The position numbers and the translations under genes were made by a program. Source: Gemmatimonadota bacterium (lineage in GTDB: Bacteria > Gemmatimonadota > Gemmatimonadetes > Longimicrobiales > Gaopeijiaceae). From it: a stretch of 64,000 nucleotides of DNA. The DNA is taken from contig JAOTVL010000001.1 in the NCBI GenBank assembly GCA_029863525.1, positions 24,113 to 88,112 of the forward strand, in the 5' to 3' direction. Within the stretch, counting starts at the first letter, position 1, and the number at the start of each line of letters is the position of its first letter. The notes under the pieces were generated by a model that worked only from the letters and a program-made list of their open reading frames with translations, made no database searches and was not told the origin of the DNA. Shown one piece after another: positions 1 through 64,000 of this stretch.

Positions 1-1913
1 GACTGCGTGTCCGGAAACGTGCGATCCGCCTTCAAGAACGAAAGCGAGATCCAGCCCGTGAGGTCACCCGTCTCTTTACGGAGCATCGCGTCGACGCCCC
101 AGGAACGACCACGCCCACCCAAGATGTCGTCGAAGTCGTCGTTCGGGTTGTCCGCCGGATTGAACGCCGCCACGCCGTCGAACTCACGCAGGTACGCCTC
201 CACCGACCAGAACCAGTCGATGTCGCGATACCCCTCCAGGCCCAGCTGCACCTGATCCGACACCGTGTGCGGCGCCCTCGTGCCCGCGAGGACCCAGATG
301 TCGAGCCCGAGTGGAAGCTCCTCGTCTCTGAGCGAATGCAAGTACTGCGTGTACCGGCCCGCTGCGAACTTGAGCGCCACCTCACCGCCTCCGAGGAACC
401 GCTTCACGGCAAGCCGGGGAGAAGGCTCGAAGACAGCGTCCCCGGGCTCGGGCGCGTAATAGTCCGCGCGCAGCCCGAGCTCTACGAGCCACGCGAGTGG
501 ACTCGACCAGCGCGCTTGTACGAATCCACCGAGCAGGTGCGCCGTGGCGGAGCCCCCGCCGAAGTCCGTCCCGCCGGCAACGAACGAGTTGGCGTACGAT
601 AGCCGCTGGGCGCTCCCCCCAGTCTGGATCGACCACCGGGGACTCGGTCGGAACTCGAGGTCCGTTCGGACCTGTGCCTGCTGGATCCGGCTGTCGAAGT
701 CGGTGTCGCCGAAGTCCGGAAACAGCAGCCCGGTCCCGAAGCGTGAGTAGTTGGCCCGGACGTCGATCGAACCTCCTCCGGGGCGCGGCTGCGTCCAACG
801 GGCGCCGATCGCGTCGTTGCCCCAGTCCCAGTCCACGCGGAGCGGGAAGTCCTGGTTGTCGATCGAGGTCAGGTCGAAGACGTCTTTACCCGAGTACGCC
901 GACACCGTGACCCTACCTCCCGAGCGCGTCCACCCTTCCACGACCGCCTGCAGGTCCGTGAGATGGTAGGGGAATTCGAACGCCGGCTTCAGGAGCACGT
1001 CGAAGTACGAACGACGGGCCGAAACACGATAGCGCACGTTGGCGTGGCCGAGCGCGTCCGCGACCCCCTTCGGGAGTTGCCCCCGAACCGCGGCCCTGCT
1101 CGACAACAAGGAGATCGCACCGTCGACGCCGAAGTCGCCCGGGCCCGGATCGGAGTCGATCTCGAGCACGGAAGAGACGCGCCCCCCGTGCTCCGCACCG
1201 AAGCCACCCGACATCAACTCGACGCGATCGATCATGTCCGCGTTGAAGACGGAGAAAAGTCCGCCCAGGTGAAACGGGGAAAAAAGCGGGATCCCATCGA
1301 GGAGGATCAGATTCTGGTCCTGGGAGCCGCCACGCACGTGGAACGCGGCGGAGAAATCCGACGTGGACACGACTCCTGGCAAGACCTCGATCGCCCGCAC
1401 CGGATCCGGCTCGGCCACCCCGGGGACGAAGCGCACCTCCTCGAGATCCATCTCCCGCACGGTCGGTCCGCCGACCTCCTCGAACCGTCGGCGTTGCCGG
1501 CTCCGCTCCGCATCCACCGAGATCCCCTCGACCAAAATCGCGCTCGGTTCGAGTCGAACGTCCAAGGTGACGGTCTCGGCCAACCCGACCGACAACGCCT
1601 GCTCGGACTCGCCGTACCCGAACGCCACGACGGTGAGATCGTATGCACCCGGTAGCACGTCGGAGAAGCGGAACGACCCCAAGCGGTCCGTTTCGGTCAG
1701 CGCGACACGCGTCCCGCCCCGGAACAGGGAGAGCGCGGCTCCGTAGACCGCAGCTCCCTGCACGTCGCGGACCTGTCCTTGGACCGTCGCCATTTGGGCG
1801 CGTGCAGAGTCCGGGAGCACCACGGCCGAGACCACCGCCGATACCGTCAGCGCCCACCGCACCGCCGACCGCGCCCGGGGCCGACCAACCTGGCAACCGT
1901 TGATTGAGATCAC
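1..1913 (-). CDS. TonB-dependent outer-membrane receptor with N-terminal carboxypeptidase-like regulatory domain (3' end outside window)
   Basis: This gene is absent from the ORF track because its stop lies beyond base 1; I read it by translating the minus strand. The proposed GTG start at 1913 gives an Arg-rich N-terminus and a hydrophobic signal (ALTVSAVVSAVVLPDSARAQ); GTG at 1862 is an alternative. After the signal comes a CarboxypepD_reg-like beta-sandwich (QGQVRDVQGAAVYGAALSLF...GSFRFSDVLPGAYDLTV). A plug domain follows (PGVAEPDPVRAIEVLPGV, FHVRGGSQDQNLILLDGIPL), then beta-barrel sequence to the window edge. It should act in the outer membrane, importing a bound substrate with TonB-ExbBD energy. 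The substrate cannot be read from sequence. The plug and VRGG...LLDGIP motifs are characteristic of the SusC/CirA-like superfamily. No SusD partner is visible in the window. The gene is divergent from the D-cysteine desulfhydrase-like gene. Confidence 0.85.
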   Translation of the reverse strand, partial: MISINGCQVGRPRARSAVRWALTVSAVVSAVVLPDSARAQMATVQGQVRDVQGAAVYGAALSLFRGGTRVALTETDRLGSFRFSDVLPGAYDLTVVAFGYGESEQALSVGLAETVTLDVRLEPSAILVEGISVDAERSRQRRRFEEVGGPTVREMDLEEVRFVPGVAEPDPVRAIEVLPGVVSTSDFSAAFHVRGGSQDQNLILLDGIPLFSPFHLGGLFSVFNADMIDRVELMSGGFGAEHGGRVSSVLEIDSDPGPGDFGVDGAISLLSSRAAVRGQLPKGVADALGHANVRYRVSARRSYFDVLLKPAFEFPYHLTDLQAVVEGWTRSGGRVTVSAYSGKDVFDLTSIDNQDFPLRVDWDWGNDAIGARWTQPRPGGGSIDVRANYSRFGTGLLFPDFGDTDFDSRIQQAQVRTDLEFRPSPRWSIQTGGSAQRLSYANSFVAGGTDFGGGSATAHLLGGFVQARWSSPLAWLVELGLRADYYAPEPGDAVFEPSPRLAVKRFLGGGEVALKFAAGRYTQYLHSLRDEELPLGLDIWVLAGTRAPHTVSDQVQLGLEGYRDIDWFWSVEAYLREFDGVAAFNPADNPNDDFDDILGGRGRSWGVDAMLRKETGDLTGWISLSFLKADRTFPDTQ

Positions 1914-1996
1914 TCGCTCTTCGAGCGCCGAGGTATCTCGGCCGCCCGTCGCCAATCCGATATCTTGAGCGGAAGACCACCCGGGCCCTCCGCCGC

Positions 1997-2173
1997 ATGC
2001 GCACCTTCTTCTGCGATCACTTCGTGTTCCCGTTACCCGACGGGCACCGACCTGCTCCCTCGATCGCGCTCGGTCGGGTCCATTTCGACGTCCACGGGCA
2101 TCGAGTGGACAACGTCACGGCGGACATCGACGCCTTCGCAGATCACGCCATGGCGCGGGGCGAGGCATCATGA
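1997..2173 (+). pseudogene. 58-codon ORF resembling the N-terminus of bacterial histone deacetylase-family proteins (probable remnant)
   Basis: Its first 18 residues (MRTFFCDHFVFPLPDGHR) match the usual opening of bacterial histone-deacetylase/acetoin-utilisation proteins, where 'sDHFvlPLPeGHRFPm' precedes the catalytic domain. Similarity then stops: the remaining 40 residues (PAPSIALGRVHFDVHGHR...) do not follow that family, and a protein of about 300 residues would be expected. The ORF ends in an ATGA overlap with the next gene, so it may now act as a translated leader for it. I infer an internally deleted remnant; a chance ORF is also possible. The family assignment rests on recalled consensus, not on a search. 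Confidence 0.35.
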
Positions 2174-3162
2174 CCGACGCCGGCGCGCTCGATCGACTGG
2201 CGAACTGGCCGCGCCTCACCCTGGCCCAGCTGCCCACACGGCTCCTCCAGGCACCGAGACTCTCGAGCGACCTGGGGGGTGGCCCGATCTACATCAAGAT
2301 GGACGCCGAAACCGGCTTCGCCCTCGGCGGAAACAAAGTGCGCAAGCTGGAATTCGAGCTGGCTCCGGCGCGTCTCGAGGGGGTCACGCACCTGGTCACC
2401 GCCGGGGGGCCGCAGTCGAACCACTGCCGGGTAACCGCCGCCTGTGCCGCTCGCCTCGGGTTGGCGTGCGTGCTCGTGACGAACGGGCCGGAGCCGGACC
2501 GCCCCACGGGGAACGCCCTACTCCATAGGCTATTCGGGGCCACGATCGAGACCGTGGAGGACCGAGCGCACCGCGCGGCCGGCATGGAAGCCGCGGCGAA
2601 AAGGATCGCCTCCTCAGGGGGCCGCGCGCTGGTCGTTCCCATCGGGGCATCGACGGGCCTGGGCTGCCTCGGCTACGCCACCGCGGCGATCGAGCTGGTC
2701 ACGCAACTCGACGCGCTCGGGGACGGTCGCTCCCAAACTGTCTTGATCGGATCGACCTCTTCGGGAGGCACGATGGCGGGGCTCCTCCTGGGCCTGGCGC
2801 TCCTGGGCCGTGACGACGTGCGACTCCTGGGCGTGAGCGCCGATGCGCCCGCCGATGAGCTCACGGACACCGCGCGAGCACTCGCCGCCGAGGGCGCGGA
2901 GCTCCTCGGGGCCGCGCCCGATCTGGGATCGATCCACCTGGAAACGATCGACGACCAGGTGGGCGCCGGCTACGGCATCCCGACGCCCGACTCCGACGCG
3001 GCGCTACGGGACTTCGCCCGACTCGAAGGGGTCGTGTTGGATCCGACCTACACGGCGAAGGCGGCGGCCGGCCTGATCAACCGACTCCGCACCGAAGCGC
3101 TTACCGCATCCGAGCGCGTGGTCTTCCTGCATTCGGGGGGCGCGCCGGGCCTGCTCTCCTGA
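2170..3162 (+). CDS. PLP-dependent D-cysteine desulfhydrase / ACC deaminase family enzyme
   Basis: This is a 330-residue fold-type II PLP enzyme, about the family's normal length. The PLP-lysine motif GGNKVRKLEFEL places the Schiff-base lysine at residue 56. The stretch AGGPQSNHCRVTAACAARLGL is the family's Ser-Asn-His region, and GSTSSGGTMAGLLLGL is the phosphate-binding loop. Members deaminate D-cysteine to pyruvate, sulfide and ammonia, L-cysteate to pyruvate and sulfite, or 1-aminocyclopropane-1-carboxylate. Sequence alone does not separate these, though D-cysteine desulfhydrase is most common outside rhizosphere bacteria. The start overlaps the upstream stub by ATGA, suggesting translational coupling. 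It is cytoplasmic. The next gene (ligD) is convergent and ends 6 bp away. Confidence 0.85.
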   Translation: MTDAGALDRLANWPRLTLAQLPTRLLQAPRLSSDLGGGPIYIKMDAETGFALGGNKVRKLEFELAPARLEGVTHLVTAGGPQSNHCRVTAACAARLGLACVLVTNGPEPDRPTGNALLHRLFGATIETVEDRAHRAAGMEAAAKRIASSGGRALVVPIGASTGLGCLGYATAAIELVTQLDALGDGRSQTVLIGSTSSGGTMAGLLLGLALLGRDDVRLLGVSADAPADELTDTARALAAEGAELLGAAPDLGSIHLETIDDQVGAGYGIPTPDSDAALRDFARLEGVVLDPTYTAKAAAGLINRLRTEALTASERVVFLHSGGAPGLLS

Positions 3163-3168
3163 CCGGAC

Positions 3169-5685
3169 TCAGTCGAACCACCCCTGTAGGCTCTGCAAGA
3201 CACCGAGCAGGTCCGGCTCCTCGTCGAGTACCGGCCGAAGCGGGTCCTCGCCGAGCCGCTCCATTCGCTCCGGTACGCTCACGATCGTGTGATCCGTGAT
3301 GCGCAGCTCATGCGTCACCTCGTCCCACAAGAGTGGAGTGGAAACGGGCGCGGCCGGCTTGGGACGTACGGTGAACGGTGCCACGAGGAGTCGACCGTGA
3401 CCGTTTTGCACGAAGTCGACGTAGACCTTTCCTTCCCGCCGCTCCGGGTTCCGGGTCAGAGTGGCGATGTCGGGGCGCTCCGACACGACGACCTGTCCCA
3501 GGAGTTGGCCGAGCGAGCGCGATTGCTCGTAGGTGAGCCGCCGACCGAGCGGTACCAGGACGTGGATTCCGGAAGAGCCGCTGGTCTTTGGATAGGCGGG
3601 AAGCTCGATCTCCTCGCACAACTCCCGGATCGTGTTCGCCACGTCGACGACGTCGGTGAACGGAGCCTCTTTGGGGTCGAGATCGAGGATGCACCAGTCG
3701 GGGGCGGCGAGGGTCTCGATCCGGCTGGACCACACGTGAAGGGGGATGGTGCCGAGATTGATGACGTACAATAGGGATTCGACGTCTTCGGCGACGAAGT
3801 ACGACAGCTCCCGCTCCGAGCCTTCGCTCCACACCGTGACGGTCCGAATCCAGTCGGGGGCGTAGGGAGGAGCATCCTTCTGGAAGAATGACTTCCCCTC
3901 GATGCCGTCCGGGTAGCGTGTCATGACCAGAGGACGATCCTCCAGGTACGGGAGCATCCACTCGGCGATCCGGCGATGGTACTCGATGAGGTCGCCCTTC
4001 GTGTAGCCCTCCGCCGGCCAGAAGACCTTGTCGAGGTTGGTGAACGCCACCGACCTCTCCTCGACGATCTCGACCGGCTCCGGCTCCGAATCGGAGCCAT
4101 GAGCGACCGCGTCGAGCAGGCACTCTTCGACGCCGAGGTCGTCCCGGAAGCGCGCGAACGATGGCTGTCGCAGCAGACCCTGGGGCGTGACCTCCTTGTA
4201 CTTCACCTCCGCCACCAGCGTCGGCCGCATCCAGTGGTGGCCCTTTCCCCTCGGGCGGGGCCCGGCGACGCACGGGCTCTCGTCGACCTCGAGAGCCTCC
4301 ACCGTCCGGAGCACACCGTCCAGATCGGCGTCCTTGAATCCGCTCCCGACGCTTCCCAAGTAGACGAGGTTACCCTCCTCGTCGTACTGGCCCACATGCA
4401 ACGAGCCGAAGCCACCTCGAGAGCCTTTCGGCTCGGTCCACCCGACCACCGCGAAGTCGCCCGTGTGCACCGTGCGAACCTTGACCCAACTCTTGGAGCG
4501 ACCGCCCCGGTAGGTCGAGTCCGCCTTCTTGGCGACGATGCCTTCGAGTCGCATCCGCTCGACGTGTCGGTACATCACCTCGCCCTGCTCCGGGATGTGA
4601 TCCACGAAGCGGATCGGGCCCACAGTCGGCAGGACTTCCCTGAGCAGCGCCTTCCGCTCGAGCAGTGGCAGCGAGCGGAGGTCGAACCCCTCCACGCCGA
4701 GAAGGTCGAATGCATAGAAAAGGGCCGGCAGCTCGACGCTGGCTCTGAGCGCGTCGGTTCGATTCAGAATCCGGCCGCGCTTCTGGAGTCGTGAAAACGA
4801 GGGCTTCCCCTCCGCGTCGTTGACGACGACTTCCCCGTCCAGCACCAGGTCCTCGAAGGGCAGTCCCCGTACGGCCCTCGCGATCTCGGGGAAAGTCGCG
4901 GTCAGGTCGTGTCCCTTTCGCGACCGCAGGAACGCCTCGCGCCGGCTCCGCTCCGCGAGGAGCCTGTACCCGTCGTACTTGATCTCGAACACCCAACCTT
5001 CCCGCGAAAACGGCCGCTCCTGTGAGGACGCGAGCATCAGTTCAACCCCCTTCGCTCGCACGATCCCAGCGCGCGCGCCGGCTCGCTCCACTCGAGCCGC
5101 GATGGCCTCCGCGTGCTCGTCCGCCCGGGGGAACTCGTCCACGGTCAGGCCCGAGTAGATGGAGTCGTCCGGATAGTCCTCGGTCGAGGAGTCCGGGTCG
5201 AGGTAGGCGTCCCGCTCTTTGATGAAGAGCCAGGAATTCGGCGCCTGTTTCGTCTTCACCAACGTCCATCTGCCGACGAGCTTATGACCCCTCAGCTCAA
5301 AGAGGAGCTTGCCCTTCTCGAGCCCCTCGTGCGGATCCTCGATTGGAACCCACACGCCACGATCCCACACGATCATCGCGCCCGCACCATACTCGCCCTC
5401 GGGTATGACACCCTCGAATTCGGCGTACTCGAGGGGGTGGTCCTCGGTCTGCATGGCCAATCGTTTGTCGTCTTGGTTCGGAGATGGTCCCTTGGGGATC
5501 GCCCAGGAGAGGAGCACCCCGTCCAGCTCCAGACGGAGATCCCAGTGGAGGCTCCGTGCGGCGTGCTTCTGCACCACGAAAATACTCCCCCCCGCGACCA
5601 CACGACCGCCGAACGGTTCCGGCGTCCGGGAGGCCTTCCGCTTCTCGCGGTACGTCGTGAGGCGGTCGTCGCGGCTCGGGTTCAT
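3169..5685 (-). CDS. ligD: Multifunctional ATP-dependent DNA ligase D (phosphoesterase-ligase-polymerase)
   Basis: This 838-residue protein carries all three LigD modules in the order PE-Lig-Pol. The 3'-phosphoesterase is at about 35-155, with the metal-binding HAARSLHWDLRLE stretch. The nucleotidyltransferase ligase runs from about 215 to 520: adenylated lysine K236 in EIKYDGYR, then DLVLDGEVVV and the OB-fold part containing GIVAKKADSTYRGGRSKSWVKVR. The archaeo-eukaryotic primase-type polymerase runs from about 545 to 835, with catalytic acidic motif DLDPKE and PKTSGSSGIHVLVPL. With Ku it repairs double-strand breaks by non-homologous end joining: Pol fills or adds (ribo)nucleotides, PE cleans 3' ends, and Lig seals. 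The ku gene lies 2.2 kb away on the opposite strand. No frameshift or missing catalytic motif was seen. Confidence 0.97.
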   Translation of the reverse strand: MNPSRDDRLTTYREKRKASRTPEPFGGRVVAGGSIFVVQKHAARSLHWDLRLELDGVLLSWAIPKGPSPNQDDKRLAMQTEDHPLEYAEFEGVIPEGEYGAGAMIVWDRGVWVPIEDPHEGLEKGKLLFELRGHKLVGRWTLVKTKQAPNSWLFIKERDAYLDPDSSTEDYPDDSIYSGLTVDEFPRADEHAEAIAARVERAGARAGIVRAKGVELMLASSQERPFSREGWVFEIKYDGYRLLAERSRREAFLRSRKGHDLTATFPEIARAVRGLPFEDLVLDGEVVVNDAEGKPSFSRLQKRGRILNRTDALRASVELPALFYAFDLLGVEGFDLRSLPLLERKALLREVLPTVGPIRFVDHIPEQGEVMYRHVERMRLEGIVAKKADSTYRGGRSKSWVKVRTVHTGDFAVVGWTEPKGSRGGFGSLHVGQYDEEGNLVYLGSVGSGFKDADLDGVLRTVEALEVDESPCVAGPRPRGKGHHWMRPTLVAEVKYKEVTPQGLLRQPSFARFRDDLGVEECLLDAVAHGSDSEPEPVEIVEERSVAFTNLDKVFWPAEGYTKGDLIEYHRRIAEWMLPYLEDRPLVMTRYPDGIEGKSFFQKDAPPYAPDWIRTVTVWSEGSERELSYFVAEDVESLLYVINLGTIPLHVWSSRIETLAAPDWCILDLDPKEAPFTDVVDVANTIRELCEEIELPAYPKTSGSSGIHVLVPLGRRLTYEQSRSLGQLLGQVVVSERPDIATLTRNPERREGKVYVDFVQNGHGRLLVAPFTVRPKPAAPVSTPLLWDEVTHELRITDHTIVSVPERMERLGEDPLRPVLDEEPDLLGVLQSLQGWFD

Positions 5686-5838
5686 CGGGTCACTTCGTCC
5701 AGTCGGTCATTGTGGCTCACCTCACCCGGAGAAGGTACCGCGCCCCAGCCCGACTTCGCGCCCTTGCTCAGACCTCACCCCGAAGTGCATTCGCTAACTT
5801 GGGGCGCCACCGTACCGACGAACTCAGATCCGCGCGCC

Positions 5839-6744
5839 ATGTCCCCCTTCGGACCCTCGGGACCGCCCGACTCCCTGCGAGGCAAGACCTACTCGGTCAT
5901 CTTCGGACACGACGACCTCAAGGGGCAGGCCTTCGACGGCGTGCTGATCATCGCCATCCTGGCCAGCGTCCTCGCGTTGATGCTCGACTCGGTGGCGAGC
6001 ATTCACGAGCGCCACACGAGGACACTCCTCCTGGTCGAGTGGGGCTTCACCCTGCTCTTCACGTTGGAGTACCTCCTGAGGCTTTGGTGCGTGCGCAGGA
6101 AATGGGCGTACGCGCGGTCGTTCTTCGGCGTGATCGATCTGCTGTCGGTGCTCCCGACCTACGTCAGCCTGATCCTCCCGGGCGGCCAATTCCTGGTCGT
6201 CGTCCGCATCCTCCGTGTGGTGCGCGTCTTCAGGGTCTTCAAGCTCGTGCGCTTCCTCGGAGAGGCGAACGTGCTCACCGGTGCTCTGCGCCGAGCGCGT
6301 TTCAAGATCGTGGTCTTCGTCGTTGCGGTGCTGTGCGCGGTCGTCGTGGTCGGGTCCGTAATGTTCGTCATCGAAGGCCCGGCCTCCGGTTTCACCAGCA
6401 TTCCGAGGGGCGTGTACTGGGCGATCGTCACGCTGACGACGGTGGGGTACGGAGACATCGCGCCGCAGACCCCGATCGGGCAGGCGATCGCGGCGTTCGT
6501 GATGGTGCTCGGCTACGGCATCATCGCAGTGCCGACCGGAATCGTGACCGCGGAGCTCACTCGCTCACCCGAATCGACCGCTTCGGGCCTCGTCAACTCG
6601 TGCCCGGGCTGCGAGCGCATGGAGACCGACCTCGACGCTCGGTTTTGCAGGTTCTGCGGGACCGGTCTAGACGCTCCCAGCCCATTGAAAGGAGCGCAAA
6701 GGGACCCCGAGGTACCCCCTGTAGGCGGCCCGAGCGAGTTCTAG
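5839..6744 (+). CDS. Voltage-gated potassium channel with C-terminal zinc ribbon
   Basis: The ORF track starts this ORF at 5113, but sequence before Met at 5839 overlaps ligD and is not channel-like; from 5839 the protein has 301 residues. It shows a Kv layout: S1 about 34-52, S2 about 62-82, S3 about 96-114, S4 123-139 with regularly spaced arginines (RILRVVRVFRVFKLVRFL), S5 about 155-178, filter TTVGYGD at 200-206, and S6 about 210-240. A short cytoplasmic tail carries two Cys pairs, CPGC (255/258) and CRFC (270/273), a zinc-ribbon pattern. It should form a tetrameric inner-membrane K+ channel gated by voltage. The zinc ribbon is not part of classical Kv channels and could mediate assembly or regulation (inference). 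The stop overlaps the convergent antiporter gene by 4 bp. Confidence 0.92.
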   Translation: MSPFGPSGPPDSLRGKTYSVIFGHDDLKGQAFDGVLIIAILASVLALMLDSVASIHERHTRTLLLVEWGFTLLFTLEYLLRLWCVRRKWAYARSFFGVIDLLSVLPTYVSLILPGGQFLVVVRILRVVRVFRVFKLVRFLGEANVLTGALRRARFKIVVFVVAVLCAVVVVGSVMFVIEGPASGFTSIPRGVYWAIVTLTTVGYGDIAPQTPIGQAIAAFVMVLGYGIIAVPTGIVTAELTRSPESTASGLVNSCPGCERMETDLDARFCRFCGTGLDAPSPLKGAQRDPEVPPVGGPSEF

Positions 6745-7787
6745 GGCACCGGCCTGACTCCGAGGATGCTCGTGACGCCGAAGGCCTCGAGCGTCATCCA
6801 AATGCCGAATCCGATGTAAAGACCCATCATGACGTGGGACTCGCGCATCGACAGACGCATGTCTCGAAGCATGAAGACCAGCATGACGACCGTGGCCACC
6901 ACGAGGAAGACCATCATGGGGACGATCTGCGTGTAGTTGATCACGATCGCACCCGTAAACATCACGCCGGCTGGCACGGCAACGAGTAGATCGAACACAT
7001 TGCTTCCCAAGACGTTCGAGACGCTCGACTCCGTCCGTCCCAGCACAGAGGCTCGTACGCTTACGAACGTATCGGGCAGCGACGTGGCGGCGGCCACGAT
7101 GGTCATGCCCCACAGGAAGGTGGGAGTCTGCAGCCGATCGCCCAGCGTGATCGCGACCCTGAGCAACATCTCCACGCCCACGAGGATGACCGCGATGCAT
7201 CCCAGGAGGATCCCCCACTGCTTGAGGGCGTTGACCCCTTCTTTCCGCGGATGATCGTCGCGCTGGCGCTTCACCTCCTCCAACTGGATGAAGATGTAGA
7301 GCCCGTAGAGGAGCAGGGGGAACATGGCCAAGAAGGGCGTGAACACGCCCTGGTAGATCGCTCGCCCACCGCCGTTGATCACCGGATCGAGACCGTTGTA
7401 AATCACCGCAAGGCTGAGCACGAGCATCAACACCGCCACGGAGACGAGGTAGAACTGACCCTCTCGATACACCATGTCCCGGTTGGCCTCGAGCGGTCGC
7501 CCGCGTGCGTAGACGGAAAACGCCGGGATGACCAGAATGTTGAAGATCGCCGAACCGATGATGGCCGAGAGCCCGAGCTCGAAGTCATGGTGAACCGGGA
7601 ACGCGAGCAACGCCGTCACCAACTCGGGCATACTCGATGCCACCGCGAGGAGGACCGAGCCCTTGACCGCATCGGGAATCCCGTAGTGCTCCGCAAGCTG
7701 GTGCGTCGCCTCCTCGAGCCGAGAGCACGAGAACCACAGGAGCGCGGCCCCAGTAAGGGTACCGCCCAGGAGCAGGGCGTATGTCAT
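6741..7787 (-). CDS. Calcium/sodium antiporter family protein (CaCA superfamily)
   Basis: The 348-residue polytopic protein has two inverted Na_Ca_ex repeats. The first alpha-repeat reads GSVLLAVASSMPELVTALLAF...GLSAIIGSAIFNILVI. The second reads GMTIVAAATSLPDTFVSVRAS...SVSNVLGSNVFDLLVAVP. Both contain the acidic residue (E in MPE, D in LPD) and GS-N-F signature that line the ion path in this superfamily. A charged cytoplasmic loop (LEEVKRQRDDHPRKEG) separates the halves. It probably exchanges Ca2+ for Na+ or H+ across the inner membrane; which ions are used is not determinable here. The gene is divergent from ku and convergent with the K+ channel. Confidence 0.9.
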   Translation of the reverse strand: MTYALLLGGTLTGAALLWFSCSRLEEATHQLAEHYGIPDAVKGSVLLAVASSMPELVTALLAFPVHHDFELGLSAIIGSAIFNILVIPAFSVYARGRPLEANRDMVYREGQFYLVSVAVLMLVLSLAVIYNGLDPVINGGGRAIYQGVFTPFLAMFPLLLYGLYIFIQLEEVKRQRDDHPRKEGVNALKQWGILLGCIAVILVGVEMLLRVAITLGDRLQTPTFLWGMTIVAAATSLPDTFVSVRASVLGRTESSVSNVLGSNVFDLLVAVPAGVMFTGAIVINYTQIVPMMVFLVVATVVMLVFMLRDMRLSMRESHVMMGLYIGFGIWMTLEAFGVTSILGVRPVP

Positions 7788-7879
7788 CGCGCGAAGCTGC
7801 GCGCGCTATGAGGCGAAGGCAAGCCGCAGCGGTTGGGAAGCGTTGCGACCGGTCCCGGTTGGAACATATGTTTTCGCCC

Positions 7880-8764
7880 ATGGCTGCTCGCGCGATCGGT
7901 ACCTCGACCATTGCCTTCGGGCTCGTCTCGCTCCCCGTGAAGATCTACTCGGCGGGCGAGTCGTCTCGGAAGATCTCCTTCAACATGATTTGGAAGGAAC
8001 GGGGGGTCCGGGTACGACAGCAGTACGTCGACCCCGCCGACGGGACCGTGGTGCCGCGCGAAGAAATCGTGAAGGGATACGAGTTTGCGAAGGACCAGTA
8101 CGTGCTCTTCACGGATGAAGAGCTCGAGGTGGTTCAGGCACCGAAGTCGGACGAGATCGAAATCGTCAGCTTCGTGCCCGCAGACACAGTACCGCGGCTC
8201 TTCTTCAACAAGGCCTATTACCTCGGACCCGACAAAGGCGGGGGTCGAGCCTATCGCTTGCTCTCCGCGGCGCTCTCGGACACCAAACGGGTCGCCATTG
8301 CAAAGCACGCCACTCGCGGAAAGCAATACGTGGTCATGATCCGTCCGCACGAAGACGGACTCCTCATGGAGCAGCTTTACTACGAGGACGAGATCAGGTC
8401 GTTCGAGGAAGTGCCCCGCGACGACGGGGAAGTGAATGAGGCCGAGCTCCAGCTGGCGAAACAACTCATCGACCAGGCGGCCGCCGAGTCGTTCGATCCG
8501 GCACAGTTCACCGACGAGGTCCGCGAAAAGACCCTGGAACTCATCCAGAAGAAGGTCGACGGCGAAGAGATCACCGCGGCCCCCGCGGAAGAGTCGAAGG
8601 GCAAGATCATCGATCTCATGGCCGCTCTGAAGGCTTCCATCGAGGAAGACGCGTCCGACTCCGACAGCCAACGCAAGCCCGCGACCCGGGCCGGAAAGAA
8701 GACCGGTGCCAAGAAGTCGTCAGGTAAGAAGAAGTCAGCGGGAAAGAAGGCCGCCTCGGGCTGA
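7880..8764 (+). CDS. ku: Ku homodimer protein of bacterial non-homologous end joining
   Basis: The start at 7880 gives MAARAIGTSTIAFGLVSLPVKIY, the standard opening of bacterial Ku; ATG at 7868 is an in-frame alternative, and the track's earlier start (7781) runs into the divergent antiporter's promoter region. The 294-residue product has the Ku beta-barrel core (about 1-255) and a Lys-rich tail (KKTGAKKSSGKKKSAGKKAA). Such tails in bacterial Ku bind DNA and help threading. Ku should form a homodimeric ring on DNA ends and recruit LigD, encoded nearby on the opposite strand. The downstream MerR-TPR gene starts 22 bp after its stop, so the two are probably co-transcribed. Confidence 0.96.
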   Translation: MAARAIGTSTIAFGLVSLPVKIYSAGESSRKISFNMIWKERGVRVRQQYVDPADGTVVPREEIVKGYEFAKDQYVLFTDEELEVVQAPKSDEIEIVSFVPADTVPRLFFNKAYYLGPDKGGGRAYRLLSAALSDTKRVAIAKHATRGKQYVVMIRPHEDGLLMEQLYYEDEIRSFEEVPRDDGEVNEAELQLAKQLIDQAAAESFDPAQFTDEVREKTLELIQKKVDGEEITAAPAEESKGKIIDLMAALKASIEEDASDSDSQRKPATRAGKKTGAKKSSGKKKSAGKKAASG

Positions 8765-8786
8765 CGTCCCTTCGGTCGCGTCCGAC

Positions 8787-9629
8787 ATGAAGGGATACAC
8801 CACCCGCGAGGTCGCCGAAGTCCTCGGCCTTTCCACGTCCCGGATCCTCTCCTGGACCCGGCGGGGCCTCATCTCTCCGAAGCGAGGGCCACGGGGCGCG
8901 TACATCTTCTCGTTCCAGGACATCATCCTTCTGCGCACCGCGAGAGAGCTCTTGGACGCGAACGTGCCGCCGCGACGTGTGAGCGCGGCCCTGGAGGCCC
9001 TTCGAGACCAGCTCCCGGTGGGGCGTCCGTTGAGCGCCGTCACGATATCCGCTGTGGGCGATCGGGTGCTCGTCCGCGACGAAGAGGCCGTTTGGGAACC
9101 CGACTCAGGGCAATTGAGCATCGATTTCAGCGTTCACGAGGTCGCCGAGGCGACCACACCGATCGCCCGCGCAGCCCTCGAACAAGCCGGGCGCGACGAG
9201 GGGATGAGCGCCGACGACTGGTATGATTCCGCTGTCGACCTGGAGGCGGTCTCTACCCACGAGGCGATCGAGGCCTATCGACGCTCGCTGGAGCTCGATC
9301 CGACCCATTCCGACGCACACCTCAATCTCGGGCGACTCCTCCACGAGGAGGGTCGCATCGGCGAAGCCGAGGAACACTACCGCCACGCCGCGAGCGCCGA
9401 CCCCCATAGCGCGCGGGCATTTTACAACCTGGGGGTGGCGTTGGAGGACCAAGCGTCGACGACGGGCGCCATGGAGGCGTACGAGGCCGCGCTACGCCTC
9501 GACCCGGAGCTCGCAGTGGCGCACTTCAACCTCTCGCGGCTCTTCGAAGCCGAAGGTCACAGGGCCGAGGCGCTCTCGCATCTGGCCCAATACAAACGGC
9601 TCCTGGACCGTGGCGGGATCGGCGCCTGA
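8787..9629 (+). CDS. MerR-type HTH protein fused to TPR repeats
   Basis: The track start (8706) lies inside ku; ATG at 8787 gives a natural MerR start (MKGYTTREVAEVLGLSTSRILSWTRRGLISPKRG) and a 280-residue protein. Residues 4-75 form the MerR winged helix plus its helical extension (FQDIILLRTARELLDANVPPRRVSAALEAL). Residues about 145-270 form three to four TPR units (AIEAYRRSLELDPTHSDAHLNLGRLLHEEG; AEEHYRHAASADPHSARAFYNLGVALEDQ; AMEAYEAALRLDPELAVAHFNLSRL). No effector-binding cysteines or metal sites are visible. It is probably a transcription regulator whose activity depends on a protein bound by the TPRs (inference). It lies 22 bp behind ku, so it may act in DNA repair control, but its targets are unknown. 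Confidence 0.85.
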   Translation: MKGYTTREVAEVLGLSTSRILSWTRRGLISPKRGPRGAYIFSFQDIILLRTARELLDANVPPRRVSAALEALRDQLPVGRPLSAVTISAVGDRVLVRDEEAVWEPDSGQLSIDFSVHEVAEATTPIARAALEQAGRDEGMSADDWYDSAVDLEAVSTHEAIEAYRRSLELDPTHSDAHLNLGRLLHEEGRIGEAEEHYRHAASADPHSARAFYNLGVALEDQASTTGAMEAYEAALRLDPELAVAHFNLSRLFEAEGHRAEALSHLAQYKRLLDRGGIGA

Positions 9630-9642
9630 ATCCGCCCTATCC

Positions 9643-11151
9643 CTACTTCGCCCCGCCGAGCAGCGGCTTGACCTTGGGGCTGACCACGATCGCGACGATT
9701 CCCACACCGCCGATGATCATGGCCACCGTCCGGAAGAGGTCGGTCGGCATCATGTTCTCGAGCTGTCCTCCAACGAGCCCCGCGAAGAGGTTTCCGAGCG
9801 CGGCACCGACGAACCAGATGCCCATCATCTGACCGACCCGTCTCTTCGGCGAGAGCTTCGTGATGGCCGACAAACCGATCGGGGAGATACAGAGCTCGCC
9901 GACGGTGTGCAGGAAGTACGTCACCACGAGCCAAGCGGGCGACACGAGATTGTCGGGCGAAGCGTTCGCCGCGCCCCACGCGAGCACGAAGAAGCCCGCG
10001 GCGAGCCCGAGGAGTCCGAGGCCCGCCTTCATGGGAATGGAGGGATTCACCTGCCTGGAATCGAGCCAAACCCAGAGCATGCCGAACACGGGCGCCAACA
10101 GGATGATGAACCCTGCGTTGATCGACTGCAGCGTCGACGCCGGAATCTCGAATCCGAAGATGCTACGATCGGTGAGGTCCCGAGCGAAGAGGTTCAGAGA
10201 CGTCCCCGCCTGCTCGAATCCCGACCAAAAGACTGCGATCAGAAGGAACAGCCAGAAGATGACCGCCATCTTCTTGTTCTCTTCCGCAGTGTGGCCGCCG
10301 AGCGTCCAGACGTACACGAAGTAGCCGGCGACCAAGACCAACACGCCTTGGCCGAGCCTCGTGGCGATCTGCGTGATCGTCACGGGAATGGTTCCCGTGT
10401 ACACCAGGTACCCGAAGGCGGTCACGCCGGCGAGGATCGCGAAGAAGGTGCCGAAGAACTTCCTCGACATGGCCGCGACCTCTTCGGGCCGCTTGTCCGT
10501 CGTCAGGTGCCCGATGTCGCCGAGGTACGGCTGCCCAAGTCGGTATTGGATGAGTCCCAGGACCATCCCGATCCCGGCTGCGCCGAAGCCCCAATGCCAT
10601 TGATATCCCTCGCCCAGGAAGCCCGTGACGAGTGGGCCGAAGAACGCGCCCAGGTTGATCCCCATGTAGAAGACGGAGAAGCCGGCGTCCCGTCGCGCCC
10701 CACCCTCGGGGTACAGATCCCCCACGATCGTCGAGACGTTCGGCTTCAACAGGCCGGTTCCACAGATGATGAAGAACAGCCCCAGGAAGAACGTGAACGT
10801 CCCTGGCACCGCCATCGTGAAGTGACCGGCTGCGATGATCCAGCCTCCGACCCAAATCGCCTTGCGTTGACCCCAGAGGTTGTCCGCGACCCACCCGCCC
10901 GGGAGCGCCAGGATATAGACCAGGCTCGTGTACAATCCGTAGATCGCGCCAGCGGTGGTGACGTCGAATCCCATACCGGGGTTTGCCCCGATCGTGGCGG
11001 TCGTCATGAAGAGCGTGAGCAGCGCACGCATGCCGTAGTAGGAGAATCGCTCCCACATCTCGGTGAAGAAGAGCGTGGCGAGGCCGCGCGGATGGCCCAT
11101 GAAGGACTTGCCGCCCGTAGCGGTCATTGCAGCTTCCGACGTCGTGGTCAC
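9643..11151 (-). CDS. Proton-dependent oligopeptide transporter (POT/PTR2 family)
   Basis: The 502-residue MFS-type protein has the family hallmark FFTEMWERFSYYGMRALLTLFM in TM1 (the ExxERFxYY proton/peptide motif) and about 12-14 hydrophobic segments. Other POT signatures are GGWVADNLWGQRKAIWVGG and FSVFYMGINLGAFFGPLVTGFLGE (PTR2 signature 2). The C-terminal half retains FEQAGTSLNLFARD. It should import di- and tripeptides with protons across the inner membrane. This fits the many exported peptidases in the window. Met at 11127 (MTATGGKSF) is an alternative start. The gene faces the MerR-TPR gene (convergent, 13 bp apart). Confidence 0.93.
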   Translation of the reverse strand: MTTTSEAAMTATGGKSFMGHPRGLATLFFTEMWERFSYYGMRALLTLFMTTATIGANPGMGFDVTTAGAIYGLYTSLVYILALPGGWVADNLWGQRKAIWVGGWIIAAGHFTMAVPGTFTFFLGLFFIICGTGLLKPNVSTIVGDLYPEGGARRDAGFSVFYMGINLGAFFGPLVTGFLGEGYQWHWGFGAAGIGMVLGLIQYRLGQPYLGDIGHLTTDKRPEEVAAMSRKFFGTFFAILAGVTAFGYLVYTGTIPVTITQIATRLGQGVLVLVAGYFVYVWTLGGHTAEENKKMAVIFWLFLLIAVFWSGFEQAGTSLNLFARDLTDRSIFGFEIPASTLQSINAGFIILLAPVFGMLWVWLDSRQVNPSIPMKAGLGLLGLAAGFFVLAWGAANASPDNLVSPAWLVVTYFLHTVGELCISPIGLSAITKLSPKRRVGQMMGIWFVGAALGNLFAGLVGGQLENMMPTDLFRTVAMIIGGVGIVAIVVSPKVKPLLGGAK

Positions 11152-11225
11152 GGCAGGAATCGTACTCCGTTGCGTGGGACGAACGCGATCGGCTCAGGCC
11201 GCCCGCGCCCTCGTAATCGGTGTTC

Positions 11226-11238
11226 CATTACAGTAATG
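11226..11238. promoter_or_regulatory. Short inverted repeat in the divergent promoter region of the POT transporter
   Basis: CATTACAGTAATG is a 5 bp inverted repeat with a 3 bp centre, lying in the 178 bp gap between the POT transporter (minus) and a small membrane protein (plus). It stands out as AT-rich in GC-rich sequence. It could be an operator for a dimeric regulator or part of a promoter. Only one copy was noticed, so the assignment is tentative. Confidence 0.25.
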
Positions 11239-11329
11239 CAAGGTCGAGAGGGAAGATCGGACACCCGGGCGGCCCTCAACACGTAGGATCCGAGAAAAGG
11301 ACACGAACACGCCGGAGCGAGCGCGTACG

Positions 11330-11515
11330 ATGAATCAGTTGAACGACCTCATGGGCTTTCTCCTCGACAACCCGCTTCTCCTCGTGCCGTTGCTCGCGGT
11401 CGCGGCCATGATCGCGTTCGCGATCTTGAAGAAGTTGCTCAAGATGGCCGCTGTCGTCGCGATCGCAGGGGTCCTCTACCTGCTCCTCGTCGAGTATTTC
11501 GGCGCGGGTCTATAG
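11330..11515 (+). CDS. Small two-helix membrane protein of unknown function
   Basis: This is a 61-residue ORF with two hydrophobic stretches (NPLLLVPLLAVAAMIAFAILKKLL and MAAVVAIAGVLYLLLVEYFGAGL) separated by a Lys-rich turn (KKLLKM), typical of a helical hairpin in the inner membrane. A GGAG sequence lies about a dozen bases before the ATG. No family is recognised. It sits between divergent and convergent neighbours, so it is probably transcribed alone. A similar-sized hydrophobic protein with a basic end lies downstream of infA, but they are not obviously homologous. Confidence 0.55.
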   Translation: MNQLNDLMGFLLDNPLLLVPLLAVAAMIAFAILKKLLKMAAVVAIAGVLYLLLVEYFGAGL

Positions 11516-11539
11516 CCGGTACCCGCGAACGCGGCCGCC

Positions 11540-12367
11540 TCAGAACGGCAGCAAACGGGTGATGTTGAAGCCGAACCGCAATTCGTCCAGCTCGAACGGA
11601 CTGGGTGAGCCCCCTAGGAATTGCGTGGGGTTCATCCGTGTTTGGTTGGTGAAGACGAGCTTGAAGAAATGCCCTCGCGTTTCAAGCTCGATTCCGAAGG
11701 TGCCGCTATCATGCTCGAGTCCCGGCACCGATTCGCTGAAGATCCACTCGGCAAGGAAGCTCACGCCGTCCGCCACGTACGCCTGGCCGTGCAGCCCGAC
11801 CGCGACCGCGTTCTCGGGTTCCAGATCGAGCACACGCGGGTTACGGAGGTAGGAGGGCGCGACACCGACGGCGATCCGATCGCCGAGCAGCACGTTGGCC
11901 AAGAGCATAGCGTACTGCTGCGATTCGTTGTCCTCGCGTAGCTGGCCCGATCCGGGATCGGACAGCTCGACCAGGTCGGTGTTCCACGCCACGCCCCCCG
12001 CGAGCGCCAACGCGAGGCGCGCACCCCCGAGATCGGCGTCGGCCAGCCCGAATTTCGCATCGAGCTCGAGATTGTCGTCCAAGTTGCTTCGGACGATCCC
12101 GATCATCAGCCGCTCTGTCGCTTGATACGAGAGCCCGAACCGGATGAAGGAGGGACCGTCCACTCCCCAGAGCGCGGCCGCTCCGTCCGACACGGGCGGA
12201 AAGAAGCGATGCGAGATCTCGAAGAGAAGGTTTCCGGGTCGCAGCATCCGCGCGGTGGGCAGGTTGGCCGACTGCGTTGAGTGGAACACCTGCTGCGACC
12301 GGGCCTCGACGGTGAAAGAAGCCAGTGCAAGGAAGGTGGACACGAGTCCGAAGGCCATTCGGGTCAT
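11540..12367 (-). CDS. DUF5777-like outer-membrane beta-barrel protein
   Basis: The 275-residue protein has a signal peptide (MTRMAFGLVSTFLALASFTVEARSQQ) and then the pattern LPTARMLRPGNLLFEISHRF, which I associate with the DUF5777 barrel family. Alternating hydrophobic strands continue to the C-terminus, which ends in NITRLLPF with a terminal Phe as expected for BAM-inserted outer-membrane proteins. Its substrate is unknown. In Bacteroidota- and Gemmatimonadota-type genomes such proteins often sit beside oxidoreductases or transport genes. Here it lies 31 bp downstream of the D-aminoacylase-like gene, so the two are likely co-transcribed. Confidence 0.7.
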   Translation of the reverse strand: MTRMAFGLVSTFLALASFTVEARSQQVFHSTQSANLPTARMLRPGNLLFEISHRFFPPVSDGAAALWGVDGPSFIRFGLSYQATERLMIGIVRSNLDDNLELDAKFGLADADLGGARLALALAGGVAWNTDLVELSDPGSGQLREDNESQQYAMLLANVLLGDRIAVGVAPSYLRNPRVLDLEPENAVAVGLHGQAYVADGVSFLAEWIFSESVPGLEHDSGTFGIELETRGHFFKLVFTNQTRMNPTQFLGGSPSPFELDELRFGFNITRLLPF

Positions 12368-12398
12368 TCGCTCTTGCTCCTCTGTGGGTCGTTGCGTT

Positions 12399-14150
12399 TC
12401 AACGGCGCAGCAGGACGGTGCCCGGAAGGGCTCCGGTGAGTCTGCCCTCGTCCACGACGGACACCCCGTTCACCAGCACATGCTCGATGCCCTCATTGTG
12501 TCCACCAGGGTTCAGGATGGTCGCGTGATCCTGCACGCGGTCGTAGTCGAAGATCACCAGGTCGGCCGCCAAACCTTCACGGACGTAGCCGCGATCCTCC
12601 AGGCCGACGATCTGCGCCGGGAGACCCGTCGACGATCGTACGAAGAACGGAAGCGTGATCACGCCCTTCTCCCGAACGTAGGTCGCGATCTTGTGGGGAT
12701 ACGTTCCGAAGTAGCGGGGATGACGGCCGGGGGCCGGATCGGTCACGACCCCGCCGTCGGTCGACGTCGCCGTGTACTCCTGCCGCATGTACCGCTCGAC
12801 ATCCTCCGCGGACCCTGCGAGTCCCCTGAATCGTACGCCGGAGCGAAGCCGATCCGTCCCGAGCTCCACCGCGAAGCGGATCCCCTGCTCCACCGGCGAA
12901 ATGCCGTTTTCCCGTGCAATGTCGGCGAGCGTCCGGCCGACCAGCGAAGGATCCGTCGGAGACACCACGATCACGTGTCGGTCCGCGCCACCCTGGAGGT
13001 CGAGGATGTACTCGACGTCCGCGACCAATTCGGTCCTCAGCCCCGGGGTCTCGAGATGCCCGCGTAGATTCGCGGCCCGATCGGCCATGAGTCCCGGCCG
13101 ATTCCACATCGGATCGTCGAGTCCCCCACTCCGATCCGTCCCGACCGGAGCATAGTACCAACGTGGGATCACCTCCACCGAGCCACCGCCGAAGGTCTCG
13201 TAGGGATATTGGTCGAGGTAAACCTGGACCCCCTGTGCACGAGCCCGATCGATCGCCAACACATCGACGGCAGACTGCCCCCAGGTGGTCGGTCCCTTCG
13301 CCTTGATGTGCGTGCCCACCACCCGAATGCCCGCCTCACGCCCGATTCGGATCGTCTCGCCCATGCCGTCGGTGGCGGTCAACCGCCAGCCCGGCGGCCA
13401 CGTCGGCGGTGGCACGTAGTCCTCGACAATGCTCGGAGTGAGCCATAGGGGAAGAGGCGACTGACTCCGCTGGTGGGCGTAATAGAAGCCGTCGTACTCT
13501 CCAACGACCTTCGCCAGCGCGATCAGCTCTTCGGTTCCGGAGAACCGGCCGGGACGGTATTCAGGACCAGCGCCGAGTCCCCACGCCCCTTCCTCCATTC
13601 CCTGACGGACGAGGGCCTGCATCCGCCGAACCTCCTCGTCTGTCGCGTGCCGCTCGTAGTCGTCGCCCATCACCCGGCTCCGGACCGTCCCGTGACCGAC
13701 CATAGGGACGACGTTGGGTCCCGTGCCCCCGCGCCGATATCCGTCGATCTCCGCAGAAATGGGCCAGGTGGGATTCCGCCCGTCCGGACCTACGACGATC
13801 GTCGTGATACCTTGGCCTACGAGGTTGGCCGCCTCGCGCTGCGCTCGATCTCCGTCGAACAGTGCCCCGTCGGCGTGCGAATGCATGTCGATGAAGCCGG
13901 GGGCCACGTACAGGCCGTCGGCGTCGATGGTGCGATCCGCGAGGGCCGATTCGAGTCGACCAACCGCCACGATCACGCCGTTTCGCACGCCCACGTCCGC
14001 TCGTATGGCCGGGTTCCCCGACCCGTCGAGCACGGAACCGCCACGCACGACGAGGTCGAACGTCTGCCCAGCCAGCCCGGAAGGCGGGACGAACACCAGG
14101 CCGAGCGCCATCGCCACCCATGAAATCCGCCAGGACGTTTCCCGCGTCAT
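12399..14150 (-). CDS. Exported D-aminoacylase / N-acyl-D-amino-acid deacylase-like amidohydrolase
   Basis: The 583-residue protein has a signal peptide (cleavage near residue 28, SGLAG|QTFD). It then shows the amidohydrolase opening DLVVRGGSVLDGSGNPAIRADVGVRNGVIVAVG and metal site PGFIDMHSHAD (H90, H92). Family sequences continue to the composite beta-sandwich end (EGLAADLVIFDYDRVQDHATILNPGGHNEGIEHVLVNG). Characterised D-aminoacylases have GNCG where this protein reads GPDG, so the metal-binding Cys is replaced by Asp123. The likely reaction is hydrolysis of N-acyl-D-amino acids or D-aminoacyl peptides in the periplasm, but the altered site makes the substrate uncertain. It is the first gene of an operon with the DUF5777 barrel. 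Confidence 0.82.
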   Translation of the reverse strand: MTRETSWRISWVAMALGLVFVPPSGLAGQTFDLVVRGGSVLDGSGNPAIRADVGVRNGVIVAVGRLESALADRTIDADGLYVAPGFIDMHSHADGALFDGDRAQREAANLVGQGITTIVVGPDGRNPTWPISAEIDGYRRGGTGPNVVPMVGHGTVRSRVMGDDYERHATDEEVRRMQALVRQGMEEGAWGLGAGPEYRPGRFSGTEELIALAKVVGEYDGFYYAHQRSQSPLPLWLTPSIVEDYVPPPTWPPGWRLTATDGMGETIRIGREAGIRVVGTHIKAKGPTTWGQSAVDVLAIDRARAQGVQVYLDQYPYETFGGGSVEVIPRWYYAPVGTDRSGGLDDPMWNRPGLMADRAANLRGHLETPGLRTELVADVEYILDLQGGADRHVIVVSPTDPSLVGRTLADIARENGISPVEQGIRFAVELGTDRLRSGVRFRGLAGSAEDVERYMRQEYTATSTDGGVVTDPAPGRHPRYFGTYPHKIATYVREKGVITLPFFVRSSTGLPAQIVGLEDRGYVREGLAADLVIFDYDRVQDHATILNPGGHNEGIEHVLVNGVSVVDEGRLTGALPGTVLLRR

Positions 14151-14348
14151 GCAGTCGCTCCCAGATCTTCGAGGCGCGCCACCTGCGCCCCGGTGCCCTC
14201 CCTCGCGGGCCCACCCCGCGGGGGTCGAATCGACCGTCGGAGGGGGCCGCCCCCCCCGTTGGCCATTCGCTTGCCCTCACTCTTCCCCGTTGGACATCTT
14301 CGACGTCAACCTGGGCATCCACACACCCCCGCGCGAGGACCACTCGCC

Positions 14349-15707
14349 ATGGACATGCTGCAGTCGTTCGACCCAGCCACCGGCGAAGTCGTAGGAAGTG
14401 TCCCGCTCACTCCACCCGACGAGGTTCAAGACGTCGTGGATCGAGCGAGAACCGCGCAAGTCGAGTGGGGCGCGGTGGGTCTCGACCATAGAGCCCAGAT
14501 CCTCGCGCGAGCGGCGGATCTCTACGACGCGCGCATCGACGCGCACGCCGACCTCATCACCCGGGAGATGGGAAAGCCGCTCAAGGAAGCGCGGGCCGAG
14601 GCACATCGGTTGGGCGGCCCCGCCCTGGGGCGTGAACTCGAGGAGATCGTCGAGGCCCTTCGGCCCGAGGTCCTCGAGTCCGGGGGCGCCCGCTCGACCA
14701 TCCACCACGACCCCCTGGGAGTCGTCGGCGCGATCACACCCTGGAACTTCCCCATGGCCATGCCCAGCTGGATGGTCCTTCCCGCCCTCGCGGCGGGAAA
14801 CGCCGTCGTCTTCAAGCCGTCCGAAGAGACACCACTGTGCGGGCAAGCGTACGCGGACGTCCTCTTGGAGATCCTCCCGCCCGACGTGCTGCTGGTGATC
14901 CACGGCGCGGACGATCAGGGAAAAGCACTCGTCGCGTCGGACGTCGACATGATCGCGTTCACGGGCTCCCGCGAGGTGGGAAAGCATATCATGCGGGAGG
15001 CGAGCGGGACGCTGAAACGGGTCGTCCTCGAGCTGGGTGGGAAAGATCCGATGATCGTGCTCGACGACGCGGACATCGCGCAGGCGGCCGCCTTCGCCGC
15101 GCACAACTCGTTCCGAAACTGCGGACAGGTTTGCGTGGCGACCGAGCGGATCTTCGTGGTCGAGTCGATCGCGGACGCCTTCGAGGAGGCGTTGGCGGCT
15201 CTGGCGTCGGCGATGCGCGTCGGGAGTGGGATCGACGACGTCGACGTGGGTCCGATGGTGAACGCACGACAGCGCGACCACGTGCTGGCGCAAATCGAGG
15301 CCGCCGTGGATGCGGGCGCCAAGGTCCTTGCCGGAGCGAACGGACACCACGACAACTTCGTCACGCCCACAGTCCTCACCGGCGTTACGGATGAGATGGA
15401 CATCGGCACGGTCGAGACCTTCGGGCCGGTCGCCTGCGTGACCCGGGTCGCGTCGATTGACGAGGCCGTCCAGCGCGCAAACGATACGCCGTTCGGGCTC
15501 GGTGCCGTCGTCTTCGGCAAGGACGAGGAACGAGCCGAGGCCGTGGGTCGTAGGCTCACGGCGGGCATGGTCGGGATCAACCGCTCGGTCGGTGGCGTCC
15601 CCGGAACACCGTGGGTCGGTGCTCGTGAAAGCGGCTTCGGATTCCACAAGTCGCGCGACGGTCATCGACAGTTCACGCAAACGCGCGTGCTCACGAGGCC
15701 GGCCTGA
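14349..15707 (+). CDS. NAD(P)-dependent aldehyde dehydrogenase (succinate-semialdehyde dehydrogenase-like)
   Basis: From ATG at 14349 the enzyme has 452 residues; the track's upstream extension (14193) is non-homologous. It has the ALDH oxyanion/N-site PWNFPMAMP (131-139), cofactor motif FTGSREVGKHI, general base E228 in LELGGKDP, and nucleophile C262 in NCGQVCVATER. The compact length and the sequence DPLGVVGAITPWNFPMAMPSWMVLPAL are typical of the GabD/Sad short SSADH subgroup. It oxidises an aldehyde, possibly succinate semialdehyde, to the acid in the cytoplasm. It opens a tight operon: its stop overlaps the GH20 start as TGATG. The true substrate is not determinable. Confidence 0.88.
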   Translation: MDMLQSFDPATGEVVGSVPLTPPDEVQDVVDRARTAQVEWGAVGLDHRAQILARAADLYDARIDAHADLITREMGKPLKEARAEAHRLGGPALGRELEEIVEALRPEVLESGGARSTIHHDPLGVVGAITPWNFPMAMPSWMVLPALAAGNAVVFKPSEETPLCGQAYADVLLEILPPDVLLVIHGADDQGKALVASDVDMIAFTGSREVGKHIMREASGTLKRVVLELGGKDPMIVLDDADIAQAAAFAAHNSFRNCGQVCVATERIFVVESIADAFEEALAALASAMRVGSGIDDVDVGPMVNARQRDHVLAQIEAAVDAGAKVLAGANGHHDNFVTPTVLTGVTDEMDIGTVETFGPVACVTRVASIDEAVQRANDTPFGLGAVVFGKDEERAEAVGRRLTAGMVGINRSVGGVPGTPWVGARESGFGFHKSRDGHRQFTQTRVLTRPA

Positions 15708-17320
15708 TGGGCCTCGGACGAAACGTCCTCCTGCTCGGGACCGCCATCATGATGACCGCCTGTGAGCCCGGGCCCGTTCTTTCGGTAATCCCGGTCCCGA
15801 AGCAAGTAGAAGCGGCACGCGGTTCGTTCACGCTCGACGCAGGAGTCGGCATCGGTCTCGCCGATGCATCGGATGCATCGCTACGCGAGATTGCCGAGCT
15901 GTGGGCAGTCCCGTTTCGCCGGGGTGCGGCTCTTCCCTTCCCGATCGGGAGTGAGGGGGACATTCGGCTGGCCGTAGAGCCGGAGGCCACGGGAGTCGGC
16001 GCGGAGGGCTATCGTCTCGACGTCCGAAGTGACGGAATTTCGGTCGTCGGGACGGACCATGCCGGCGTCTTCTATGGCCTTCAGACGTTGAGTCAGCTCA
16101 TGCCGCCTGGGACGGAAGCGGGCATCGGATCCACGAGCGAAGGCGTGGAGATCGCGGCCGTCTCGATCGTCGACGAGCCACGTTTCGCCTACCGAGGCAT
16201 GCACCTCGACGTCGCGCGGCATTTCTTCGACCCCGATTTCGTGAAGCGATATCTCGACCTCCTCGCTCGCTACAAGATCAATCGTTTTCACTGGCACCTT
16301 ACGGAGGACCAGGGCTGGCGGATCGAAATCGACGCATACCCCAGGCTCATGGAAATCGCAGCATATCGAGACGAGACTCAGATCGGACACGGTAGCGAGG
16401 AGTTCCGCGGAGACGGGGAACGACACGGCGGCTACTACACGAAGGAGGAGATCCGCGACATCGTCGCGTACGCGAAAGCGCGTCACATCACGGTAATTCC
16501 CGAGATCGAGATGCCAGGCCACGCCCAGGCCGCGCTCGCAGCGTACCCAGAGCTGGCGTGCACCGAGGGACCGTTCGAGGTGGCCAAGACATGGGGCGTA
16601 TTCGAAGACATCTATTGCCCATACGAGGAGACGTTCGTGTTCCTCGAGACCGTCCTCACCGAGGTGATCGAGCTTTTCCCCGGCGAGTACATCCATATCG
16701 GCGGAGACGAAGCGCCAAAGACCCGGTGGGAGGAGAGCGAGTACGTCGAGAACCTCATGCAGCGCCTGGGATTCAACGATGTCGAGCAGGTGCAAGGCTG
16801 GTTCATCCGCCGCATCGAGCGCTTCCTGAACGACAAAGGGAAACGGATCATCGGATGGGACGAGATCCTCGAAGGTGGCATCGCGCCGAACGCCACCGTG
16901 GGGTCGTGGCGCGGCGTGCTGGGAGGTATCGAGGCTTCGCGAATGGGTCATGACGTCATCATGACCCCCTACAGCCACCTCTACTTCGACTACTACCAGT
17001 CGGAGGATCGTGAAAACGAGCCCTTCGCGATCGGGGGCTTCCTACCTCTGGACACGGTGTACAGCTACGAGCCGATTCCAGGACCGCTTCGGGCCCGTGA
17101 CGCCTCTCGCATCATAGGCGCGCAGGCCAACATGTGGACCGAATACATGAAGACTCCGGAGCATGTCGAGTACATGCTCCTCCCACGCATGCTCGCGCTC
17201 GCCGAGGTCGTCTGGTCGCCCGCCGAGAAGAAGGGTTACGAGGCTTTTCTGGGGCGACTCCAGTGGCACCTTCGACGATTCGATGCGCTTGGCGTGAACT
17301 ATCGCCCGCCGGATCGCTGA
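15707..17320 (+). CDS. GH20 beta-N-acetylhexosaminidase, lipoprotein
   Basis: The 537-residue protein starts with a short signal ending in a lipobox (MMTAC, Cys19), so it is probably anchored in the outer or inner membrane facing outward. Residues about 25-150 match the GH20b N-terminal domain. The GH20 TIM barrel starts at PRFAYRGMHLDVARHFF and contains WHLTEDQGWRIEI, PEIEMPGHAQAALAAYPEL and the catalytic pair HIGGDEAPK (D334-E335), followed by GWDEILEGG. It releases terminal GlcNAc or GalNAc by substrate-assisted catalysis from chitin oligomers, glycoproteins or peptidoglycan fragments. It overlaps the ALDH stop by one base, indicating coupling. It is complete. Confidence 0.95.
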   Translation: MGLGRNVLLLGTAIMMTACEPGPVLSVIPVPKQVEAARGSFTLDAGVGIGLADASDASLREIAELWAVPFRRGAALPFPIGSEGDIRLAVEPEATGVGAEGYRLDVRSDGISVVGTDHAGVFYGLQTLSQLMPPGTEAGIGSTSEGVEIAAVSIVDEPRFAYRGMHLDVARHFFDPDFVKRYLDLLARYKINRFHWHLTEDQGWRIEIDAYPRLMEIAAYRDETQIGHGSEEFRGDGERHGGYYTKEEIRDIVAYAKARHITVIPEIEMPGHAQAALAAYPELACTEGPFEVAKTWGVFEDIYCPYEETFVFLETVLTEVIELFPGEYIHIGGDEAPKTRWEESEYVENLMQRLGFNDVEQVQGWFIRRIERFLNDKGKRIIGWDEILEGGIAPNATVGSWRGVLGGIEASRMGHDVIMTPYSHLYFDYYQSEDRENEPFAIGGFLPLDTVYSYEPIPGPLRARDASRIIGAQANMWTEYMKTPEHVEYMLLPRMLALAEVVWSPAEKKGYEAFLGRLQWHLRRFDALGVNYRPPDR

Positions 17321-17340
17321 AGAAGTCGGAGGAGCGCTGC

Positions 17341-17841
17341 GTGCCCACCGGCCGTTCAAATGCCGACGTCGAGTATCGGGGTCACCGTCCTGGGGACATG
17401 GGATGGATCGTCCAACGACACGCCGAGTTGTATCACGCGTCGCACGGATGGGACGAGACGTTCGAGGCGATGGTAGCGCGGATCGTAGCGGACTTCCTGG
17501 GTTCGTATGATCCCGAGCGCGAACAATGCTGGATCGCCGAAGTGGCCGGGGAGCGCGCGGGATCGATCGCCCTCGTCGAACGGTCGACGACCGAGGCGCA
17601 GCTTCGGCTCCTCTTTGTCGAGCCGTGGGCCCGTGGACTCGGCATCGGAAAACGCCTCGTGTCGGATTGTGTGCGTCGAGCTCGTGAGATCGGGTACGAG
17701 ACGATGACGCTCCACACGGTTCGTGGCCTCGACGCGGCACGACATCTTTACGAGGCCGAAGGGTTCCAGCTCGTGGAGGAGCGCCCGGACCGGGCGTTCG
17801 GCCATGCGATCGTCGATCAAAGGTGGAGGCTGCGACTGTGA
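17341..17841 (+). CDS. GNAT family N-acetyltransferase (C-terminal half of the MarR-GNAT architecture)
   Basis: The track start (17134) lies in GH20. GTG at 17341 is preceded by GGAGGAG at good spacing and gives 166 residues. The sequence YRGHRPGDMGWIVQRHAELYHASHGWDETFEAMVARIVADFL is the typical opening of the acetyltransferase half of MarR-GNAT fusion regulators. The acetyl-CoA loop is FVEPWARGLGIGKRLV, followed by LYEAEGFQLVEE. No MarR winged helix precedes it, so this is a stand-alone acetyltransferase. Its substrate (small molecule or protein) is unknown. It overlaps the methyltransferase gene by 4 bp, so the two products are made together. Confidence 0.85.
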   Translation: MPTGRSNADVEYRGHRPGDMGWIVQRHAELYHASHGWDETFEAMVARIVADFLGSYDPEREQCWIAEVAGERAGSIALVERSTTEAQLRLLFVEPWARGLGIGKRLVSDCVRRAREIGYETMTLHTVRGLDAARHLYEAEGFQLVEERPDRAFGHAIVDQRWRLRL

Positions 17842-18668
17842 GCCCGGACGAGCCTCACTACCTGCTCGGCCACACCGAAAGCGAGCTCCGCCGGCTCGAC
17901 ATCCAGGGAGATCTGTACCGCGACATCACGCGAGGAGCCTTCGAGAGGGCCGGCATCGAGGCGGGGATGCGCGTCCTCGACATCGGTTGCGGCACGGGCG
18001 ACGTATCGCTCGTGGCCGCCCGTCTCGTGGGACCCGACGGCTACGTCCTCGGGATCGACCGCGGTGAAGGCGCTCTGGCGGTGGCGCGCGCGAAGGCGCT
18101 GGCGGCCGACATGCCATGGGCCGAGTTCGAGAGGCACGAAGTCGCGGACTTCGAACGCACGTCATCGTTCGATGCGCTGGTCGGCCGCTTCGTCCTCATG
18201 CACCAATCCGACGCGGCGGCGGTGTTGGCAAAAGCAGCCCGCTCGGTCCGGCCCGGGGGCGTCGTCGTGATGATCGAATCGTACATGGAGCTTCTACGCA
18301 CGGGCGGCCACTCCCACCCGCATTCACCGCTCTACGACCGGATCGTGCGCTTCAAGAGCGAGGTGGTCAGCGGTGCCGGAGCCGACCTGCACGCGGGGGG
18401 CCGTTTGCGGTCAACCTTCGGCGCCGCCGGTCTGCCATCGCCCGAATGCCGTCTCGAAACGCGCCTCGAGGGAGGCGCCGCCAGTCCTTACTATGCGTAT
18501 GTCGCCGAGAGCATTCGAAGCATGCTTCCCGAAGCCGCTCGAACGGACGTACGTGGGTTCACTGCGGCGGACGTGCCAGGGCTGGAGGACCGCCTCCGCT
18601 CGGAGGTCACCGCTATCGACGGGGTTCTGGTGGTCTGGCCCGCCGTGATCGCGACCGTCCGCCTCTGA
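17838..18668 (+). CDS. Class I SAM-dependent methyltransferase
   Basis: GTG at 17838 overlaps the GNAT stop (GTGA) and is preceded by a GGAGG at about 8 bp; the track's GTG at 17823 is less likely. The 276-residue protein has a Rossmann SAM site, VLDIGCGTGDVSLVAARLVG (motif I), an acidic end of strand 2 (GIDRGEGAL), and motif III-like RPGGVVVMIESY. The lid and C-terminal half (LYDRIVRFKSEVVSGAGADLHAGGRL) resemble small-molecule methyltransferases rather than DNA or rRNA enzymes. The substrate is unknown. It is the last gene of the ALDH-GH20-GNAT-methyltransferase operon; no common pathway is obvious. Confidence 0.85.
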   Translation: MSPDEPHYLLGHTESELRRLDIQGDLYRDITRGAFERAGIEAGMRVLDIGCGTGDVSLVAARLVGPDGYVLGIDRGEGALAVARAKALAADMPWAEFERHEVADFERTSSFDALVGRFVLMHQSDAAAVLAKAARSVRPGGVVVMIESYMELLRTGGHSHPHSPLYDRIVRFKSEVVSGAGADLHAGGRLRSTFGAAGLPSPECRLETRLEGGAASPYYAYVAESIRSMLPEAARTDVRGFTAADVPGLEDRLRSEVTAIDGVLVVWPAVIATVRL

Positions 18669-18677
18669 CTCGTCGGC

Positions 18678-19835
18678 CTAGTCGCGGGCCCGGGCGGATT
18701 CATACGAGATCTCCAGCCTTCGCCCCAGGTGGTCGGAGCCGTACGCCTCTTCGATCCTGCGATAGCCCTCGATCGTGAAGTTCGTGAAGCCGCTTCGGCG
18801 GAAGAAGATGTGATCCACCGGGAACGAAAGGGGCAGCCACGTCGGGAGTCCGTCCCACTCCGGCGATTGGGGGAACGCGGCCCGCATGTGTTTCAGCGCG
18901 GACTCGTTGCCCGCGAGCGAGTTGAAGTCGCCCCCGACGACGACGACGCCCGTGAGCGGTCCGTCCCGCTCGGCCTTTTCCAATCCGTCGATGAGTCCCT
19001 TGGCCTGTCTGGCCCGCGTCTGATTGCCGCTCACCAGGGTGCGAAAGAGGGTCGAAGCCACATCGAGGTGCGCGCTCACGAGGCGAACGCGCTCTCCACC
19101 CGGAGCACGTACGTTCGCCGCGACCGCGACTTTCCGACCCGCCTCGAAAGGAAGCTCGAGGGCGATCGGCGCGGTCAGCGGAAGGGTCGACAGGATGGCA
19201 TTCCCCTTGTCCTCATCCGCGTGCGGCCCGTCGTCTGGACCGTTTCTCGCCGATGGCACGTACAGCAGAGCCAGGCCACACGCCCTCGCCACACCGACCA
19301 CGTCGAGCACCGGCTGTTGCCGCTCGGGATCGACCGTCCACGGCACGAGCTGGTTCCGCTCTACGCTTGGCAAGTCGCCACTTCTACGCCACGCCTCCTG
19401 GAGCAGGAGCACGAAGGGCTGGACTCCATCGGCCCGTAGCGGTCCTCCGCCACGACAGTCCAGGCCCAGCTCTTCGCCGATGAACTCGAGGAGGCGCCCG
19501 GCTCCGACCTCGTAATTCCACGTCGCTACCCGCAGCGCCCCCTCCCCTGACCAGGTCGGGAACGCCGGGCTCGGGGATTCGAGGAACACGTCATCGCCGA
19601 CGGTCCCGCACCAACTCGAAGAGAGCCTCACGTCCCGTTCGACCGACGCCCGATACCAGCGGAGCGAGAGTGTGTCGGGGGGGCCGGTGGTCGCTCGCGG
19701 TAGCCCTCGTGCGGGACAACCCGAGGCCGCTGGGGCGGCCAGCTCCATCGTCGGTGACATCGAGCACGCGGTGAGCACGGTCAAAACCACCGCGCCCATC
19801 AGCATGAACCCGCGCGAGCGACCCGATACCGTCAC
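18678..19835 (-). CDS. Endonuclease/exonuclease/phosphatase-fold lipoprotein
   Basis: The 385-residue protein has a signal ending in a lipobox (VLTVLTAC). After a linker it shows the EEP fold: LRVATWNYEVG (motif with metal-binding Asn), QEAWRR (metal-binding Glu), GNAILSTLPL, RLVSAHLD, VVVGGDFNS and VDHIFFRRSGF...YGSDHLGRRLEI. All catalytic acidic and His residues are present. Extracytoplasmic members of this fold are phosphodiesterases acting on DNA, phospholipids or nucleotides; the true substrate cannot be chosen here. It is the last gene of a three-gene operon after the Gly-rich protein (33 bp gap). Confidence 0.82.
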   Translation of the reverse strand: MTVSGRSRGFMLMGAVVLTVLTACSMSPTMELAAPAASGCPARGLPRATTGPPDTLSLRWYRASVERDVRLSSSWCGTVGDDVFLESPSPAFPTWSGEGALRVATWNYEVGAGRLLEFIGEELGLDCRGGGPLRADGVQPFVLLLQEAWRRSGDLPSVERNQLVPWTVDPERQQPVLDVVGVARACGLALLYVPSARNGPDDGPHADEDKGNAILSTLPLTAPIALELPFEAGRKVAVAANVRAPGGERVRLVSAHLDVASTLFRTLVSGNQTRARQAKGLIDGLEKAERDGPLTGVVVVGGDFNSLAGNESALKHMRAAFPQSPEWDGLPTWLPLSFPVDHIFFRRSGFTNFTIEGYRRIEEAYGSDHLGRRLEISYESARARD

Positions 19836-19868
19836 CGAACCGCTCCGCTCATTGCACCGATCCGCTCA

Positions 19869-20501
19869 TCATCGCACCGAGATTGAAAAGACCTGCCTGA
19901 TAGCCGCTCGATCCCTTTGTGCCGTGGCAGCGCCGTCCGCCCAGTCAACCATGCCGCCGACCGCGGTGCCGGCCAGCGTCAGCAGGATGAAGTCCGGGAG
20001 GCCCGCCTTGGGGAAGATCCACCATACGAGTGCACCGGTGACAACCCCCGCGCCCGCACCGATCAACGAACCTCGCGGGGCGGCACCGACGGCGCCTCCC
20101 AATGCAGCGGTCGCGCCTACGTCGGCCCAGCCGTACTGCCGGACGGCGCTCCGCAAGCCGACGCCCACGACGGCGCCAGCGAGCGCGCCGATCCCGGCAT
20201 TCTCCGCCCGACTCCAGATCCCGTCGGGGTTCTGACCACCGATGAGGCCTCCCATGGCGATTCCGAGCGCCCCTCCCGTTCCGGCGCCGGAGATCGTGCA
20301 ACGCCCCCCGCTCAGGGTGCGGTTACACGGCATCATTGTGCCGACGAGCCCGAGCATGCTGCCGGAGTAGAAGCCGAGGGCCGCACCCGCGGCCGTTTCC
20401 AGCGAGTTCCCGGCCGCGCTTTGCGCTTCCGCGGTGCCGTGTACGAGCAGAGCAGCCAACGCCAAGACGACCGCGCTCGGCGGGCGGCTCACGGGCCTCA
20501 T
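19869..20501 (-). CDS. Exported Gly/Ala-rich protein of unknown function
   Basis: The 210-residue protein has a signal peptide (SAVVLALAALLVHGTAEAQ). The rest is dominated by glycine-zipper-like hydrophobic segments (AAGAALGFYSGSMLGLVGTMM, GAGTGGALGIAMGGLIGGQ, NAGIGALAGAVVGVGLRSAV, GATAALGGAVGAAPRGSLIGAGAGVVTGALVWW). Two cysteines lie in PCNRTLSGGRCTI and may form a disulfide. Such sequences are found in membrane-inserted or oligomeric envelope proteins. No family is recognised. Its ATG overlaps the stop of the universal stress gene by 4 bp (ATGA), so translation of the two is coupled. Confidence 0.65.
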   Translation of the reverse strand: MRPVSRPPSAVVLALAALLVHGTAEAQSAAGNSLETAAGAALGFYSGSMLGLVGTMMPCNRTLSGGRCTISGAGTGGALGIAMGGLIGGQNPDGIWSRAENAGIGALAGAVVGVGLRSAVRQYGWADVGATAALGGAVGAAPRGSLIGAGAGVVTGALVWWIFPKAGLPDFILLTLAGTAVGGMVDWADGAATAQRDRAAIRQVFSISVR

Positions 20502-21349
20502 GAAACAGGCACCGTGGCGACCGGACAGAGCGCCGCGCCGATCACGCGCTCCGTGACCGTGTTCTCGGTGCGGCCGAACCGGACCCGGCTCCAGTGGGTC
20601 GACATGCAGATCACGTCGGCCGGAAGCTCTTCGGCCTGAGCGAGGATCTCCGTCGTCGGGTCACCCGGTCGCTGCACGACCCTCCAACGGCAGAAGGGAA
20701 GGTCAGGAACTTCGGTGCTCATGGATTCCGACTCACCTACGTGAAGAAGCGTGATCTCGAGCGTCGGGTCGTTCATCAGCGCGGCGATCGATACGGCCCG
20801 CAGCATCGCAGGGCGTGGATCCGTCTGCGGATCGACGGGCACCAGAATATGGCGCAGACCCACGGCGCCCGACCCGGCGTCCACGAAATAACGCCCCCCG
20901 GCAGGTATGAAAAGCGTGTACACCCGGGCGCCCCGAGCGAGGCGCTCCGCGCCCGACGCACGTACGAGGCGACTGAGACCACTCCTGTCCTGGGTCGCCA
21001 ACACCACGAGATCGACAGCATTGCGTTCGATGTATTGCAGAGACGCCGCGACGGGGTCGCGAATGTCGACCTCTATCTTGCTCACGCTCGCCCGACGTGC
21101 CTTCTCCTCCAACGACTCCAGCGTGCCAGCGGACCGCCACTCGGCCAGCTTGCCACGCACGGACGGGAAGTCGACCCAGTTGTCCGTGGCGCGACGCCCC
21201 AAGGCGTGCAGGAGCGTGAACTGCGCGCCTTGTCGGATGGCGATCGCGAGCGCGTGATGGAAGGCACGCTCCGACGCCTCCGAGAGATCGGTCGGGTGGA
21301 GCACAAAATCGATTCGACCGTGCTGGTGAGGGTCATAGAGGAGCGACAT
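20498..21349 (-). CDS. Tandem-domain universal stress protein
   Basis: The track ORF (540 aa from 22120) includes antisense sequence; ATG at 21349 (MSLLYDPHQHGRIDFVLHPTDLSEASERAF) starts the real 283-residue protein. It holds two UspA-like domains: residues about 12-140 (VLHPTDLSEASERAFHHALAIA, DLVVLATQDRSGLSRLV) and about 150-283 (HILVPVDPQTDPRPAMLRA, DVICMSTHWSRVRFGRTENTVTERVIGAALCPVATVPV). The ATP-binding G-x2-G-x9-G(S/T) motif is not clear in either domain, so nucleotide binding is uncertain. It is cytoplasmic. It heads an operon with the Gly-rich and EEP genes and is divergent from the cytochrome operon. Confidence 0.85.
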   Translation of the reverse strand: MSLLYDPHQHGRIDFVLHPTDLSEASERAFHHALAIAIRQGAQFTLLHALGRRATDNWVDFPSVRGKLAEWRSAGTLESLEEKARRASVSKIEVDIRDPVAASLQYIERNAVDLVVLATQDRSGLSRLVRASGAERLARGARVYTLFIPAGGRYFVDAGSGAVGLRHILVPVDPQTDPRPAMLRAVSIAALMNDPTLEITLLHVGESESMSTEVPDLPFCRWRVVQRPGDPTTEILAQAEELPADVICMSTHWSRVRFGRTENTVTERVIGAALCPVATVPVS

Positions 21350-21430
21350 GCAGGAATGTGGCACGGCGGCGCCACCGGCCCAAACGACGGCGAGGTTGAC
21401 ATGCCTCGGACGTGCCGAGAGGGTAGGCCC

Positions 21431-22147
21431 ATGAAGCGAACGCTCATCGTCCTCGTGGCGGCCTGGATGGGCCTCGGCGCCGCCCAGCCACTCAGCGGCC
21501 AGGAGACGACCACGGAGTCCCTCACGACCGTCGAAGTCGAACGGGTCGGCCGAGCCCTCGAGGGGCGTTTCGCGTGCTTGGGCTGCCACAGAATCGACGG
21601 GCGCGGCGGGCTCATCGGGCCGATGTTGAACGGCCTCTCCGACCGAGCAGATCTCGCGTACACGGTGGGGATGATCGTCACGCCACAAGAGACCGTGCCC
21701 GGCACGATCATGCCGGAGCAACGGCTGCCACCGCGCGAGGCGGAGCGCCTCGCGCGCTACCTCCTTTCCCTCGGTCCCGCGTCGATCTCGGGTAGCCAGG
21801 CACCCGCAGCGCCTCTCGTCGTGGCCCCGGGTGACTCCCTGAACGGGGCGGCGCTTTATGCGCGTCATTGCGCTGCGTGTCACGGCACATCGGGAGGCGG
21901 TGACGGGTGGAATGCCGCCAACTTGCCGGTGACTCCGACCGCGCACGCCGACCCCGTGCTCATGTCTCAGAGACCGGACGACACGCTCTACGACGGCATC
22001 GCCGCGGGTGGGTGGGTGCTCGACAAGAGCCCGTGGATGCCGGCCTTCGGTGCGCTGCTGTCTCCCGGACAGATTCGGGCGCTCGTCGGCCACATCCGTG
22101 ATTTGTGCCAGTGTGAACAACCCTCGTGGGCCGCCCGTGGCCGGTAA
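21431..22147 (+). CDS. Diheme c-type cytochrome (periplasmic)
   Basis: ATG at 21431 begins a signal peptide (MKRTLIVLVAAWMGLGAAQPLSGQ); the track start at 20594 lies antisense to the stress gene. The 238-residue protein has two haem sites: CLGCH (49-53), within a small domain having GRGGLIGPMLNGL and axial-Met candidates, and CAACH (147-151) in HCAACHGTSGGGDGWNAANLPV, with later methionines (VLMSQRP, SPWMPAFGALLS) as possible axial ligands. The second domain resembles cytochrome c class I subunits of alcohol and sulfur dehydrogenases. It likely shuttles or relays electrons in the periplasm. Its end overlaps the start of the octaheme-TPR gene, implying a functional pair. Confidence 0.9.
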   Translation: MKRTLIVLVAAWMGLGAAQPLSGQETTTESLTTVEVERVGRALEGRFACLGCHRIDGRGGLIGPMLNGLSDRADLAYTVGMIVTPQETVPGTIMPEQRLPPREAERLARYLLSLGPASISGSQAPAAPLVVAPGDSLNGAALYARHCAACHGTSGGGDGWNAANLPVTPTAHADPVLMSQRPDDTLYDGIAAGGWVLDKSPWMPAFGALLSPGQIRALVGHIRDLCQCEQPSWAARGR

Positions 22148-24425
22148 GCGTGTGGCCCCGGCCGGAGCCCTTCTCGTTCTCGTCCTGGCGTGCGGTCAGG
22201 AAGAGCCCGCGACGGGCGCTGACGATTCCTTCGGTTTCCCCGCTCCTGACCCCCGACCGGTCCCGATGGTCAGCTCTGCGGACTTCGCCGGGGCCGAGGC
22301 ATGCGCCGATTGTCACCGGGAGCAGTACGACCTGTGGGCCCGATCCACGCACGGCACCGCCGGCGGACCAGCGAACGACGAGACGGTCATCGCGCCGTTT
22401 CGCTCCGAGCCCATCCGGTTCGCCGATGCCGAGGTCATTCCTCGGATCCGCGGCGCTGATTACGTGTTCGTCGTCCGGCAGGACGGTTTCGAAGAGGAGA
22501 CCTATCGAGTCGACGGAGTGATCGGGCGCGCACATATGCTCGGCGGGGGCACCCAGGGCTTCATTACTCGACACGTCGACGGCACCGAGCGTTTCTTGCC
22601 CTGGGACTGGTCGGGGACCTCCCGGACCTGGTTCTGCAACACCGGTTCACGAGCCGATCGAGGGTGGGAGCCGATCACGCGGGAGATGCGACTGGCGGAT
22701 TGCGGGGATTGGCCGCCGCTCAGGCCCATCGGCACGATCGATCGCTTCGCAAACTGCCAGGAGTGCCACGGCAGCCAGATTCTCACCGGGCTCGAGGTGG
22801 GTTCCGGCTTCGAGACCCGCTATACGACACTAGAGATCAACTGCGAGTCGTGTCACGGCCCAGGGCGCGCCCACGTCGAGGCAACCAGCATGCCGAGCTA
22901 CCAACGGGGCGACCCCGTCGAAATGTCGTCTCTCGCGTACTTGGACAAGGACGCTTCCCTCGGGCTTTGCTTCCAATGTCACGCGCTCAAAGACGTGCTC
23001 GCGAATGGGTACCTGCCCGGCGAATCGCTCGAAGCATACTACGCGCTGAAGTACCCGGTGCTCGGGGACCGACCGTACACGATCGACGGGCGCGTTCGCA
23101 GCTTCGCATACCAGGCGACGCACCTGGGAAGCGCATGCTACCTCGACGGCCCGATGGACTGCGTAAGCTGCCACGAGCCGCACGGCCAGGGATATTGGGA
23201 CACCGATCGTCGCCCGCTCGCCGATCCGTTCGACGACGGCCAGTGCACTTCCTGTCATGCAAGCAAGGCGATCGAGGTGGAAGCCCACACCTTCCACCCA
23301 GCTGGCTCGGACGGCTCGAAGTGCGTCTCGTGTCACATGCCGTACCTTCAGCACCCAGAGGTGGGAGACGGAGTCCCCTTCTCGCGCTCTGACCACACGA
23401 TCGCCATTCCCCGTCCCGTCTTCGACGCTGACATCGGGCTCGAGAGCGCCTGTCTCAAATGTCACCAGGACCAGGCGCCGCTCCAGCTGGAGCGCCAGGT
23501 CCGCGCATGGTGGGGCGAGCTCAAGCCGCACAGGCCCACCGTCGGTGGAATGGCCAACGAATTCCGCGCCCGCAATGTCGCCGAAGCGGGCGCTGCGCTG
23601 CTGCACCCGGACGAATCCGACCCACTCCTGCAGTTCCAGGGAATGAGCCGCCTACTCACCGCGTACTTGGGCCCGGACGTCGAAGCATTGCCGGCGGACG
23701 TCGAGGCCCGCCTCCTTCGCCTCACAACGGATTCCGACCTCGACGTCCGCTCGCTCGCCGCGGCCTCTCTCCACTGGTCTCGCGGAGACGACCCCGCCGT
23801 ACGAGAACGCTTGATCGCGCTCATCGAGAACGAACCGGCGGACTGGCCGCTGCGCAGCCGTTGGCTCCTCGCCCTCGGGTTCCTCGGTGACAGAGCGCGT
23901 GACGAGGGCGACTTCGCCACGAGCGCGTCCGCCTACGAGAAGGCGCTGGAGCTCCGACCCGGCGACCCCCACGTCCTCCATGCGGTCGGCCAGATGCACA
24001 ACCGCGCGGGTCAGTTCACACGAGCAATCGAAGCGATCCGGAGCAGCCTCGAGGCAGACCGAAACCAGCCACTCGCCTGGGTGAACCTGGGAATCGCGCT
24101 CGCCGGTTCTGGCGATGCGGTCGGAGCACGACAGGCCTATCAGGAAGCCCTCGTGCTCAATCCCTACGAGTCGCTGGCGCATTTCAACCTGGGCAACGCC
24201 TTTCAGGAGGCGGGGCGGTACACGGAAGCCGCGGAAGCATACACACGGGCCGTGGAAGCGGAGCCAGGCCTGGGTAGGGCGCATTTCGAGCTGGGGCGGA
24301 CCTACATTCGCCTCGAGCGTTACGAGGAGGCACTTCCGCATGCTCGCCGTGCGGTGGAATTCATGCCCGATCATGCCAATTCCCGCCAGATGCTCGCCGA
24401 CCTCGAGCGGGCAGTCGGCGGCTGA
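22137..24425 (+). CDS. Octaheme cytochrome c lipoprotein with C-terminal TPR repeats
   Basis: GTG at 22137 gives VAGKRVAPAGALLVLVLAC, a lipoprotein signal with Cys19; GTG at 22113 is possible. The mature part holds eight CXXCH motifs (CADCH, CQECH, CESCH, CFQCH, CVSCH, CTSCH, CVSCH, CLKCH). The first, in CADCHREQYDLWARSTHG, matches the cytochrome c554-type start. The haem domain covers about residues 45-450. A HEAT-like helical stretch follows, then about six TPR units to the end (ALELRPGDPHVLHAVGQMHNRAG; LVLNPYESLAHFNLGNAFQEAGRY; AVEAEPGLGRAHFELGRTYIRLERY). Total length is 762 residues. It is probably outer-membrane or periplasm-anchored and moves electrons, with the TPR arm binding a partner. 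The reaction is unknown. Confidence 0.88.
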   Translation: MAGKRVAPAGALLVLVLACGQEEPATGADDSFGFPAPDPRPVPMVSSADFAGAEACADCHREQYDLWARSTHGTAGGPANDETVIAPFRSEPIRFADAEVIPRIRGADYVFVVRQDGFEEETYRVDGVIGRAHMLGGGTQGFITRHVDGTERFLPWDWSGTSRTWFCNTGSRADRGWEPITREMRLADCGDWPPLRPIGTIDRFANCQECHGSQILTGLEVGSGFETRYTTLEINCESCHGPGRAHVEATSMPSYQRGDPVEMSSLAYLDKDASLGLCFQCHALKDVLANGYLPGESLEAYYALKYPVLGDRPYTIDGRVRSFAYQATHLGSACYLDGPMDCVSCHEPHGQGYWDTDRRPLADPFDDGQCTSCHASKAIEVEAHTFHPAGSDGSKCVSCHMPYLQHPEVGDGVPFSRSDHTIAIPRPVFDADIGLESACLKCHQDQAPLQLERQVRAWWGELKPHRPTVGGMANEFRARNVAEAGAALLHPDESDPLLQFQGMSRLLTAYLGPDVEALPADVEARLLRLTTDSDLDVRSLAAASLHWSRGDDPAVRERLIALIENEPADWPLRSRWLLALGFLGDRARDEGDFATSASAYEKALELRPGDPHVLHAVGQMHNRAGQFTRAIEAIRSSLEADRNQPLAWVNLGIALAGSGDAVGARQAYQEALVLNPYESLAHFNLGNAFQEAGRYTEAAEAYTRAVEAEPGLGRAHFELGRTYIRLERYEEALPHARRAVEFMPDHANSRQMLADLERAVGG

Positions 24426-24438
24426 GGAGCGTGTTCTC

Positions 24439-25938
24439 ATGACGCACGACGAATACGTCGCCCATGACGCCACCGGGTTGGCGGAACGGGTCCGGGCCGG
24501 GGACGTGAGTGCCACCGAGCTGTTGGAGTGCGCGCTGCGCCGGATTGAAGGCGTCAACGCCGAGATCAACGCCGTGGTTCGACTCATGGAGAAGGACGCA
24601 CGACACGCAGCCGCGCAGGGCGGAAATCAAGGCCGAGGAGCCGGTCCCTTCGCGGGCGTGCCGTTCTTGGCGAAAGACCTGACGACCATGTACGCCGGTC
24701 ACCCCACCTCTGCCGGAAGTCGCTTCCTCGCCGACCACGTCGTCGAGGCGGACTCGGAGCTGGCCCGACGAGTGAAGGCGACCGGCGCGGTCGTCGCGGG
24801 CAAGACGAATACACCAGAGTGGGGTCTGCTGCCGGTGACCGAGCCCGAACTCTGGGGCCCCACGCGAAATCCCTGGCACCTCGACCGCAGCCCCGGGGGA
24901 TCCAGCGGCGGGTCGGGCGCGGCGATCGCGGCCGGGATCGTCCCGATGGCGGGCGGGGGCGACGGTGGTGGGTCCATCCGGATCCCGGCTTCATGCTGCG
25001 GACTCTTCGGCTTGAAGCCGACCCGCGGCCGCACGCCCACGGGTCCGAAGCGCGGCCAGCTTTGGCGTGGCGCATCGGTCGAGCACGTGCTCACGAGAAG
25101 TGTGCGCGACAGCGCCGCCATGCTCGACGCGACGCATGGCCCGGACACAGGAGCGCCGTTCGAGATCCCCGCACCCGTCCGCCCTTTCGCCGAGGAAGTG
25201 GAGGCCGATCCCGGGCGTCTCCGGATCGCCTGGACGACGATCCCGAGCGTGCCGACCGAGGTCCATCCTGATTGCATCGCGGCCGTCCACGACGCAGTGG
25301 CGCTCCTCGAGGAGCTCGGTCACCACCTAGTGGAGGATCACATGCCGATCGACGGACCGACCTTCGCGAAGATGTTCATGACCATCGTGGCCGGTGAGCT
25401 CGGTGCGGACATCGCAGAGGCGTCCGCCGCGGTGGGACGACGACCTGCTCGCTCCGAGCTCGAGCCCGCGACGTGGGCGCTCGGGTTGCTGTCCGAAGCG
25501 CTCTCGGCGAAGAGCTACGCCGAGGCCCTGCGGTGGACCGAGATCATGGGTCGGGACGTCGGGGGGTTCTTCGAGTCGTACGATCTCGTGCTGACCCCGA
25601 CGGTCTCGACACCCCCGCCCAAGATCGGGGCCATCTCGCCGAGCGCAACCGAGCGGCGACAGCTCGAGCTTCTCGGGGTGATCGGGTCGGGACGCCTCAT
25701 CAAGATGGCGGGCCTCATCGAACAGGCCGCCAAGACCGCGCTCGACTTCATCCCGTGGACGCCGATCTACAACGTCACGGGCCAGCCCGCGATGTCGGTT
25801 CCGCTCTATTGGAACGATGCGGGCCTGCCGATCGGCGTGCACCTCGTCGGCCACTTCGCGGACGAGGCGACCCTTTTCCGAGTCGCCGGTCAGCTCGAGC
25901 GCGCTCGCCCTTGGTTCGACCGCCTCCCGAGCCTCTAG
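24439..25938 (+). CDS. Amidase signature family amidohydrolase
   Basis: ATG at 24439 is preceded by GAGGAG and lies 14 bp past the cytochrome stop; the track's longer ORF is a frame extension. The 499-residue enzyme has the amidase signature triad: K79 in FLAKDLTT, cis-Ser in [10 protein letters not shown] (155/156), and nucleophile S179 in [19 protein letters not shown]. The C-terminal part ends with the usual [27 protein letters not shown]. No signal peptide is seen, so it should be cytoplasmic and hydrolyse amides (peptide amides, acylamides or carbamoyl compounds). It is not GatA, since no gatB or gatC lies near. Why it is joined to two cytochromes is unclear. Confidence 0.93.
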
Positions 25939-26010
25939 CGCCTCACGATCTGGAGCGATCGCCGCGCCGACGGCGCTGTGCGGCACACAAAGCCGGCTCC
26001 GGCGTCGCGG

Positions 26011-27075
26011 CTAGGAGCCTTCGCCCCGCTCGACGAAGAGCGTCTGCGTCGGGTATGCGAATTCGATCCCGCGCTCGTCGAACGCCTCGTGAATGCGCAG
26101 ATATACGTCCTGCTTGATGTCCATGTGCAGCGCGTACTCGGGGGCGAGCACGAAGTAGACGGATTCGAAGGTGATCGCGAAGTCTCCGTAGCTTGCCAGG
26201 TGAGAGCGGTCGAAGCGGACCTGATCCTCCGGACGTGCCTCGATCGCCTCACGGATGATCCCGGGAATCGCGCGCAGTGCCTCGCGGGGCGTTTGGTACG
26301 TGACCCCGATTTGAAGCACCACTCGCCGCTGGTACATGCGGCCGTAATTTCGGATGCGGCTGTCCAGGAGGTCGGTGTTCGAGAAGACGACCTGCTCACC
26401 CGATAGGCTCCTTACCCGCGTCGTCTTCACGCCGATCGCCTCCACGTTGCCCATGAAGTCGCCCACGGTCACGAAGTCGCCGATCAGGAACGGTTTGTCG
26501 AAGGCGATCGAGATCGATGCGAAGAGGTCGCCCAGTATGTTCTGCGCCGCGAGCGCCACGGCGACGCCTCCGATCCCGAGCCCCGCGATGAGCGCGGTCA
26601 CGTCGACGCCCACGTTCTCGAGCGCAAGCAGGACGACCATGGACCAGAGGGCGAGCCGGAGACCGATGCCGATCATGTTCAGCGTCATCAGCTCCGACGG
26701 ATCGACGTCCGCCTTCTCCTCGGACCGATGGGCCAGCCACGATGACAGCGCCTGGCTCGACCAGAAGCCGGCCTGGATCACGAGCGCGATGATCGCGATG
26801 CTCCGGAGCGCTGAAGTCCAGGGATCCGGGAGCTCCAGCAACTGACTCCCGAAAAACACCGCGACGGGGACGATCAGCGTCGACTTGGTGGCCGTCATGG
26901 AAACGGCGATCACGTCGTCCCAGTACACGTTCGTTCTGCTGGCCACCCGCGTGAGAAGGCGCGCGAGCCAACCACTCATGAAGCGCAGTACGAGAAACGA
27001 CCCCAGCGCCACCCCGAACGCGAGCGCCCAAGTCTGGCCGGAATTCCCGAGGAAGGTGCCGGAGAGGAGGTCCAT
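26011..27075 (-). CDS. Small-conductance mechanosensitive channel family protein (MscS)
   Basis: The 354-residue protein has four or five N-terminal hydrophobic segments. The MscS pore helix and beta domain follow: NVGVDVTALIAGLGIGGVAVALAAQNILGDLFASISIAFDKPFLIGDFVTVGDFMGNVEAIGVKTTRVRSLSGEQVVFSNTDLLDSRIRNY. The C-terminal alpha/beta vestibule covers about residues 260-340. It is an inner-membrane channel that opens under membrane tension to release solutes during osmotic down-shock. The start lies 4 bp after the stop of the alpha/beta hydrolase, making it the last gene of the S9-hydrolase-MscS operon. Confidence 0.95.
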   Translation of the reverse strand: MDLLSGTFLGNSGQTWALAFGVALGSFLVLRFMSGWLARLLTRVASRTNVYWDDVIAVSMTATKSTLIVPVAVFFGSQLLELPDPWTSALRSIAIIALVIQAGFWSSQALSSWLAHRSEEKADVDPSELMTLNMIGIGLRLALWSMVVLLALENVGVDVTALIAGLGIGGVAVALAAQNILGDLFASISIAFDKPFLIGDFVTVGDFMGNVEAIGVKTTRVRSLSGEQVVFSNTDLLDSRIRNYGRMYQRRVVLQIGVTYQTPREALRAIPGIIREAIEARPEDQVRFDRSHLASYGDFAITFESVYFVLAPEYALHMDIKQDVYLRIHEAFDERGIEFAYPTQTLFVERGEGS

Positions 27076-27079
27076 CGAT

Positions 27080-28063
27080 TCAGCGGGGGTTTGGAGGAAA
27101 GACGTCGGTCAGAAAGTCGCGGACGGCGCTTCGCACTTCGGCGTTGCTCGCCGGAGACACGATGTCACCGGCAACCACATGACGCATGGGGTCGGTGGAC
27201 CCCTCGACGACATACCGCCGGACCTCGGTGCCGGTAAGGCGCATCAAGACCCGCTCGGTCTCGGCGGCATCGACCACCTCGTCGTCCGGTGAGTATACAA
27301 GAAGTACGGGGGCCTTCACGCCGGTGAGATCAGCCGTCCTCATGTGCTCCACGAGGGCCATCATCGGTGGGAGAGCTCCGGTGGGATAGCAGGTCGTCCA
27401 ATGTCGCTCCTGAGCATCGTTCTCAGGGGTGAAGCACCGTTCTGGACCTATGATGGCCCGCGCGAGGGTGCTACCCCACGGGTACAGGAGAATCCGAGAC
27501 GAGCGGTCCTTCGGCTGGAAGTTCGGCGAGATCAACACCAGCGCGTCGATCCGCTCAGCCGCCTCCGGGCGTGCGGCCGCCCAAAGCGCGAGCGTTCCGC
27601 CGGTGGACGTGCCCACGAGGATCACGTGCTCCCCGATCCGCTCGCCGATCACGACCGCCTCAGCCGTGTCCGAAAGCCACGCTTCGACCGTGGCCTCGGC
27701 CATGGCGGGACCATCACGGCCGTGTCCGGTGAGTCGGCTGAAATAGACGTTCGCCCCGAAATCGCTCGCGAGCTCGCTCACGACCGGCTCGATCTCGTGG
27801 CGATCGGCCGAGAAGCCGTGCAGATACACCAGCGAGATCGGGGTGCGCTCCGTTCTCGTCGGATCGAGCCACACGACCTCTCGATCGTCGCCCGGCCTCA
27901 GGTCGGGCACGCCGGCTTCCACACTCCCGAGGTACGCGTCGATGTCGGTGGCCAGGGTGGGCTCGACCCACGCTTCGTCGAAGGTGGTCCGCGGACCCGC
28001 TGCGAAAACCAGCGAAGCGACGGCGGCCGAGCCTGCGATCAGCCCGATCCGGCGTCGCACCAC
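27080..28063 (-). CDS. Membrane-anchored or exported alpha/beta hydrolase
   Basis: The track start (28162) lies inside the S9 peptidase gene. GTG at 28063 (or 28060) gives VVRRRIGLIAGSAAVASLVFAAG, a basic N-terminus plus one hydrophobic segment that acts as signal or anchor. The 327-residue protein has the alpha/beta-hydrolase oxyanion region VYLHGFSADRHE, nucleophile elbow GTSTGGTLALWAA, acid in VYSPDDEVVD and His in STDPMRHVVAGD. This resembles the carboxylesterase/monoglyceride lipase-like (Serine aminopeptidase S33) subgroup. The substrate is probably an ester or lipid in the periplasm. It lies 31 bp after the S9 peptidase and 4 bp before mscS. Confidence 0.8.
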   Translation of the reverse strand: MVRRRIGLIAGSAAVASLVFAAGPRTTFDEAWVEPTLATDIDAYLGSVEAGVPDLRPGDDREVVWLDPTRTERTPISLVYLHGFSADRHEIEPVVSELASDFGANVYFSRLTGHGRDGPAMAEATVEAWLSDTAEAVVIGERIGEHVILVGTSTGGTLALWAAARPEAAERIDALVLISPNFQPKDRSSRILLYPWGSTLARAIIGPERCFTPENDAQERHWTTCYPTGALPPMMALVEHMRTADLTGVKAPVLLVYSPDDEVVDAAETERVLMRLTGTEVRRYVVEGSTDPMRHVVAGDIVSPASNAEVRSAVRDFLTDVFPPNPR

Positions 28064-28094
28064 CCGCGAGAGGCCGTGCCTTTGCGGTCGAACG

Positions 28095-30947
28095 TCAGCG
28101 GCCCTGATCGCCCTCCTCCGAGATGACTTTCTTCGTGGTGAGCTCGAGTCCGAGCGTCTCACCCTTCAGGATGGCGGGCACACCCTCGTCCATCCACACG
28201 GGAACCGGTTGATCCATCAGGTAGTGGTCGAAGAACTGCTGCATGCGAATCGCCCAGTCCCTTTGGTTGTGCTCCTCACGCAGACCGTGCGCTTCGCCGT
28301 TGTAGTTGAGCATCCACACCGGCTGCGAGAGACGTCGAAGCGCACTGAAAAGCTCGATCCCTTGATACCACGGCACAGCTCCGTCCTCGTCGTTGTGCAT
28401 CATGAGGAGCGGCGTCCGGATCTTGTCCGCGGTGAAGATCGGAGAATTCTCGATGTACCGAAGCGGCGCATCCCAGAGCGAGCCACCGATCCGGCTTTGG
28501 GTCCGCTCGTACTGGAAGGCGCGGCTCATGCCGGACGCCCATCGGATTCCGCCGTAGGCGCTGACCATGTTCGCGACGGGAGCACCGGCTTCCGCGGCCG
28601 CGAAGATGTCGCTGCGGGTCACCATATACGCGATCTGGTAGCCGCCCCACGAATGCCCCTGGACGCCGATCCGGTCCCGGTTCACGAATCCCTGATCGAT
28701 CAACGCCACGACACCAGGTACGACCGCGTCGACGGCGCTCTCCCCGGGATAGCCGATCCGGTACGGGATGTCCGGAACGAAGAGAAGATAGCCGCGACTC
28801 ACGTAGAAGCTGCGATTGATCGATGAGCTTCCCGGGGCAGGCACCACGTACTGGTGCAGGCCATCCGAAGAGCGCTCGTAGAAGTACACCATCATGGGGT
28901 ACTCTTCGCTCGGGTCGAAGCCTTCGGGCTTGTAGAGGATGCCCTGCAGCGGTGTCCCGTCGTTCGAGGTCCACTCGAAGAGCTCCGCGCTGCCCCAGAG
29001 GTACTCGGACTGTTGTGGATTGGCGTTGGTCACCTTCACGCCGCCGTCGAAGTCCGGGTCGGCGACCCAGATGTCGGGGAACTCGGAGAAGGTCGCTCTC
29101 GAGTACGTGACGACGTCCGCATCGTCGGCCTTCCTCACATCCGCGAATCGGGCGTCGCCCTCGACAAGCACGGCCGGCTGACGATTCGAGTCGAAGCGAT
29201 CCCGATACACGCCGCTCGCCTTGGTGTGGATGCCGAAAGAAGTCAGGTAGACGTCCTCATCGCCCGGAACGACTGGATCGTCGCGATCGAGGTCCAAATA
29301 GCGGAAGCGGGTCTGCGTCGCCCGCCCCAAGCCTTCCGTGACATTGCGCGGCGCGGACTGGCCGGTCGGGTCGACCGCCCAGATGTCGAACTCGTCGTAC
29401 AGGAGAAAACGCTCGTCGCCTTCCGTCCAACCGGCGGCGCCGTACGGGCGCAGCGCATCGGGGTGATCGTCGAGGATGTCGTGCACCGGCACGTCGAGGG
29501 ATGCCGCGAGATCGCTCTGCTCTCCGGTCTCCACGTCGATCGCGTACCAGGTTTGGTCGAAGCCGTCCCACCTCGTGACGTATCGCCCTCCGGGCGAGAG
29601 GTCTCCTCCGCCGCGGACCATCTCGGCCACCAAAGTCCGGGAGCCATCCTCGAGGTCGATCAGGTGCAGGTCGGAGTAGCGACCGTCCCATGAGACGAGC
29701 TGGCGGTACGGCAGATTGCTCGTCCCGAGGGCGACCGTGCCGTCCCCTCCGTCGGCGATGTCGACCTCGGGCACGTCGACCGTGGCGATCTGCAGCACGC
29801 GTCCTGATGCGAGGTCGAGCATCGCACGATAGCTGCGCTCCTTTTCTTGCTCCGCTTGCACCAGCTGCATCGGCTGGAGATAGGGGTCCTTCCAGTTCCA
29901 GATGTCGACCTCGACGCGCTCGTCCTCGGGCACGTCGTTTTCGGGGACAGGCCGCGGAGCCTCGGCGGTCCCGAAGAAGAGGCGCCGTCCCGATTCCGAG
30001 AAAGTCAGGTCCCCGTGCTCGCTCGGAGCCCACCCGCTCGGGATCTCGGCGGCGCCCGCCGCGACACCGACGACGGCCGCGCCCTGGTCACCCGCCGTGT
30101 ACAGCGCGAAGGAGGGCGCCTCCGAGGTCCGGTCGTCCCGATCGGTCAGGAACGCGACGGCACCCTCGTCCGATACGGCAAGCTGGATGTAGCGCCCCTC
30201 CCCCCTGGCGATCGGATCGGCGGCGCCCGACGGGCCCACCCTCGACACGCCGTCGGCCGCGCCGTCATCACCGGATGACGTGTAGTAGAGCGCGGAGCCA
30301 TCCGCCGCGAACGCATAGTCGGACGCGAATTCGAAGCGACGCTCCGCGCCGGACTCGAGCATGCGGACGATGAGGGGCGAGCCGTCGTCGAGCCTGGGCG
30401 CGTCGGGATCGTCGCCCTCGGATTCCTCCTCCGGCGTTTGCTCCTCGGCGTCCTCGTCGTCGTCCTCGTCGTCGTCCGGCGTCACCGTGAGGTACGCCAT
30501 CCACTCGCCCGCGTCCTCCGGAAGTCGATATGAGGACACGTCGGCGACACGCGTGACCGTCATCGAAGACAACTCGACGATCGCGAGCGAGTCCTTCGGC
30601 AGATCGTCCCCACGCGTGCCTTCACCCCGGAGTGAGTCGACCACCGACTGCAGCGGCTCGATCAACGCGACGAGGTAACGAGAGTCCGCCGTGAAGCGCG
30701 GCTGCGCGCCCCGATCGACCGTCAGCTCGCGCTCTGAATCGAGGTCGCGCACGATCAGCCGCGCGTCGCCGTCCCCGGGTACCAGTCGGTAGGCGAGCCA
30801 ATCTCCGTCTTTGGAGAGCAGATCGCTCTGAATGCGGTTCCATCGATCGTAGTCTTCATGGTCGAGGGAGCGCTTTTGCTGAGCCGCGGACGAGAGCGGA
30901 AGCAGCAAGGCCAGTAGGAGGACCGGGAGGTCGCGGAGGATCTTCAT
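28095..30947 (-). CDS. Exported S9-family (prolyl oligopeptidase-like) peptidase with acidic insert
   Basis: ATG at 30947 gives a signal peptide (MKILRDLPVLLLALLLPLSSAAQQ) and 950 residues. The N-terminal two thirds form a beta-propeller with WD40-like PD40 blades. The C-terminal catalytic domain carries GVQGHSWGGYQIAYM (nucleophile), HNDEDGAVPWYQG (Asp) and NGEAHGLREEHN (His). Propeller residues 157-185 form a highly acidic insert (PDDDEDDDEDAEEQTPEEESEGDDPDAP), unusual for the family and probably surface-exposed. It should cleave oligopeptides in the periplasm. It is a paralogue of the S9 gene at 54719-57490 (shared FFDHxLxxxPxPxWMxxGVP ending). It is first in the operon with the hydrolase and MscS. 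Confidence 0.92.
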   Translation of the reverse strand: MKILRDLPVLLLALLLPLSSAAQQKRSLDHEDYDRWNRIQSDLLSKDGDWLAYRLVPGDGDARLIVRDLDSERELTVDRGAQPRFTADSRYLVALIEPLQSVVDSLRGEGTRGDDLPKDSLAIVELSSMTVTRVADVSSYRLPEDAGEWMAYLTVTPDDDEDDDEDAEEQTPEEESEGDDPDAPRLDDGSPLIVRMLESGAERRFEFASDYAFAADGSALYYTSSGDDGAADGVSRVGPSGAADPIARGEGRYIQLAVSDEGAVAFLTDRDDRTSEAPSFALYTAGDQGAAVVGVAAGAAEIPSGWAPSEHGDLTFSESGRRLFFGTAEAPRPVPENDVPEDERVEVDIWNWKDPYLQPMQLVQAEQEKERSYRAMLDLASGRVLQIATVDVPEVDIADGGDGTVALGTSNLPYRQLVSWDGRYSDLHLIDLEDGSRTLVAEMVRGGGDLSPGGRYVTRWDGFDQTWYAIDVETGEQSDLAASLDVPVHDILDDHPDALRPYGAAGWTEGDERFLLYDEFDIWAVDPTGQSAPRNVTEGLGRATQTRFRYLDLDRDDPVVPGDEDVYLTSFGIHTKASGVYRDRFDSNRQPAVLVEGDARFADVRKADDADVVTYSRATFSEFPDIWVADPDFDGGVKVTNANPQQSEYLWGSAELFEWTSNDGTPLQGILYKPEGFDPSEEYPMMVYFYERSSDGLHQYVVPAPGSSSINRSFYVSRGYLLFVPDIPYRIGYPGESAVDAVVPGVVALIDQGFVNRDRIGVQGHSWGGYQIAYMVTRSDIFAAAEAGAPVANMVSAYGGIRWASGMSRAFQYERTQSRIGGSLWDAPLRYIENSPIFTADKIRTPLLMMHNDEDGAVPWYQGIELFSALRRLSQPVWMLNYNGEAHGLREEHNQRDWAIRMQQFFDHYLMDQPVPVWMDEGVPAILKGETLGLELTTKKVISEEGDQGR

Positions 30948-31125
30948 CGAGCGTCTCGTGTTCCTGGGAGTGCGGCGCCGTCCCACTGGGCGACCGCGGG
31001 ACCGTGTCGGAGTCAGCACTCACGGTATCCGAGGCTCCCACACCGGGCAACGGGGCAGCTCGGCTGGCGGGTTGACCCGCGCCGGCGCAGAATATCGACG
31101 CTCCATCCCCCACGATTCGAGACCG

Positions 31126-33102
31126 ATGCATCCGAGCCACCGTACTCCCCGTATTCCGGTCGTCCCCCACACGCGCCTGATGGTCACCGCCCTCGCCCTG
31201 GCCGCGCTGGCTTCGGCGCCGACCGTTGTCTCCGCACAAACGGGCGCTCCGGACGGAGAGTGGCCCGTGTACGGCGGCGACCCGGGTCATACCAGATTTG
31301 CGCCACTCGATCAGATCGACGCCTCCAACGTGGAGGACCTCGAGATCGCCTGGCGGTGGAGCGCGCAGAATTTCGGGCCGAACCCGTACATCCGCTCCGC
31401 CACGACCCCACTCATGATCGACGGCGTGCTCTATGCCACGGCCGGAATGCGGCGCAGCGTCGTCGCGATCGATGCGGGGACGGGCGAGACCTTGTGGATG
31501 TGGCGCATGGATGAAGGCGAGCGCCTGTCGGAGGCCCCGCGGGCCAACCCGGGTCGGGGAGTGGCATACTGGACCGATGGCGCGGGCGACGAGCGAATCG
31601 TCTCGGTCACGCCCGGTTACCACATGGTCGCGCTCGACGCAGCCACCGGGGTTCCGGTCGACGGCTTCGGCATCGACGGCGTCGTAGACCTGAATGATGG
31701 CCACCGGACACGCGAGGGGATCCCGTTGGTCGGCACCATCGGCGCCAGCTCACCTCCGACGGTGGTCGGAGACGTCATCGTCGTAGGGTCGGCGCATCAC
31801 GTCGGCCTTCGGCCCCCGTCGATGATCAACACCCCCGGGGACGTGCGTGGGTTCGACGCCCGGACGGGAGAACTCCTGTGGACGTTCAAGACGATCCCCG
31901 AGCCCGGCGAAGAGGGGAACGACACGTGGCTCGAGGAGTCGTGGTCCTACACGGGCAACGCCGCCGTGTGGGCGCCGATCTCGTTCGATCCCGAGACCGG
32001 ATACGTGTACCTCCCGACGGAGGCCGCCACCGGTGACTACTATGGAGGCCACCGTCCGGGCGATAACCTCTTCTCTACCAGCCTCGTCTGCCTCGACGCG
32101 AGGACCGGTGAGAAGATTTGGCACTTTCAGATCATCCACCACGACATCTGGGATTGGGACAATCCCACGTTCCCGATCCTGGCCGACATTCGAGTGGACG
32201 GGCAGGAGCGCAAGGTCGTCGCACAACTCACGAAGCAGGGCTTCGCGTACGTGTTCGATCGACTCACTGGAGAGCCCGTGTGGCCGATCGAGGAGCGCCC
32301 GGTTCCGCAGACCGACGTACCGGGAGAGTGGACGTCCCCGACGCAACCCTTCCCCACGAAGCCACCCGCGTTCGAGGCTCAGGGCTTCAGCGAGGACGAC
32401 TTGATCGACTTCACGCCGGAGATCGAGCAGCGGGCCAGAGAGGCCGTGCGCGAGTTCCGGATGGGGACGCTGTTCACTCCTCCCTCACTGGCCGAGGCGC
32501 CGGACGGAACGAAGGGCACGCTCATGCGCCCGAGCACGATCGGGGGCGCGAACTGGGAAGGTGGTGCCATCGACCCGGAGACAGGCATGCTCTACGTCGG
32601 GTCGCAGTCGGACCCCACCGTGTTGTCGCTCGTGCCGGGCGGAGAGAGGTCGGACATGGACTTCGTATTCGGCTTCGCTCGACCACAGGTCGCGCGGGGA
32701 ATCCCGATCGTCAAACCTCCGTGGGGGCGGGTAACGGCGCTCGCTCTTTCGTCCGGCGATCTCGCGTGGAGCGTTCCGAACGGCGACACGCCCGACTTCG
32801 TAGCAGAGCGCTTGGAGATCGATCCGGCGCTCATTCCCACGACCGGCAAGATCTCCCGCGCTGGACTCCTGGTCACGAGGACACTCCTCTTCGCAGGCGA
32901 GGGTGCCGCCGGTGGCCCCGTCATGTGGGCTCTCGACAAGGCGACGGGTGAGCGGATCGCGAAGATCGAGCTTCCGAACGCCCAGGTCGGGCTCCCCATG
33001 ACCTACATGCACGACGGGCGCCAGTTCATCGTCGTTTCCGTGGGTGGCAACGGCGAGCCCGCCGAGTTGATCGCGCTCGCGCTCCCCTCCGGCCAGGAAT
33101 GA
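31126..33102 (+). CDS. PQQ-dependent dehydrogenase (quinoprotein, eight-bladed propeller)
   Basis: ATG at 31126 gives a signal peptide (MVTALALAALASAPTVVSAQ in its core) and 658 residues; the earlier track start lies in the peptidase promoter. The mature protein opens with EWPVYGGDPGHTRFAPLDQIDASNVEDLEIAWRW, the PQQ-propeller start. It contains IHHDIWDWDNPTFPILADI and repeated W-docking motifs (GTGETLWMW, TGELLWTF, TGEKIWHF, SGDLAWSVPNGD). There is no haem motif and no N-terminal membrane domain, so it resembles soluble glucose/polyol-type quinoproteins. It would oxidise an alcohol or sugar in the periplasm and pass electrons to a cytochrome or quinone. PQQ synthesis genes are not in the window. 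Confidence 0.93.
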   Translation: MHPSHRTPRIPVVPHTRLMVTALALAALASAPTVVSAQTGAPDGEWPVYGGDPGHTRFAPLDQIDASNVEDLEIAWRWSAQNFGPNPYIRSATTPLMIDGVLYATAGMRRSVVAIDAGTGETLWMWRMDEGERLSEAPRANPGRGVAYWTDGAGDERIVSVTPGYHMVALDAATGVPVDGFGIDGVVDLNDGHRTREGIPLVGTIGASSPPTVVGDVIVVGSAHHVGLRPPSMINTPGDVRGFDARTGELLWTFKTIPEPGEEGNDTWLEESWSYTGNAAVWAPISFDPETGYVYLPTEAATGDYYGGHRPGDNLFSTSLVCLDARTGEKIWHFQIIHHDIWDWDNPTFPILADIRVDGQERKVVAQLTKQGFAYVFDRLTGEPVWPIEERPVPQTDVPGEWTSPTQPFPTKPPAFEAQGFSEDDLIDFTPEIEQRAREAVREFRMGTLFTPPSLAEAPDGTKGTLMRPSTIGGANWEGGAIDPETGMLYVGSQSDPTVLSLVPGGERSDMDFVFGFARPQVARGIPIVKPPWGRVTALALSSGDLAWSVPNGDTPDFVAERLEIDPALIPTTGKISRAGLLVTRTLLFAGEGAAGGPVMWALDKATGERIAKIELPNAQVGLPMTYMHDGRQFIVVSVGGNGEPAELIALALPSGQE

Positions 33103-33171
33103 GTGGCACGATTCGTAGGAACGTTCGAGATTGAGGGTGCGCAGCCCCCCGATGCGCGTCACGGAGTGCTC

Positions 33172-33660
33172 ATGCTGATCAGCGAACGACCTCAGGCAGA
33201 CGGATACGCCCGGTCGCATCCCGCGTTGACCGACTCACAGACCGGGTTGGCCAACCGGCTCCACTTCGACCTCGTATACGACTACCTGTTCGAAGCCGGT
33301 GACCGTGGGCTTCCATTCACGGTCATGCTCGTCTCGGCGGGAGTGGAGGTGGGCAGTGGAGACACCGATGTGCTCCGCGCCCTCGGGACCGCGATCGAAA
33401 GGACCACGCGTAATTCGGATCTCGTCTCCCACGTCGGGGCCGGGCGGTACGCCGTGCTCCTTCTCGGCACGAACCTCCAGGGCGGTCGGATCGCGTGCGA
33501 CCGGATCGAAGCGGCGCTCGGGGACCAGGCACCCGGGCCCATTTGCTTCGGGTTGGCGTCGTACAACGAGCGCATGAAGGATCCTCAGGAGTTGCTGCGG
33601 GCGGCCGATACGGCGTTGCTGAGCGCCGAAGCCGCCCAGGGTGGCGTGGAGTTCGGCTGA
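33172..33660 (+). CDS. Degenerate GGDEF-domain protein (no diguanylate cyclase active site)
   Basis: ATG at 33172 has a GGAG 6 bp upstream; the track's GTG at 33103 directly follows the previous stop and adds an unrelated N-terminus. The 162-residue product is almost only a GGDEF-like domain. DSQTGLANRLHFDLVYDYLFEA aligns with the 'DxLTGLxNR' opening, and DVLRALGTAIERTTRNSDLVSHVGAGRYAVLLLGTNLQGGRIACDRIEAAL with the second half. The signature is GAGRY (89-93) instead of GGDEF, and the metal-binding 'DxDxFK' is replaced by VSAGVEV. It cannot be an active cyclase by known chemistry. It may bind c-di-GMP, GTP or a protein partner (inference). Confidence 0.75.
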   Translation: MLISERPQADGYARSHPALTDSQTGLANRLHFDLVYDYLFEAGDRGLPFTVMLVSAGVEVGSGDTDVLRALGTAIERTTRNSDLVSHVGAGRYAVLLLGTNLQGGRIACDRIEAALGDQAPGPICFGLASYNERMKDPQELLRAADTALLSAEAAQGGVEFG

Positions 33661-33668
33661 CGCACTCC

Positions 33669-34298
33669 ATGGAGGCTGATCCCGCGCGCTCGCCATCGTT
33701 CGAAGACCTCGTGGAGGGCACCCGCGGCCTCCAGCCGTGGCGGCGGATATTCCACGCGCTCACCGGCGTGTCGGTGGTCGTCGGGATCTACCTGTTCGAC
33801 ATCCCGGCCGGGTGGGCCGCCCTCTTCCTTGGCGGAGTCGTCGCATTGCTTCTCGTGGTGGACATCGTGCGGCTCAAGTATCCCGCAAGCAACGAGTTCT
33901 TCTTTCGCTGCTTCCGAGCATTGGCTTCTCCGAGGGAGGCTCGCGGTATCGCATCCTCCACGTGGTACGTTTCGGGGATGGCCATCGTCTTGGCGCTCTT
34001 CCCCATTGATGTCGCCACGAGCGCCATCCTCGTGTTGGCGCTCGCGGACCCGGCGGGGAGCTACACCGGACAGAGGTGGGGGCGACGCCCGCTCCTCGGC
34101 GGTACGGTCTTGGGAACGGCCGTGTTCTTCTTCGTGGCCGGGGTGATCCTATGGCTCCGGCACGGCCCCGTCGTCGCGCTGACGGCAGGGCTGGCGACCA
34201 CACTGGCCGAGCGCCACTCCTGGCCACTCGATGACAACCTCGCCGTGCCCCTCGTCGCGGGAGCGGTCACGGCCGGCGTGGCGGCCCTCCTCGGGTGA
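33669..34298 (+). CDS. Dolichol/phytol kinase-like membrane protein (CTP-dependent polyprenol kinase family)
   Basis: ATG at 33669 lies 8 bp past the previous stop. The 209-residue protein has about six membrane segments. It shows RRIFHALTGVSVVVGIYLF near the N-terminus, LKYPASNEFFFRCFRALASPREARGIASSTWYVSGMAIVL in the middle, and ILVLALADPAGSYTGQRWGRRPL, matching the DPxAxxxGxxxG motif of the SEC59/VTE5 family. LAERHSWPLDDNLAVPLVAGAV also fits that family's 'E...DDNL.VP' signature. It likely phosphorylates a polyprenol or phytol using CTP, recycling isoprenoid alcohols at the inner membrane. It is the last gene of the PQQ-dehydrogenase operon. Confidence 0.85.
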   Translation: MEADPARSPSFEDLVEGTRGLQPWRRIFHALTGVSVVVGIYLFDIPAGWAALFLGGVVALLLVVDIVRLKYPASNEFFFRCFRALASPREARGIASSTWYVSGMAIVLALFPIDVATSAILVLALADPAGSYTGQRWGRRPLLGGTVLGTAVFFFVAGVILWLRHGPVVALTAGLATTLAERHSWPLDDNLAVPLVAGAVTAGVAALLG

Positions 34299-34303
34299 CC
34301 GTC

Positions 34304-34663
34304 TCAGCAATCGACCAGTTCGATCTCGTCCGGTTGATTCGGGACCACACATAAGAATTCGAACGGCTCGTCGCCCTGGTCCGCCTGGTAGTTGTGCGGC
34401 ACCCCTCCGGGAATGTAAACGACGTCGCCGGCCTTCACGTGGTGGACTTCTTCTCCGATCTGCACCCGGGCGCTGCCGCGAAGCACGTATTGCTCGTGCT
34501 CGACCTTGTTCGTATGCATCGGCATGCCTCCGCCGGGCTCCATGATGAAGCGGCGCATGGCGAAGTTCGGTCCCTCGTCGGGCCCGATGAGCACCTGGCG
34601 CTTGGTGGCCGTTCCGGCCTTGACCTCTTCGGCGGGCAATGTATCGACGTGACGTACGGACAT
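34304..34663 (-). CDS. Single-domain cupin protein
   Basis: The 119-residue protein fits one cupin barrel. Motif 1 is GGGMPMHTNKVEHEQYVLRGSARVQIG, with metal-ligand candidates H, H and E; motif 2 is AGDVVYIPGGVPHNYQ, with the final His. It ends shortly after the barrel, with the common DEPFEFLCVVPNQPDEIEL tail. A perfect GGGAGGA ribosome-binding site precedes the ATG. Metal binding is likely; enzymatic or sensor role unknown. It is transcribed towards the membrane kinase gene (convergent) and is divergent from the phosphodiesterase lipoprotein, whose start lies only 23 bp away. Confidence 0.88.
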   Translation of the reverse strand: MSVRHVDTLPAEEVKAGTATKRQVLIGPDEGPNFAMRRFIMEPGGGMPMHTNKVEHEQYVLRGSARVQIGEEVHHVKAGDVVYIPGGVPHNYQADQGDEPFEFLCVVPNQPDEIELVDC

Positions 34664-34686
34664 CTCGATCCTCCCGGAGTCATCCC

Positions 34687-35676
34687 GTGATCCAAGTTCG
34701 GAAGTGGAGCAAGAAGACCCCGATCGCGCAACCGGCGTCTGGCGGACGGACGCTCGCGCGCTCCGCCGCGATCGGCCTCTTGATGCTCACCCCCGGCTGC
34801 TCGAGCGACACGCCCCCGTCGGCCGTCCCGCTCGAAGCGAGAACGCCCAAGGTACTCGTGATCGGGATCGACGGGGTTCGGCCCGACGTTCTCGCCGATG
34901 TGTCGACACCGAACCTCGACCGACTCGTGGAACAGGGGACGTTCACAGCACGCACGCGTACGACGACCCCTTCGGTCAGCGGCCCCGCTTGGTCGTCCAT
35001 GCTGACGGGTGTGTGGCCCGACAAGCATGGCGTCCTCAGCAATGATTTCACGGCGCCTCGATACGACCGATTCCCCAGCTTCTTGACCCGCGTCGAGCGC
35101 GCGCGACCCGACCTGAGGACCTTCGCCGTGGTCGACTGGACGCCGCTCATGGATCTTCAGGAACGCGACGCGGTTCTCGCGCCGCCGGTCGACGTGCTCG
35201 AACTGCTCGACGGATACGAGCTCGGGTGGAGGGAAGCCGACGCCCGCTCGGTCACGCTCGCCGAGCAGGAGCTTCAGGAGAACGACCCCGACGCGCTCTT
35301 CGTCTACCTCGGTGACCCGGACGAGACAAGTCACCAACACGGGTCCATCGGTGTCGAATACCGCGACGCGATCGCCCGGGCAGACCAGGAGGTCGGCCGA
35401 CTCGTCGCAGCGGTCGAGCGCCGACCGACCCACGGGCTCGAGAACTGGCTGATTCTCGTCAGCACCGACCACGGACGACGAGAGGACGGCGGGCACGGAG
35501 GCGAGTCACCGGCCGAGATGACGACGTTCATCATCGCCAGCGGACCGGGAGCCGCGCTCGGCACGTGGGAGGCCCCGAGCGCGATCGTGGACATCGCGGT
35601 CACCGCGTTGACGCACCTCGGGATTCCGATTGATCCCGCGTGGGCTCTCGACGGTATTCACTTCGGACTGCGCTGA
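34687..35676 (+). CDS. Alkaline-phosphatase superfamily (nucleotide pyrophosphatase/phosphodiesterase-like) lipoprotein
   Basis: GTG at 34687 with a nearby GGAG gives a lipoprotein signal (SAAIGLLMLTPGC). The track start (34639) would overlap the cupin N-terminus. The 329-residue enzyme has KVLVIGIDGVRPDVL (first metal site), STPNLDRLVEQG, TTTPSVSGPAWSSMLTGVWPDKHGV (catalytic Thr/Ser region), GDPDETSHQHG and STDHGRRE (remaining metal ligands). This is the type I phosphodiesterase/nucleotide pyrophosphatase layout. It is anchored in the envelope and probably cleaves phosphodiester or pyrophosphate bonds. A hairpin at 35693-35718 follows its stop. Confidence 0.88.
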   Translation: MIQVRKWSKKTPIAQPASGGRTLARSAAIGLLMLTPGCSSDTPPSAVPLEARTPKVLVIGIDGVRPDVLADVSTPNLDRLVEQGTFTARTRTTTPSVSGPAWSSMLTGVWPDKHGVLSNDFTAPRYDRFPSFLTRVERARPDLRTFAVVDWTPLMDLQERDAVLAPPVDVLELLDGYELGWREADARSVTLAEQELQENDPDALFVYLGDPDETSHQHGSIGVEYRDAIARADQEVGRLVAAVERRPTHGLENWLILVSTDHGRREDGGHGGESPAEMTTFIIASGPGAALGTWEAPSAIVDIAVTALTHLGIPIDPAWALDGIHFGLR

Positions 35677-36041
35677 CCGTGACGAGAACATGTGCCCACG
35701 TGCCGGAAGCGTGGGGCAATACGAAGAAACCCGGTAAGGTCTCCCCTACCGGGCCTCGGCATGAGTCCCTGTGACCCTCCCGCCAACAGGCACTCAGCCG
35801 AACTTCGGGTCGGCCGGAAGCCCCTGCCCTGAACTCCCGACCGGCCCCGGAGCCGATCCTCGGGGACGGGTGGAGTGCTTCCCCAATTCCCTCGGCATTC
35901 AGCTCCGAAAAACGTCCGAACGAAGGATACGAGGAGCGTGACCGCTCCTCAGTCGGGAAAGAGCGGCTGAGTGACGTAGGGAAATCTCCTACATCCCGAG
36001 TGCCGCACGATCTGCAAACCTCTTCCCGCGGGGCGGTCCGA
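35677..36041. other. Hairpin-rich interval without ORF; candidate structured RNA
   Basis: This 365 bp gap lies between two convergent genes and has no convincing ORF. It contains a series of strong inverted repeats: TGCCCACG/CGTGGGGCA (35693-35718), CCCGGTA/TACCGGG (35730-35753), CGGC-TGAGT-CCTGT/ACAGG-ACTCA-GCCG (35757-35800, 14 pairs with one bulge and one mismatch), CCCCG-AG/CTCGGGG (35845-35865), a perfect 8 bp GAGGAGCG/CGCTCCTC (35931-35950), and GTAGG/CCTAC (35976-35992). I compared it by eye with RNase P RNA, tmRNA, SRP RNA, 6S and common riboswitches and found no match. On the minus strand it ends in an apparent intrinsic terminator. It may be a small RNA or a long structured 3' UTR. 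Confidence 0.5.
35718..35753 (-). terminator. Probable intrinsic terminator (minus strand)
   Basis: On the minus strand, CCCGGTA/TACCGGG with an inner GG/CC step forms a stem with a short loop, followed directly by TTTCTTCGTATT, a T-rich run unusual here. It would end transcripts entering from the helicase/136 aa operon or from an RNA gene in the hairpin-rich interval. Confidence 0.6.
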
Positions 36042-36452
36042 CTAGCTCACGGGCCTGTACAGAGCCATCCGGAGCGGGGGTCGTATCGAGTAGGCGAAGT
36101 GCATCTGATTCGCTCCGCGCTCGACGATGTTCTTGGTTTCCTGGCGGGTCCGCGGGTAGTCGTGGCCCGACTCGTTTTCGACAACGAGAATCCCACGGTC
36201 CGGCAAGCGCGAGCGTTGCTGCTCGACTTGCTCGGCGAGCCGGTCGAGAAGAAGCTGCTCGGTCTCGTTCTGCATCTTGCCCTCGGCCTCGGCGGTCAGC
36301 TCGACGGTGTCGATGTGCTCATACCGGTCGCCGAGGTCGTCCACCGGAATGGACTCCTCGCGATTCCGCCGGAAGCCGATCTCGTTCAAGGCCTCGGCCG
36401 TGAAGTCCATATCGACGCTGTGGTACGTGGTGCCATACCGCTTGAAGATCAT
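36042..36452 (-). CDS. Conserved-looking protein of unknown function downstream of a DEAD-box helicase
   Basis: The 136-residue soluble protein begins MIFKRYGTTYHSVDMDFTAEALNEIGFRR and has a charged, helix-prone centre (VELTAEAEGKMQNETEQLLLDRLAEQVEQQRSRLPDRGILVVENE). No signal, membrane segment or metal motif is seen, and I do not recognise the family. It starts 17 bp after the helicase stop, so the two are co-transcribed. This hints at a role in RNA metabolism, but that is inference from context only. Codon use looks like that of the neighbours. Confidence 0.7.
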   Translation of the reverse strand: MIFKRYGTTYHSVDMDFTAEALNEIGFRRNREESIPVDDLGDRYEHIDTVELTAEAEGKMQNETEQLLLDRLAEQVEQQRSRLPDRGILVVENESGHDYPRTRQETKNIVERGANQMHFAYSIRPPLRMALYRPVS

Positions 36453-36469
36453 GCTGTCTTTGCCTCGGG

Positions 36470-37741
36470 TCAGGATCCGGGGTTAAGGAGTGCTGCGAGC
36501 TCTTCGGGACTGAGTTCGTCGGCGGACCGGCTGCCCAATCCCTGCGGCGATCGTGACTTGCGACCCCGTTTCGCCGCGGAACGGCTCTCCGTCTGTGGAG
36601 TGCCCGCATAGTCGTAGTCGGGAAGGTGGATCTTCTGGACCTGGCGCCCAAGTCGATGTTCGAGGCCCTTGATCGCGCCGAGGTCCCCGGCGGTCACGAA
36701 GGTGACGGCGGTTCCGGTCGCACCGGCGCGTCCTGTGCGGCCGATCCGGTGCACGTAGTCCTCGGGGTCTAGTGGCACGTCGTAGTTCACGACGTGGCTG
36801 ATCCCCTCGACATCCAAGCCGCGCTGCGCGACGTCGGTCGCGACGAGCACCTTCACCTTGCCCGTCGCGAAACGATCGAGTGCACGGGTACGGTGCTTCA
36901 TGTGTTTGTTGGAGTGCATGACGTCCGTGGAGATCCCCTCGCGCCGCAGCCGCGCCTCGAGCACGTCGGCCCCCGCCTTGGTCCGGGTGAAGACCAGTAC
37001 CTGGTCCCACTCCGGGTCGGTCACCAGAGAAAGGAGCAGATCGGGCTTCTTCTCCGGCTTCACCGAGTAGAAGACCTCTTCGACGCCCTCGGCCGTGGTG
37101 CCCGAGGGAGTCGCCTCGATCCATATCGCTTCTTTTGTCATGCGCAGCGCGAGGTCGTGGACCCCGTGTGGCATGGTCGCGCTGAACAGCATGGTCTGTC
37201 GCTCCCGCGGCATGCCGCGGAACACCTCCTCAATCTGGGGTCGGAATCCCATGTCGAGCATCCGATCGGCCTCGTCGAGGACCAGGTAGTGCACCTTCGA
37301 GAGGTCGACCCGGCCCGACTTCATGTGATCGATGAATCGGCCAGGAGTCGCGACAATGACCTCGAAGCCCTGCTTCAGCGCATGGATCTGAGGCTCGTAA
37401 CCGACACCGCCGAAGATGGCTTCCGAGCGGATACTCGTGCCCTTGGAAAGAGCAACGGTATCGTCGGAGACCTGCTGTGCAAGCTCTCGCGTGGGGCACA
37501 GGACGAGTACCTGGAGGCCCTTGCCGGCGTCGATGCGCTCGAGCGCCGGAATCATGAAGGCGGCGGTCTTCCCGGTGCCGGTTTGGGCGATGCCGACCAC
37601 ATCCTGGCCCTTCAATCCAGCCGGGATCGCGTCGAGCTGAATCGGGGTCGGATGCACCCAGCCGAGTGCCTCGACAGCGGCAAGGCGGTCAGTGGATAGA
37701 CCGAGGTCTTCAAATCGTGCAGAATTCAATCGTTCGTCCAA
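36470..37741 (-). CDS. DEAD-box ATP-dependent RNA helicase (RhlE-like)
   Basis: The 423-residue protein has every DEAD-box motif: Q-motif FEDLGLSTDRLAAVEALGWVHPTPIQLDAIP, motif I AQTGTGKT, Ia PTRELAQQ, Ib TPGR, II DEAD (VLDEADRMLDMGF), III SAT, V VATDVAQRGLDVEGISHVVNYD and VI HRIGRTGR. The tail after about residue 375 is short and basic (SRSAAKRGRKSRSPQGLG), as in RhlE/SrmB-type enzymes, with no DbpA-type RNA-binding domain. It unwinds short RNA duplexes in ribosome assembly or mRNA decay. It provides a useful contrast to the motif-less homologue at 41548-43080. Confidence 0.96.
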   Translation of the reverse strand: MDERLNSARFEDLGLSTDRLAAVEALGWVHPTPIQLDAIPAGLKGQDVVGIAQTGTGKTAAFMIPALERIDAGKGLQVLVLCPTRELAQQVSDDTVALSKGTSIRSEAIFGGVGYEPQIHALKQGFEVIVATPGRFIDHMKSGRVDLSKVHYLVLDEADRMLDMGFRPQIEEVFRGMPRERQTMLFSATMPHGVHDLALRMTKEAIWIEATPSGTTAEGVEEVFYSVKPEKKPDLLLSLVTDPEWDQVLVFTRTKAGADVLEARLRREGISTDVMHSNKHMKHRTRALDRFATGKVKVLVATDVAQRGLDVEGISHVVNYDVPLDPEDYVHRIGRTGRAGATGTAVTFVTAGDLGAIKGLEHRLGRQVQKIHLPDYDYAGTPQTESRSAAKRGRKSRSPQGLGSRSADELSPEELAALLNPGS

Positions 37742-37901
37742 TCAGGGGTCATGACGAAGACAAACCACGCCTCCGGAGCCTGAAAAGGTAACGAGCTTCC
37801 TTGCCAAGGGTGTAACATCCAGACAACTTGCCGCCCGAGTGGAAGTGGGTCGCCGATTCCGACTTCCGAACCCGACACGCACCGCGCTGCGCCGCCGCTC
37901 G

Positions 37902-38396
37902 ATGCCCACTGACACCGCCGAATCACCGCGCACGTCGGTCCTCTTCGTGTGCCTCGGCAACATCTGCCGTTCCCCGCTGGCCGAAGCGATCTTCCAGCAG
38001 CTCGTGGTCGAGGCGGGGCTCGAGGAGAAGTTCGACATCGAGTCCGCGGGTACCGGCGCGTGGCACGTGGGCGAACGCCCCGACGCGCGTGCCGAAATGG
38101 TCGCGAACCAACACGGCGTACAGCTGCTCAGCCGTGCTCGCCAGCTCACCGACCAAGACCTCGAGCATTTCGACTTCGTGATCGCGATGGATCGCGAGAA
38201 CCTTCGCGGCATCGAGCGCATGGCCGACGCAATCGGCTCGGACGCGGAGGTTCGTCTCCTCAGGGATTTCGATTCCGAGGGAGCGGGAGACGATGTGCCC
38301 GACCCGTACTATGGCGGGGCGAGCGGCTTCGAGAGCGTCTACGACATGATCCACCGCTCCTGCAAGGGCCTCCTGGATCGACTGAAGTCGGTCTGA
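37902..38396 (+). CDS. Low-molecular-weight protein tyrosine phosphatase family phosphatase
   Basis: ATG at 37902 replaces the track start (37839), whose extra residues are non-homologous. The 164-residue enzyme opens with the P-loop VCLGNICRSPLAEAIF (C17-x5-R23), then SAGTGAWHVGERPDAR, and the catalytic acid in DVPDPYYGG. It is full length for the family. Its stop overlaps the start of a fructosamine-kinase-family gene (TGATG). LMW phosphatases in this pairing are known to act as protein-ribulosamine-5-phosphate phosphatases in deglycation, so a role beyond tyrosine dephosphorylation is likely. Confidence 0.93.
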   Translation: MPTDTAESPRTSVLFVCLGNICRSPLAEAIFQQLVVEAGLEEKFDIESAGTGAWHVGERPDARAEMVANQHGVQLLSRARQLTDQDLEHFDFVIAMDRENLRGIERMADAIGSDAEVRLLRDFDSEGAGDDVPDPYYGGASGFESVYDMIHRSCKGLLDRLKSV

Positions 38397-39316
38397 TGCG
38401 CCTCCCGGCTTCGCTCCGGAAGCCTCTCGGCATCGCCATTCGAGGGATTGCCGGAACGCCTGACGCGAGCATCGACTCGATCCGGGCCGTCTCGGGCGGT
38501 TGTATCAACAATGGTGCACGACTCGAGTCCGGGGGCAGGTCCTATTTCCTCAAATGGAACGCGGCCGCTCCCACCGGGATGTTCGTCGCCGAGGCGGATG
38601 GGCTCACACACCTGCGGCGGGCGGCATCGGAGGCCGGAGGAGATCGTGGCCCGCGAGTTCCACGGCCTCTCGCGCTCAGCGAAGACGGGGACGGGCCGTC
38701 CTGGCTCCTCATGGAGTGGCTCGAGCCGACGTCACCGGAAGCGGACTCCGACGCACGCCTCGGTCGAGCGCTCGCGTTGCTCCACGACGCGGAGGCGGGC
38801 GACGACTTCGGCTGGCCGGAGTCGAACTGGATCGGGTCGCTACCCCAGCGAAACGCGCTCACCGATTCGTGGGGGGCGTTCTGGTGCGAACAGCGACTCC
38901 TCCCCCAACTCGACGCGGCCCGCGCGCGCGGTTTCCTGGCGGGGCGCACCCTGGACGAGGTGATCGACCGAACCCCGACCGCTCTGGAAGGCATCGGTCC
39001 GCCGTCGCTGCTCCATGGCGATCTCTGGAGCGGCAACACGTTCGTGACCGAAGGAGGAAGGCCCGCACTCGTCGATCCGGCGGTGTACCGCGGCCACGCG
39101 GAGGTCGACCTTGCGATGACAGAGCTCTTCGGGGGGTTCGGCCCCGACCTCTACGAGGCCTACGGAGAGCTTCGGCCGATTGGACGGGGGTACCGGGCAT
39201 ACCGCCGAGACCTGTATCAGTTGTACTACCTGCTCGTGCACGTGAACCTCTTCGGCGGCGCCTATGTGCCCGGCACCGAAGCGGCGGCCGCCAGGGTCCT
39301 GGCCGCGCTGGGGTAG
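38396..39316 (+). CDS. Fructosamine/ribulosamine-3-kinase family protein
   Basis: ATG at 38396 overlaps the phosphatase stop by one base. The 306-residue kinase matches the FN3K family: VSGGCINNGARLESGGRSYFLKWN (nucleotide-binding Lys), LLMEWLEP hinge, HDAEAGDDFGWPESNWIGSLPQ, catalytic loop LLHGDLWSGN and metal-binding DPAVYRGHAEVDLAM. The last is the DPA(V/T)YYGHREVDLAM signature of the family. It phosphorylates the 3-hydroxyl of ketosamines on glycated proteins, making them unstable. With the adjacent LMW phosphatase this forms a probable protein-repair pair acting on ribose-5-phosphate adducts. Confidence 0.93.
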   Translation: MRLPASLRKPLGIAIRGIAGTPDASIDSIRAVSGGCINNGARLESGGRSYFLKWNAAAPTGMFVAEADGLTHLRRAASEAGGDRGPRVPRPLALSEDGDGPSWLLMEWLEPTSPEADSDARLGRALALLHDAEAGDDFGWPESNWIGSLPQRNALTDSWGAFWCEQRLLPQLDAARARGFLAGRTLDEVIDRTPTALEGIGPPSLLHGDLWSGNTFVTEGGRPALVDPAVYRGHAEVDLAMTELFGGFGPDLYEAYGELRPIGRGYRAYRRDLYQLYYLLVHVNLFGGAYVPGTEAAAARVLAALG

Positions 39317-39328
39317 GTCGGGTCGACG

Positions 39329-40528
39329 TCAGCCGGTGACGCCGACGCCCACCATCGTCGCAATGCGGCGAAACGCGTCTTCGAGGATCTCGTCGGACGT
39401 CGCGAAGCTCAGGCGAACCCACGCATCGTCGCCGAAGGCTCCACCGGGTACGAGTGCGACTCCTTGTTCGCGCAAGAGCTTCGAGCACCACTCGGTCGCC
39501 GAGTCGACTCCGTCACCATGAAGACCATCGACCCGGAAGTAGAGGTAGAACGCGCCGGCAGGCTCCACGAACGGAACATCGGGTAGCAGCTCTCTCATCC
39601 GGCTGCATACGAGATCGCGCCTACGTCGGAACGCCTCTCCCATCGCGGCTTGGTCTCGCGCTGCAGCGGCCACATCCGAAAATGCGGCGAGTGCCGCCAC
39701 CTGAGACGGCGTCGCCGCGTTCGACGTGATCTGGCTCTGCAGCGCAGTGAGCTTCTTCGAGATCTCGGGATCCGCGTATGAAAATCCGATCCGCCATCCG
39801 GTCATGGCGAAGCCCTTCGACGCTCCGTCGACCAACACGCTGGGGCCGAGCCCGGATTCGGGAAGGCTCAGAATCCCCGGAGCCGGGGACGACGAATCGT
39901 GGTGGATGTCGCGATAGATCTCATCGCTGAGGAGCCACACGTCATGGTCCTTGCACCAGGCAGCGATCTCGCCCAGCTCGTCGAGCGTGTAGACCGCACC
40001 GGTCGGGTTGCAGGGCGTGTTGAGCACCAGGCCGCGCGTGGCACCGGTCGCGGCCCGATCCAGCTGGGCCGCGGTCACTTTGAAGCCGTTCGCCTCGTCA
40101 CCGAAGACCTCCACTGGACGAGCTCGGGCGAGCTCGACGAGCGTGGGATACGTGGTCCAGTACGGCGCCGCGATCAACACTTCGTCACCCGGCCCGAACA
40201 GCGTGAAGATCGCGTTGAACAGCGCCTGTTTGGCGCCCGCGGTCACCACCACCCCTTCAGCGCTCGCCTGGTGCTCCCCGCGTTCGCTCAAGCGTGCCGC
40301 GATCGCGGCACGAAGCTCCGGGATGCCCGCGGGCGGCGTGTACCGCGTCCGACCAGCCTGGATGCCCTCCACCGCCGCATCGGCGATGAACACGGGCGTG
40401 TCGAAGTCCGGCTCGCCCGCGCTCAGATTGAGGATGTCTCGACCTTCGGCCGCGAGCTTCTTTGCGAGGGTGCTCACCGCAATCGTGGCCGACGGCTGGA
40501 GCTTTTCGATGTTGGCGCTGAACCGCAT
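39329..40528 (-). CDS. Class I/II pyridoxal-phosphate aminotransferase (aspartate aminotransferase-like)
   Basis: ATG at 40528 gives 399 residues; the track's earlier start (40909) runs through the divergent gene. The sequence starts with the aspartate aminotransferase subgroup Ib pattern SANIEKLQPSATIAVSTLAKKLAAEGRDILNLSAGEPDFDTP. It has YTPPAGIPELRAAIA, TAGAKQALFNAI, NTPCNPTGAVY, LLSDEIYRDIHHD and the PLP-lysine motif VDGASKGFAMTGWRIGF. The C-terminal Arg for substrate carboxylate is in DDAWVRLSFATSDE. It likely interconverts aspartate and oxaloacetate or related pairs. It is convergent with the fructosamine kinase gene. Confidence 0.94.
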   Translation of the reverse strand: MRFSANIEKLQPSATIAVSTLAKKLAAEGRDILNLSAGEPDFDTPVFIADAAVEGIQAGRTRYTPPAGIPELRAAIAARLSERGEHQASAEGVVVTAGAKQALFNAIFTLFGPGDEVLIAAPYWTTYPTLVELARARPVEVFGDEANGFKVTAAQLDRAATGATRGLVLNTPCNPTGAVYTLDELGEIAAWCKDHDVWLLSDEIYRDIHHDSSSPAPGILSLPESGLGPSVLVDGASKGFAMTGWRIGFSYADPEISKKLTALQSQITSNAATPSQVAALAAFSDVAAAARDQAAMGEAFRRRRDLVCSRMRELLPDVPFVEPAGAFYLYFRVDGLHGDGVDSATEWCSKLLREQGVALVPGGAFGDDAWVRLSFATSDEILEDAFRRIATMVGVGVTG

Positions 40529-40627
40529 TGGGGATCCCGGACGAGGGCTGACGGAGGAGGAATATGGTGGGAGCCGGGACTCGGAGAAAGTTCTCCAACC
40601 CGCCCACGTAGCGGCTAGCTTCCAACC

Positions 40628-41194
40628 ATGGCTCCGTCGCGACCGACCGTCTTCTTCGACTTCATCGACCCGCTCTCCTACCTCCTTTCGCTCGAGATCG
40701 AGCAATCGGGGACCCCAGGCGTCGACTGGCTGCCGCTCGAACTCCGTCCTCCTCCCACACCCCTGATCGACATCGACGACCCCTCGCTCGCAGACCGTTG
40801 GCGCGACGCCCGAGCCATCGCGGCGGACCTGGGCGTCGAGCTCTCGCCGCCGCGGCTCGTGCCGTGGACCCGTAAGGCCCACGAGCTCGTTCTCTTCTCC
40901 TCGGAACACGACCGAGGCGACGCGCTCCGGCGACGGCTCTTCGACGCATACATGCTGGAAGGACGCGACATCGGCCGAGTGGATGTCCTGATCGAAGCGG
41001 CCACCGGCCTGGATTTACCGCGAACCGAGACGAAGGCCGTGCTCGATGTCGACCGATACGAAGCCGAGGTGGCATCGATTCGGGACGCGGCGCTGGGCAA
41101 CGACGTGATCGACCCCCCGACGATTCTGTCGGGCACCCTAAGACTCGAGGGCTTCCACAACCGTCAGATGCTCGGCACCTTACTCGGCACCTGA
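40628..41194 (+). CDS. DsbA/FrnE-like thioredoxin-fold protein without CXXC
   Basis: The 188-residue cytoplasmic protein has the thioredoxin-like FrnE/2-hydroxychromene-2-carboxylate isomerase architecture: strand VFFDFIDPLSYLLSLEIE, a loop LPLELRPPP, a helical insert with DARAIAADLGVELSPPRLVPWTRKAHELVLFSSEHDRGDALRRRLFDAYMLEGRDIGRVDVLIEAA, and the cis-Pro strand (DPPTILSGTLRLEG). In place of the CXXC of oxidoreductases it has DPLS, so disulfide chemistry is unlikely. Glutathione- or ligand-dependent isomerase function is possible. It is first in an operon with the 104 aa protein and the pseudo-helicase. Confidence 0.8.
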   Translation: MAPSRPTVFFDFIDPLSYLLSLEIEQSGTPGVDWLPLELRPPPTPLIDIDDPSLADRWRDARAIAADLGVELSPPRLVPWTRKAHELVLFSSEHDRGDALRRRLFDAYMLEGRDIGRVDVLIEAATGLDLPRTETKAVLDVDRYEAEVASIRDAALGNDVIDPPTILSGTLRLEGFHNRQMLGTLLGT

Positions 41195-41231
41195 CCAACA
41201 TCGAAGTGCGACCCGAACCGCTAACGCACAC

Positions 41232-41546
41232 ATGGCCGGCTACCGACGAAAGACCGCGTTCCCACCCAAGAGGGTGCTCGAGACCGCCGACGTGTTCCTA
41301 CCTGACATGGTCGGTCTGACTCGAGCCAACGCATCCGGGCACGCGGCGACGTACAACGGAGCGGAAGGGACGGTCACGATCTCGGCTCACCGTCATGGGC
41401 CGTATACGGAGGTCGTAGCGACCACCGACCGGCTCCGTACTTCGCGGCTCGACTACGAGGTACAACGTCTCCTCAACAGGCTACCGTACGAACCGGGAGA
41501 CGAAGGCGGACCGGGCTCGGGCGAGCCCAAGCTGGACGGCCCCTGA
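41232..41546 (+). CDS. Small protein of unknown function adjoining the pseudo-helicase gene
   Basis: The 104-residue protein (MAGYRRKTAFPPKRVLETADVFLPDMVGLTRANASGHAATYNGAEGTVTISAHRHGPYTEVVATTDRLRTSRLDYEVQRLLNRLPYEP) has mixed alpha/beta character, a basic N-terminus and a Gly/Glu/Pro tail. It has no signal or membrane segment. I do not recognise it. It ends one base before the GTG of the DEAD-box-like gene, so the two are almost surely translated together. A role with that protein or RNA is plausible but not shown. Confidence 0.65.
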   Translation: MAGYRRKTAFPPKRVLETADVFLPDMVGLTRANASGHAATYNGAEGTVTISAHRHGPYTEVVATTDRLRTSRLDYEVQRLLNRLPYEPGDEGGPGSGEPKLDGP

Positions 41547-41547
41547 C

Positions 41548-43080
41548 GTGAACTCATTCGAAGATCTGGGCATCGCCCCGGAGTTGGTCGAGGCCTTGGC
41601 GGCCGAAGGCATCGAGTCTCCGACTCCCTTGCAGGAATCGGCGATCCCGATGCTTCGGAAGGGTAACAACCTGGTGTTGGAGGCCGGACCTGGAAGCGGT
41701 TTGCTGGTCTCTTGGGCGACCGGCCTGCTCGACCATATCGAGCCTTCGGGAGCGGGCCGCATTCTCGTCGTCTGCGCATCCACCGAGGTCGCCGACCGAC
41801 TCGCGGGAGCGCTCGCCCCGGTCGCCGCGGCGACGGGGCATTCAGTCGCCGCGCTGGACTCGTCGTGGGCACTCCCCGAGCGGGCGGACGTCCTCTTCGG
41901 CGGCGCAGTCGAAGTGATCGGGGCGCTGCGAGCGGGCAGCGTCTCTGCCGACGCAATTGCCGCGGTCGTTTTCGACCAGGCGCAGCACTTCGAAGGACCG
42001 GATGCGCTCGGCGTCGTGGAGCAGGTCCTGGACTACGTTCCGGACGAGGCTCAGCGCGTATTGAGCGCCCTCCCCATGACACCCGCGGTCACGAGCCTGG
42101 TGGAGCGTTTGTTCAAGCGTACGATGACCCTGCCGGCACCGGCGGTCGACGTCGCCAAGCGGGGCGAGGTTCGCTTTCGCATCGCCCCCGAGCCCCGCGA
42201 GGACGCGGCACTGCGCGTCGTGGACGAGCTCTTGGCCGGCGGGGCGAGACACGCGTTGGTGTACTGCCGAAGTGCCGATCGCGCGGCGGACGTCGGTGAC
42301 CACCTCACCCTGCACGGGTTCACGGCAGGCGCACCGGGAGACGCGTCCGTCCCTGTGTGGCTCGGCATCGACGCGCTCGAGGCACGGGCTGCGTCCAAGG
42401 GCACCGAAGGGCTGGTCGTAGTGAGCTGTGATGTGCCGACCGACCCGGATATGCTCGATCGGCGGCATTCGATCGGTGAGGACAACGTCGTCATCGTCCT
42501 CCCGCGCGAGGTCGCCCACCTGAGAGCGCTGGGGCGGCGGACCGGATACCAGACGGTTCCGTTTCCACCTCCGCCCCGCCGCAACACCGAGGTCGATGAA
42601 CTCCGCTCGACGATCGAGAACGCGATCGAGGTGCTCGACACCGGTCCCTACCTCCTCGCGCTCGAGCCGCTGTTCGAGCGCTACGATCCGAGCGAAGTCG
42701 CCGCAGCCGTCGTCGCTCTGATGCGCAGCCGCCCGCCCGATGCGGTGTCCGACTCGACCTCCGCCAGCCAGAGCCCCCCCGCGCCCCGAACGGCGGCGGC
42801 CCGGGCCGCTTCGGTTCCCGCGTGGTCGAAGCTCTTCCTGAGCGTCGGCGAGCGGGATGGATTGCGCGTCGGTGACCTTCTCGGGGCGATCACGGGTGAG
42901 GCGGGGGTCCCCGGAGAGTCGGTGGGGAAGATCGACATCCACGAGAGTCATTCTCTCGTGGAGGTGCACGAGCCCGTCGCCCGTCAGGTCATTCAGGCCA
43001 TCAACGGAACGACGATCAAGGGTCGCTCGGTGCGGGTCGATTTCGATCGACCGCGCGCCACGAGTAAGCCGCGGCGCTGA
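41548..43080 (+). CDS. Catalytically degenerate DEAD-box-like protein with DbpA-type RNA-binding domain
   Basis: The 510-residue protein starts at GTG 41548. Its Q motif is intact (FEDLGIAPELVEALAAEGIESPTPLQESAIP, F4 and Q29), and the two RecA-like domains keep their order. Most ATPase motifs are lost: motif I reads AGPGSGLL (46-53) without the Lys-Thr pair, II is DQAQ (143-146) not DEAD, III is SAL not SAT, and Ia, Ib, V and VI are not recognisable. A linker (SDSTSASQSPPAPRTAAARA) leads to a well-kept DbpA/CsdA RNA-binding domain (428-500: KLFLSVGERDGLRVGDLLGAITGEAGVPGESVGKIDI...IKGRSVRVDF). It probably binds RNA without unwinding it. Codon use and reading frame look intact, so this is not a decayed gene. 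Confidence 0.85.
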   Translation: MNSFEDLGIAPELVEALAAEGIESPTPLQESAIPMLRKGNNLVLEAGPGSGLLVSWATGLLDHIEPSGAGRILVVCASTEVADRLAGALAPVAAATGHSVAALDSSWALPERADVLFGGAVEVIGALRAGSVSADAIAAVVFDQAQHFEGPDALGVVEQVLDYVPDEAQRVLSALPMTPAVTSLVERLFKRTMTLPAPAVDVAKRGEVRFRIAPEPREDAALRVVDELLAGGARHALVYCRSADRAADVGDHLTLHGFTAGAPGDASVPVWLGIDALEARAASKGTEGLVVVSCDVPTDPDMLDRRHSIGEDNVVIVLPREVAHLRALGRRTGYQTVPFPPPPRRNTEVDELRSTIENAIEVLDTGPYLLALEPLFERYDPSEVAAAVVALMRSRPPDAVSDSTSASQSPPAPRTAAARAASVPAWSKLFLSVGERDGLRVGDLLGAITGEAGVPGESVGKIDIHESHSLVEVHEPVARQVIQAINGTTIKGRSVRVDFDRPRATSKPRR

Positions 43081-43087
43081 CTCGAGG

Positions 43088-43303
43088 TCAGCCGACCTCG
43101 ACCTCTACCTCTTCCACCTCGCGTCTCGACTTCTTGAAAATCGAGTAGAGGAAGAAGACCACCGCGGCGATGAGGGCGAACTTGACCGTCATCGCGAGCA
43201 GCCCGAACACGAGCCCGAGCATCGGGAACAGGATCGTGGCGAGGAGCTTGAAGAGCACCACGCTCGACACCCCCAGAACCGCGAACTTGGCGAAGGACTT
43301 CAT
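43088..43303 (-). CDS. Small membrane protein with charged tail, downstream of infA
   Basis: ATG at 43303 is preceded by GGAGG, better than the track's 43321 start; the product has 71 residues. Two hydrophobic helices (FAVLGVSSVVLFKLLATILFPMLGLVFGLLAMTVKFALIAAVVFFLYSIF) are followed by a basic-then-acidic tail (KKSRREVEEVEVEVG). No family is recognised. It lies 85 bp after infA on the same strand, so it may be co-transcribed. It faces the pseudo-helicase gene convergently, stopping 7 bp from it. Confidence 0.6.
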   Translation of the reverse strand: MKSFAKFAVLGVSSVVLFKLLATILFPMLGLVFGLLAMTVKFALIAAVVFFLYSIFKKSRREVEEVEVEVG

Positions 43304-43388
43304 GGAACCTCCGATCTTCATCGTCAGGGGCCCCTCGAGGCCCGACCGGCGTAGCTCCCTACGGAGCGGCCGAGGCCGGGGTTTCGAC

Positions 43389-43604
43389 CTACTTGTAGCG
43401 GTACGTGACTCGTCCGCGGGACAAGTCGTACGGCGACATCTCCACCTTGACCCGATCGCCCTCGAGCACCCGGATGTAGTTCTGCCGCATCTTGCCGGAG
43501 AGGTACGCCAGGACCTCGTGGTCGTTCTCCAGCTTGACCCGAAACGTCGCGTTGGGAAGGACCTCGGTCACGGTCCCTTCGATCTCGATTGCGTCTTTCG
43601 CCAC
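43389..43604 (-). CDS. infA: Translation initiation factor IF-1
   Basis: GTG at 43604 gives 71 residues, the normal IF-1 length: (M)[70 protein letters not shown]. This is nearly colinear with other bacterial IF-1 proteins, including the OB-fold motifs SGKMRxNYIRxxxGDxVxVExSPYDLxxGRxxYRYK. The track extends it upstream to 43709, but those residues are not part of IF-1; a GGAAG sequence sits 6 bp before the GTG. IF-1 binds the 30S A site during initiation. It stands apart from the usual ribosomal-protein operon, as in several phyla. Confidence 0.96.
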
Positions 43605-43740
43605 TCTACACTTCCGTTGAAATACTGGAGCGCTCATCCGCGCTCCTGGGGGCGCGATCCGTGTCGTATTGCACGAATTCGCAGCCGCGTACCTTAAAGC
43701 CGCGCTCATCCACTAGCAACGACCCTCCTCCCGATCGCAC

Positions 43741-43765
43741 CCGTGTTGGGGTCGCCCCCACACGG
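43741..43765 (-). terminator. Hairpin after the DUF5916 gene, possible terminator without T run
   Basis: On the minus strand CCGTGT-G-GGGG / CCCC-A-ACACGG forms a strong stem around CGA, beginning 16 bp past the DUF5916 stop. No T-rich run follows, so it may act with Rho or as an mRNA 3' stabiliser. Confidence 0.4.
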
Positions 43766-43780
43766 CCACGGGCTCCGTGT

Positions 43781-46183
43781 TTACATCCGGAAGAGGTAGC
43801 TCAGCTTCATGAACAGGCCGTCGCGCGTGGGGCGCACGTTCTCGAATCCGAAGGCGGACGCGTCCTCCATCTCTCTCGTGTACCCGAGGTAGAAGACGGT
43901 CCCGGGGGAGGGTTCGTACCCCACCAGCCCTTCGATCCGGAAGTCGTTGCTGACCGACCCGGCCCGAGCCGAACAATCGGAATCCTGACACAGATAGAGC
44001 GGACGACCCGTCACGGGGTCCATCAGCGCCGCACTCTCCTGGTGCCCGTACTCGAAGATCGTACGCAGGAAGAGCGCTCGGGAGAACTGATACTGTGCCC
44101 GAATCCGAGGAATGACCGCGGTAGAGTGCTCAGCACCATCCCGCGCCCGTTCGAGTCGGCTGAAATTGACGCTGACCTCCGCCCTCAACGGACGGATCGG
44201 GTACAGATTGAGGCGGACCTCACCGGAGCGGGACTTGGCCGGCTCGACCGCCACACCGACTCGACGATCGAAGATGGGCGTGTCGTTGAAGCTGAGTCGG
44301 ACGTTTCCGCGCACGCGCTCCCAGTTGTTGAACCACAGCCCGACGCTCATCCCCGTGAGGCCATTGAAGAGGCTCTGATCCGGCAGGAACGGAGAGAAGG
44401 AGCCGTCCGGCTGTTCCACGAACAGAGTCGCGTACTGCTCGGGGCGATACTCGAACATCGTCCGCTGGACGTTGGCCCAGACCGTGATGTTGTTCTTGAA
44501 GCTGACCCGGTTGCTCAGCTGGATCTCGCTCTCTTCGAGCCCCTGCCCGTCCCAGAACGCGTCGTGGTCCCAGTAGCCCTTCACCTCGAGCGACGGATTC
44601 ACGCTCTCGAGGAAGGAGCCGCGCGTGCCGAACCAGTTGTAGGCGGCGCGGGAATTGAATTGCGTGTCGCCGATGCGCTGGAAGAAGCCGCTTCCCGCGT
44701 CGAAGCCCGCCTGGCTGTCTTCCAATTCGGCGTTGATCGAGAAGGCCCGGCCGGCGCGCTCGAATCGGAACGCGCCCATGCGACCCTCGGTTCGACCGGC
44801 CAAGAGCGCGTTGTTGGTGAAGCTCTGCGCGCCCATCAGTGTGAAGGTATAGCGGCCGGCCAGTTGAATCCGAGCGTCCGCTCCGGCGACCCGGTTGAAG
44901 TCGTTGGCGTCGACCGTCCGATCAGTGTAGACGGCCCCGAGCGTCGACGAGGCACCGACGTCCTGGCGGAGGCGTACGAGGTTCACGTAGGTGTTGGCAT
45001 CCGCGTCGAAGCCTTCGTCGATGGCGCCGAGATAGCCGACGTTCAACGATCCGACCTTCCCGGTGAGCTTACCGCCCGCGATCGGGTTGGCGATGGTCCG
45101 GGTGTATACGAGCTGCTTCGGCATGCCGAAGATCTCGGTACCCTCGAGGAAGAAGGGGCGTTGCTCGGGGAAGAAGAGCGAGAACCGCTCGTTGACCTGG
45201 ACCTGGCCGGCGTCGGCTTCTACCTGGCTGAAGTCTGGATTGATCGTCGCGTCGAGCTTGAGATTCGAGGTAATTCCATACGCGGCGTTGATCCCGAACT
45301 CACCGGTCGGATCGAGGTGCCCGAACTGGCCGAACTCGTCGATCTCTCCGTTCCACGCGCCCGTGGCCACCGGATTGATCTCGAGGGAGAGCCCCATGTC
45401 CAGGTTTCGCAGGGCGTTGAGCTTGCCGGCCTGGGTGAGCCTGTTCGCCACGTTGGCCGTGATCGGAGCCCATGAGCTTTCGAAGCCGTTCCGCTGGATC
45501 TTCCGTTCGATCTGGAGTCCCCATGACTGGTCTTCCACATCGGGAAAGCGAAGGCTCTTGAAGGGAATCCGGATCTCGGCCTCGTATCCCCAGTCGGTGA
45601 TGTGCGCCTCGGAAGACCAGAGGAAGTCGGGGCTATCGTCGATGGGAGAGAACATCCCTCGGCCCCGTCGGCCCGTTCCACCGCCCGACTCGTTCCACAA
45701 TCCGTCGTGCTGGACCCCGAGAGGGTTCACCGTGAAGACGTACGCGCGACGCTGATCGTCGTACGTGTCGAGGATGAAGCGAATGTAGTCGTCGGAGAAG
45801 CCGTACGAGTCCCGTTCGGACAGGGTGGCACGGATCTCTCCAGGTGCGTCGTCGTATGCCCGCACGGCGAAATACAGCGCGTCGTTGTCGACGAGCACGA
45901 GCACTTCGGTCTTCTGGGAAGCTTCGCTTCCCTCCACCGGATTGAACTGGGTGAAGCCGTCGAGCAGGGCGGCCTGCTCCCAGTGCAGCTCCACGATCCG
46001 ACCGTCCACGTCGATGTCGGCCGCGGTGACGAAGGGGGTCGTTACCTCGACGTTGCGCAGAGACCCCGTGTAGCGGGCGATCGATGTCGACCCGTCACCG
46101 ATCGGCTGGGACGGTGGCGGAGGGTCACCACCCGCGGCGATCATGCCGGCGGTAGCGACGACTTGAAAGAATGCGTGAATCAT
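43781..46183 (-). CDS. DUF5916 outer-membrane beta-barrel with N-terminal carbohydrate-binding-like domain
   Basis: The 800-residue protein has a short N-terminal signal (MIHAFFQVVATAGMIAAGG). A CBM9-like sandwich follows at about 50-220, with IDVDGRIVELHWEQAALLDGFTQFNPVEG, TEVLVLVDNDALYFAVRAYDDAPGEIRATLSERD, YIRFILDTYDDQRRAYVFTVNPLGVQHDG and the canonical WGYEAEIRIPFKSLRFP. The DUF5916 barrel comes next, recognisable by NLKLDATINPDFSQVEADAGQVQVNERFSLFFPEQRPFFLEGTEIF. It ends LMKLSYLFRM. Members are common in Gemmatimonadota, Acidobacteriota and Bacteroidota and are thought to be outer-membrane proteins; substrate unknown. It is monocistronic. Confidence 0.9.
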   Translation of the reverse strand: MIHAFFQVVATAGMIAAGGDPPPPSQPIGDGSTSIARYTGSLRNVEVTTPFVTAADIDVDGRIVELHWEQAALLDGFTQFNPVEGSEASQKTEVLVLVDNDALYFAVRAYDDAPGEIRATLSERDSYGFSDDYIRFILDTYDDQRRAYVFTVNPLGVQHDGLWNESGGGTGRRGRGMFSPIDDSPDFLWSSEAHITDWGYEAEIRIPFKSLRFPDVEDQSWGLQIERKIQRNGFESSWAPITANVANRLTQAGKLNALRNLDMGLSLEINPVATGAWNGEIDEFGQFGHLDPTGEFGINAAYGITSNLKLDATINPDFSQVEADAGQVQVNERFSLFFPEQRPFFLEGTEIFGMPKQLVYTRTIANPIAGGKLTGKVGSLNVGYLGAIDEGFDADANTYVNLVRLRQDVGASSTLGAVYTDRTVDANDFNRVAGADARIQLAGRYTFTLMGAQSFTNNALLAGRTEGRMGAFRFERAGRAFSINAELEDSQAGFDAGSGFFQRIGDTQFNSRAAYNWFGTRGSFLESVNPSLEVKGYWDHDAFWDGQGLEESEIQLSNRVSFKNNITVWANVQRTMFEYRPEQYATLFVEQPDGSFSPFLPDQSLFNGLTGMSVGLWFNNWERVRGNVRLSFNDTPIFDRRVGVAVEPAKSRSGEVRLNLYPIRPLRAEVSVNFSRLERARDGAEHSTAVIPRIRAQYQFSRALFLRTIFEYGHQESAALMDPVTGRPLYLCQDSDCSARAGSVSNDFRIEGLVGYEPSPGTVFYLGYTREMEDASAFGFENVRPTRDGLFMKLSYLFRM

Positions 46184-46309
46184 GTATTTGGTGGACTGCT
46201 CTTAAGCGATTTTGGCCGCACGGCGCGCAAAGGGGGAGCGCCGGGCCTGCGTACCTGGCTGCAATCTAGAAGACACATTGTACACCCTCCCTGCTGAGAA
46301 TCAGTTTCA

Positions 46310-46540
46310 ATGTCAGACACAGACCGGTCGAATTCGGACCGATTCACCGACGCCGAGCGAAGGGCGCTCGAGCTTGCCCTTCGGGCCGGGGCGGCTTTGC
46401 ACTGCCCGCATTGCCACAACCCGCTCGACCGGCGATCGGTGCCACCGCGCTCCGACGTCTCGTACGTGCGAGATCGTGTGTGGGTGTCCTGTCCGACCTG
46501 TCGCCGGACCGTGGTACTCGACCGCAAACAGCCGCGATGA
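46310..46540 (+). CDS. Small zinc-ribbon protein preceding nudC
   Basis: The 76-residue protein has an acidic N-terminal helix (DRFTDAERRALELALRAGAALH) and a four-Cys zinc-ribbon pattern: CPHC...CPTC with about 28 residues between. The tail is basic (RRTVVLDRKQPR). It may bind nucleic acid or a protein partner. It overlaps nudC by ATGA, so translation is coupled. Family not recognised. Confidence 0.65.
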   Translation: MSDTDRSNSDRFTDAERRALELALRAGAALHCPHCHNPLDRRSVPPRSDVSYVRDRVWVSCPTCRRTVVLDRKQPR

Positions 46541-47319
46541 GCCGCGCGCTCGTGTTCTTCGGCTCACGACTGCTGCTTCGGACCGCCGACGCCGGACTCC
46601 GCCTCCCTACCGTTGACGAGCTCGCAGAGGCGCTAGGCCCCGAGCGCTTGGCCGAGCGTGAAGTGAAGATCGGCTTGAGGGCTCCGGTGGACGCCCCACG
46701 GATCTTCGACTTCGAAGATCGACACGAGCCGCCCGCGGGCTTTCGAGCCGACGGCCTGCGCGTGGCCTACCACGCTTTGGAGGAAGCCGACTTTCGCGCG
46801 GCGGGAACCGCGCGCCAGAAGCTCGAGTTCCTCCGAACGACTCGCTTCTGCTCGCGATGCGCCGCGTCGCTCGACACCTACGACGGGCACGAAGCCTTGG
46901 GGTGCCCCTCGTGCGGCCAGATGCACTTTCCGCGGGTGTCCCCGGCGGTGATCGTCCTGGTCCAGCGCGGTCGGGAAGCGCTCCTGGGTCGCTCCGCTCG
47001 ATTCCCTGAGGGTGTGTATTCGACGCTCGCAGGCTTCGTCGAACCGGGCGAGTCGCTCGAAGAATGCGCTCACCGCGAGATCTACGAGGAAGTCGGCGTG
47101 CGTGTCACCAACCTCCGGTACTTCGGGAGTCAGCCGCACCCGTTCCCTCACTCACTCATGGTGGGGTTCGTCGCCGACTGGGAGGAGGGCCACATCAGCA
47201 TCGACGACGATGAGATCGAGGATGCACGGTGGTTCGGGCCCGAGGCGCTACCGAATCTGCCGCATCCGATGTCGATCGCGCGAGCGCTCATCGAGGACTT
47301 CATACGGCGCGTCGGCTGA
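46537..47319 (+). CDS. nudC: NAD+ diphosphatase / NAD-capped RNA hydrolase (NudC family Nudix)
   Basis: ATG at 46537 overlaps the zinc-ribbon gene stop; the track's earlier start (46411) is a frame extension. The 260-residue protein has an N-terminal domain, a Zn ribbon (FCSRCAASLDTYDGHEALGCPSCGQMHFPRVSPAVIVLV), the Nudix box GFVEPGESLEECAHREIYEEVG and the NudC tag SQPHPFPHSLMVGF. The usual tag is SQPWPFPxS, so Trp is His here. NudC hydrolyses NAD(H) to NMN and AMP and removes NAD caps from RNA. Length and motif spacing are normal. Confidence 0.92.
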   Translation: MSRALVFFGSRLLLRTADAGLRLPTVDELAEALGPERLAEREVKIGLRAPVDAPRIFDFEDRHEPPAGFRADGLRVAYHALEEADFRAAGTARQKLEFLRTTRFCSRCAASLDTYDGHEALGCPSCGQMHFPRVSPAVIVLVQRGREALLGRSARFPEGVYSTLAGFVEPGESLEECAHREIYEEVGVRVTNLRYFGSQPHPFPHSLMVGFVADWEEGHISIDDDEIEDARWFGPEALPNLPHPMSIARALIEDFIRRVG

Positions 47320-47419
47320 TCGCGTCGAACGGATCGACGCGCCCCCCGCGCGGTGCTATTGCCGAGGCCGACCCCATGCCCCGAGGTTGGGGCGATCCGA
47401 TTCCCCACTCCGTGACGTC

Positions 47420-48364
47420 ATGCGCACGACCAACCGTCTCTTCAAAGCCCTTCGTCCGCTCGCCCTCGCGTTGTCGATCGTCGTGCTCCCAGCCGGAGTG
47501 GCCGCGCAGGTAGCGGGCGCGCTCCCGTTGACGACGCAGCTCCCCGCATCGACGCGCGCCATGGCTTTGGGGGATTCTTACCAGATGAGCGCGGGTCACG
47601 CGGACGCGATCTTCTATCACCCCGCGCTGCTCGCGGGCGCGAGCGGATTCGGGCTCGATGTCCAGCGGTGGAGCATCGAGGGAAGCGCGGTGGCGGCGTC
47701 GGCGGCCGTTTCCTGGCTCGGCGGCGGCGTCGGTATCGGGCTGCGCTCACTGCAGTACCGTGCGAGCGGTAGCGGCGAGTTGGCGGCCCCCGGCGGCCAG
47801 GACCACCTTTTCGAGGCCGAGTCGGTTCCGGTGTCCGAGCGGGTCGCCACACTCGGGTACGCGCGTGAGGCGTTCCTGGGCATCGACGTCGGCGTGGCCT
47901 TGAGTCTCGTCGAAGAGCGCGTCGGACCGTCGCAGCACGGCGTGGCGCTGGTCGACGTCGGGCTCTCTCGCGAGGTGGGGCCCGTGACCGTCGGGCTGAC
48001 CGTCCACGACCTCGGCGAGAAGCCGCTGGTGGAGACCGGGTCGGAGCCGTCGCGCGTGACGCTCGGGGTCGGGCGCTACGGCCGTCCCCTCGGACCGCTC
48101 GACGTCGGCTTCGCCGCAAACATGGGCGTGGACGACGACGAGTTCACGTATGGGGGCGGCGTGGAGCTCGGGTACTGGCCCATTCAGGGCCGCACGTTCG
48201 TCGCGCGTTTCGGCTTCGAGGACGTCCCCGAGGGGAGCGACGCCAGCGTTTTCACCACCGGCCTCGCGTATTGGGGCGACGACATATCGATCGAATGGGC
48301 CTTCCGTCCGGTAAGCGACGCCGACGAAGGCGGCACCCATCGCTTCGGCGTGCGCTGGCGCTAG
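47420..48364 (+). CDS. PorV/UPF0164-like outer-membrane protein
   Basis: ATG at 47420 gives a signal peptide (RPLALALSIVVLPAGVAAQ) and 314 residues; the track start (47012) lies inside nudC. The mature protein begins with LPLTTQLPASTRAMALGDSYQMSAGHADAIFYHPALLAGASGFGLDVQRW, the 'ARxxAMGxA...NPAxLA' pattern of the PorV/PorQ/UPF0164 barrel family. Repeating amphipathic strands run to the C-terminal HRFGVRWR. These proteins are outer-membrane barrels sometimes linked to secretion; no type IX secretion genes are visible here. Its role is unknown. Confidence 0.75.
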   Translation: MRTTNRLFKALRPLALALSIVVLPAGVAAQVAGALPLTTQLPASTRAMALGDSYQMSAGHADAIFYHPALLAGASGFGLDVQRWSIEGSAVAASAAVSWLGGGVGIGLRSLQYRASGSGELAAPGGQDHLFEAESVPVSERVATLGYAREAFLGIDVGVALSLVEERVGPSQHGVALVDVGLSREVGPVTVGLTVHDLGEKPLVETGSEPSRVTLGVGRYGRPLGPLDVGFAANMGVDDDEFTYGGGVELGYWPIQGRTFVARFGFEDVPEGSDASVFTTGLAYWGDDISIEWAFRPVSDADEGGTHRFGVRWR

Positions 48365-48404
48365 CGCAGCCTCGGCCGTCTCTCGGCTGGGGCGTCCGCC
48401 CTCG

Positions 48405-50387
48405 TTAGCTACCCCCGTCGACTCGGGCCCGCAGGAAGGCCGGATCCATGTCCGGTGTCAGGCCGATCTGGTCGATCGCCACTTCGCCACCGTGCACGCG
48501 ATCGAACACGAAGCTGACGCTTCGGATCTGTCGGAGGTCCAACGAACGATTCCGCGATACGAAGTCGCCGAGCGGAATCGAGAAGGTCTGCATGATGAGC
48601 TCCCAGTGCGACTGGAATCGCTGCTCCTCCACGTCACGGCGGCGAAGCACATACGTCTCGAGCGGACGCCGAATCGCGCCATAGTCGCTGAGCGTGACCC
48701 GCGCGGTCTCTCCCGAGGCGTCCGTGATCTCGACGCTCAGGTCCACCGGCGGGTCCTGCTCCTCTTCCTCCGACCCCCGTCGTCGACGTGGCGGCGATCC
48801 CTCCTCCTGACTGTTCCTATCTACTTCGGCCGCGTCCCGATTCACGGCGTCCGCCTCGTCTTCCGCAGCCGGATCGGGGCGAGGCCCCGGTACTCGATTC
48901 GTCGGCGCGAGCATGAAGTCCAGAGTCGATCCCGCCCATAGTCGCATACCGGCCGCGAGACCGGCCGGCAGTTCCACGGAGTAGCGCGCGGGCGGGCCGT
49001 GAGCGGCCGTGTCGGCCCCGGCGATCCGGTTGTTCCAAGCGACGGTGACGGCTTGGTTCTCCTGCGAGGCCGACGTGTTGTTTCGATTGGACGACCTGAG
49101 CTCGAGCGTAGCCTCTTTCCACGTGGACAATGAGTCACCCCGGATCGAGACACCGGGCGCGCTGCCCGTGGTGACGTCGATGTCCTCTTCGAACGTCGCG
49201 AGCGCCTCAAAGCCGCTCGTCTCGAAGCGCGTCACGTACATCGTCTCTGGTAGCCACTGGCCAATCACCCGGTGGTCCCGGAAGATCGGCAGATACCTCT
49301 TGTCTCCCTTGGTGACGACGTCGACGAAGGCCGACACATAGATCTCCGCGAAGCGGCGTTGATCTTCCTCCGGAATCAGTCCGCGCAGGTCGAGGATCCG
49401 GGGGCTTCGAGGACCGTTGTCGTTGGGGCCCCAGACCGAGTTCCATTGCCCATGGTTCGCGCGATAGACATAGATGGCCGACTTGAAGTTGAAGTCATCG
49501 GGGTCATTGAACTTCAGGCGGTCGTATATGCGCAGACCGTGGAAGCTGGTTACGTCCCCGTCGTGCGATCCGTGGAAGGTGAGATAGCTCATGTCTTCCA
49601 CCACCACCTTGCGACCCGTCGGCAGGTACTGCCCGTCCACCGGCGCGATCGAAATGATGCCCTGGATCTCGTAGTCGAAGTCGAAGGTGAGCGATGCGTC
49701 GTCTGGATAGTGTGAAAGTCGGTTGAACGCGGCCGCGTTCGCGACGGCCTCCCCACCCCGCGAGTGACCGATTAGGACGACGTTATCGATGTCGACCTTT
49801 CCCTCGAACGGATTGCCCGCCTCCTGATTGAACTCGTCGAAGAGTTGCACGTGTCGAAGCAAGAACCAGCCCCGCGCGTCGTTCTCTCCCCTGATCCCTC
49901 CGTTGATGAAGTTCTCGTCGACACTCGCCAGGATGTAGCCTCGACTCGCGAGAAGCTCGCCCAGATAGTCGTACCCGGGGTCTGAAAAGTCGCGCATGTT
50001 GTGGTTGCCGTGCACGACGAGGACGAGGGGGAACGGCCCCTCCCCGTCCGGATACCACACCCGGGCGTTCAGGGGCATGTTCTCCGGCGTGAACCCCCAG
50101 TAATCGTTGCGCTCCTTCGCGGAGCCACCGAGGTCGACCATTTTCGACACGTCGACGGTCGGGGTCTCGATGGTAACCGAGTCGCGGTATTCGGGACGGT
50201 TCTTGTCGGTGCCGGACCCGTAGTACATGGTCAGGACGTCGTACTGGCCCGCCTGGCCAGGGTCGGGTGCTTCGAGCGCTTGTCGCGAAAGCACGACGCC
50301 GGCGTCACTCGGTGTGAGCTCGAGCGCGGGCGTGCAGCCGACGAGTCCGATCGTGGCGGCCGTCAGAAGTCTGGGCGTTCTTGTCAT
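48405..50387 (-). CDS. Large alpha/beta hydrolase lipoprotein with C-terminal accessory domain
   Basis: ATG at 50387 (MTRTPRLLTAATIGLVGC) gives a lipoprotein signal; starts at 50396, 50399 and 50423 are in frame. The 660-residue protein has an alpha/beta hydrolase domain at about 75-390: PFPLVLVVHGNHNMRDF (oxyanion), DIDNVVLIGHSRGGEAVANAA (nucleophile) and IYVYRANHGQWNS (probable catalytic His). The C-terminal third looks like a carbohydrate-binding or jelly-roll module (SFVFDRVHGGEVAIDQIGLTPD) interrupted by a low-complexity charged insert (AEEDEADAVNRDAAEVDRNSQEEGSPPRRRRGSEEEEQDPP). Substrate unknown; esterase or depolymerase activity is plausible. Confidence 0.8.
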   Translation of the reverse strand: MTRTPRLLTAATIGLVGCTPALELTPSDAGVVLSRQALEAPDPGQAGQYDVLTMYYGSGTDKNRPEYRDSVTIETPTVDVSKMVDLGGSAKERNDYWGFTPENMPLNARVWYPDGEGPFPLVLVVHGNHNMRDFSDPGYDYLGELLASRGYILASVDENFINGGIRGENDARGWFLLRHVQLFDEFNQEAGNPFEGKVDIDNVVLIGHSRGGEAVANAAAFNRLSHYPDDASLTFDFDYEIQGIISIAPVDGQYLPTGRKVVVEDMSYLTFHGSHDGDVTSFHGLRIYDRLKFNDPDDFNFKSAIYVYRANHGQWNSVWGPNDNGPRSPRILDLRGLIPEEDQRRFAEIYVSAFVDVVTKGDKRYLPIFRDHRVIGQWLPETMYVTRFETSGFEALATFEEDIDVTTGSAPGVSIRGDSLSTWKEATLELRSSNRNNTSASQENQAVTVAWNNRIAGADTAAHGPPARYSVELPAGLAAGMRLWAGSTLDFMLAPTNRVPGPRPDPAAEDEADAVNRDAAEVDRNSQEEGSPPRRRRGSEEEEQDPPVDLSVEITDASGETARVTLSDYGAIRRPLETYVLRRRDVEEQRFQSHWELIMQTFSIPLGDFVSRNRSLDLRQIRSVSFVFDRVHGGEVAIDQIGLTPDMDPAFLRARVDGGS

Positions 50388-50516
50388 GGGCCCCATCATG
50401 TCAGTCGTCTCGAAGACTGGCAATCGACGGTCGGCGGGCGCCGACCCGAGCGGTAGAAATCCGACAGGCGGACGTTACTATTTCTTTCGCCTTTCGTAAG
50501 CCAACAAGGGAGTAAC

Positions 50517-50990
50517 ATGGCCAACCCCACGGTCACCATCGAGACGAACCACGGTACCATCAAAGCCGAGATGTTCTCGGACGTCGCGCCGGAAACGGCC
50601 GGCAACTTCATCAAGCTGGCCAAAAACGGATACTACGACGGGATCATCTTCCATCGGGTAATCGACGGATTCATGATCCAAGGGGGAGACCCCACTGGCA
50701 CGGGTCGCGGCGGTCCCGGCTACACGATCAAGGACGAGTTCGCCGACGGACTGGCACACACCGAGGCCGGGATCTTCTCGATGGCCAACGCCGGACCGAA
50801 TTCCGGCGGCTCGCAGTTCTTCATCACGCTCGCGGCGACGCCGTGGTTGGACGGCAAACACGCCATCTTCGGAAAGGTGACCGGGGGCATGGACGTCGTT
50901 GCGAAGATCGGGAAGATCCAGACCGGTCCGGGCGATCGGCCGAAGGACGACGTCGTCATGGAAAAGGTCACGGTCAGCGAGGACGACTGA
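50517..50990 (+). CDS. Cyclophilin-type peptidyl-prolyl cis-trans isomerase
   Basis: The 157-residue protein is a minimal cyclophilin without signal peptide: VTIETNHGTIKAEMFSDVAPETAGNFIKLAKNGYYDGIIFHRVIDGFMIQGGDPTGTGRGGPGYTIKDEF, then FSMANAGPNSGGSQFFITLAATPWLDGKHAIFGKVTGGMDVV. The catalytic Arg (FHRV), the FMIQGGDPTGTG motif and the SQFFI strand are all present. It speeds prolyl isomerisation during folding in the cytoplasm. A good AGGGAG ribosome-binding site lies just before the ATG. It is divergent from the hydrolase lipoprotein and likely monocistronic. Confidence 0.96.
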   Translation: MANPTVTIETNHGTIKAEMFSDVAPETAGNFIKLAKNGYYDGIIFHRVIDGFMIQGGDPTGTGRGGPGYTIKDEFADGLAHTEAGIFSMANAGPNSGGSQFFITLAATPWLDGKHAIFGKVTGGMDVVAKIGKIQTGPGDRPKDDVVMEKVTVSEDD

Positions 50991-51014
50991 GCCACCAAGT
51001 CTGGCCGCCTCGGC

Positions 51015-52007
51015 TCAACTACATGTCTGAGCGGCAAGCCACTGGACGGCCGCGTCCAGGACCCGATCGGTCGTGGGGTCACCGGTCTTGGCGCCACGGG
51101 AGACGATCTCGTCGGGCGTGAGCTCGGCTCCATAGATGGTCCCGGTCCGATCCACCATCGTGGAGACGGTAAGAAAGATCACCGCCCCGTCGATGAGCGG
51201 GAACGCCGAGTTGGCCGTCGAGACACCCCAGGTCGGCTCACCGAACGAACGGGCGCCGGCACGACCGCGGAAAGCGACCGCTACGGCTTCACCGGAGCTC
51301 GCAGTCTGGCCGTCCGTGAGGACGGCCACGTACGGACGAGGAGTCTCGAGTTCATATGAGGGGCTCGCAGCCGTGATGACGACATCGTCGATGCTCGCCT
51401 CGCCCGCCGCATAGACCCACGACTTGGTAAGCGAGTCCGGGTCGATGAAGAAGCCGACCGTATCCTCCCCCAGGATCGGACCGACACCGGCGACCATGGG
51501 CCACATGTTGCCGCCCGTATTGCCACGGACGTCGACGACCCATCGGCAGGTCGCCCCCAACGTGTCGACCCCCTCGATGAGCCGGTGGTACTCGGAGGCG
51601 AGCGCGTCCGCGTCCGCGCCACCGCCGGAAAAGCGAGTGACGTCCACGTAACCGATCTCCCCCAACCGCGAAGCCGAGGGTTGATCGCCCTCTGGAGCCG
51701 GAGGCCCCTCGATCGGACGACGAAAGAAGCTGTGCCCGTCGCCGAGCCGTTCGATGGCCGCCTCGATCGCGGGGTAGGTCTCTTCGATCGTCATCGCGCC
51801 CCCGGCATCCGCGATCGTCTCGGCGCGGAACGACGGCCAGTCGATCTCGTACCGATTGACCGACCAGAGCTGCAAGATATTGACCGCGTCTTCCAGGTAC
51901 GCCGCTGCATCGAGACCCAGAGCCCCGTCCGGCTCGGCGGGACCCGCGTCGGTGCACGCGGCCAGCAGGGGCAGGGCGAGCGGCCAGGCGATCGATCGTC
52001 GAAGCAT
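51015..52007 (-). CDS. S41-family (C-terminal processing-like) peptidase lipoprotein
   Basis: The 330-residue protein has a signal and lipobox (LALPLLAAC). It shows S41 family signatures: EAAIERLGDGHSFFRRP, DVRGNTGGNMWPMVAGVGPIL, YVAVLTDGQTASSGEAVAVAFRGRAGARSFGEPTWGVSTAN (catalytic Ser in TASSGE) and the later LTPDEIVS. No PDZ domain is evident, placing it with the tricorn-core/IRBP-like short S41 group. The Lys partner of the Ser is not certain. It cleaves peptides in the envelope. It lies 30 bp after the DPP4-like S9 gene on the same strand, so they form an operon. Confidence 0.85.
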   Translation of the reverse strand: MLRRSIAWPLALPLLAACTDAGPAEPDGALGLDAAAYLEDAVNILQLWSVNRYEIDWPSFRAETIADAGGAMTIEETYPAIEAAIERLGDGHSFFRRPIEGPPAPEGDQPSASRLGEIGYVDVTRFSGGGADADALASEYHRLIEGVDTLGATCRWVVDVRGNTGGNMWPMVAGVGPILGEDTVGFFIDPDSLTKSWVYAAGEASIDDVVITAASPSYELETPRPYVAVLTDGQTASSGEAVAVAFRGRAGARSFGEPTWGVSTANSAFPLIDGAVIFLTVSTMVDRTGTIYGAELTPDEIVSRGAKTGDPTTDRVLDAAVQWLAAQTCS

Positions 52008-52037
52008 GCGTCTCTCTGGTCTCGGGCGCCTACCCGG

Positions 52038-54365
52038 CTAGCCGATCGGCCGCTCCAATCGACCGATCTCGTACCCGGCGGGGGGCTCGGCTCCCAACAG
52101 GTGCCGAACGAAGTAGTCCCAACGCCTTCTCATCATGTACGGCTCATTCCCGAAACCATGTCCTCGGTTGGGGAGCATGAGGAGGTCGAAGTCCTTGTTC
52201 GCCGCGATGAGGGCGTCCACCACGAGCATCGTGTTGGAAGGAGGTACGTTGGTGTCCATCGTACCGTGTGCGATGAGGAGCTTGCCACGAAGGTTGCCCG
52301 CGAGGAGTTGGTTGGCCTGGTTGTCGTAGCTGGTCGTCCCGTCCGGGTAGACCTCCAAGAGCCCCTGCCACTTCTCGCCCCAGTCGTCCTCGTAGTTGCG
52401 ATTGTCGTGATTGCCCGCCTGCGACACGGCGACGTCGTAGAACTCCGGGTACCGCATGATCGCGTCGGCCGAAGCGAAGCCGCCCCCCGAGTGCCCGAAG
52501 ATCCCCACCTGTTCGACATCGATCCACGGATGGCGCTCGGCGAGCTGGCGGATGCCGGTCATCTGATCGGGCAAGCCGTTGTCACCCATGTTGCCGTAGT
52601 ACGCTTCGTGGAACGCCTTCGAGCGCCCGGGCGTGCCCATGGCGTCGAGCTCGATCACCACGAAGCCCAATTCGGCGATCGACTGCAGATCCCGATGCGC
52701 GGTTCGGAAGCTGCGTGAGCCGACCGAGCCGCTTTGGGGTCCCGGATACAGGTAGTTGACCACCGGGTAGGAGCGGCTCGGGTCGAAGTCCGTCGGGCGG
52801 AACAATAGCCCGAAGAGGTCTGTCTCTCCGTCGCGTGCCTTCACGCTGAATGGCATGGGTGGCTGCCAACCGGACGCCACGAGCTGCGTGACGTCGGCCC
52901 GCTGCAGCTCCATGATTTGGCGACCGTCCCGGTCGCGCAGGACGCTCGTCGGTGGCGTAACCGGCGTCGAGTACGAATCCACGATGTACTCGCCGTCGGG
53001 CGAGAGCGAAGTGGTGTGATTGGCGCTGTCCGGAGTGAGCAGCGTGACCTGCCCGTCATCGAGGCCGACCCGGTACAGGTATTGGAAGTAAGGATCGCCC
53101 GGTTGGCGCTCGTTCCCTACCACCGTGATCGTTCGCCCGCGCTCGTCCACGCCCACGATGTCGAGCACGTTCCAGTCACCGTCCGTCACTTTCCGCTTCA
53201 GCGCTCCCGACTCCGCGTCGTACAAGAAGAGGTTGCCCCAATTGTCTCGCTGGGAGAACCAGAGGATCTCCCCCGCGGACGACAGGTAGCGCCAACCGCT
53301 CTGTGACTCGTAGAAGGTCTCTTCGACCTCACGGAAGACTTCGCGCACCGTGCCGGTCCGGGCGTCCGCGAGCCTGACCTGAGCCACCTTGTGGTCCCGA
53401 GAGCTCGACACGAACACGAAGTGTGAGCCGTCCGCGCTCCATTCGAGATCCCCGAGCTGGCCACCGCACTCGACATGGTCGCTACACGTCGAGCGATGCT
53501 GATCGGGCTCCATGTCGAGCCGCACGACCCGGTCGTTCTCCGGTCGGTCCAGATCGACCACGATACGGTGGATCCTGAAGATCACCGTGTCCTCCGGCAG
53601 CGGATACCGCCACGCGTCGAGCTCGGGGTGGCCCACCTTGGTGCGGGTCACGTACATCATGCCGACGCCCCGCGCGTCGTGCTGGAACGTCGCGATCTTC
53701 CTCGAGTCCGGAGACCACTTCACGACCGGCCGGTCCCGACGAACCCAGCCGGCGTTGTTGGTGCCGTATCCGAAGTCCTCCACCCCATCACGGGTAAGCT
53801 GCGTCATCTCGCCGTTCAGTAAGTTGCGGAGCCACAGATCGTGGTCGCGTATGAACACCGCGAGCCGACCATCCGGGGAAGCGACCTCGTTAGGGCGAAC
53901 CGGGGAACGTCGCGGGTGGGTGGCGTCGCAGACGTACTCCCTCAAATCACATCGATAGAGCCCTCCGGCACGCACATCGATCAGGACCTCGTGCTCACCG
54001 AACGTGAGATCCTGAACAGGCAGATCGAGTGGATCGACCGCTGTGTCGAGCGCGGCCGAGAGTGCATCTCCCAGGCGCTCATGATCGAACGCCCTTCCCT
54101 GCTCCGCCGAAGTCGGGTCGACCATGAGAAATTCCGTGCCACCCGGGATCCGATTCCGATACCAGAAGCCGCCACCCGAAGTCCAGCTCGGTCGCACCGA
54201 TGTCCGGAACGCCAGCGGATCCGTATGGGCTCCGAGGAACCGCTCAGCGCGCTGGTAGTCCTCCATGGTCAGCCGTTCGGGAGCCTGTGCCGCAACGGGA
54301 CTCCCGATCCAGCCGAAGCACGACAGTGTCAGGAAGAAAACGGGGAATGCGATCATGGATCGCAT
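52038..54365 (-). CDS. Dipeptidyl-peptidase IV-like S9 peptidase, exported
   Basis: ATG at 54365 has GGAGG 6 bp before it and gives a signal peptide (MIAFPVFFLTLSCFGWIGSPVAAQ); total 775 residues. The N-terminal DPPIV propeller contains LTFGEHEVLIDVRAGGLYRCDL, HPRRSPVRPNEVASPDGRLAVFIRDHDLWLRNL and KWSPDSRKIATFQHDARGVG. The S9 catalytic domain has the nucleophile elbow GIFGHSGGGFASADAIMRYP, Asp in HGTMDTNVPPSNTM and His in LPNRGHGFG. It removes dipeptides from peptide N-termini, often after proline, in the periplasm. A palindromic element lies in its upstream region. Confidence 0.92.
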   Translation of the reverse strand: MRSMIAFPVFFLTLSCFGWIGSPVAAQAPERLTMEDYQRAERFLGAHTDPLAFRTSVRPSWTSGGGFWYRNRIPGGTEFLMVDPTSAEQGRAFDHERLGDALSAALDTAVDPLDLPVQDLTFGEHEVLIDVRAGGLYRCDLREYVCDATHPRRSPVRPNEVASPDGRLAVFIRDHDLWLRNLLNGEMTQLTRDGVEDFGYGTNNAGWVRRDRPVVKWSPDSRKIATFQHDARGVGMMYVTRTKVGHPELDAWRYPLPEDTVIFRIHRIVVDLDRPENDRVVRLDMEPDQHRSTCSDHVECGGQLGDLEWSADGSHFVFVSSSRDHKVAQVRLADARTGTVREVFREVEETFYESQSGWRYLSSAGEILWFSQRDNWGNLFLYDAESGALKRKVTDGDWNVLDIVGVDERGRTITVVGNERQPGDPYFQYLYRVGLDDGQVTLLTPDSANHTTSLSPDGEYIVDSYSTPVTPPTSVLRDRDGRQIMELQRADVTQLVASGWQPPMPFSVKARDGETDLFGLLFRPTDFDPSRSYPVVNYLYPGPQSGSVGSRSFRTAHRDLQSIAELGFVVIELDAMGTPGRSKAFHEAYYGNMGDNGLPDQMTGIRQLAERHPWIDVEQVGIFGHSGGGFASADAIMRYPEFYDVAVSQAGNHDNRNYEDDWGEKWQGLLEVYPDGTTSYDNQANQLLAGNLRGKLLIAHGTMDTNVPPSNTMLVVDALIAANKDFDLLMLPNRGHGFGNEPYMMRRRWDYFVRHLLGAEPPAGYEIGRLERPIG

Positions 54366-54718
54366 ATGGAGCCTCCGATGCCGGTGGAACGAAAGGCGGG
54401 GGCGGTCCGGACCGGTCCCGCCCCCCTGACAATCTGCCAACGGCCCAAAATGAGGGCAACGCGAAACGGCGCTCCGCCCCGCCCTCCGCCCCGCGCGCAC
54501 TCGAACGGCCGCTCTCCGACGGGCCGTGAGTGTGAGCGCGATGGGCACGACAAACGCGACGGTCCTCATACGAACACTCCACGGGTCGGGGTACTCGCCT
54601 TGGACGCCCGCACCGTGCCACCCGTCAATCCGTGTGCTCGGCGCCGTCCGAACAGTCTGGCCGGCACGCGAGTCGTCAACTACGGTTCTGGCTCCTAGAG
54701 CCCGTTCGGAGCAGCGTC
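54366..54718. other. Divergent upstream region between two S9 peptidase genes
   Basis: This 353 bp interval separates the DPP4-like gene (minus) and the second S9 gene (plus). Frames across it are open only by high GC and show no family pattern or plausible start with a Shine-Dalgarno. It contains the palindrome described separately at 54395-54422 and must hold the promoters of both genes. I see no convincing -35/-10 pair. Confidence 0.6.
54395..54422. promoter_or_regulatory. 28 bp imperfect palindrome upstream of the DPP4-like gene
   Basis: GGCGGG-gg-CGGTCC/GGACCG-gt-CCCGCC has a perfect 12 bp core palindrome and 6 bp outer arms. It ends 30 bp before the DPP4-like start on the minus strand. 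It could be an operator, or a hairpin in the 5' untranslated region of that gene's mRNA. Confidence 0.4.
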
Positions 54719-57490
54719 ATGAAGACCAGAATTCGCCGTCCCCTCATCGCCCTGGCGGTCGCGTCGATCCTCTCGCCCACGGCCGGGGCGACCCAGACCC
54801 AGCCCGGCGGCGAAGCGCTGGGCGACAAGCGCCCGTTGACGATCGCCGACTACAGGCTGTGGCGGACCATTGGTGACGAAGCGATCTCGAACGACGGAGC
54901 GTGGGTCGCCTGGACCTATTCACGCGTCCGAGGAGACGACACCCTCACGGTCCGCTCAGTGGACACAGGGGTGCGCCATCAGGTCTTGCGCGCATCGGGT
55001 AGCACCTTTTCCAGCGACGGGCGCTGGCTCGCATACTTCATTGCTCCGCCCTTCACCGAGGTCGAGGAGCTGGAGGGCGAAGGCGAGCCGGTGACGCGAC
55101 GGGCCGGACTCCTCGATCTGCTGTCCGGGGACACGTTGTCCTGGGACGACGCCGACCGGTTCGGCTTCTCGGAGGGAGGCGGCCACTTCTTCGTGAAGAA
55201 GCGGAAGGCCGACAGCGACGCCGAGCACGACGGTACGGACCTCATCCTGAGGAACCTACGGGAGGGGTACGAGGAACTGGTCGGCAGCGTCGCCGAGGCC
55301 GACTTCAACGATCAGGGTACACACCTCGCGTTCACGGTCGACGCACAGGAAGGAGACGGGAACGGTCTCTACCTCGTCGACCTCGGCACCGGCGCGAGAC
55401 GTGCGCTCGACAACGCCGACGAACGGTACGCGCGTCTGACCTGGTCCGAGCATGGGACGGCGGTGGCGGCGCTCCGCGGCACCAAGCCGGACGGGCTCGT
55501 GGAACGCACCAATCGACTCGTTGTCTTCCGCGCCGCACACACAGCACGTCCGATCCGCGTCGAGGTCACACCGGAGGCCAGTGGCCTGAACGGGGGGTGG
55601 GTGCTGAGCGAAAAGGGTGCGCTCGTCTTCGACGACGATGACGCCACGGTTTTCGTGGCCACGAAGCCTCAGGAAGAAGAGCTGGGCGACTGGCCGGAAG
55701 AAGGCCTCCCCCTGGCCGACGTGAATGTTTGGCACTGGCAGGATGACCGCATACAAGCGCAACAGCAGCGGCAACTCCAGTCCGACCGGAACCGGACCTT
55801 CGTGGCAGCGGTGCACCTGGACGACCGGCGGTTGGTTCACCTGGCAGACGAGCGCATGCGAACGGTCGAGATTACCAAGGACGGTCGGTGGGGCATCGGT
55901 CGTGACGACCGGGACTATGTCTCCGATTGGCGCCCGGACGTCGCTGATTATTACCGGATCGACACGCGCACCGGTGACCGCACGCTGGCGCTCGAGGCGC
56001 AACTGCGGACGCTGGGGCTCTCCCCCGACAGTGAGCACTATCTCTATTGGAAGGACGGGCACGTCTGGGACTACCGGATTGCCGAGAATCGCCACGTGAA
56101 CCTCACCGGGTCCGCCCCCGTAGACTTCACGAATCGGGAGTTCGACCGGTACGGCGAAAAGCCGCCCCACGGGCTCGCGGGATGGGCCGCGGACGGCGAG
56201 GGGGTTCTGCTGTACGACCGGTGGGATCTTTGGCTCCAACCGCTCGACGGGAGCGCAGCGCGCAATCTCACCAATGGCTTCGGCGCGGACGAGCAGATCC
56301 GCCTCCGATACGTCCGAACGGACCCCGACGAACAATTCGTAGATCTGGACGAACCGGTCCTGCTCGACGCATACGGGGAATGGACGAAGAAAGAGGGCTT
56401 CTTCGAGCTCCGGGGCAACGACCTCCGGCAGCTCACGTGGGAGGACCGCCACCTCATCCTGCGCGACAAGGCGGATGACGCCGAGCGGTATCTGCTCACG
56501 GTGGAAACGTGGCAGGACTTCCCGGACCTTTGGGTAACGGAAGGCTCGTTCGCCAACCGGGATCGGGTCAGCACCGCGAACCCGCAACAGGACGAATTCC
56601 TCTGGGGTTCGCGGATCCTCTTCGACTACACGACCGACGACGGGATTCCCCTTCAGGGCACACTCGCGATTCCGGAGACGTACCGGGACGGCGACAAGCT
56701 GCCCATGGTCGTGCGGTTCTACGAGAAATACTCGCAGGACCTACACCGGTATCCCACGCCCGAGTACCGGCATCAACCGAACTTCGCCGGCGTGGTCAGC
56801 AACGGATACCTCCTCATGCAGCCCGACGTACACTTCCGGATCGGAAGCTCGCACTCGGACATGCTCGAGGCGGTCGAGGCAGCGACGCGCAAGGTCATCG
56901 AAATGGGATACGCGGACCCCGACGCGGTCGGCTTGAGTGGCCACTCGTACAGCGGGGGCGGCAGCGCCTACATCGCGACTCGGTCGAACATGTTCGCCGC
57001 CATCGCCCACGGAGCCGCCCCGATCAACTTGGTCAGCGAGTTCAATCAGCTCTTCGTAGGCAGTGGCCAGAACAACCATTCATACGACATCTACGGACAA
57101 GGGAGGTACGCGACGGACCCCTATCGGGACTTCGACCTCTATTGGGACCAGTCCCCGATCTCAGGCGTGGAGAACATGAACACGCCGGTCCTGTACCTCC
57201 ACGGCGAGGAGGATCCCACGGTGAACTGGGAGCAGGGCCTCGAGTGGTACAACGCGCTCCGGTTCCTGAACAAGCCGATCATTTGGCTCTCCTATCCGGA
57301 CGAAGGCCACGGGCTTCGGAAGCTCCAGAACCGGATCGACTTCCAGTACAGGCTCCAGGACTTCTTCGACCACCACCTCAGGGGCATGCCCGCACCTTCT
57401 TGGATGACCGATGGTGTACCGCAGACCGAGAAGGACCGGCACCTGCGAGAGTACGCGCCACGCATCTTCCAGCGTAGGCCCATCGGGTAA
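54719..57490 (+). CDS. Exported S9-family (prolyl oligopeptidase-like) peptidase
   Basis: ATG at 54719 gives a signal peptide (RRPLIALAVASILSPTAGATQ) and 923 residues; the track start at 54632 has no signal logic. It has PD40-like propeller blades (YRLWRTIGDEAISNDGAWVAWTYS, DGRWLAYFI) and a S9 catalytic domain with VGLSGHSYSGGGSAYIATR (nucleophile elbow, longer than the usual GHSWGG), YLHGEEDPTVNWEQG (Asp) and YPDEGHGLRKLQN (His). It shares its ending (FFDHHLRGMPAPSWMTDGVP) with the S9 gene at 28095-30947 and is its paralogue. It acts on peptides outside the cytoplasm. It is probably monocistronic. Confidence 0.93.
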   Translation: MKTRIRRPLIALAVASILSPTAGATQTQPGGEALGDKRPLTIADYRLWRTIGDEAISNDGAWVAWTYSRVRGDDTLTVRSVDTGVRHQVLRASGSTFSSDGRWLAYFIAPPFTEVEELEGEGEPVTRRAGLLDLLSGDTLSWDDADRFGFSEGGGHFFVKKRKADSDAEHDGTDLILRNLREGYEELVGSVAEADFNDQGTHLAFTVDAQEGDGNGLYLVDLGTGARRALDNADERYARLTWSEHGTAVAALRGTKPDGLVERTNRLVVFRAAHTARPIRVEVTPEASGLNGGWVLSEKGALVFDDDDATVFVATKPQEEELGDWPEEGLPLADVNVWHWQDDRIQAQQQRQLQSDRNRTFVAAVHLDDRRLVHLADERMRTVEITKDGRWGIGRDDRDYVSDWRPDVADYYRIDTRTGDRTLALEAQLRTLGLSPDSEHYLYWKDGHVWDYRIAENRHVNLTGSAPVDFTNREFDRYGEKPPHGLAGWAADGEGVLLYDRWDLWLQPLDGSAARNLTNGFGADEQIRLRYVRTDPDEQFVDLDEPVLLDAYGEWTKKEGFFELRGNDLRQLTWEDRHLILRDKADDAERYLLTVETWQDFPDLWVTEGSFANRDRVSTANPQQDEFLWGSRILFDYTTDDGIPLQGTLAIPETYRDGDKLPMVVRFYEKYSQDLHRYPTPEYRHQPNFAGVVSNGYLLMQPDVHFRIGSSHSDMLEAVEAATRKVIEMGYADPDAVGLSGHSYSGGGSAYIATRSNMFAAIAHGAAPINLVSEFNQLFVGSGQNNHSYDIYGQGRYATDPYRDFDLYWDQSPISGVENMNTPVLYLHGEEDPTVNWEQGLEWYNALRFLNKPIIWLSYPDEGHGLRKLQNRIDFQYRLQDFFDHHLRGMPAPSWMTDGVPQTEKDRHLREYAPRIFQRRPIG

Positions 57491-57508
57491 CGCAGGAGGA
57501 CGCCGACC

Positions 57509-59071
57509 TCAGCCTGAGGAGAGCGCGGCCGCCGGCTCGGTTCCCGACTCGAGTGTGCGATCCAAGAGCGTATCGACGTCGTCGAGCCGGGTCGCTTCCA
57601 CGAGGATCTGGTATGCGAAGAGCCGGGGCCACACCCTGGCCAGCCAAGAGGCTACACCGTCGATGAAACGGAGCAGCGGTGAGGTGCCGATCATATCGCG
57701 CACCGGAGGGCCGAATCCCCGCACCAGGTCGATGCGGAAGCCCTCGCCCTCCAGGGTCCTGCAGAACGAGCGCACGGTGAACAACCGTGTGTGGGTGCGG
57801 TCGAGAATGCCCTTCTTGCCATAATTGAACTGGCCGATCGTGAGCATCAGGCGCACCAGCACGTAAGCAACGTTCCCCGTACTTGCGATCAGGGTGCCGC
57901 CCGGCTTCATGGCCCGACCGATTTCGCGCAGACTGCGCTCCGGTCTGGACAGATGCTCGATCACGTCGAGCGCCACGACGTAGTCGGCCGGCCCGTCCAT
58001 GGTTTCGACCAAGGAATCCGCGAACGGTCGGTCGAGGTTCACGCGTTCGTACGGGTAGGGGAAGTCGCGGTCGGGCACCTCCAGATCGACCGCCGCCACC
58101 TCGAGGCCTTTCTGGTGAAGCCGCAGGCCGACCTCACCGTGACCCGCACCCAGCTCCAGCACCCGGGCTTCCTTCCGCCAATCGTAATCCAGGACGTACT
58201 GGTGGACGGTGTTGGGCGCCTCCTTGAAGACGTACTCGTCCGAGCCGAAGACGTCGAACTTCGGGTGGTATACGAGGTGGTACCGGTTCGCACGTGAGCG
58301 AAGCACGGTTCCGATACAATGCACTGCGTAGGGGATCCCCTCGACGTGGCAGATCTCGTCGCCGTAATAGGTCGGGATCGGCACCTCGACGATCTTCAGC
58401 CCCCGACCGAGAAGCTGGATGATGATCTCGGTATCGAAGTGGAAGTCGTCGGTGTTGTACTCGAACGGGACTTGCTCGAGGGCCGACACTCGATAGGCAC
58501 GGTATCCGGAATGGAACTCGGACAAGCTCGCGTCGAGAAGACGGTTTTCGGCAAAGGTGAGGATCTTGTTCCCGACGAACTTGTACAGCGGCATGCCTCC
58601 TCGACGCGCCGCGCCCGGGACCATCATGCGGGAGCCGAACACGGCCGCCGTTTCCCGATCGTCGAAAGGGGCCAGGATCCGAGGCAGGAACTCCGGAGCG
58701 TACTGGCCGTCGCCGTGCAGCAGGACCACGACGTCGAAGCCACAGCGGGACGCGTATTGGTATCCCAGCTTCTGATTTCCGCCGTAGCCCTGGTTGTAGG
58801 GCGTCCGGAAGACCTCCAGGATCGGAATCTCGTCGCGGAGTGCTCGAGCGAGCGGGATCGTCTCGTCAGAGCTGGAGTCATCGATGACGAAGATACTCGT
58901 CAGGTGCTGACGCAATTCGTCGGGGATCCTGAGGAGCGTGTCGCGGATATGACTTTCGGCATTGTACGCGACGACGAAGATCGCGACCCGCTGTTCGCGT
59001 GCCACCTTCAGGCCGAGGGTGAACTCTTCGTCCGAGAGCCCCTCGACGTCGCTGAGCCGGACCGGATCCAT
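57509..59071 (-). CDS. Fused GT2 glycosyltransferase and class I methyltransferase
   Basis: ATG at 59071 gives 520 residues; starts at 59149 or 59248 add non-homologous sequence overlapping the divergent gene. Residues about 25-250 are a GT2 domain of the dolichyl-phosphate/polyprenyl sugar transferase type: AIFVVAYNAESHIRDTLLRIP, FVIDDSSSDETIPLA, NQGYGGNQKLGYQYA, VVVLLHGDGQYAPEFLP and FHSGYRAYRVSAL. Residues about 300-470 form a methyltransferase: ARVLELGAGHGEVGLRLHQKGLEVAAVDLE, VVALDVIEHLSRPERSLREIGRAMKPGGTLIASTGN. It likely transfers a sugar to a lipid carrier or glycan and methylates the same or a related product (inference). No membrane helix was noticed. Confidence 0.88.
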   Translation of the reverse strand: MDPVRLSDVEGLSDEEFTLGLKVAREQRVAIFVVAYNAESHIRDTLLRIPDELRQHLTSIFVIDDSSSDETIPLARALRDEIPILEVFRTPYNQGYGGNQKLGYQYASRCGFDVVVLLHGDGQYAPEFLPRILAPFDDRETAAVFGSRMMVPGAARRGGMPLYKFVGNKILTFAENRLLDASLSEFHSGYRAYRVSALEQVPFEYNTDDFHFDTEIIIQLLGRGLKIVEVPIPTYYGDEICHVEGIPYAVHCIGTVLRSRANRYHLVYHPKFDVFGSDEYVFKEAPNTVHQYVLDYDWRKEARVLELGAGHGEVGLRLHQKGLEVAAVDLEVPDRDFPYPYERVNLDRPFADSLVETMDGPADYVVALDVIEHLSRPERSLREIGRAMKPGGTLIASTGNVAYVLVRLMLTIGQFNYGKKGILDRTHTRLFTVRSFCRTLEGEGFRIDLVRGFGPPVRDMIGTSPLLRFIDGVASWLARVWPRLFAYQILVEATRLDDVDTLLDRTLESGTEPAAALSSG

Positions 59072-59180
59072 CGGGCCAACATGCCGCGCCGACTCCGCAG
59101 AGCCAAGGGCGACGGCCGCGTTGCATGCCCCGGGCGAAATCTCTGGCATCGCTTCCAGGGCGCGTCTACCTTGCCCGACG

Positions 59181-60866
59181 ATGACTTTTCCACCCTCCTC
59201 GCCGCTCGACTTCATCGGGCGGCATCGTGGCGTGATCGTCGTCCTCATCGCCGCTGCGGTCGTGCGTTTGGCCGATCTCTCCGAGTGGTGGCTGAATCCC
59301 GACGAAGGGATCTACTACTCGATTCTGACCCGGGCCGACTTCTCGGGCTTCTGGCAAGAAGTGACCGCGAACGCGCACCCCCCGCTCTACTACCTGTTGC
59401 TGCGCGGCCTCGGCGTGTTCACCTGGGACTTCTTCTGGTTGCGTGTCTTCTCCGTCGTGTGCGGACTCGCGGCCGTGCTGGGCGTGTGGGCCGTGGCCCG
59501 ACGACTGGGGGGAGACGGCTCACGGGGCGCCGTGGCGGGCCTCGTCGCCGGAGTCGTGCTCGCCTTCGCCCCGGGGCCGATCGAGCTCTCGCAGGTCATG
59601 CGACCGTACATGCTCCAGCTCGCTCTGCTGGCGTGGGCACTCTATCACCTGTTGGGCTACCGGCGCTCGGCGTCCGGCCTCGAGCTCGTATCATACGTGA
59701 CGCTCGCAACGCTGGCCCTCCTGGTGCATTACAGCTCGGTCTTGGCGCTCGCGGTATTCGGGCTCCTGGTACTCACAGACGGAATGGAAGCCCGGTTCGC
59801 TTCGCTTTCGTGGCGAAGGCTGATGGTGGCGCACGCGGTACCGGCCACCGTGGTGCTCGGGCTGTATTTCTTCCACCTTCGACCGCTCGCCGCCAGCGCC
59901 TTGGCGGACGATGCCCTCGACGGCTGGCTGAGCTTCTACATGATCGGCTCGCCGCCGGAGGCGTGGTTCTCTTTCCTCGGGTTTCAGCACCTCCTCGCGG
60001 GTCCTTGGCTGCGTGGTCCGATGGCCCTCGCTCTGCTGGTGGCGATCGGCGCTGCAGTCTGGACTCGGGAGACCGGCGTCGCGGTGCTCGCGGGGGGAGC
60101 GCTGCTCGTGGCGGTACTCGCCGCCGGGCTCGGCCTCTACCCGTTCGGCTCCACGCGCCACTCGGTTTGGCTGCTGGCGTTCACCGTTCCCACCATGGGG
60201 TGGTTGGCCGCAAACCTGCTCGATGCGCGCCCGGGTCGCCGAGCTATTCAGGTCGGTCTGCCGCTCCTGCTGATCGGGCTCGGCGGGCCGGTCGGAACGG
60301 TCATGGGTCTGGCCCGCGCTCCTTGGTCGCCCTCGGACCGGGTCCTGCGCCAAGACGACCTCGGGTCGATGGTGGACGTGCTCGACCCCGCGGCTGGTCC
60401 GCAGCCGATTTTCATGAGCGCGCAGACGTTCTACCTGCTCATGCCGTTCTACGCGTTGGAGCGGGAGCAGGCCGTCTTCTCGCCCGACAGCACGGTCTTC
60501 CGATTCGACTACGGTGCGCGGACGGTGCTGGTGGGCGTCGCGTGGGACTTCACCCTCGCGACGACGAACGAATCACCGGACCAACTCGACCCGCCCCTCG
60601 CCGACGGTCCGAGGGCCGGCCCTCGTGGAGCGGGCTCGGGTGATCTCGCCTCGGTGCTGAGATCCGCGTCCTCGGCATTCCCGGCGCTCGACCCGAAGAG
60701 ACACGAGCGCGGCCTGATCTTGGTAGGTGGCTGGCGGCCCGCCTTCGTCGACGAGCTCCAGATGCTCGCGGGTCGCGCGCCGATTCTCAGTTCTCGAAGA
60801 AGTGTCCCCGGACTTTATGCGTTCGTGATCGACGGGCCCGCGCTGGCCGCTTCCCTCGGACTCTGA
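59181..60866 (+). CDS. Polytopic membrane glycosyltransferase (GT39/ArnT-like)
   Basis: ATG at 59181 gives 561 residues; the track start (58962) is antisense to the divergent GT2 gene. The protein has about ten membrane helices. The first periplasmic loop contains LADLSEWWLNPDEGIYYSILTRADFSGFWQEVTANAHPPLYYLLLRG, matching the GT-C acidic motif (NPDE) and HPPLYY pattern of the PMT/ArnT/dolichyl-phosphate-mannose family. The C-terminal soluble part (about 415-561) ends in RSVPGLYAFVIDGP. It likely uses a polyprenyl-phosphate sugar donor, which its divergent GT2 neighbour could make. The acceptor is unknown. Confidence 0.87.
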   Translation: MTFPPSSPLDFIGRHRGVIVVLIAAAVVRLADLSEWWLNPDEGIYYSILTRADFSGFWQEVTANAHPPLYYLLLRGLGVFTWDFFWLRVFSVVCGLAAVLGVWAVARRLGGDGSRGAVAGLVAGVVLAFAPGPIELSQVMRPYMLQLALLAWALYHLLGYRRSASGLELVSYVTLATLALLVHYSSVLALAVFGLLVLTDGMEARFASLSWRRLMVAHAVPATVVLGLYFFHLRPLAASALADDALDGWLSFYMIGSPPEAWFSFLGFQHLLAGPWLRGPMALALLVAIGAAVWTRETGVAVLAGGALLVAVLAAGLGLYPFGSTRHSVWLLAFTVPTMGWLAANLLDARPGRRAIQVGLPLLLIGLGGPVGTVMGLARAPWSPSDRVLRQDDLGSMVDVLDPAAGPQPIFMSAQTFYLLMPFYALEREQAVFSPDSTVFRFDYGARTVLVGVAWDFTLATTNESPDQLDPPLADGPRAGPRGAGSGDLASVLRSASSAFPALDPKRHERGLILVGGWRPAFVDELQMLAGRAPILSSRRSVPGLYAFVIDGPALAASLGL

Positions 60867-60971
60867 AGGGGCGAAGCGCCGCTTCGTTGATTACCTTCGG
60901 CGCAGTACCGGACCACCCTCCCCGATGGCACACCCACCTGGTGACTCGTAATCGGGAGATGGAGATCGCCA

Positions 60972-62612
60972 ATGCCCGCATCCCAAAAGCCCCGCACGGG
61001 TCCGCCCGGGACCGATGCAGCCCCGGGCGCCGTGACCGCCGATCTGGGACTCTTCAGCGCGGGTCTCGGGTCCGAAGGCGATCGCTTCCTCCGACTCTTC
61101 CGGGCTGCTCCCGTGCCAATGGCGCTCACCGATACCGCATCGAGACACTTCGTCGAGGCCAACGACCGCTGGTGTGAGGTTACCGGGTATGCACGAGGTC
61201 AGCTCGTGGGCCGCAGCGCTCTGGAGCTCGGGATCTGGGGCGACCCGAAGCAGAGGGACGCACTCCTGGCCCACCTCGAAGTGGAGGAACTGGTCGACAA
61301 CTTTCGGCTCAGCTTCAGACGGCGCGACGGGGAATTGCGTGAGGCGTTCGGTTCCATCCAGGTCGTTGAACTGATGGGGCGGAGGCTCTGGTTCTCGGTC
61401 CTTCACGACGTCACGGATCAGACGTTGCTCGAAGAAGAGCGCGCGCGCATGGTCGAGCAGCAACACGCCCTCGAGCGCTTGAGCGCGATCGGTGAGCTCG
61501 CCGGTGGCGTGGCGCACGACATCAACAACCTCCTACTTCCCATTCTCGTGAACGCCGAATTGTCGCTCCCGGACGCGGAGGGCGACCTGCGGGTCCAGCT
61601 CGAGGAGATGAGGGAAGCGGCGCTGCGAGGTCGGCAGCTGACCAAGAAGCTGCTGGCCTTCGGTAGGAAGCAGGTTCTGCAGAAGCGTCCGATCGACGTG
61701 AACGCCGTCGTACGATCCGCCGAGCCGTTCCTCCGACGGCTCGTGCCTCCGGGGGTGCGACTGGAATTCAGTCTCGCGGAGAACCTCCCGAACGCGTTCG
61801 TCGACCCCACGCAGACGGAGCAGGTTCTGATGAACCTGGTCATCAACGCGCGGCAGGCGATCGGACGAGACGGTCATGTCGAGGTGAGCACCTTCGCGTC
61901 CGAGCCTCCCATCGGGTCAGTACCCATGGGGGTCAGTGAACCGACCGGCGAACACGTTTATCTCCAGGTAGCCGACGACGGCCCCGGCATCCCCAAACAA
62001 CTGCGCGAGAAGATCTTCGAGCCGTTTTTCACGACGAAATCCGAGGCGGCCGGAACCGGTCTGGGACTCTCCACGGTGCTCGGCATCGTCGAACAGCACG
62101 CCGGGCACGTGTTCGTGGGAGAGAGTGCTCAGGGAGGCGCTCGGGTGACCATCGGCCTCCCGTTGCATGCTCGAGACCAGCACGATGAATCCGCGGCCGA
62201 TGGGGACAGAGCCGGGCAGGCGTTCGATCGGGGCATGGGGGAGGGGATCACCGTGCTCGTGGTCGAGGACGACGACGCCGTACGATCGGTGACATCCCGG
62301 GTACTTCGATTCTACGGGTACCGGGTGCTCGAAGCCGCGCACGGCGCCGCCGCCCTCGAGCTCATCGACGCGGGTGAGCAATCCGTCGACTTGGTGGTCA
62401 CCGACATCGTGATGCCCGGGATGACCGGCCTGCAGCTCCGAGACCGGATTTCAGCGCGCCCCTCTGCTGTTCCCGTCGTTTTCGTGTCCGGGTACAGCTG
62501 GAACGCGCTCGCCGACCACGGTGTCGATCGGAACTCCATACGCATTCTCGAGAAGCCGTTTTCTCCGACCAAGCTCCTCGAGATCGTGGCGGAGGAACTG
62601 GCACTTGAGTGA
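60972..62612 (+). CDS. Hybrid sensor histidine kinase (PAS-HisKA-HATPase-REC), soluble
   Basis: The 546-residue protein begins after a GGAG. It has a PAS domain (about 38-155: [39 protein letters not shown]), then HisKA with H182 in [18 protein letters not shown]. The HATPase has N-box [12 protein letters not shown]1 [18 protein letters not shown] and G2 GTGLGLS. A C-terminal receiver follows ([10 protein letters not shown]...[12 protein letters not shown], phospho-acceptor D478). No membrane helix is seen, so the signal is cytoplasmic, read by PAS. It overlaps the next response-regulator gene by 8 bp and presumably signals to it. Confidence 0.94.
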
Positions 62613-63237
62613 GGTCTTCCGCGTGCTCCTCGCTGACGATCACCCCCTGGTGGTTCGCGCCCTGCGAGCGTTGCTCGAGCGTGAGCACGACTTCGAGGTG
62701 GTTGGTGAGGTCGACGACTTCCGATCACTGGCGACGGCGCTCGAGAAGAACAGGCCCGACGTGCTGGTGGTCGACGTCGGGATGCCCGGAGGGGACGCGG
62801 TCGAGATGGTGCGCCGAGCGCGCCGTGATGACAAAGATCTACGGGTGCTGGTCTTGAGTGGCTTTCCCGAGGAGGACTTCATCGTTCGCATGATCGACGC
62901 GGGCGCGGCAGGATATGCGCGGAAGGACGCCGACCCCGCCGAGCTTCTCGCGGCCATCCGCAAGGTCGCCAACGGCCACATGTCGATCAGCGAAGCGGGA
63001 GCCCTCGCCCTCGCGGCGTCGGCCGCCGGAAGGGGCTCGGAGCACGAGAAGCTCTCCGATCGAGAACTTCAGGTTCTGCGACTCCTGGGCCGGGGCTCGA
63101 GCGTCGGCGACATCGCCGTCGAGCTCCACCTGAGCCCCAAGACCATCTCGACCTATCGGGTGCGGATGATGGAGAAGATGGGGTTCACGACGACCGCCGA
63201 CATCATCCGGTACGCGGTGCGCCGGGGACTCGTGTAG
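62605..63237 (+). CDS. LuxR/NarL-family response regulator
   Basis: TTG at 62605 is chosen because the receiver starts directly after it ([25 protein letters not shown]) and a GGAGG lies about 9 bp upstream; the track start (62521) reads through the kinase frame. The 210-residue protein has a receiver (D57 in DVLVVDVGMPGG) and a LuxR HTH (LSDRELQVLRLLGRGSSVGDIAVELHLSPKTISTYRVRMMEKMGFTTTADIIRYAVRRGLV). It is very likely phosphorylated by the overlapping hybrid kinase and then binds DNA. Targets are unknown. Confidence 0.92.
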   Translation: MSEVFRVLLADDHPLVVRALRALLEREHDFEVVGEVDDFRSLATALEKNRPDVLVVDVGMPGGDAVEMVRRARRDDKDLRVLVLSGFPEEDFIVRMIDAGAAGYARKDADPAELLAAIRKVANGHMSISEAGALALAASAAGRGSEHEKLSDRELQVLRLLGRGSSVGDIAVELHLSPKTISTYRVRMMEKMGFTTTADIIRYAVRRGLV

Positions 63238-63354
63238 GACGGCGACCGACACGAATTTGGGACGTGGACTGACACCGCAGACGGCCCCGGAGCGTGATCT
63301 TCCACGGAAACCAGGCCGGATTCGGCGTTTCCGCTACATGAGCCGGAGGTCCAC

Positions 63355-63759
63355 GTGGGCACAGTCCTCGTCGTCGACGACGACCCGACCGTACGAACGG
63401 TCGTCGCGCGCCTGATCAAACTCGAGGGCCATGTAGTGCTCGAGGCTGAGGACGGTCGCGTAGCCCTGCGGCTCATGGCCGACCGCGACATCGACCTCGC
63501 GCTCGTCGACATCTATATGCCCGAGATGGATGGGATCGAGCTCCTCATGCGGCTCAGGGGAGACTTTCCCCGAACGCGTGTGGTCGCCATGTCCGGCGGA
63601 GGCCCGGTTCCGGCCAGCCACGTCCTCGACGTCGCGACGCTCCTCGGTGCGACGGACGTGCTGCAAAAGCCCTTCGGTCCGGACGACGTGCGTGCCCACC
63701 TGCGCGCACTGGGCCGGGGCTCGGAAGACCCTCCCGCCGACGTGACGCCCTCGGGCTGA
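63355..63759 (+). CDS. Stand-alone receiver-domain response regulator
   Basis: GTG at 63355 begins a 134-residue CheY-like protein: TVLVVDDDPTVRTVVARLIKLEGHVVLEAEDGRVALRLMADRDIDLALVDIYMPEMDGIELL (D52), T/S position in VVAMSGGG and Lys in VLQKPFGPDD. There is no output domain; the last 15 residues are disordered (GSEDPPADVTPSG). It follows the LuxR-type regulator by 117 bp and may be a phosphate sink or diffusible partner for the hybrid kinase (inference). Confidence 0.88.
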   Translation: MGTVLVVDDDPTVRTVVARLIKLEGHVVLEAEDGRVALRLMADRDIDLALVDIYMPEMDGIELLMRLRGDFPRTRVVAMSGGGPVPASHVLDVATLLGATDVLQKPFGPDDVRAHLRALGRGSEDPPADVTPSG

Positions 63760-63768
63760 CCTCGTTCG

Positions 63769-63993
63769 CTACCGACCGGTCAGAATCACTTCGGTCTCGT
63801 CGGGGAGCCGCATCCGCACCCAGCTGTTGGTCGTCTCGCAGAGGGTACAAAGGGCGAAGTTCTCGTCGATCACCTCGAGGTCCGAAATCTGGTCGCACGC
63901 ATCGCACCGAGCCTGCACGGTCTCGAAGCGATCGTCGTCCAAGTGGCTCTTCGCCAGTCGGATCCCCATCACGATGCCAGGCTTGCCGGTCAT
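63769..63993 (-). CDS. Small zinc-ribbon protein of unknown function
   Basis: The 74-residue protein has two Cys pairs, CDAC and CTLC, in ARCDACDQISDLEVIDENFALCTLCETTNSW, a zinc-ribbon pattern, followed by MRLPDETEVIL. An internal ATG at 63969 (MGIRLAKSH) may be the true start. No family is recognised. It ends 9 bp from the convergent receiver gene; its upstream region lies outside the window. Confidence 0.55.
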   Translation of the reverse strand: MTGKPGIVMGIRLAKSHLDDDRFETVQARCDACDQISDLEVIDENFALCTLCETTNSWVRMRLPDETEVILTGR

Positions 63994-64000
63994 GGGGCAC

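Follow-up and report, generated by a model that had tools for sequence, protein, structure and literature searches.

Gene and domain layout

The window, by which we mean the whole 64,000-nucleotide stretch of Gemmatimonadota DNA analyzed here, carries a gene for a protein with the fold of a DEAD-box helicase and degenerate catalytic motifs (Table 1). An earlier note on this DNA described an open frame of 510 codons with normal codon use, and the description holds: the frame runs from a GTG at 41548 to a stop at 43080, and its G+C content by codon position (0.74/0.51/0.81) is typical of genes in this DNA. The protein scores 19.7 bits against the Pfam DEAD model, under the 26-bit cut-off, and the Pfam search gave it no match to Helicase_C. 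An internal control lies 4 kb away, where an ordinary DEAD-box protein with all motifs intact scores 171.7 bits in Pfam.

Table 1. Features of the pseudohelicase gene and its neighbors (positions in the window).
Feature	Position	Strand	Evidence or remark
104-aa conserved ORF, directly upstream, 1 nt before the pseudohelicase start	41232..41546	+	Homologues; AF2 pLDDT 87
Pseudohelicase gene, 510 aa, GTG start	41548..43080	+	Open frame; class-wide orthologues; dN/dS 0.11-0.16 in close pairs
RecA-like domain 1, residues 1-200, intact Q motif	41548..42147	+	AF2 pLDDT ~95; Foldseek to DbpA; F4 and Q29 conserved
Degenerate Walker A AGPGSGLL, residues 46-53, Lys/Thr replaced	41683..41706	+	Motif alignment of orthologues
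Degenerate motif II, DQAQ for DEAD, residues 143-146	41974..41985	+	Motif alignment
RecA-like domain 2, residues 201-345, shortened at motifs V and VI	42148..42582	+	AF2 model; profile alignment; motif spacing
LDRRHS, residues 303-308, at the place of motif VI (HRIGR.GR); clade-specific short form	42454..42471	+	Motif alignment
Predicted dimerization domain, DeaD/CshA type, residues ~346-395	42583..42732	+	Profile alignment to CshA C-terminus; Pfam DeaD_dimer in relatives
Disordered linker, residues 396-424	42733..42819	+	pLDDT<50 at 399-422; sole relaxed part (pN/pS)
DbpA-type RNA-binding domain, residues 428-497, most conserved part	42829..43038	+	Pfam PF03880, E=4e-25
IF-1 (translation initiation factor)	43389-43709	-	Downstream, convergent with the pseudohelicase
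CshA/RhlE-like DEAD-box helicase, all motifs	36470-37741	-	4 kb from the pseudohelicase; syntenic in the family

An AlphaFold2 (AF2) model built from 40 orthologues shows a confident three-domain fold (mean pLDDT 90.2). The earlier note had proposed a structure prediction as a check, and the outcome agrees with its reading, the top solved-structure match in Foldseek being E. coli DbpA (7pmq, E=1.5e-26; 7pli, E ~1e-26) at 19% identity. The global TM-score of this match is low and its rmsd high, which would fit differing domain orientations.

The DbpA-type RNA-binding domain was correctly recognized in the earlier note; the dimerization domain was overlooked, and the origin of the protein is to be sought with DeaD/CsdA, not DbpA. 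In profile alignments to solved structures, the window protein aligns with CshA through the CshA C-terminal region. The Pfam DeaD_dimer model (PF25399) matches 25 of 40 family members at E<=0.01 and gives no match in the window protein itself. With a dimerization domain present, the layout is like that of DeaD/CsdA and Hera, not that of DbpA. DeaD/CsdA and Hera have the same domain order (RecA1, RecA2, dimerization, RNA-binding) and are its nearest kin in our tree, whereas the window protein lacks their Walker-A Lys/Thr, DEAD, SAT, and motifs V and VI, and its RecA2 is shortened. DbpA and YxiN have the RNA-binding domain and overall fold in common with it but are active ATPases specific for hairpin 92 of 23S rRNA, and they lack a dimerization domain. 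Owing to that domain, membership in DbpA proper was rejected in favor of the DeaD/CsdA type, and the protein would be better called a pseudo-DeaD/CsdA, with a Hera-like layout, than a pseudo-DbpA.

The 104-residue ORF directly upstream is a probable operon partner; among relatives in the families designated f1 and f2, the gap between its homologues and the pseudohelicase start is mostly about -4 to 30 nt. Its product has no Pfam or NCBIfam match, retains 16 invariant residues in 38 homologues, and is modeled as strand-helix-four-strand-helix, for which profile and fold searches returned weak matches (BamC, KA1, helix-grip-like). Within the family of the window genome, IF-1, the CshA-like helicase, a phosphatase, and an aminotransferase are syntenic near the gene. 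By blastp, none of these four was found near the examined copies in families f3, f4, f7, and f9, so the neighborhood is a weak functional clue.

Loss of the catalytic motifs

The Q motif is kept, with F4 and PTPLQ at residues 25-29, and both F4 and Q29 are conserved among orthologues. The earlier note had called Walker A, DEAD, and SAT degenerate, and each is so at its motif position. Walker A reads AGPGSGLL (46-53) in place of GKT, with G49 and G51 invariant in the orthologue alignment; motif II reads FDQAQ (142-146) and motif III SALPMT (173-178), with SAL/ALP where SAT would stand. None of motifs Ia, Ib, V, and VI is recognizable in the window protein, again as noted earlier, and the regions of V and VI have lost length as well. 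The stretch between motif IV and the "DxP" measures 72 residues in 47 of 47 active helicases and 19-64 in 109 family rows, and that between the DxP and the Gly behind motif VI measures 19 residues in active helicases as against 5-14 in the pseudohelicase family. These deletions are common to all family members, without overlap in length with active helicases. Motifs V and VI with their arginine fingers are missing from all 109 family rows of the spacing alignment; with this region shortened, the arginine fingers cannot be present.

Close relatives lack GKT and DEAD as well, which was the check that the earlier note had asked of homologues: among 40 aligned orthologues of the same genus, family, and order, none has DEAD, SAT, or HRIGR. 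GKT is kept only in the more distant families f3 and f9, in both cases without DEAD. The Walker-A Lys is lost in f1, f2, f4, f6, and f7, a count in which two of the rows showing K or R at this position (L183, L195) are alignment artefacts. The core is held in part in f1, f2, and f4, and in f6 and f7 the P-loop sequence is unrecognizable with the RNA-binding domain still present. One f4 protein (L169, from genome G083) has the letters DEAD at motif II, together with no Walker-A/P-loop Lys and no motif VI. As this series shows, with GKT retained in f3 and f9 and gone from f1, f2, f4, f6, and f7, the ATP site was dismantled stepwise. Judging from its lost catalytic residues, the window protein would be without ATPase activity, while the f3 and f9 proteins might still bind ATP.

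Two trivial explanations were rejected. Chance resemblance is ruled out by the fold, the profile alignments, and the tree, and by orthologues sharing the degenerate motif positions. A sequencing error or frameshift hiding the motifs is ruled out because independent genomes show the same.

Origin, distribution, and selection

In a tree of 61 proteins from which all motif columns were excluded, the 41 pseudohelicases form a single clade (support 100/100). This clade is sister to most active DeaD proteins (96/81) and is surrounded by DeaD proteins with the RNA-binding domain; the latter and the pseudohelicases group together, with CshA/RhlE-like proteins outside (100/99). The family has a single origin and shares common descent with the DeaD/CsdA/Hera lineage.

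The gene is present in 14 of 14 genomes of the same genus (one copy is a fragment), with identities of 60-70%, and every copy there that spans the motifs is degenerate. Almost every genome of the family and order has it. Across the class Gemmatimonadetes, the window protein has a match at 1e-22 in 100 of 149 genomes. With an f7 member as the query, the count is 135 of 149 at E<=1e-15, which is an upper figure since some matches may be active DeaD. The class-wide protein search gave no match in families f5 (5 genomes) and f8 (1 genome). Outside the class (f11), a phylum-wide search with a single protein returned only N-terminal matches of the ordinary-helicase type, and plasmid records yielded ordinary helicases alone, covering part of the query. 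The pseudohelicase family is class-wide in the Gemmatimonadetes, a class of soil and water bacteria, and is retained in most sampled genomes; the loss of its motifs dates to at least the age of the class.

Two close species pairs gave dN/dS values of 0.160 (L020/L021) and 0.106 (L017/L018), far from the value near 1 that the earlier note had named as a sign of recent decay. In wider species pairs dS is near saturation, so that their dN/dS is merely indicative. Constraint is spread unevenly along the protein. In the close pairs, pN/pS is 0.09-0.18 for the RecA-like part, and the RNA-binding domain has a pN of 0, with no amino-acid change in either pair. The linker (0.46-1.04 overall; 0.87 and 0.46 in the two close pairs) is the sole relaxed part. 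The low dN/dS and the pN/pS of the RecA-like part indicate that the gene is maintained, this part included. The protein thus combines a helicase fold, loss of the catalytic motifs, and a maintained gene, as expected of a pseudohelicase; the view put forward earlier, of a conserved pseudohelicase and not a decayed gene, is borne out by the degenerate orthologues and the dN/dS of 0.11-0.16.

Co-occurrence with active DeaD

When 39 relatives were searched for the DbpA-type domain, 37 had one or two copies. Where there is one, it is the pseudohelicase in all genomes except G046, in which a contig end truncates the dead copy. In at least nine genomes of at least 90% completeness (G002, G013, G016, G018, G020, G035, G039, G041, and G045), the pseudohelicase is the sole protein bearing this RNA-binding domain, and the same is true of the window's own genome (83% complete). 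Many other genomes hold both the pseudohelicase and an active DeaD of the same domain layout. Since the single-copy genomes carry the dead copy, the dead paralogue is the constant one and active DeaD the one that can be dispensed with.

Discussion

DEAD-box proteins are usually studied as ATP-driven machines. We consider it likely that the protein described here is a pseudohelicase derived from a DeaD/CsdA-type protein and kept as a non-hydrolysing, probably dimeric RNA-binding protein. A dead motor that has been kept under strong selection throughout a class most likely serves as an RNA-binding scaffold. A DeaD/CsdA-type DEAD-box protein would have been duplicated or split off in the ancestor of the class Gemmatimonadetes, and would have lost the segments with the arginine fingers (VI) and motif V as well as the DEAD box, after which selection may have retained it as a non-hydrolysing RNA binder. 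The predicted dimerization domain of DeaD type would most likely make it a homodimer, in which two DbpA-type domains could bind structured RNA at once. The RecA-like lobes, which would no longer close on ATP and RNA, might then offer a surface for contacts with proteins or RNA. RNA binding and dimerization are both predictions from sequence, and the simplest reading of this anatomy would be a dimeric protein that carries two RNA-binding domains and a non-cycling core.

With the RNA-contact motifs Ia, Ib, and V of the core gone, the predicted RNA binding would fall to the RNA-binding domain alone. In Hera and YxiN, guanine is bound through main-chain amides in this domain (PMC3695512). The corresponding positions in the window protein are V459, G460, and I462, of which G460 is invariant and I462 nearly invariant among orthologues. 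This conservation supports the prediction that RNA binding has been kept, without pointing to one target. YxiN K427 corresponds to G450 in the window protein, and in an alignment of printed sequences E. coli DbpA seemingly has Gly there too. RNA binding may not be a function common to all members, since one f7 protein (L187, genome G065) has lost the domain and has a Gly/Arg-rich tail at its end. Long RGG-rich tails also follow the RNA-binding domain in several other members (L036, L045, L052, L056, L183, L185, and others); the window protein has no such tail.

To name rRNA as the target and ribosome assembly as the process is speculative. Ribosome assembly is a plausible role, which we offer as a hypothesis because hairpin 92 is not bound by every CsdA-type RNA-binding domain (PMC8190605). 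The protein could instead bind mRNA or small RNAs and have nothing to do with ribosomes, for example as part of a complex for RNA decay or cold shock, and the RNA-binding domains of CsdA and Hera are indeed less specific than those of DbpA and YxiN (PMC8190605, PMC3695512). However, no decay enzyme was found beside the gene, and its neighbors include IF-1 and a CshA-like helicase, a general synteny of little weight; we regard this reading as unlikely.

The dead protein might also regulate active DeaD, either as a heterodimer through the common dimerization domain or by titrating RNA targets. Both proteins come from one stock and coexist with the same layout in many genomes. Yet the dead copy stands alone in at least nine nearly complete genomes (G035 is 99% complete) and in the window genome, so an active partner of the DeaD type cannot be obligatory, and a regulatory role seems quite improbable to us. 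We give still less credence to an ATP-binding, non-hydrolysing switch, in which the RecA pocket would bind nucleotide and signal by conformational change. The conserved Q motif and P-loop glycines G49 and G51 would suit such a switch, as would the GKT of f3 and f9, but the window's own family has lost Lys and Thr, the entire P-loop sequence is unrecognizable in f7 and f6, and the arginine fingers are deleted everywhere. Recent decay of the gene, to which the lost catalytic motifs might have pointed, is ruled out for practical purposes by the same losses in every motif-covering orthologue of the genus, family, and order, by a dN/dS of 0.11-0.16 with intact frames, and by an age no less than the age of the class.

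The reading as a retained, non-hydrolysing RNA binder has parallels in other pseudohelicases. In the accessible part of the 2022 report on it (PMC9539457), Utp25 is termed the first fully validated pseudohelicase. Utp25/Def of the yeast small-subunit (SSU) processome resembles the present protein in having a DEAD-box fold with degenerate motifs that has been kept in evolution; it differs in being eukaryotic and in its disordered N-terminus, and no DbpA-type domain is described in that part. The two are presumably of independent origin. The PriA of Deinococcus radiodurans is a bacterial DNA pseudohelicase in which helicase motifs have likewise been lost throughout a lineage and nucleic-acid binding has been kept (here predicted), but it is a DNA replication restart helicase and not an RNA DEAD-box protein (PMC4504706). 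In the open-licence literature we found no description of an equivalent bacterial DEAD-box pseudohelicase, and nothing relevant on DEAD-box work in Gemmatimonas or Longimicrobia. A bolder proposal, which we put forward only tentatively and hold to be doubtful, is that this family corresponds in bacteria to Utp25: an ancient pseudohelicase that defines the class and has turned into a structural factor in ribosome assembly or another RNP, kept even where active DeaD has been lost, with living intermediates of stepwise loss. Taken together, the families that keep GKT, those with part of the core, and those without a recognizable P-loop sequence would open the way to asking which functions of DEAD-box proteins can do without ATP.

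Standard annotation would call the protein a helicase or a "DbpA domain protein", and helicase counts in the class Gemmatimonadetes are therefore likely off. Named genome records carrying family members belong to Gemmatimonadota. Three clear Gemmatimonadota family members (L100, L102, and L105) lie on contigs of MAGs titled "Gammaproteobacteria bacterium", which are probably mislabelled or mixed bins.
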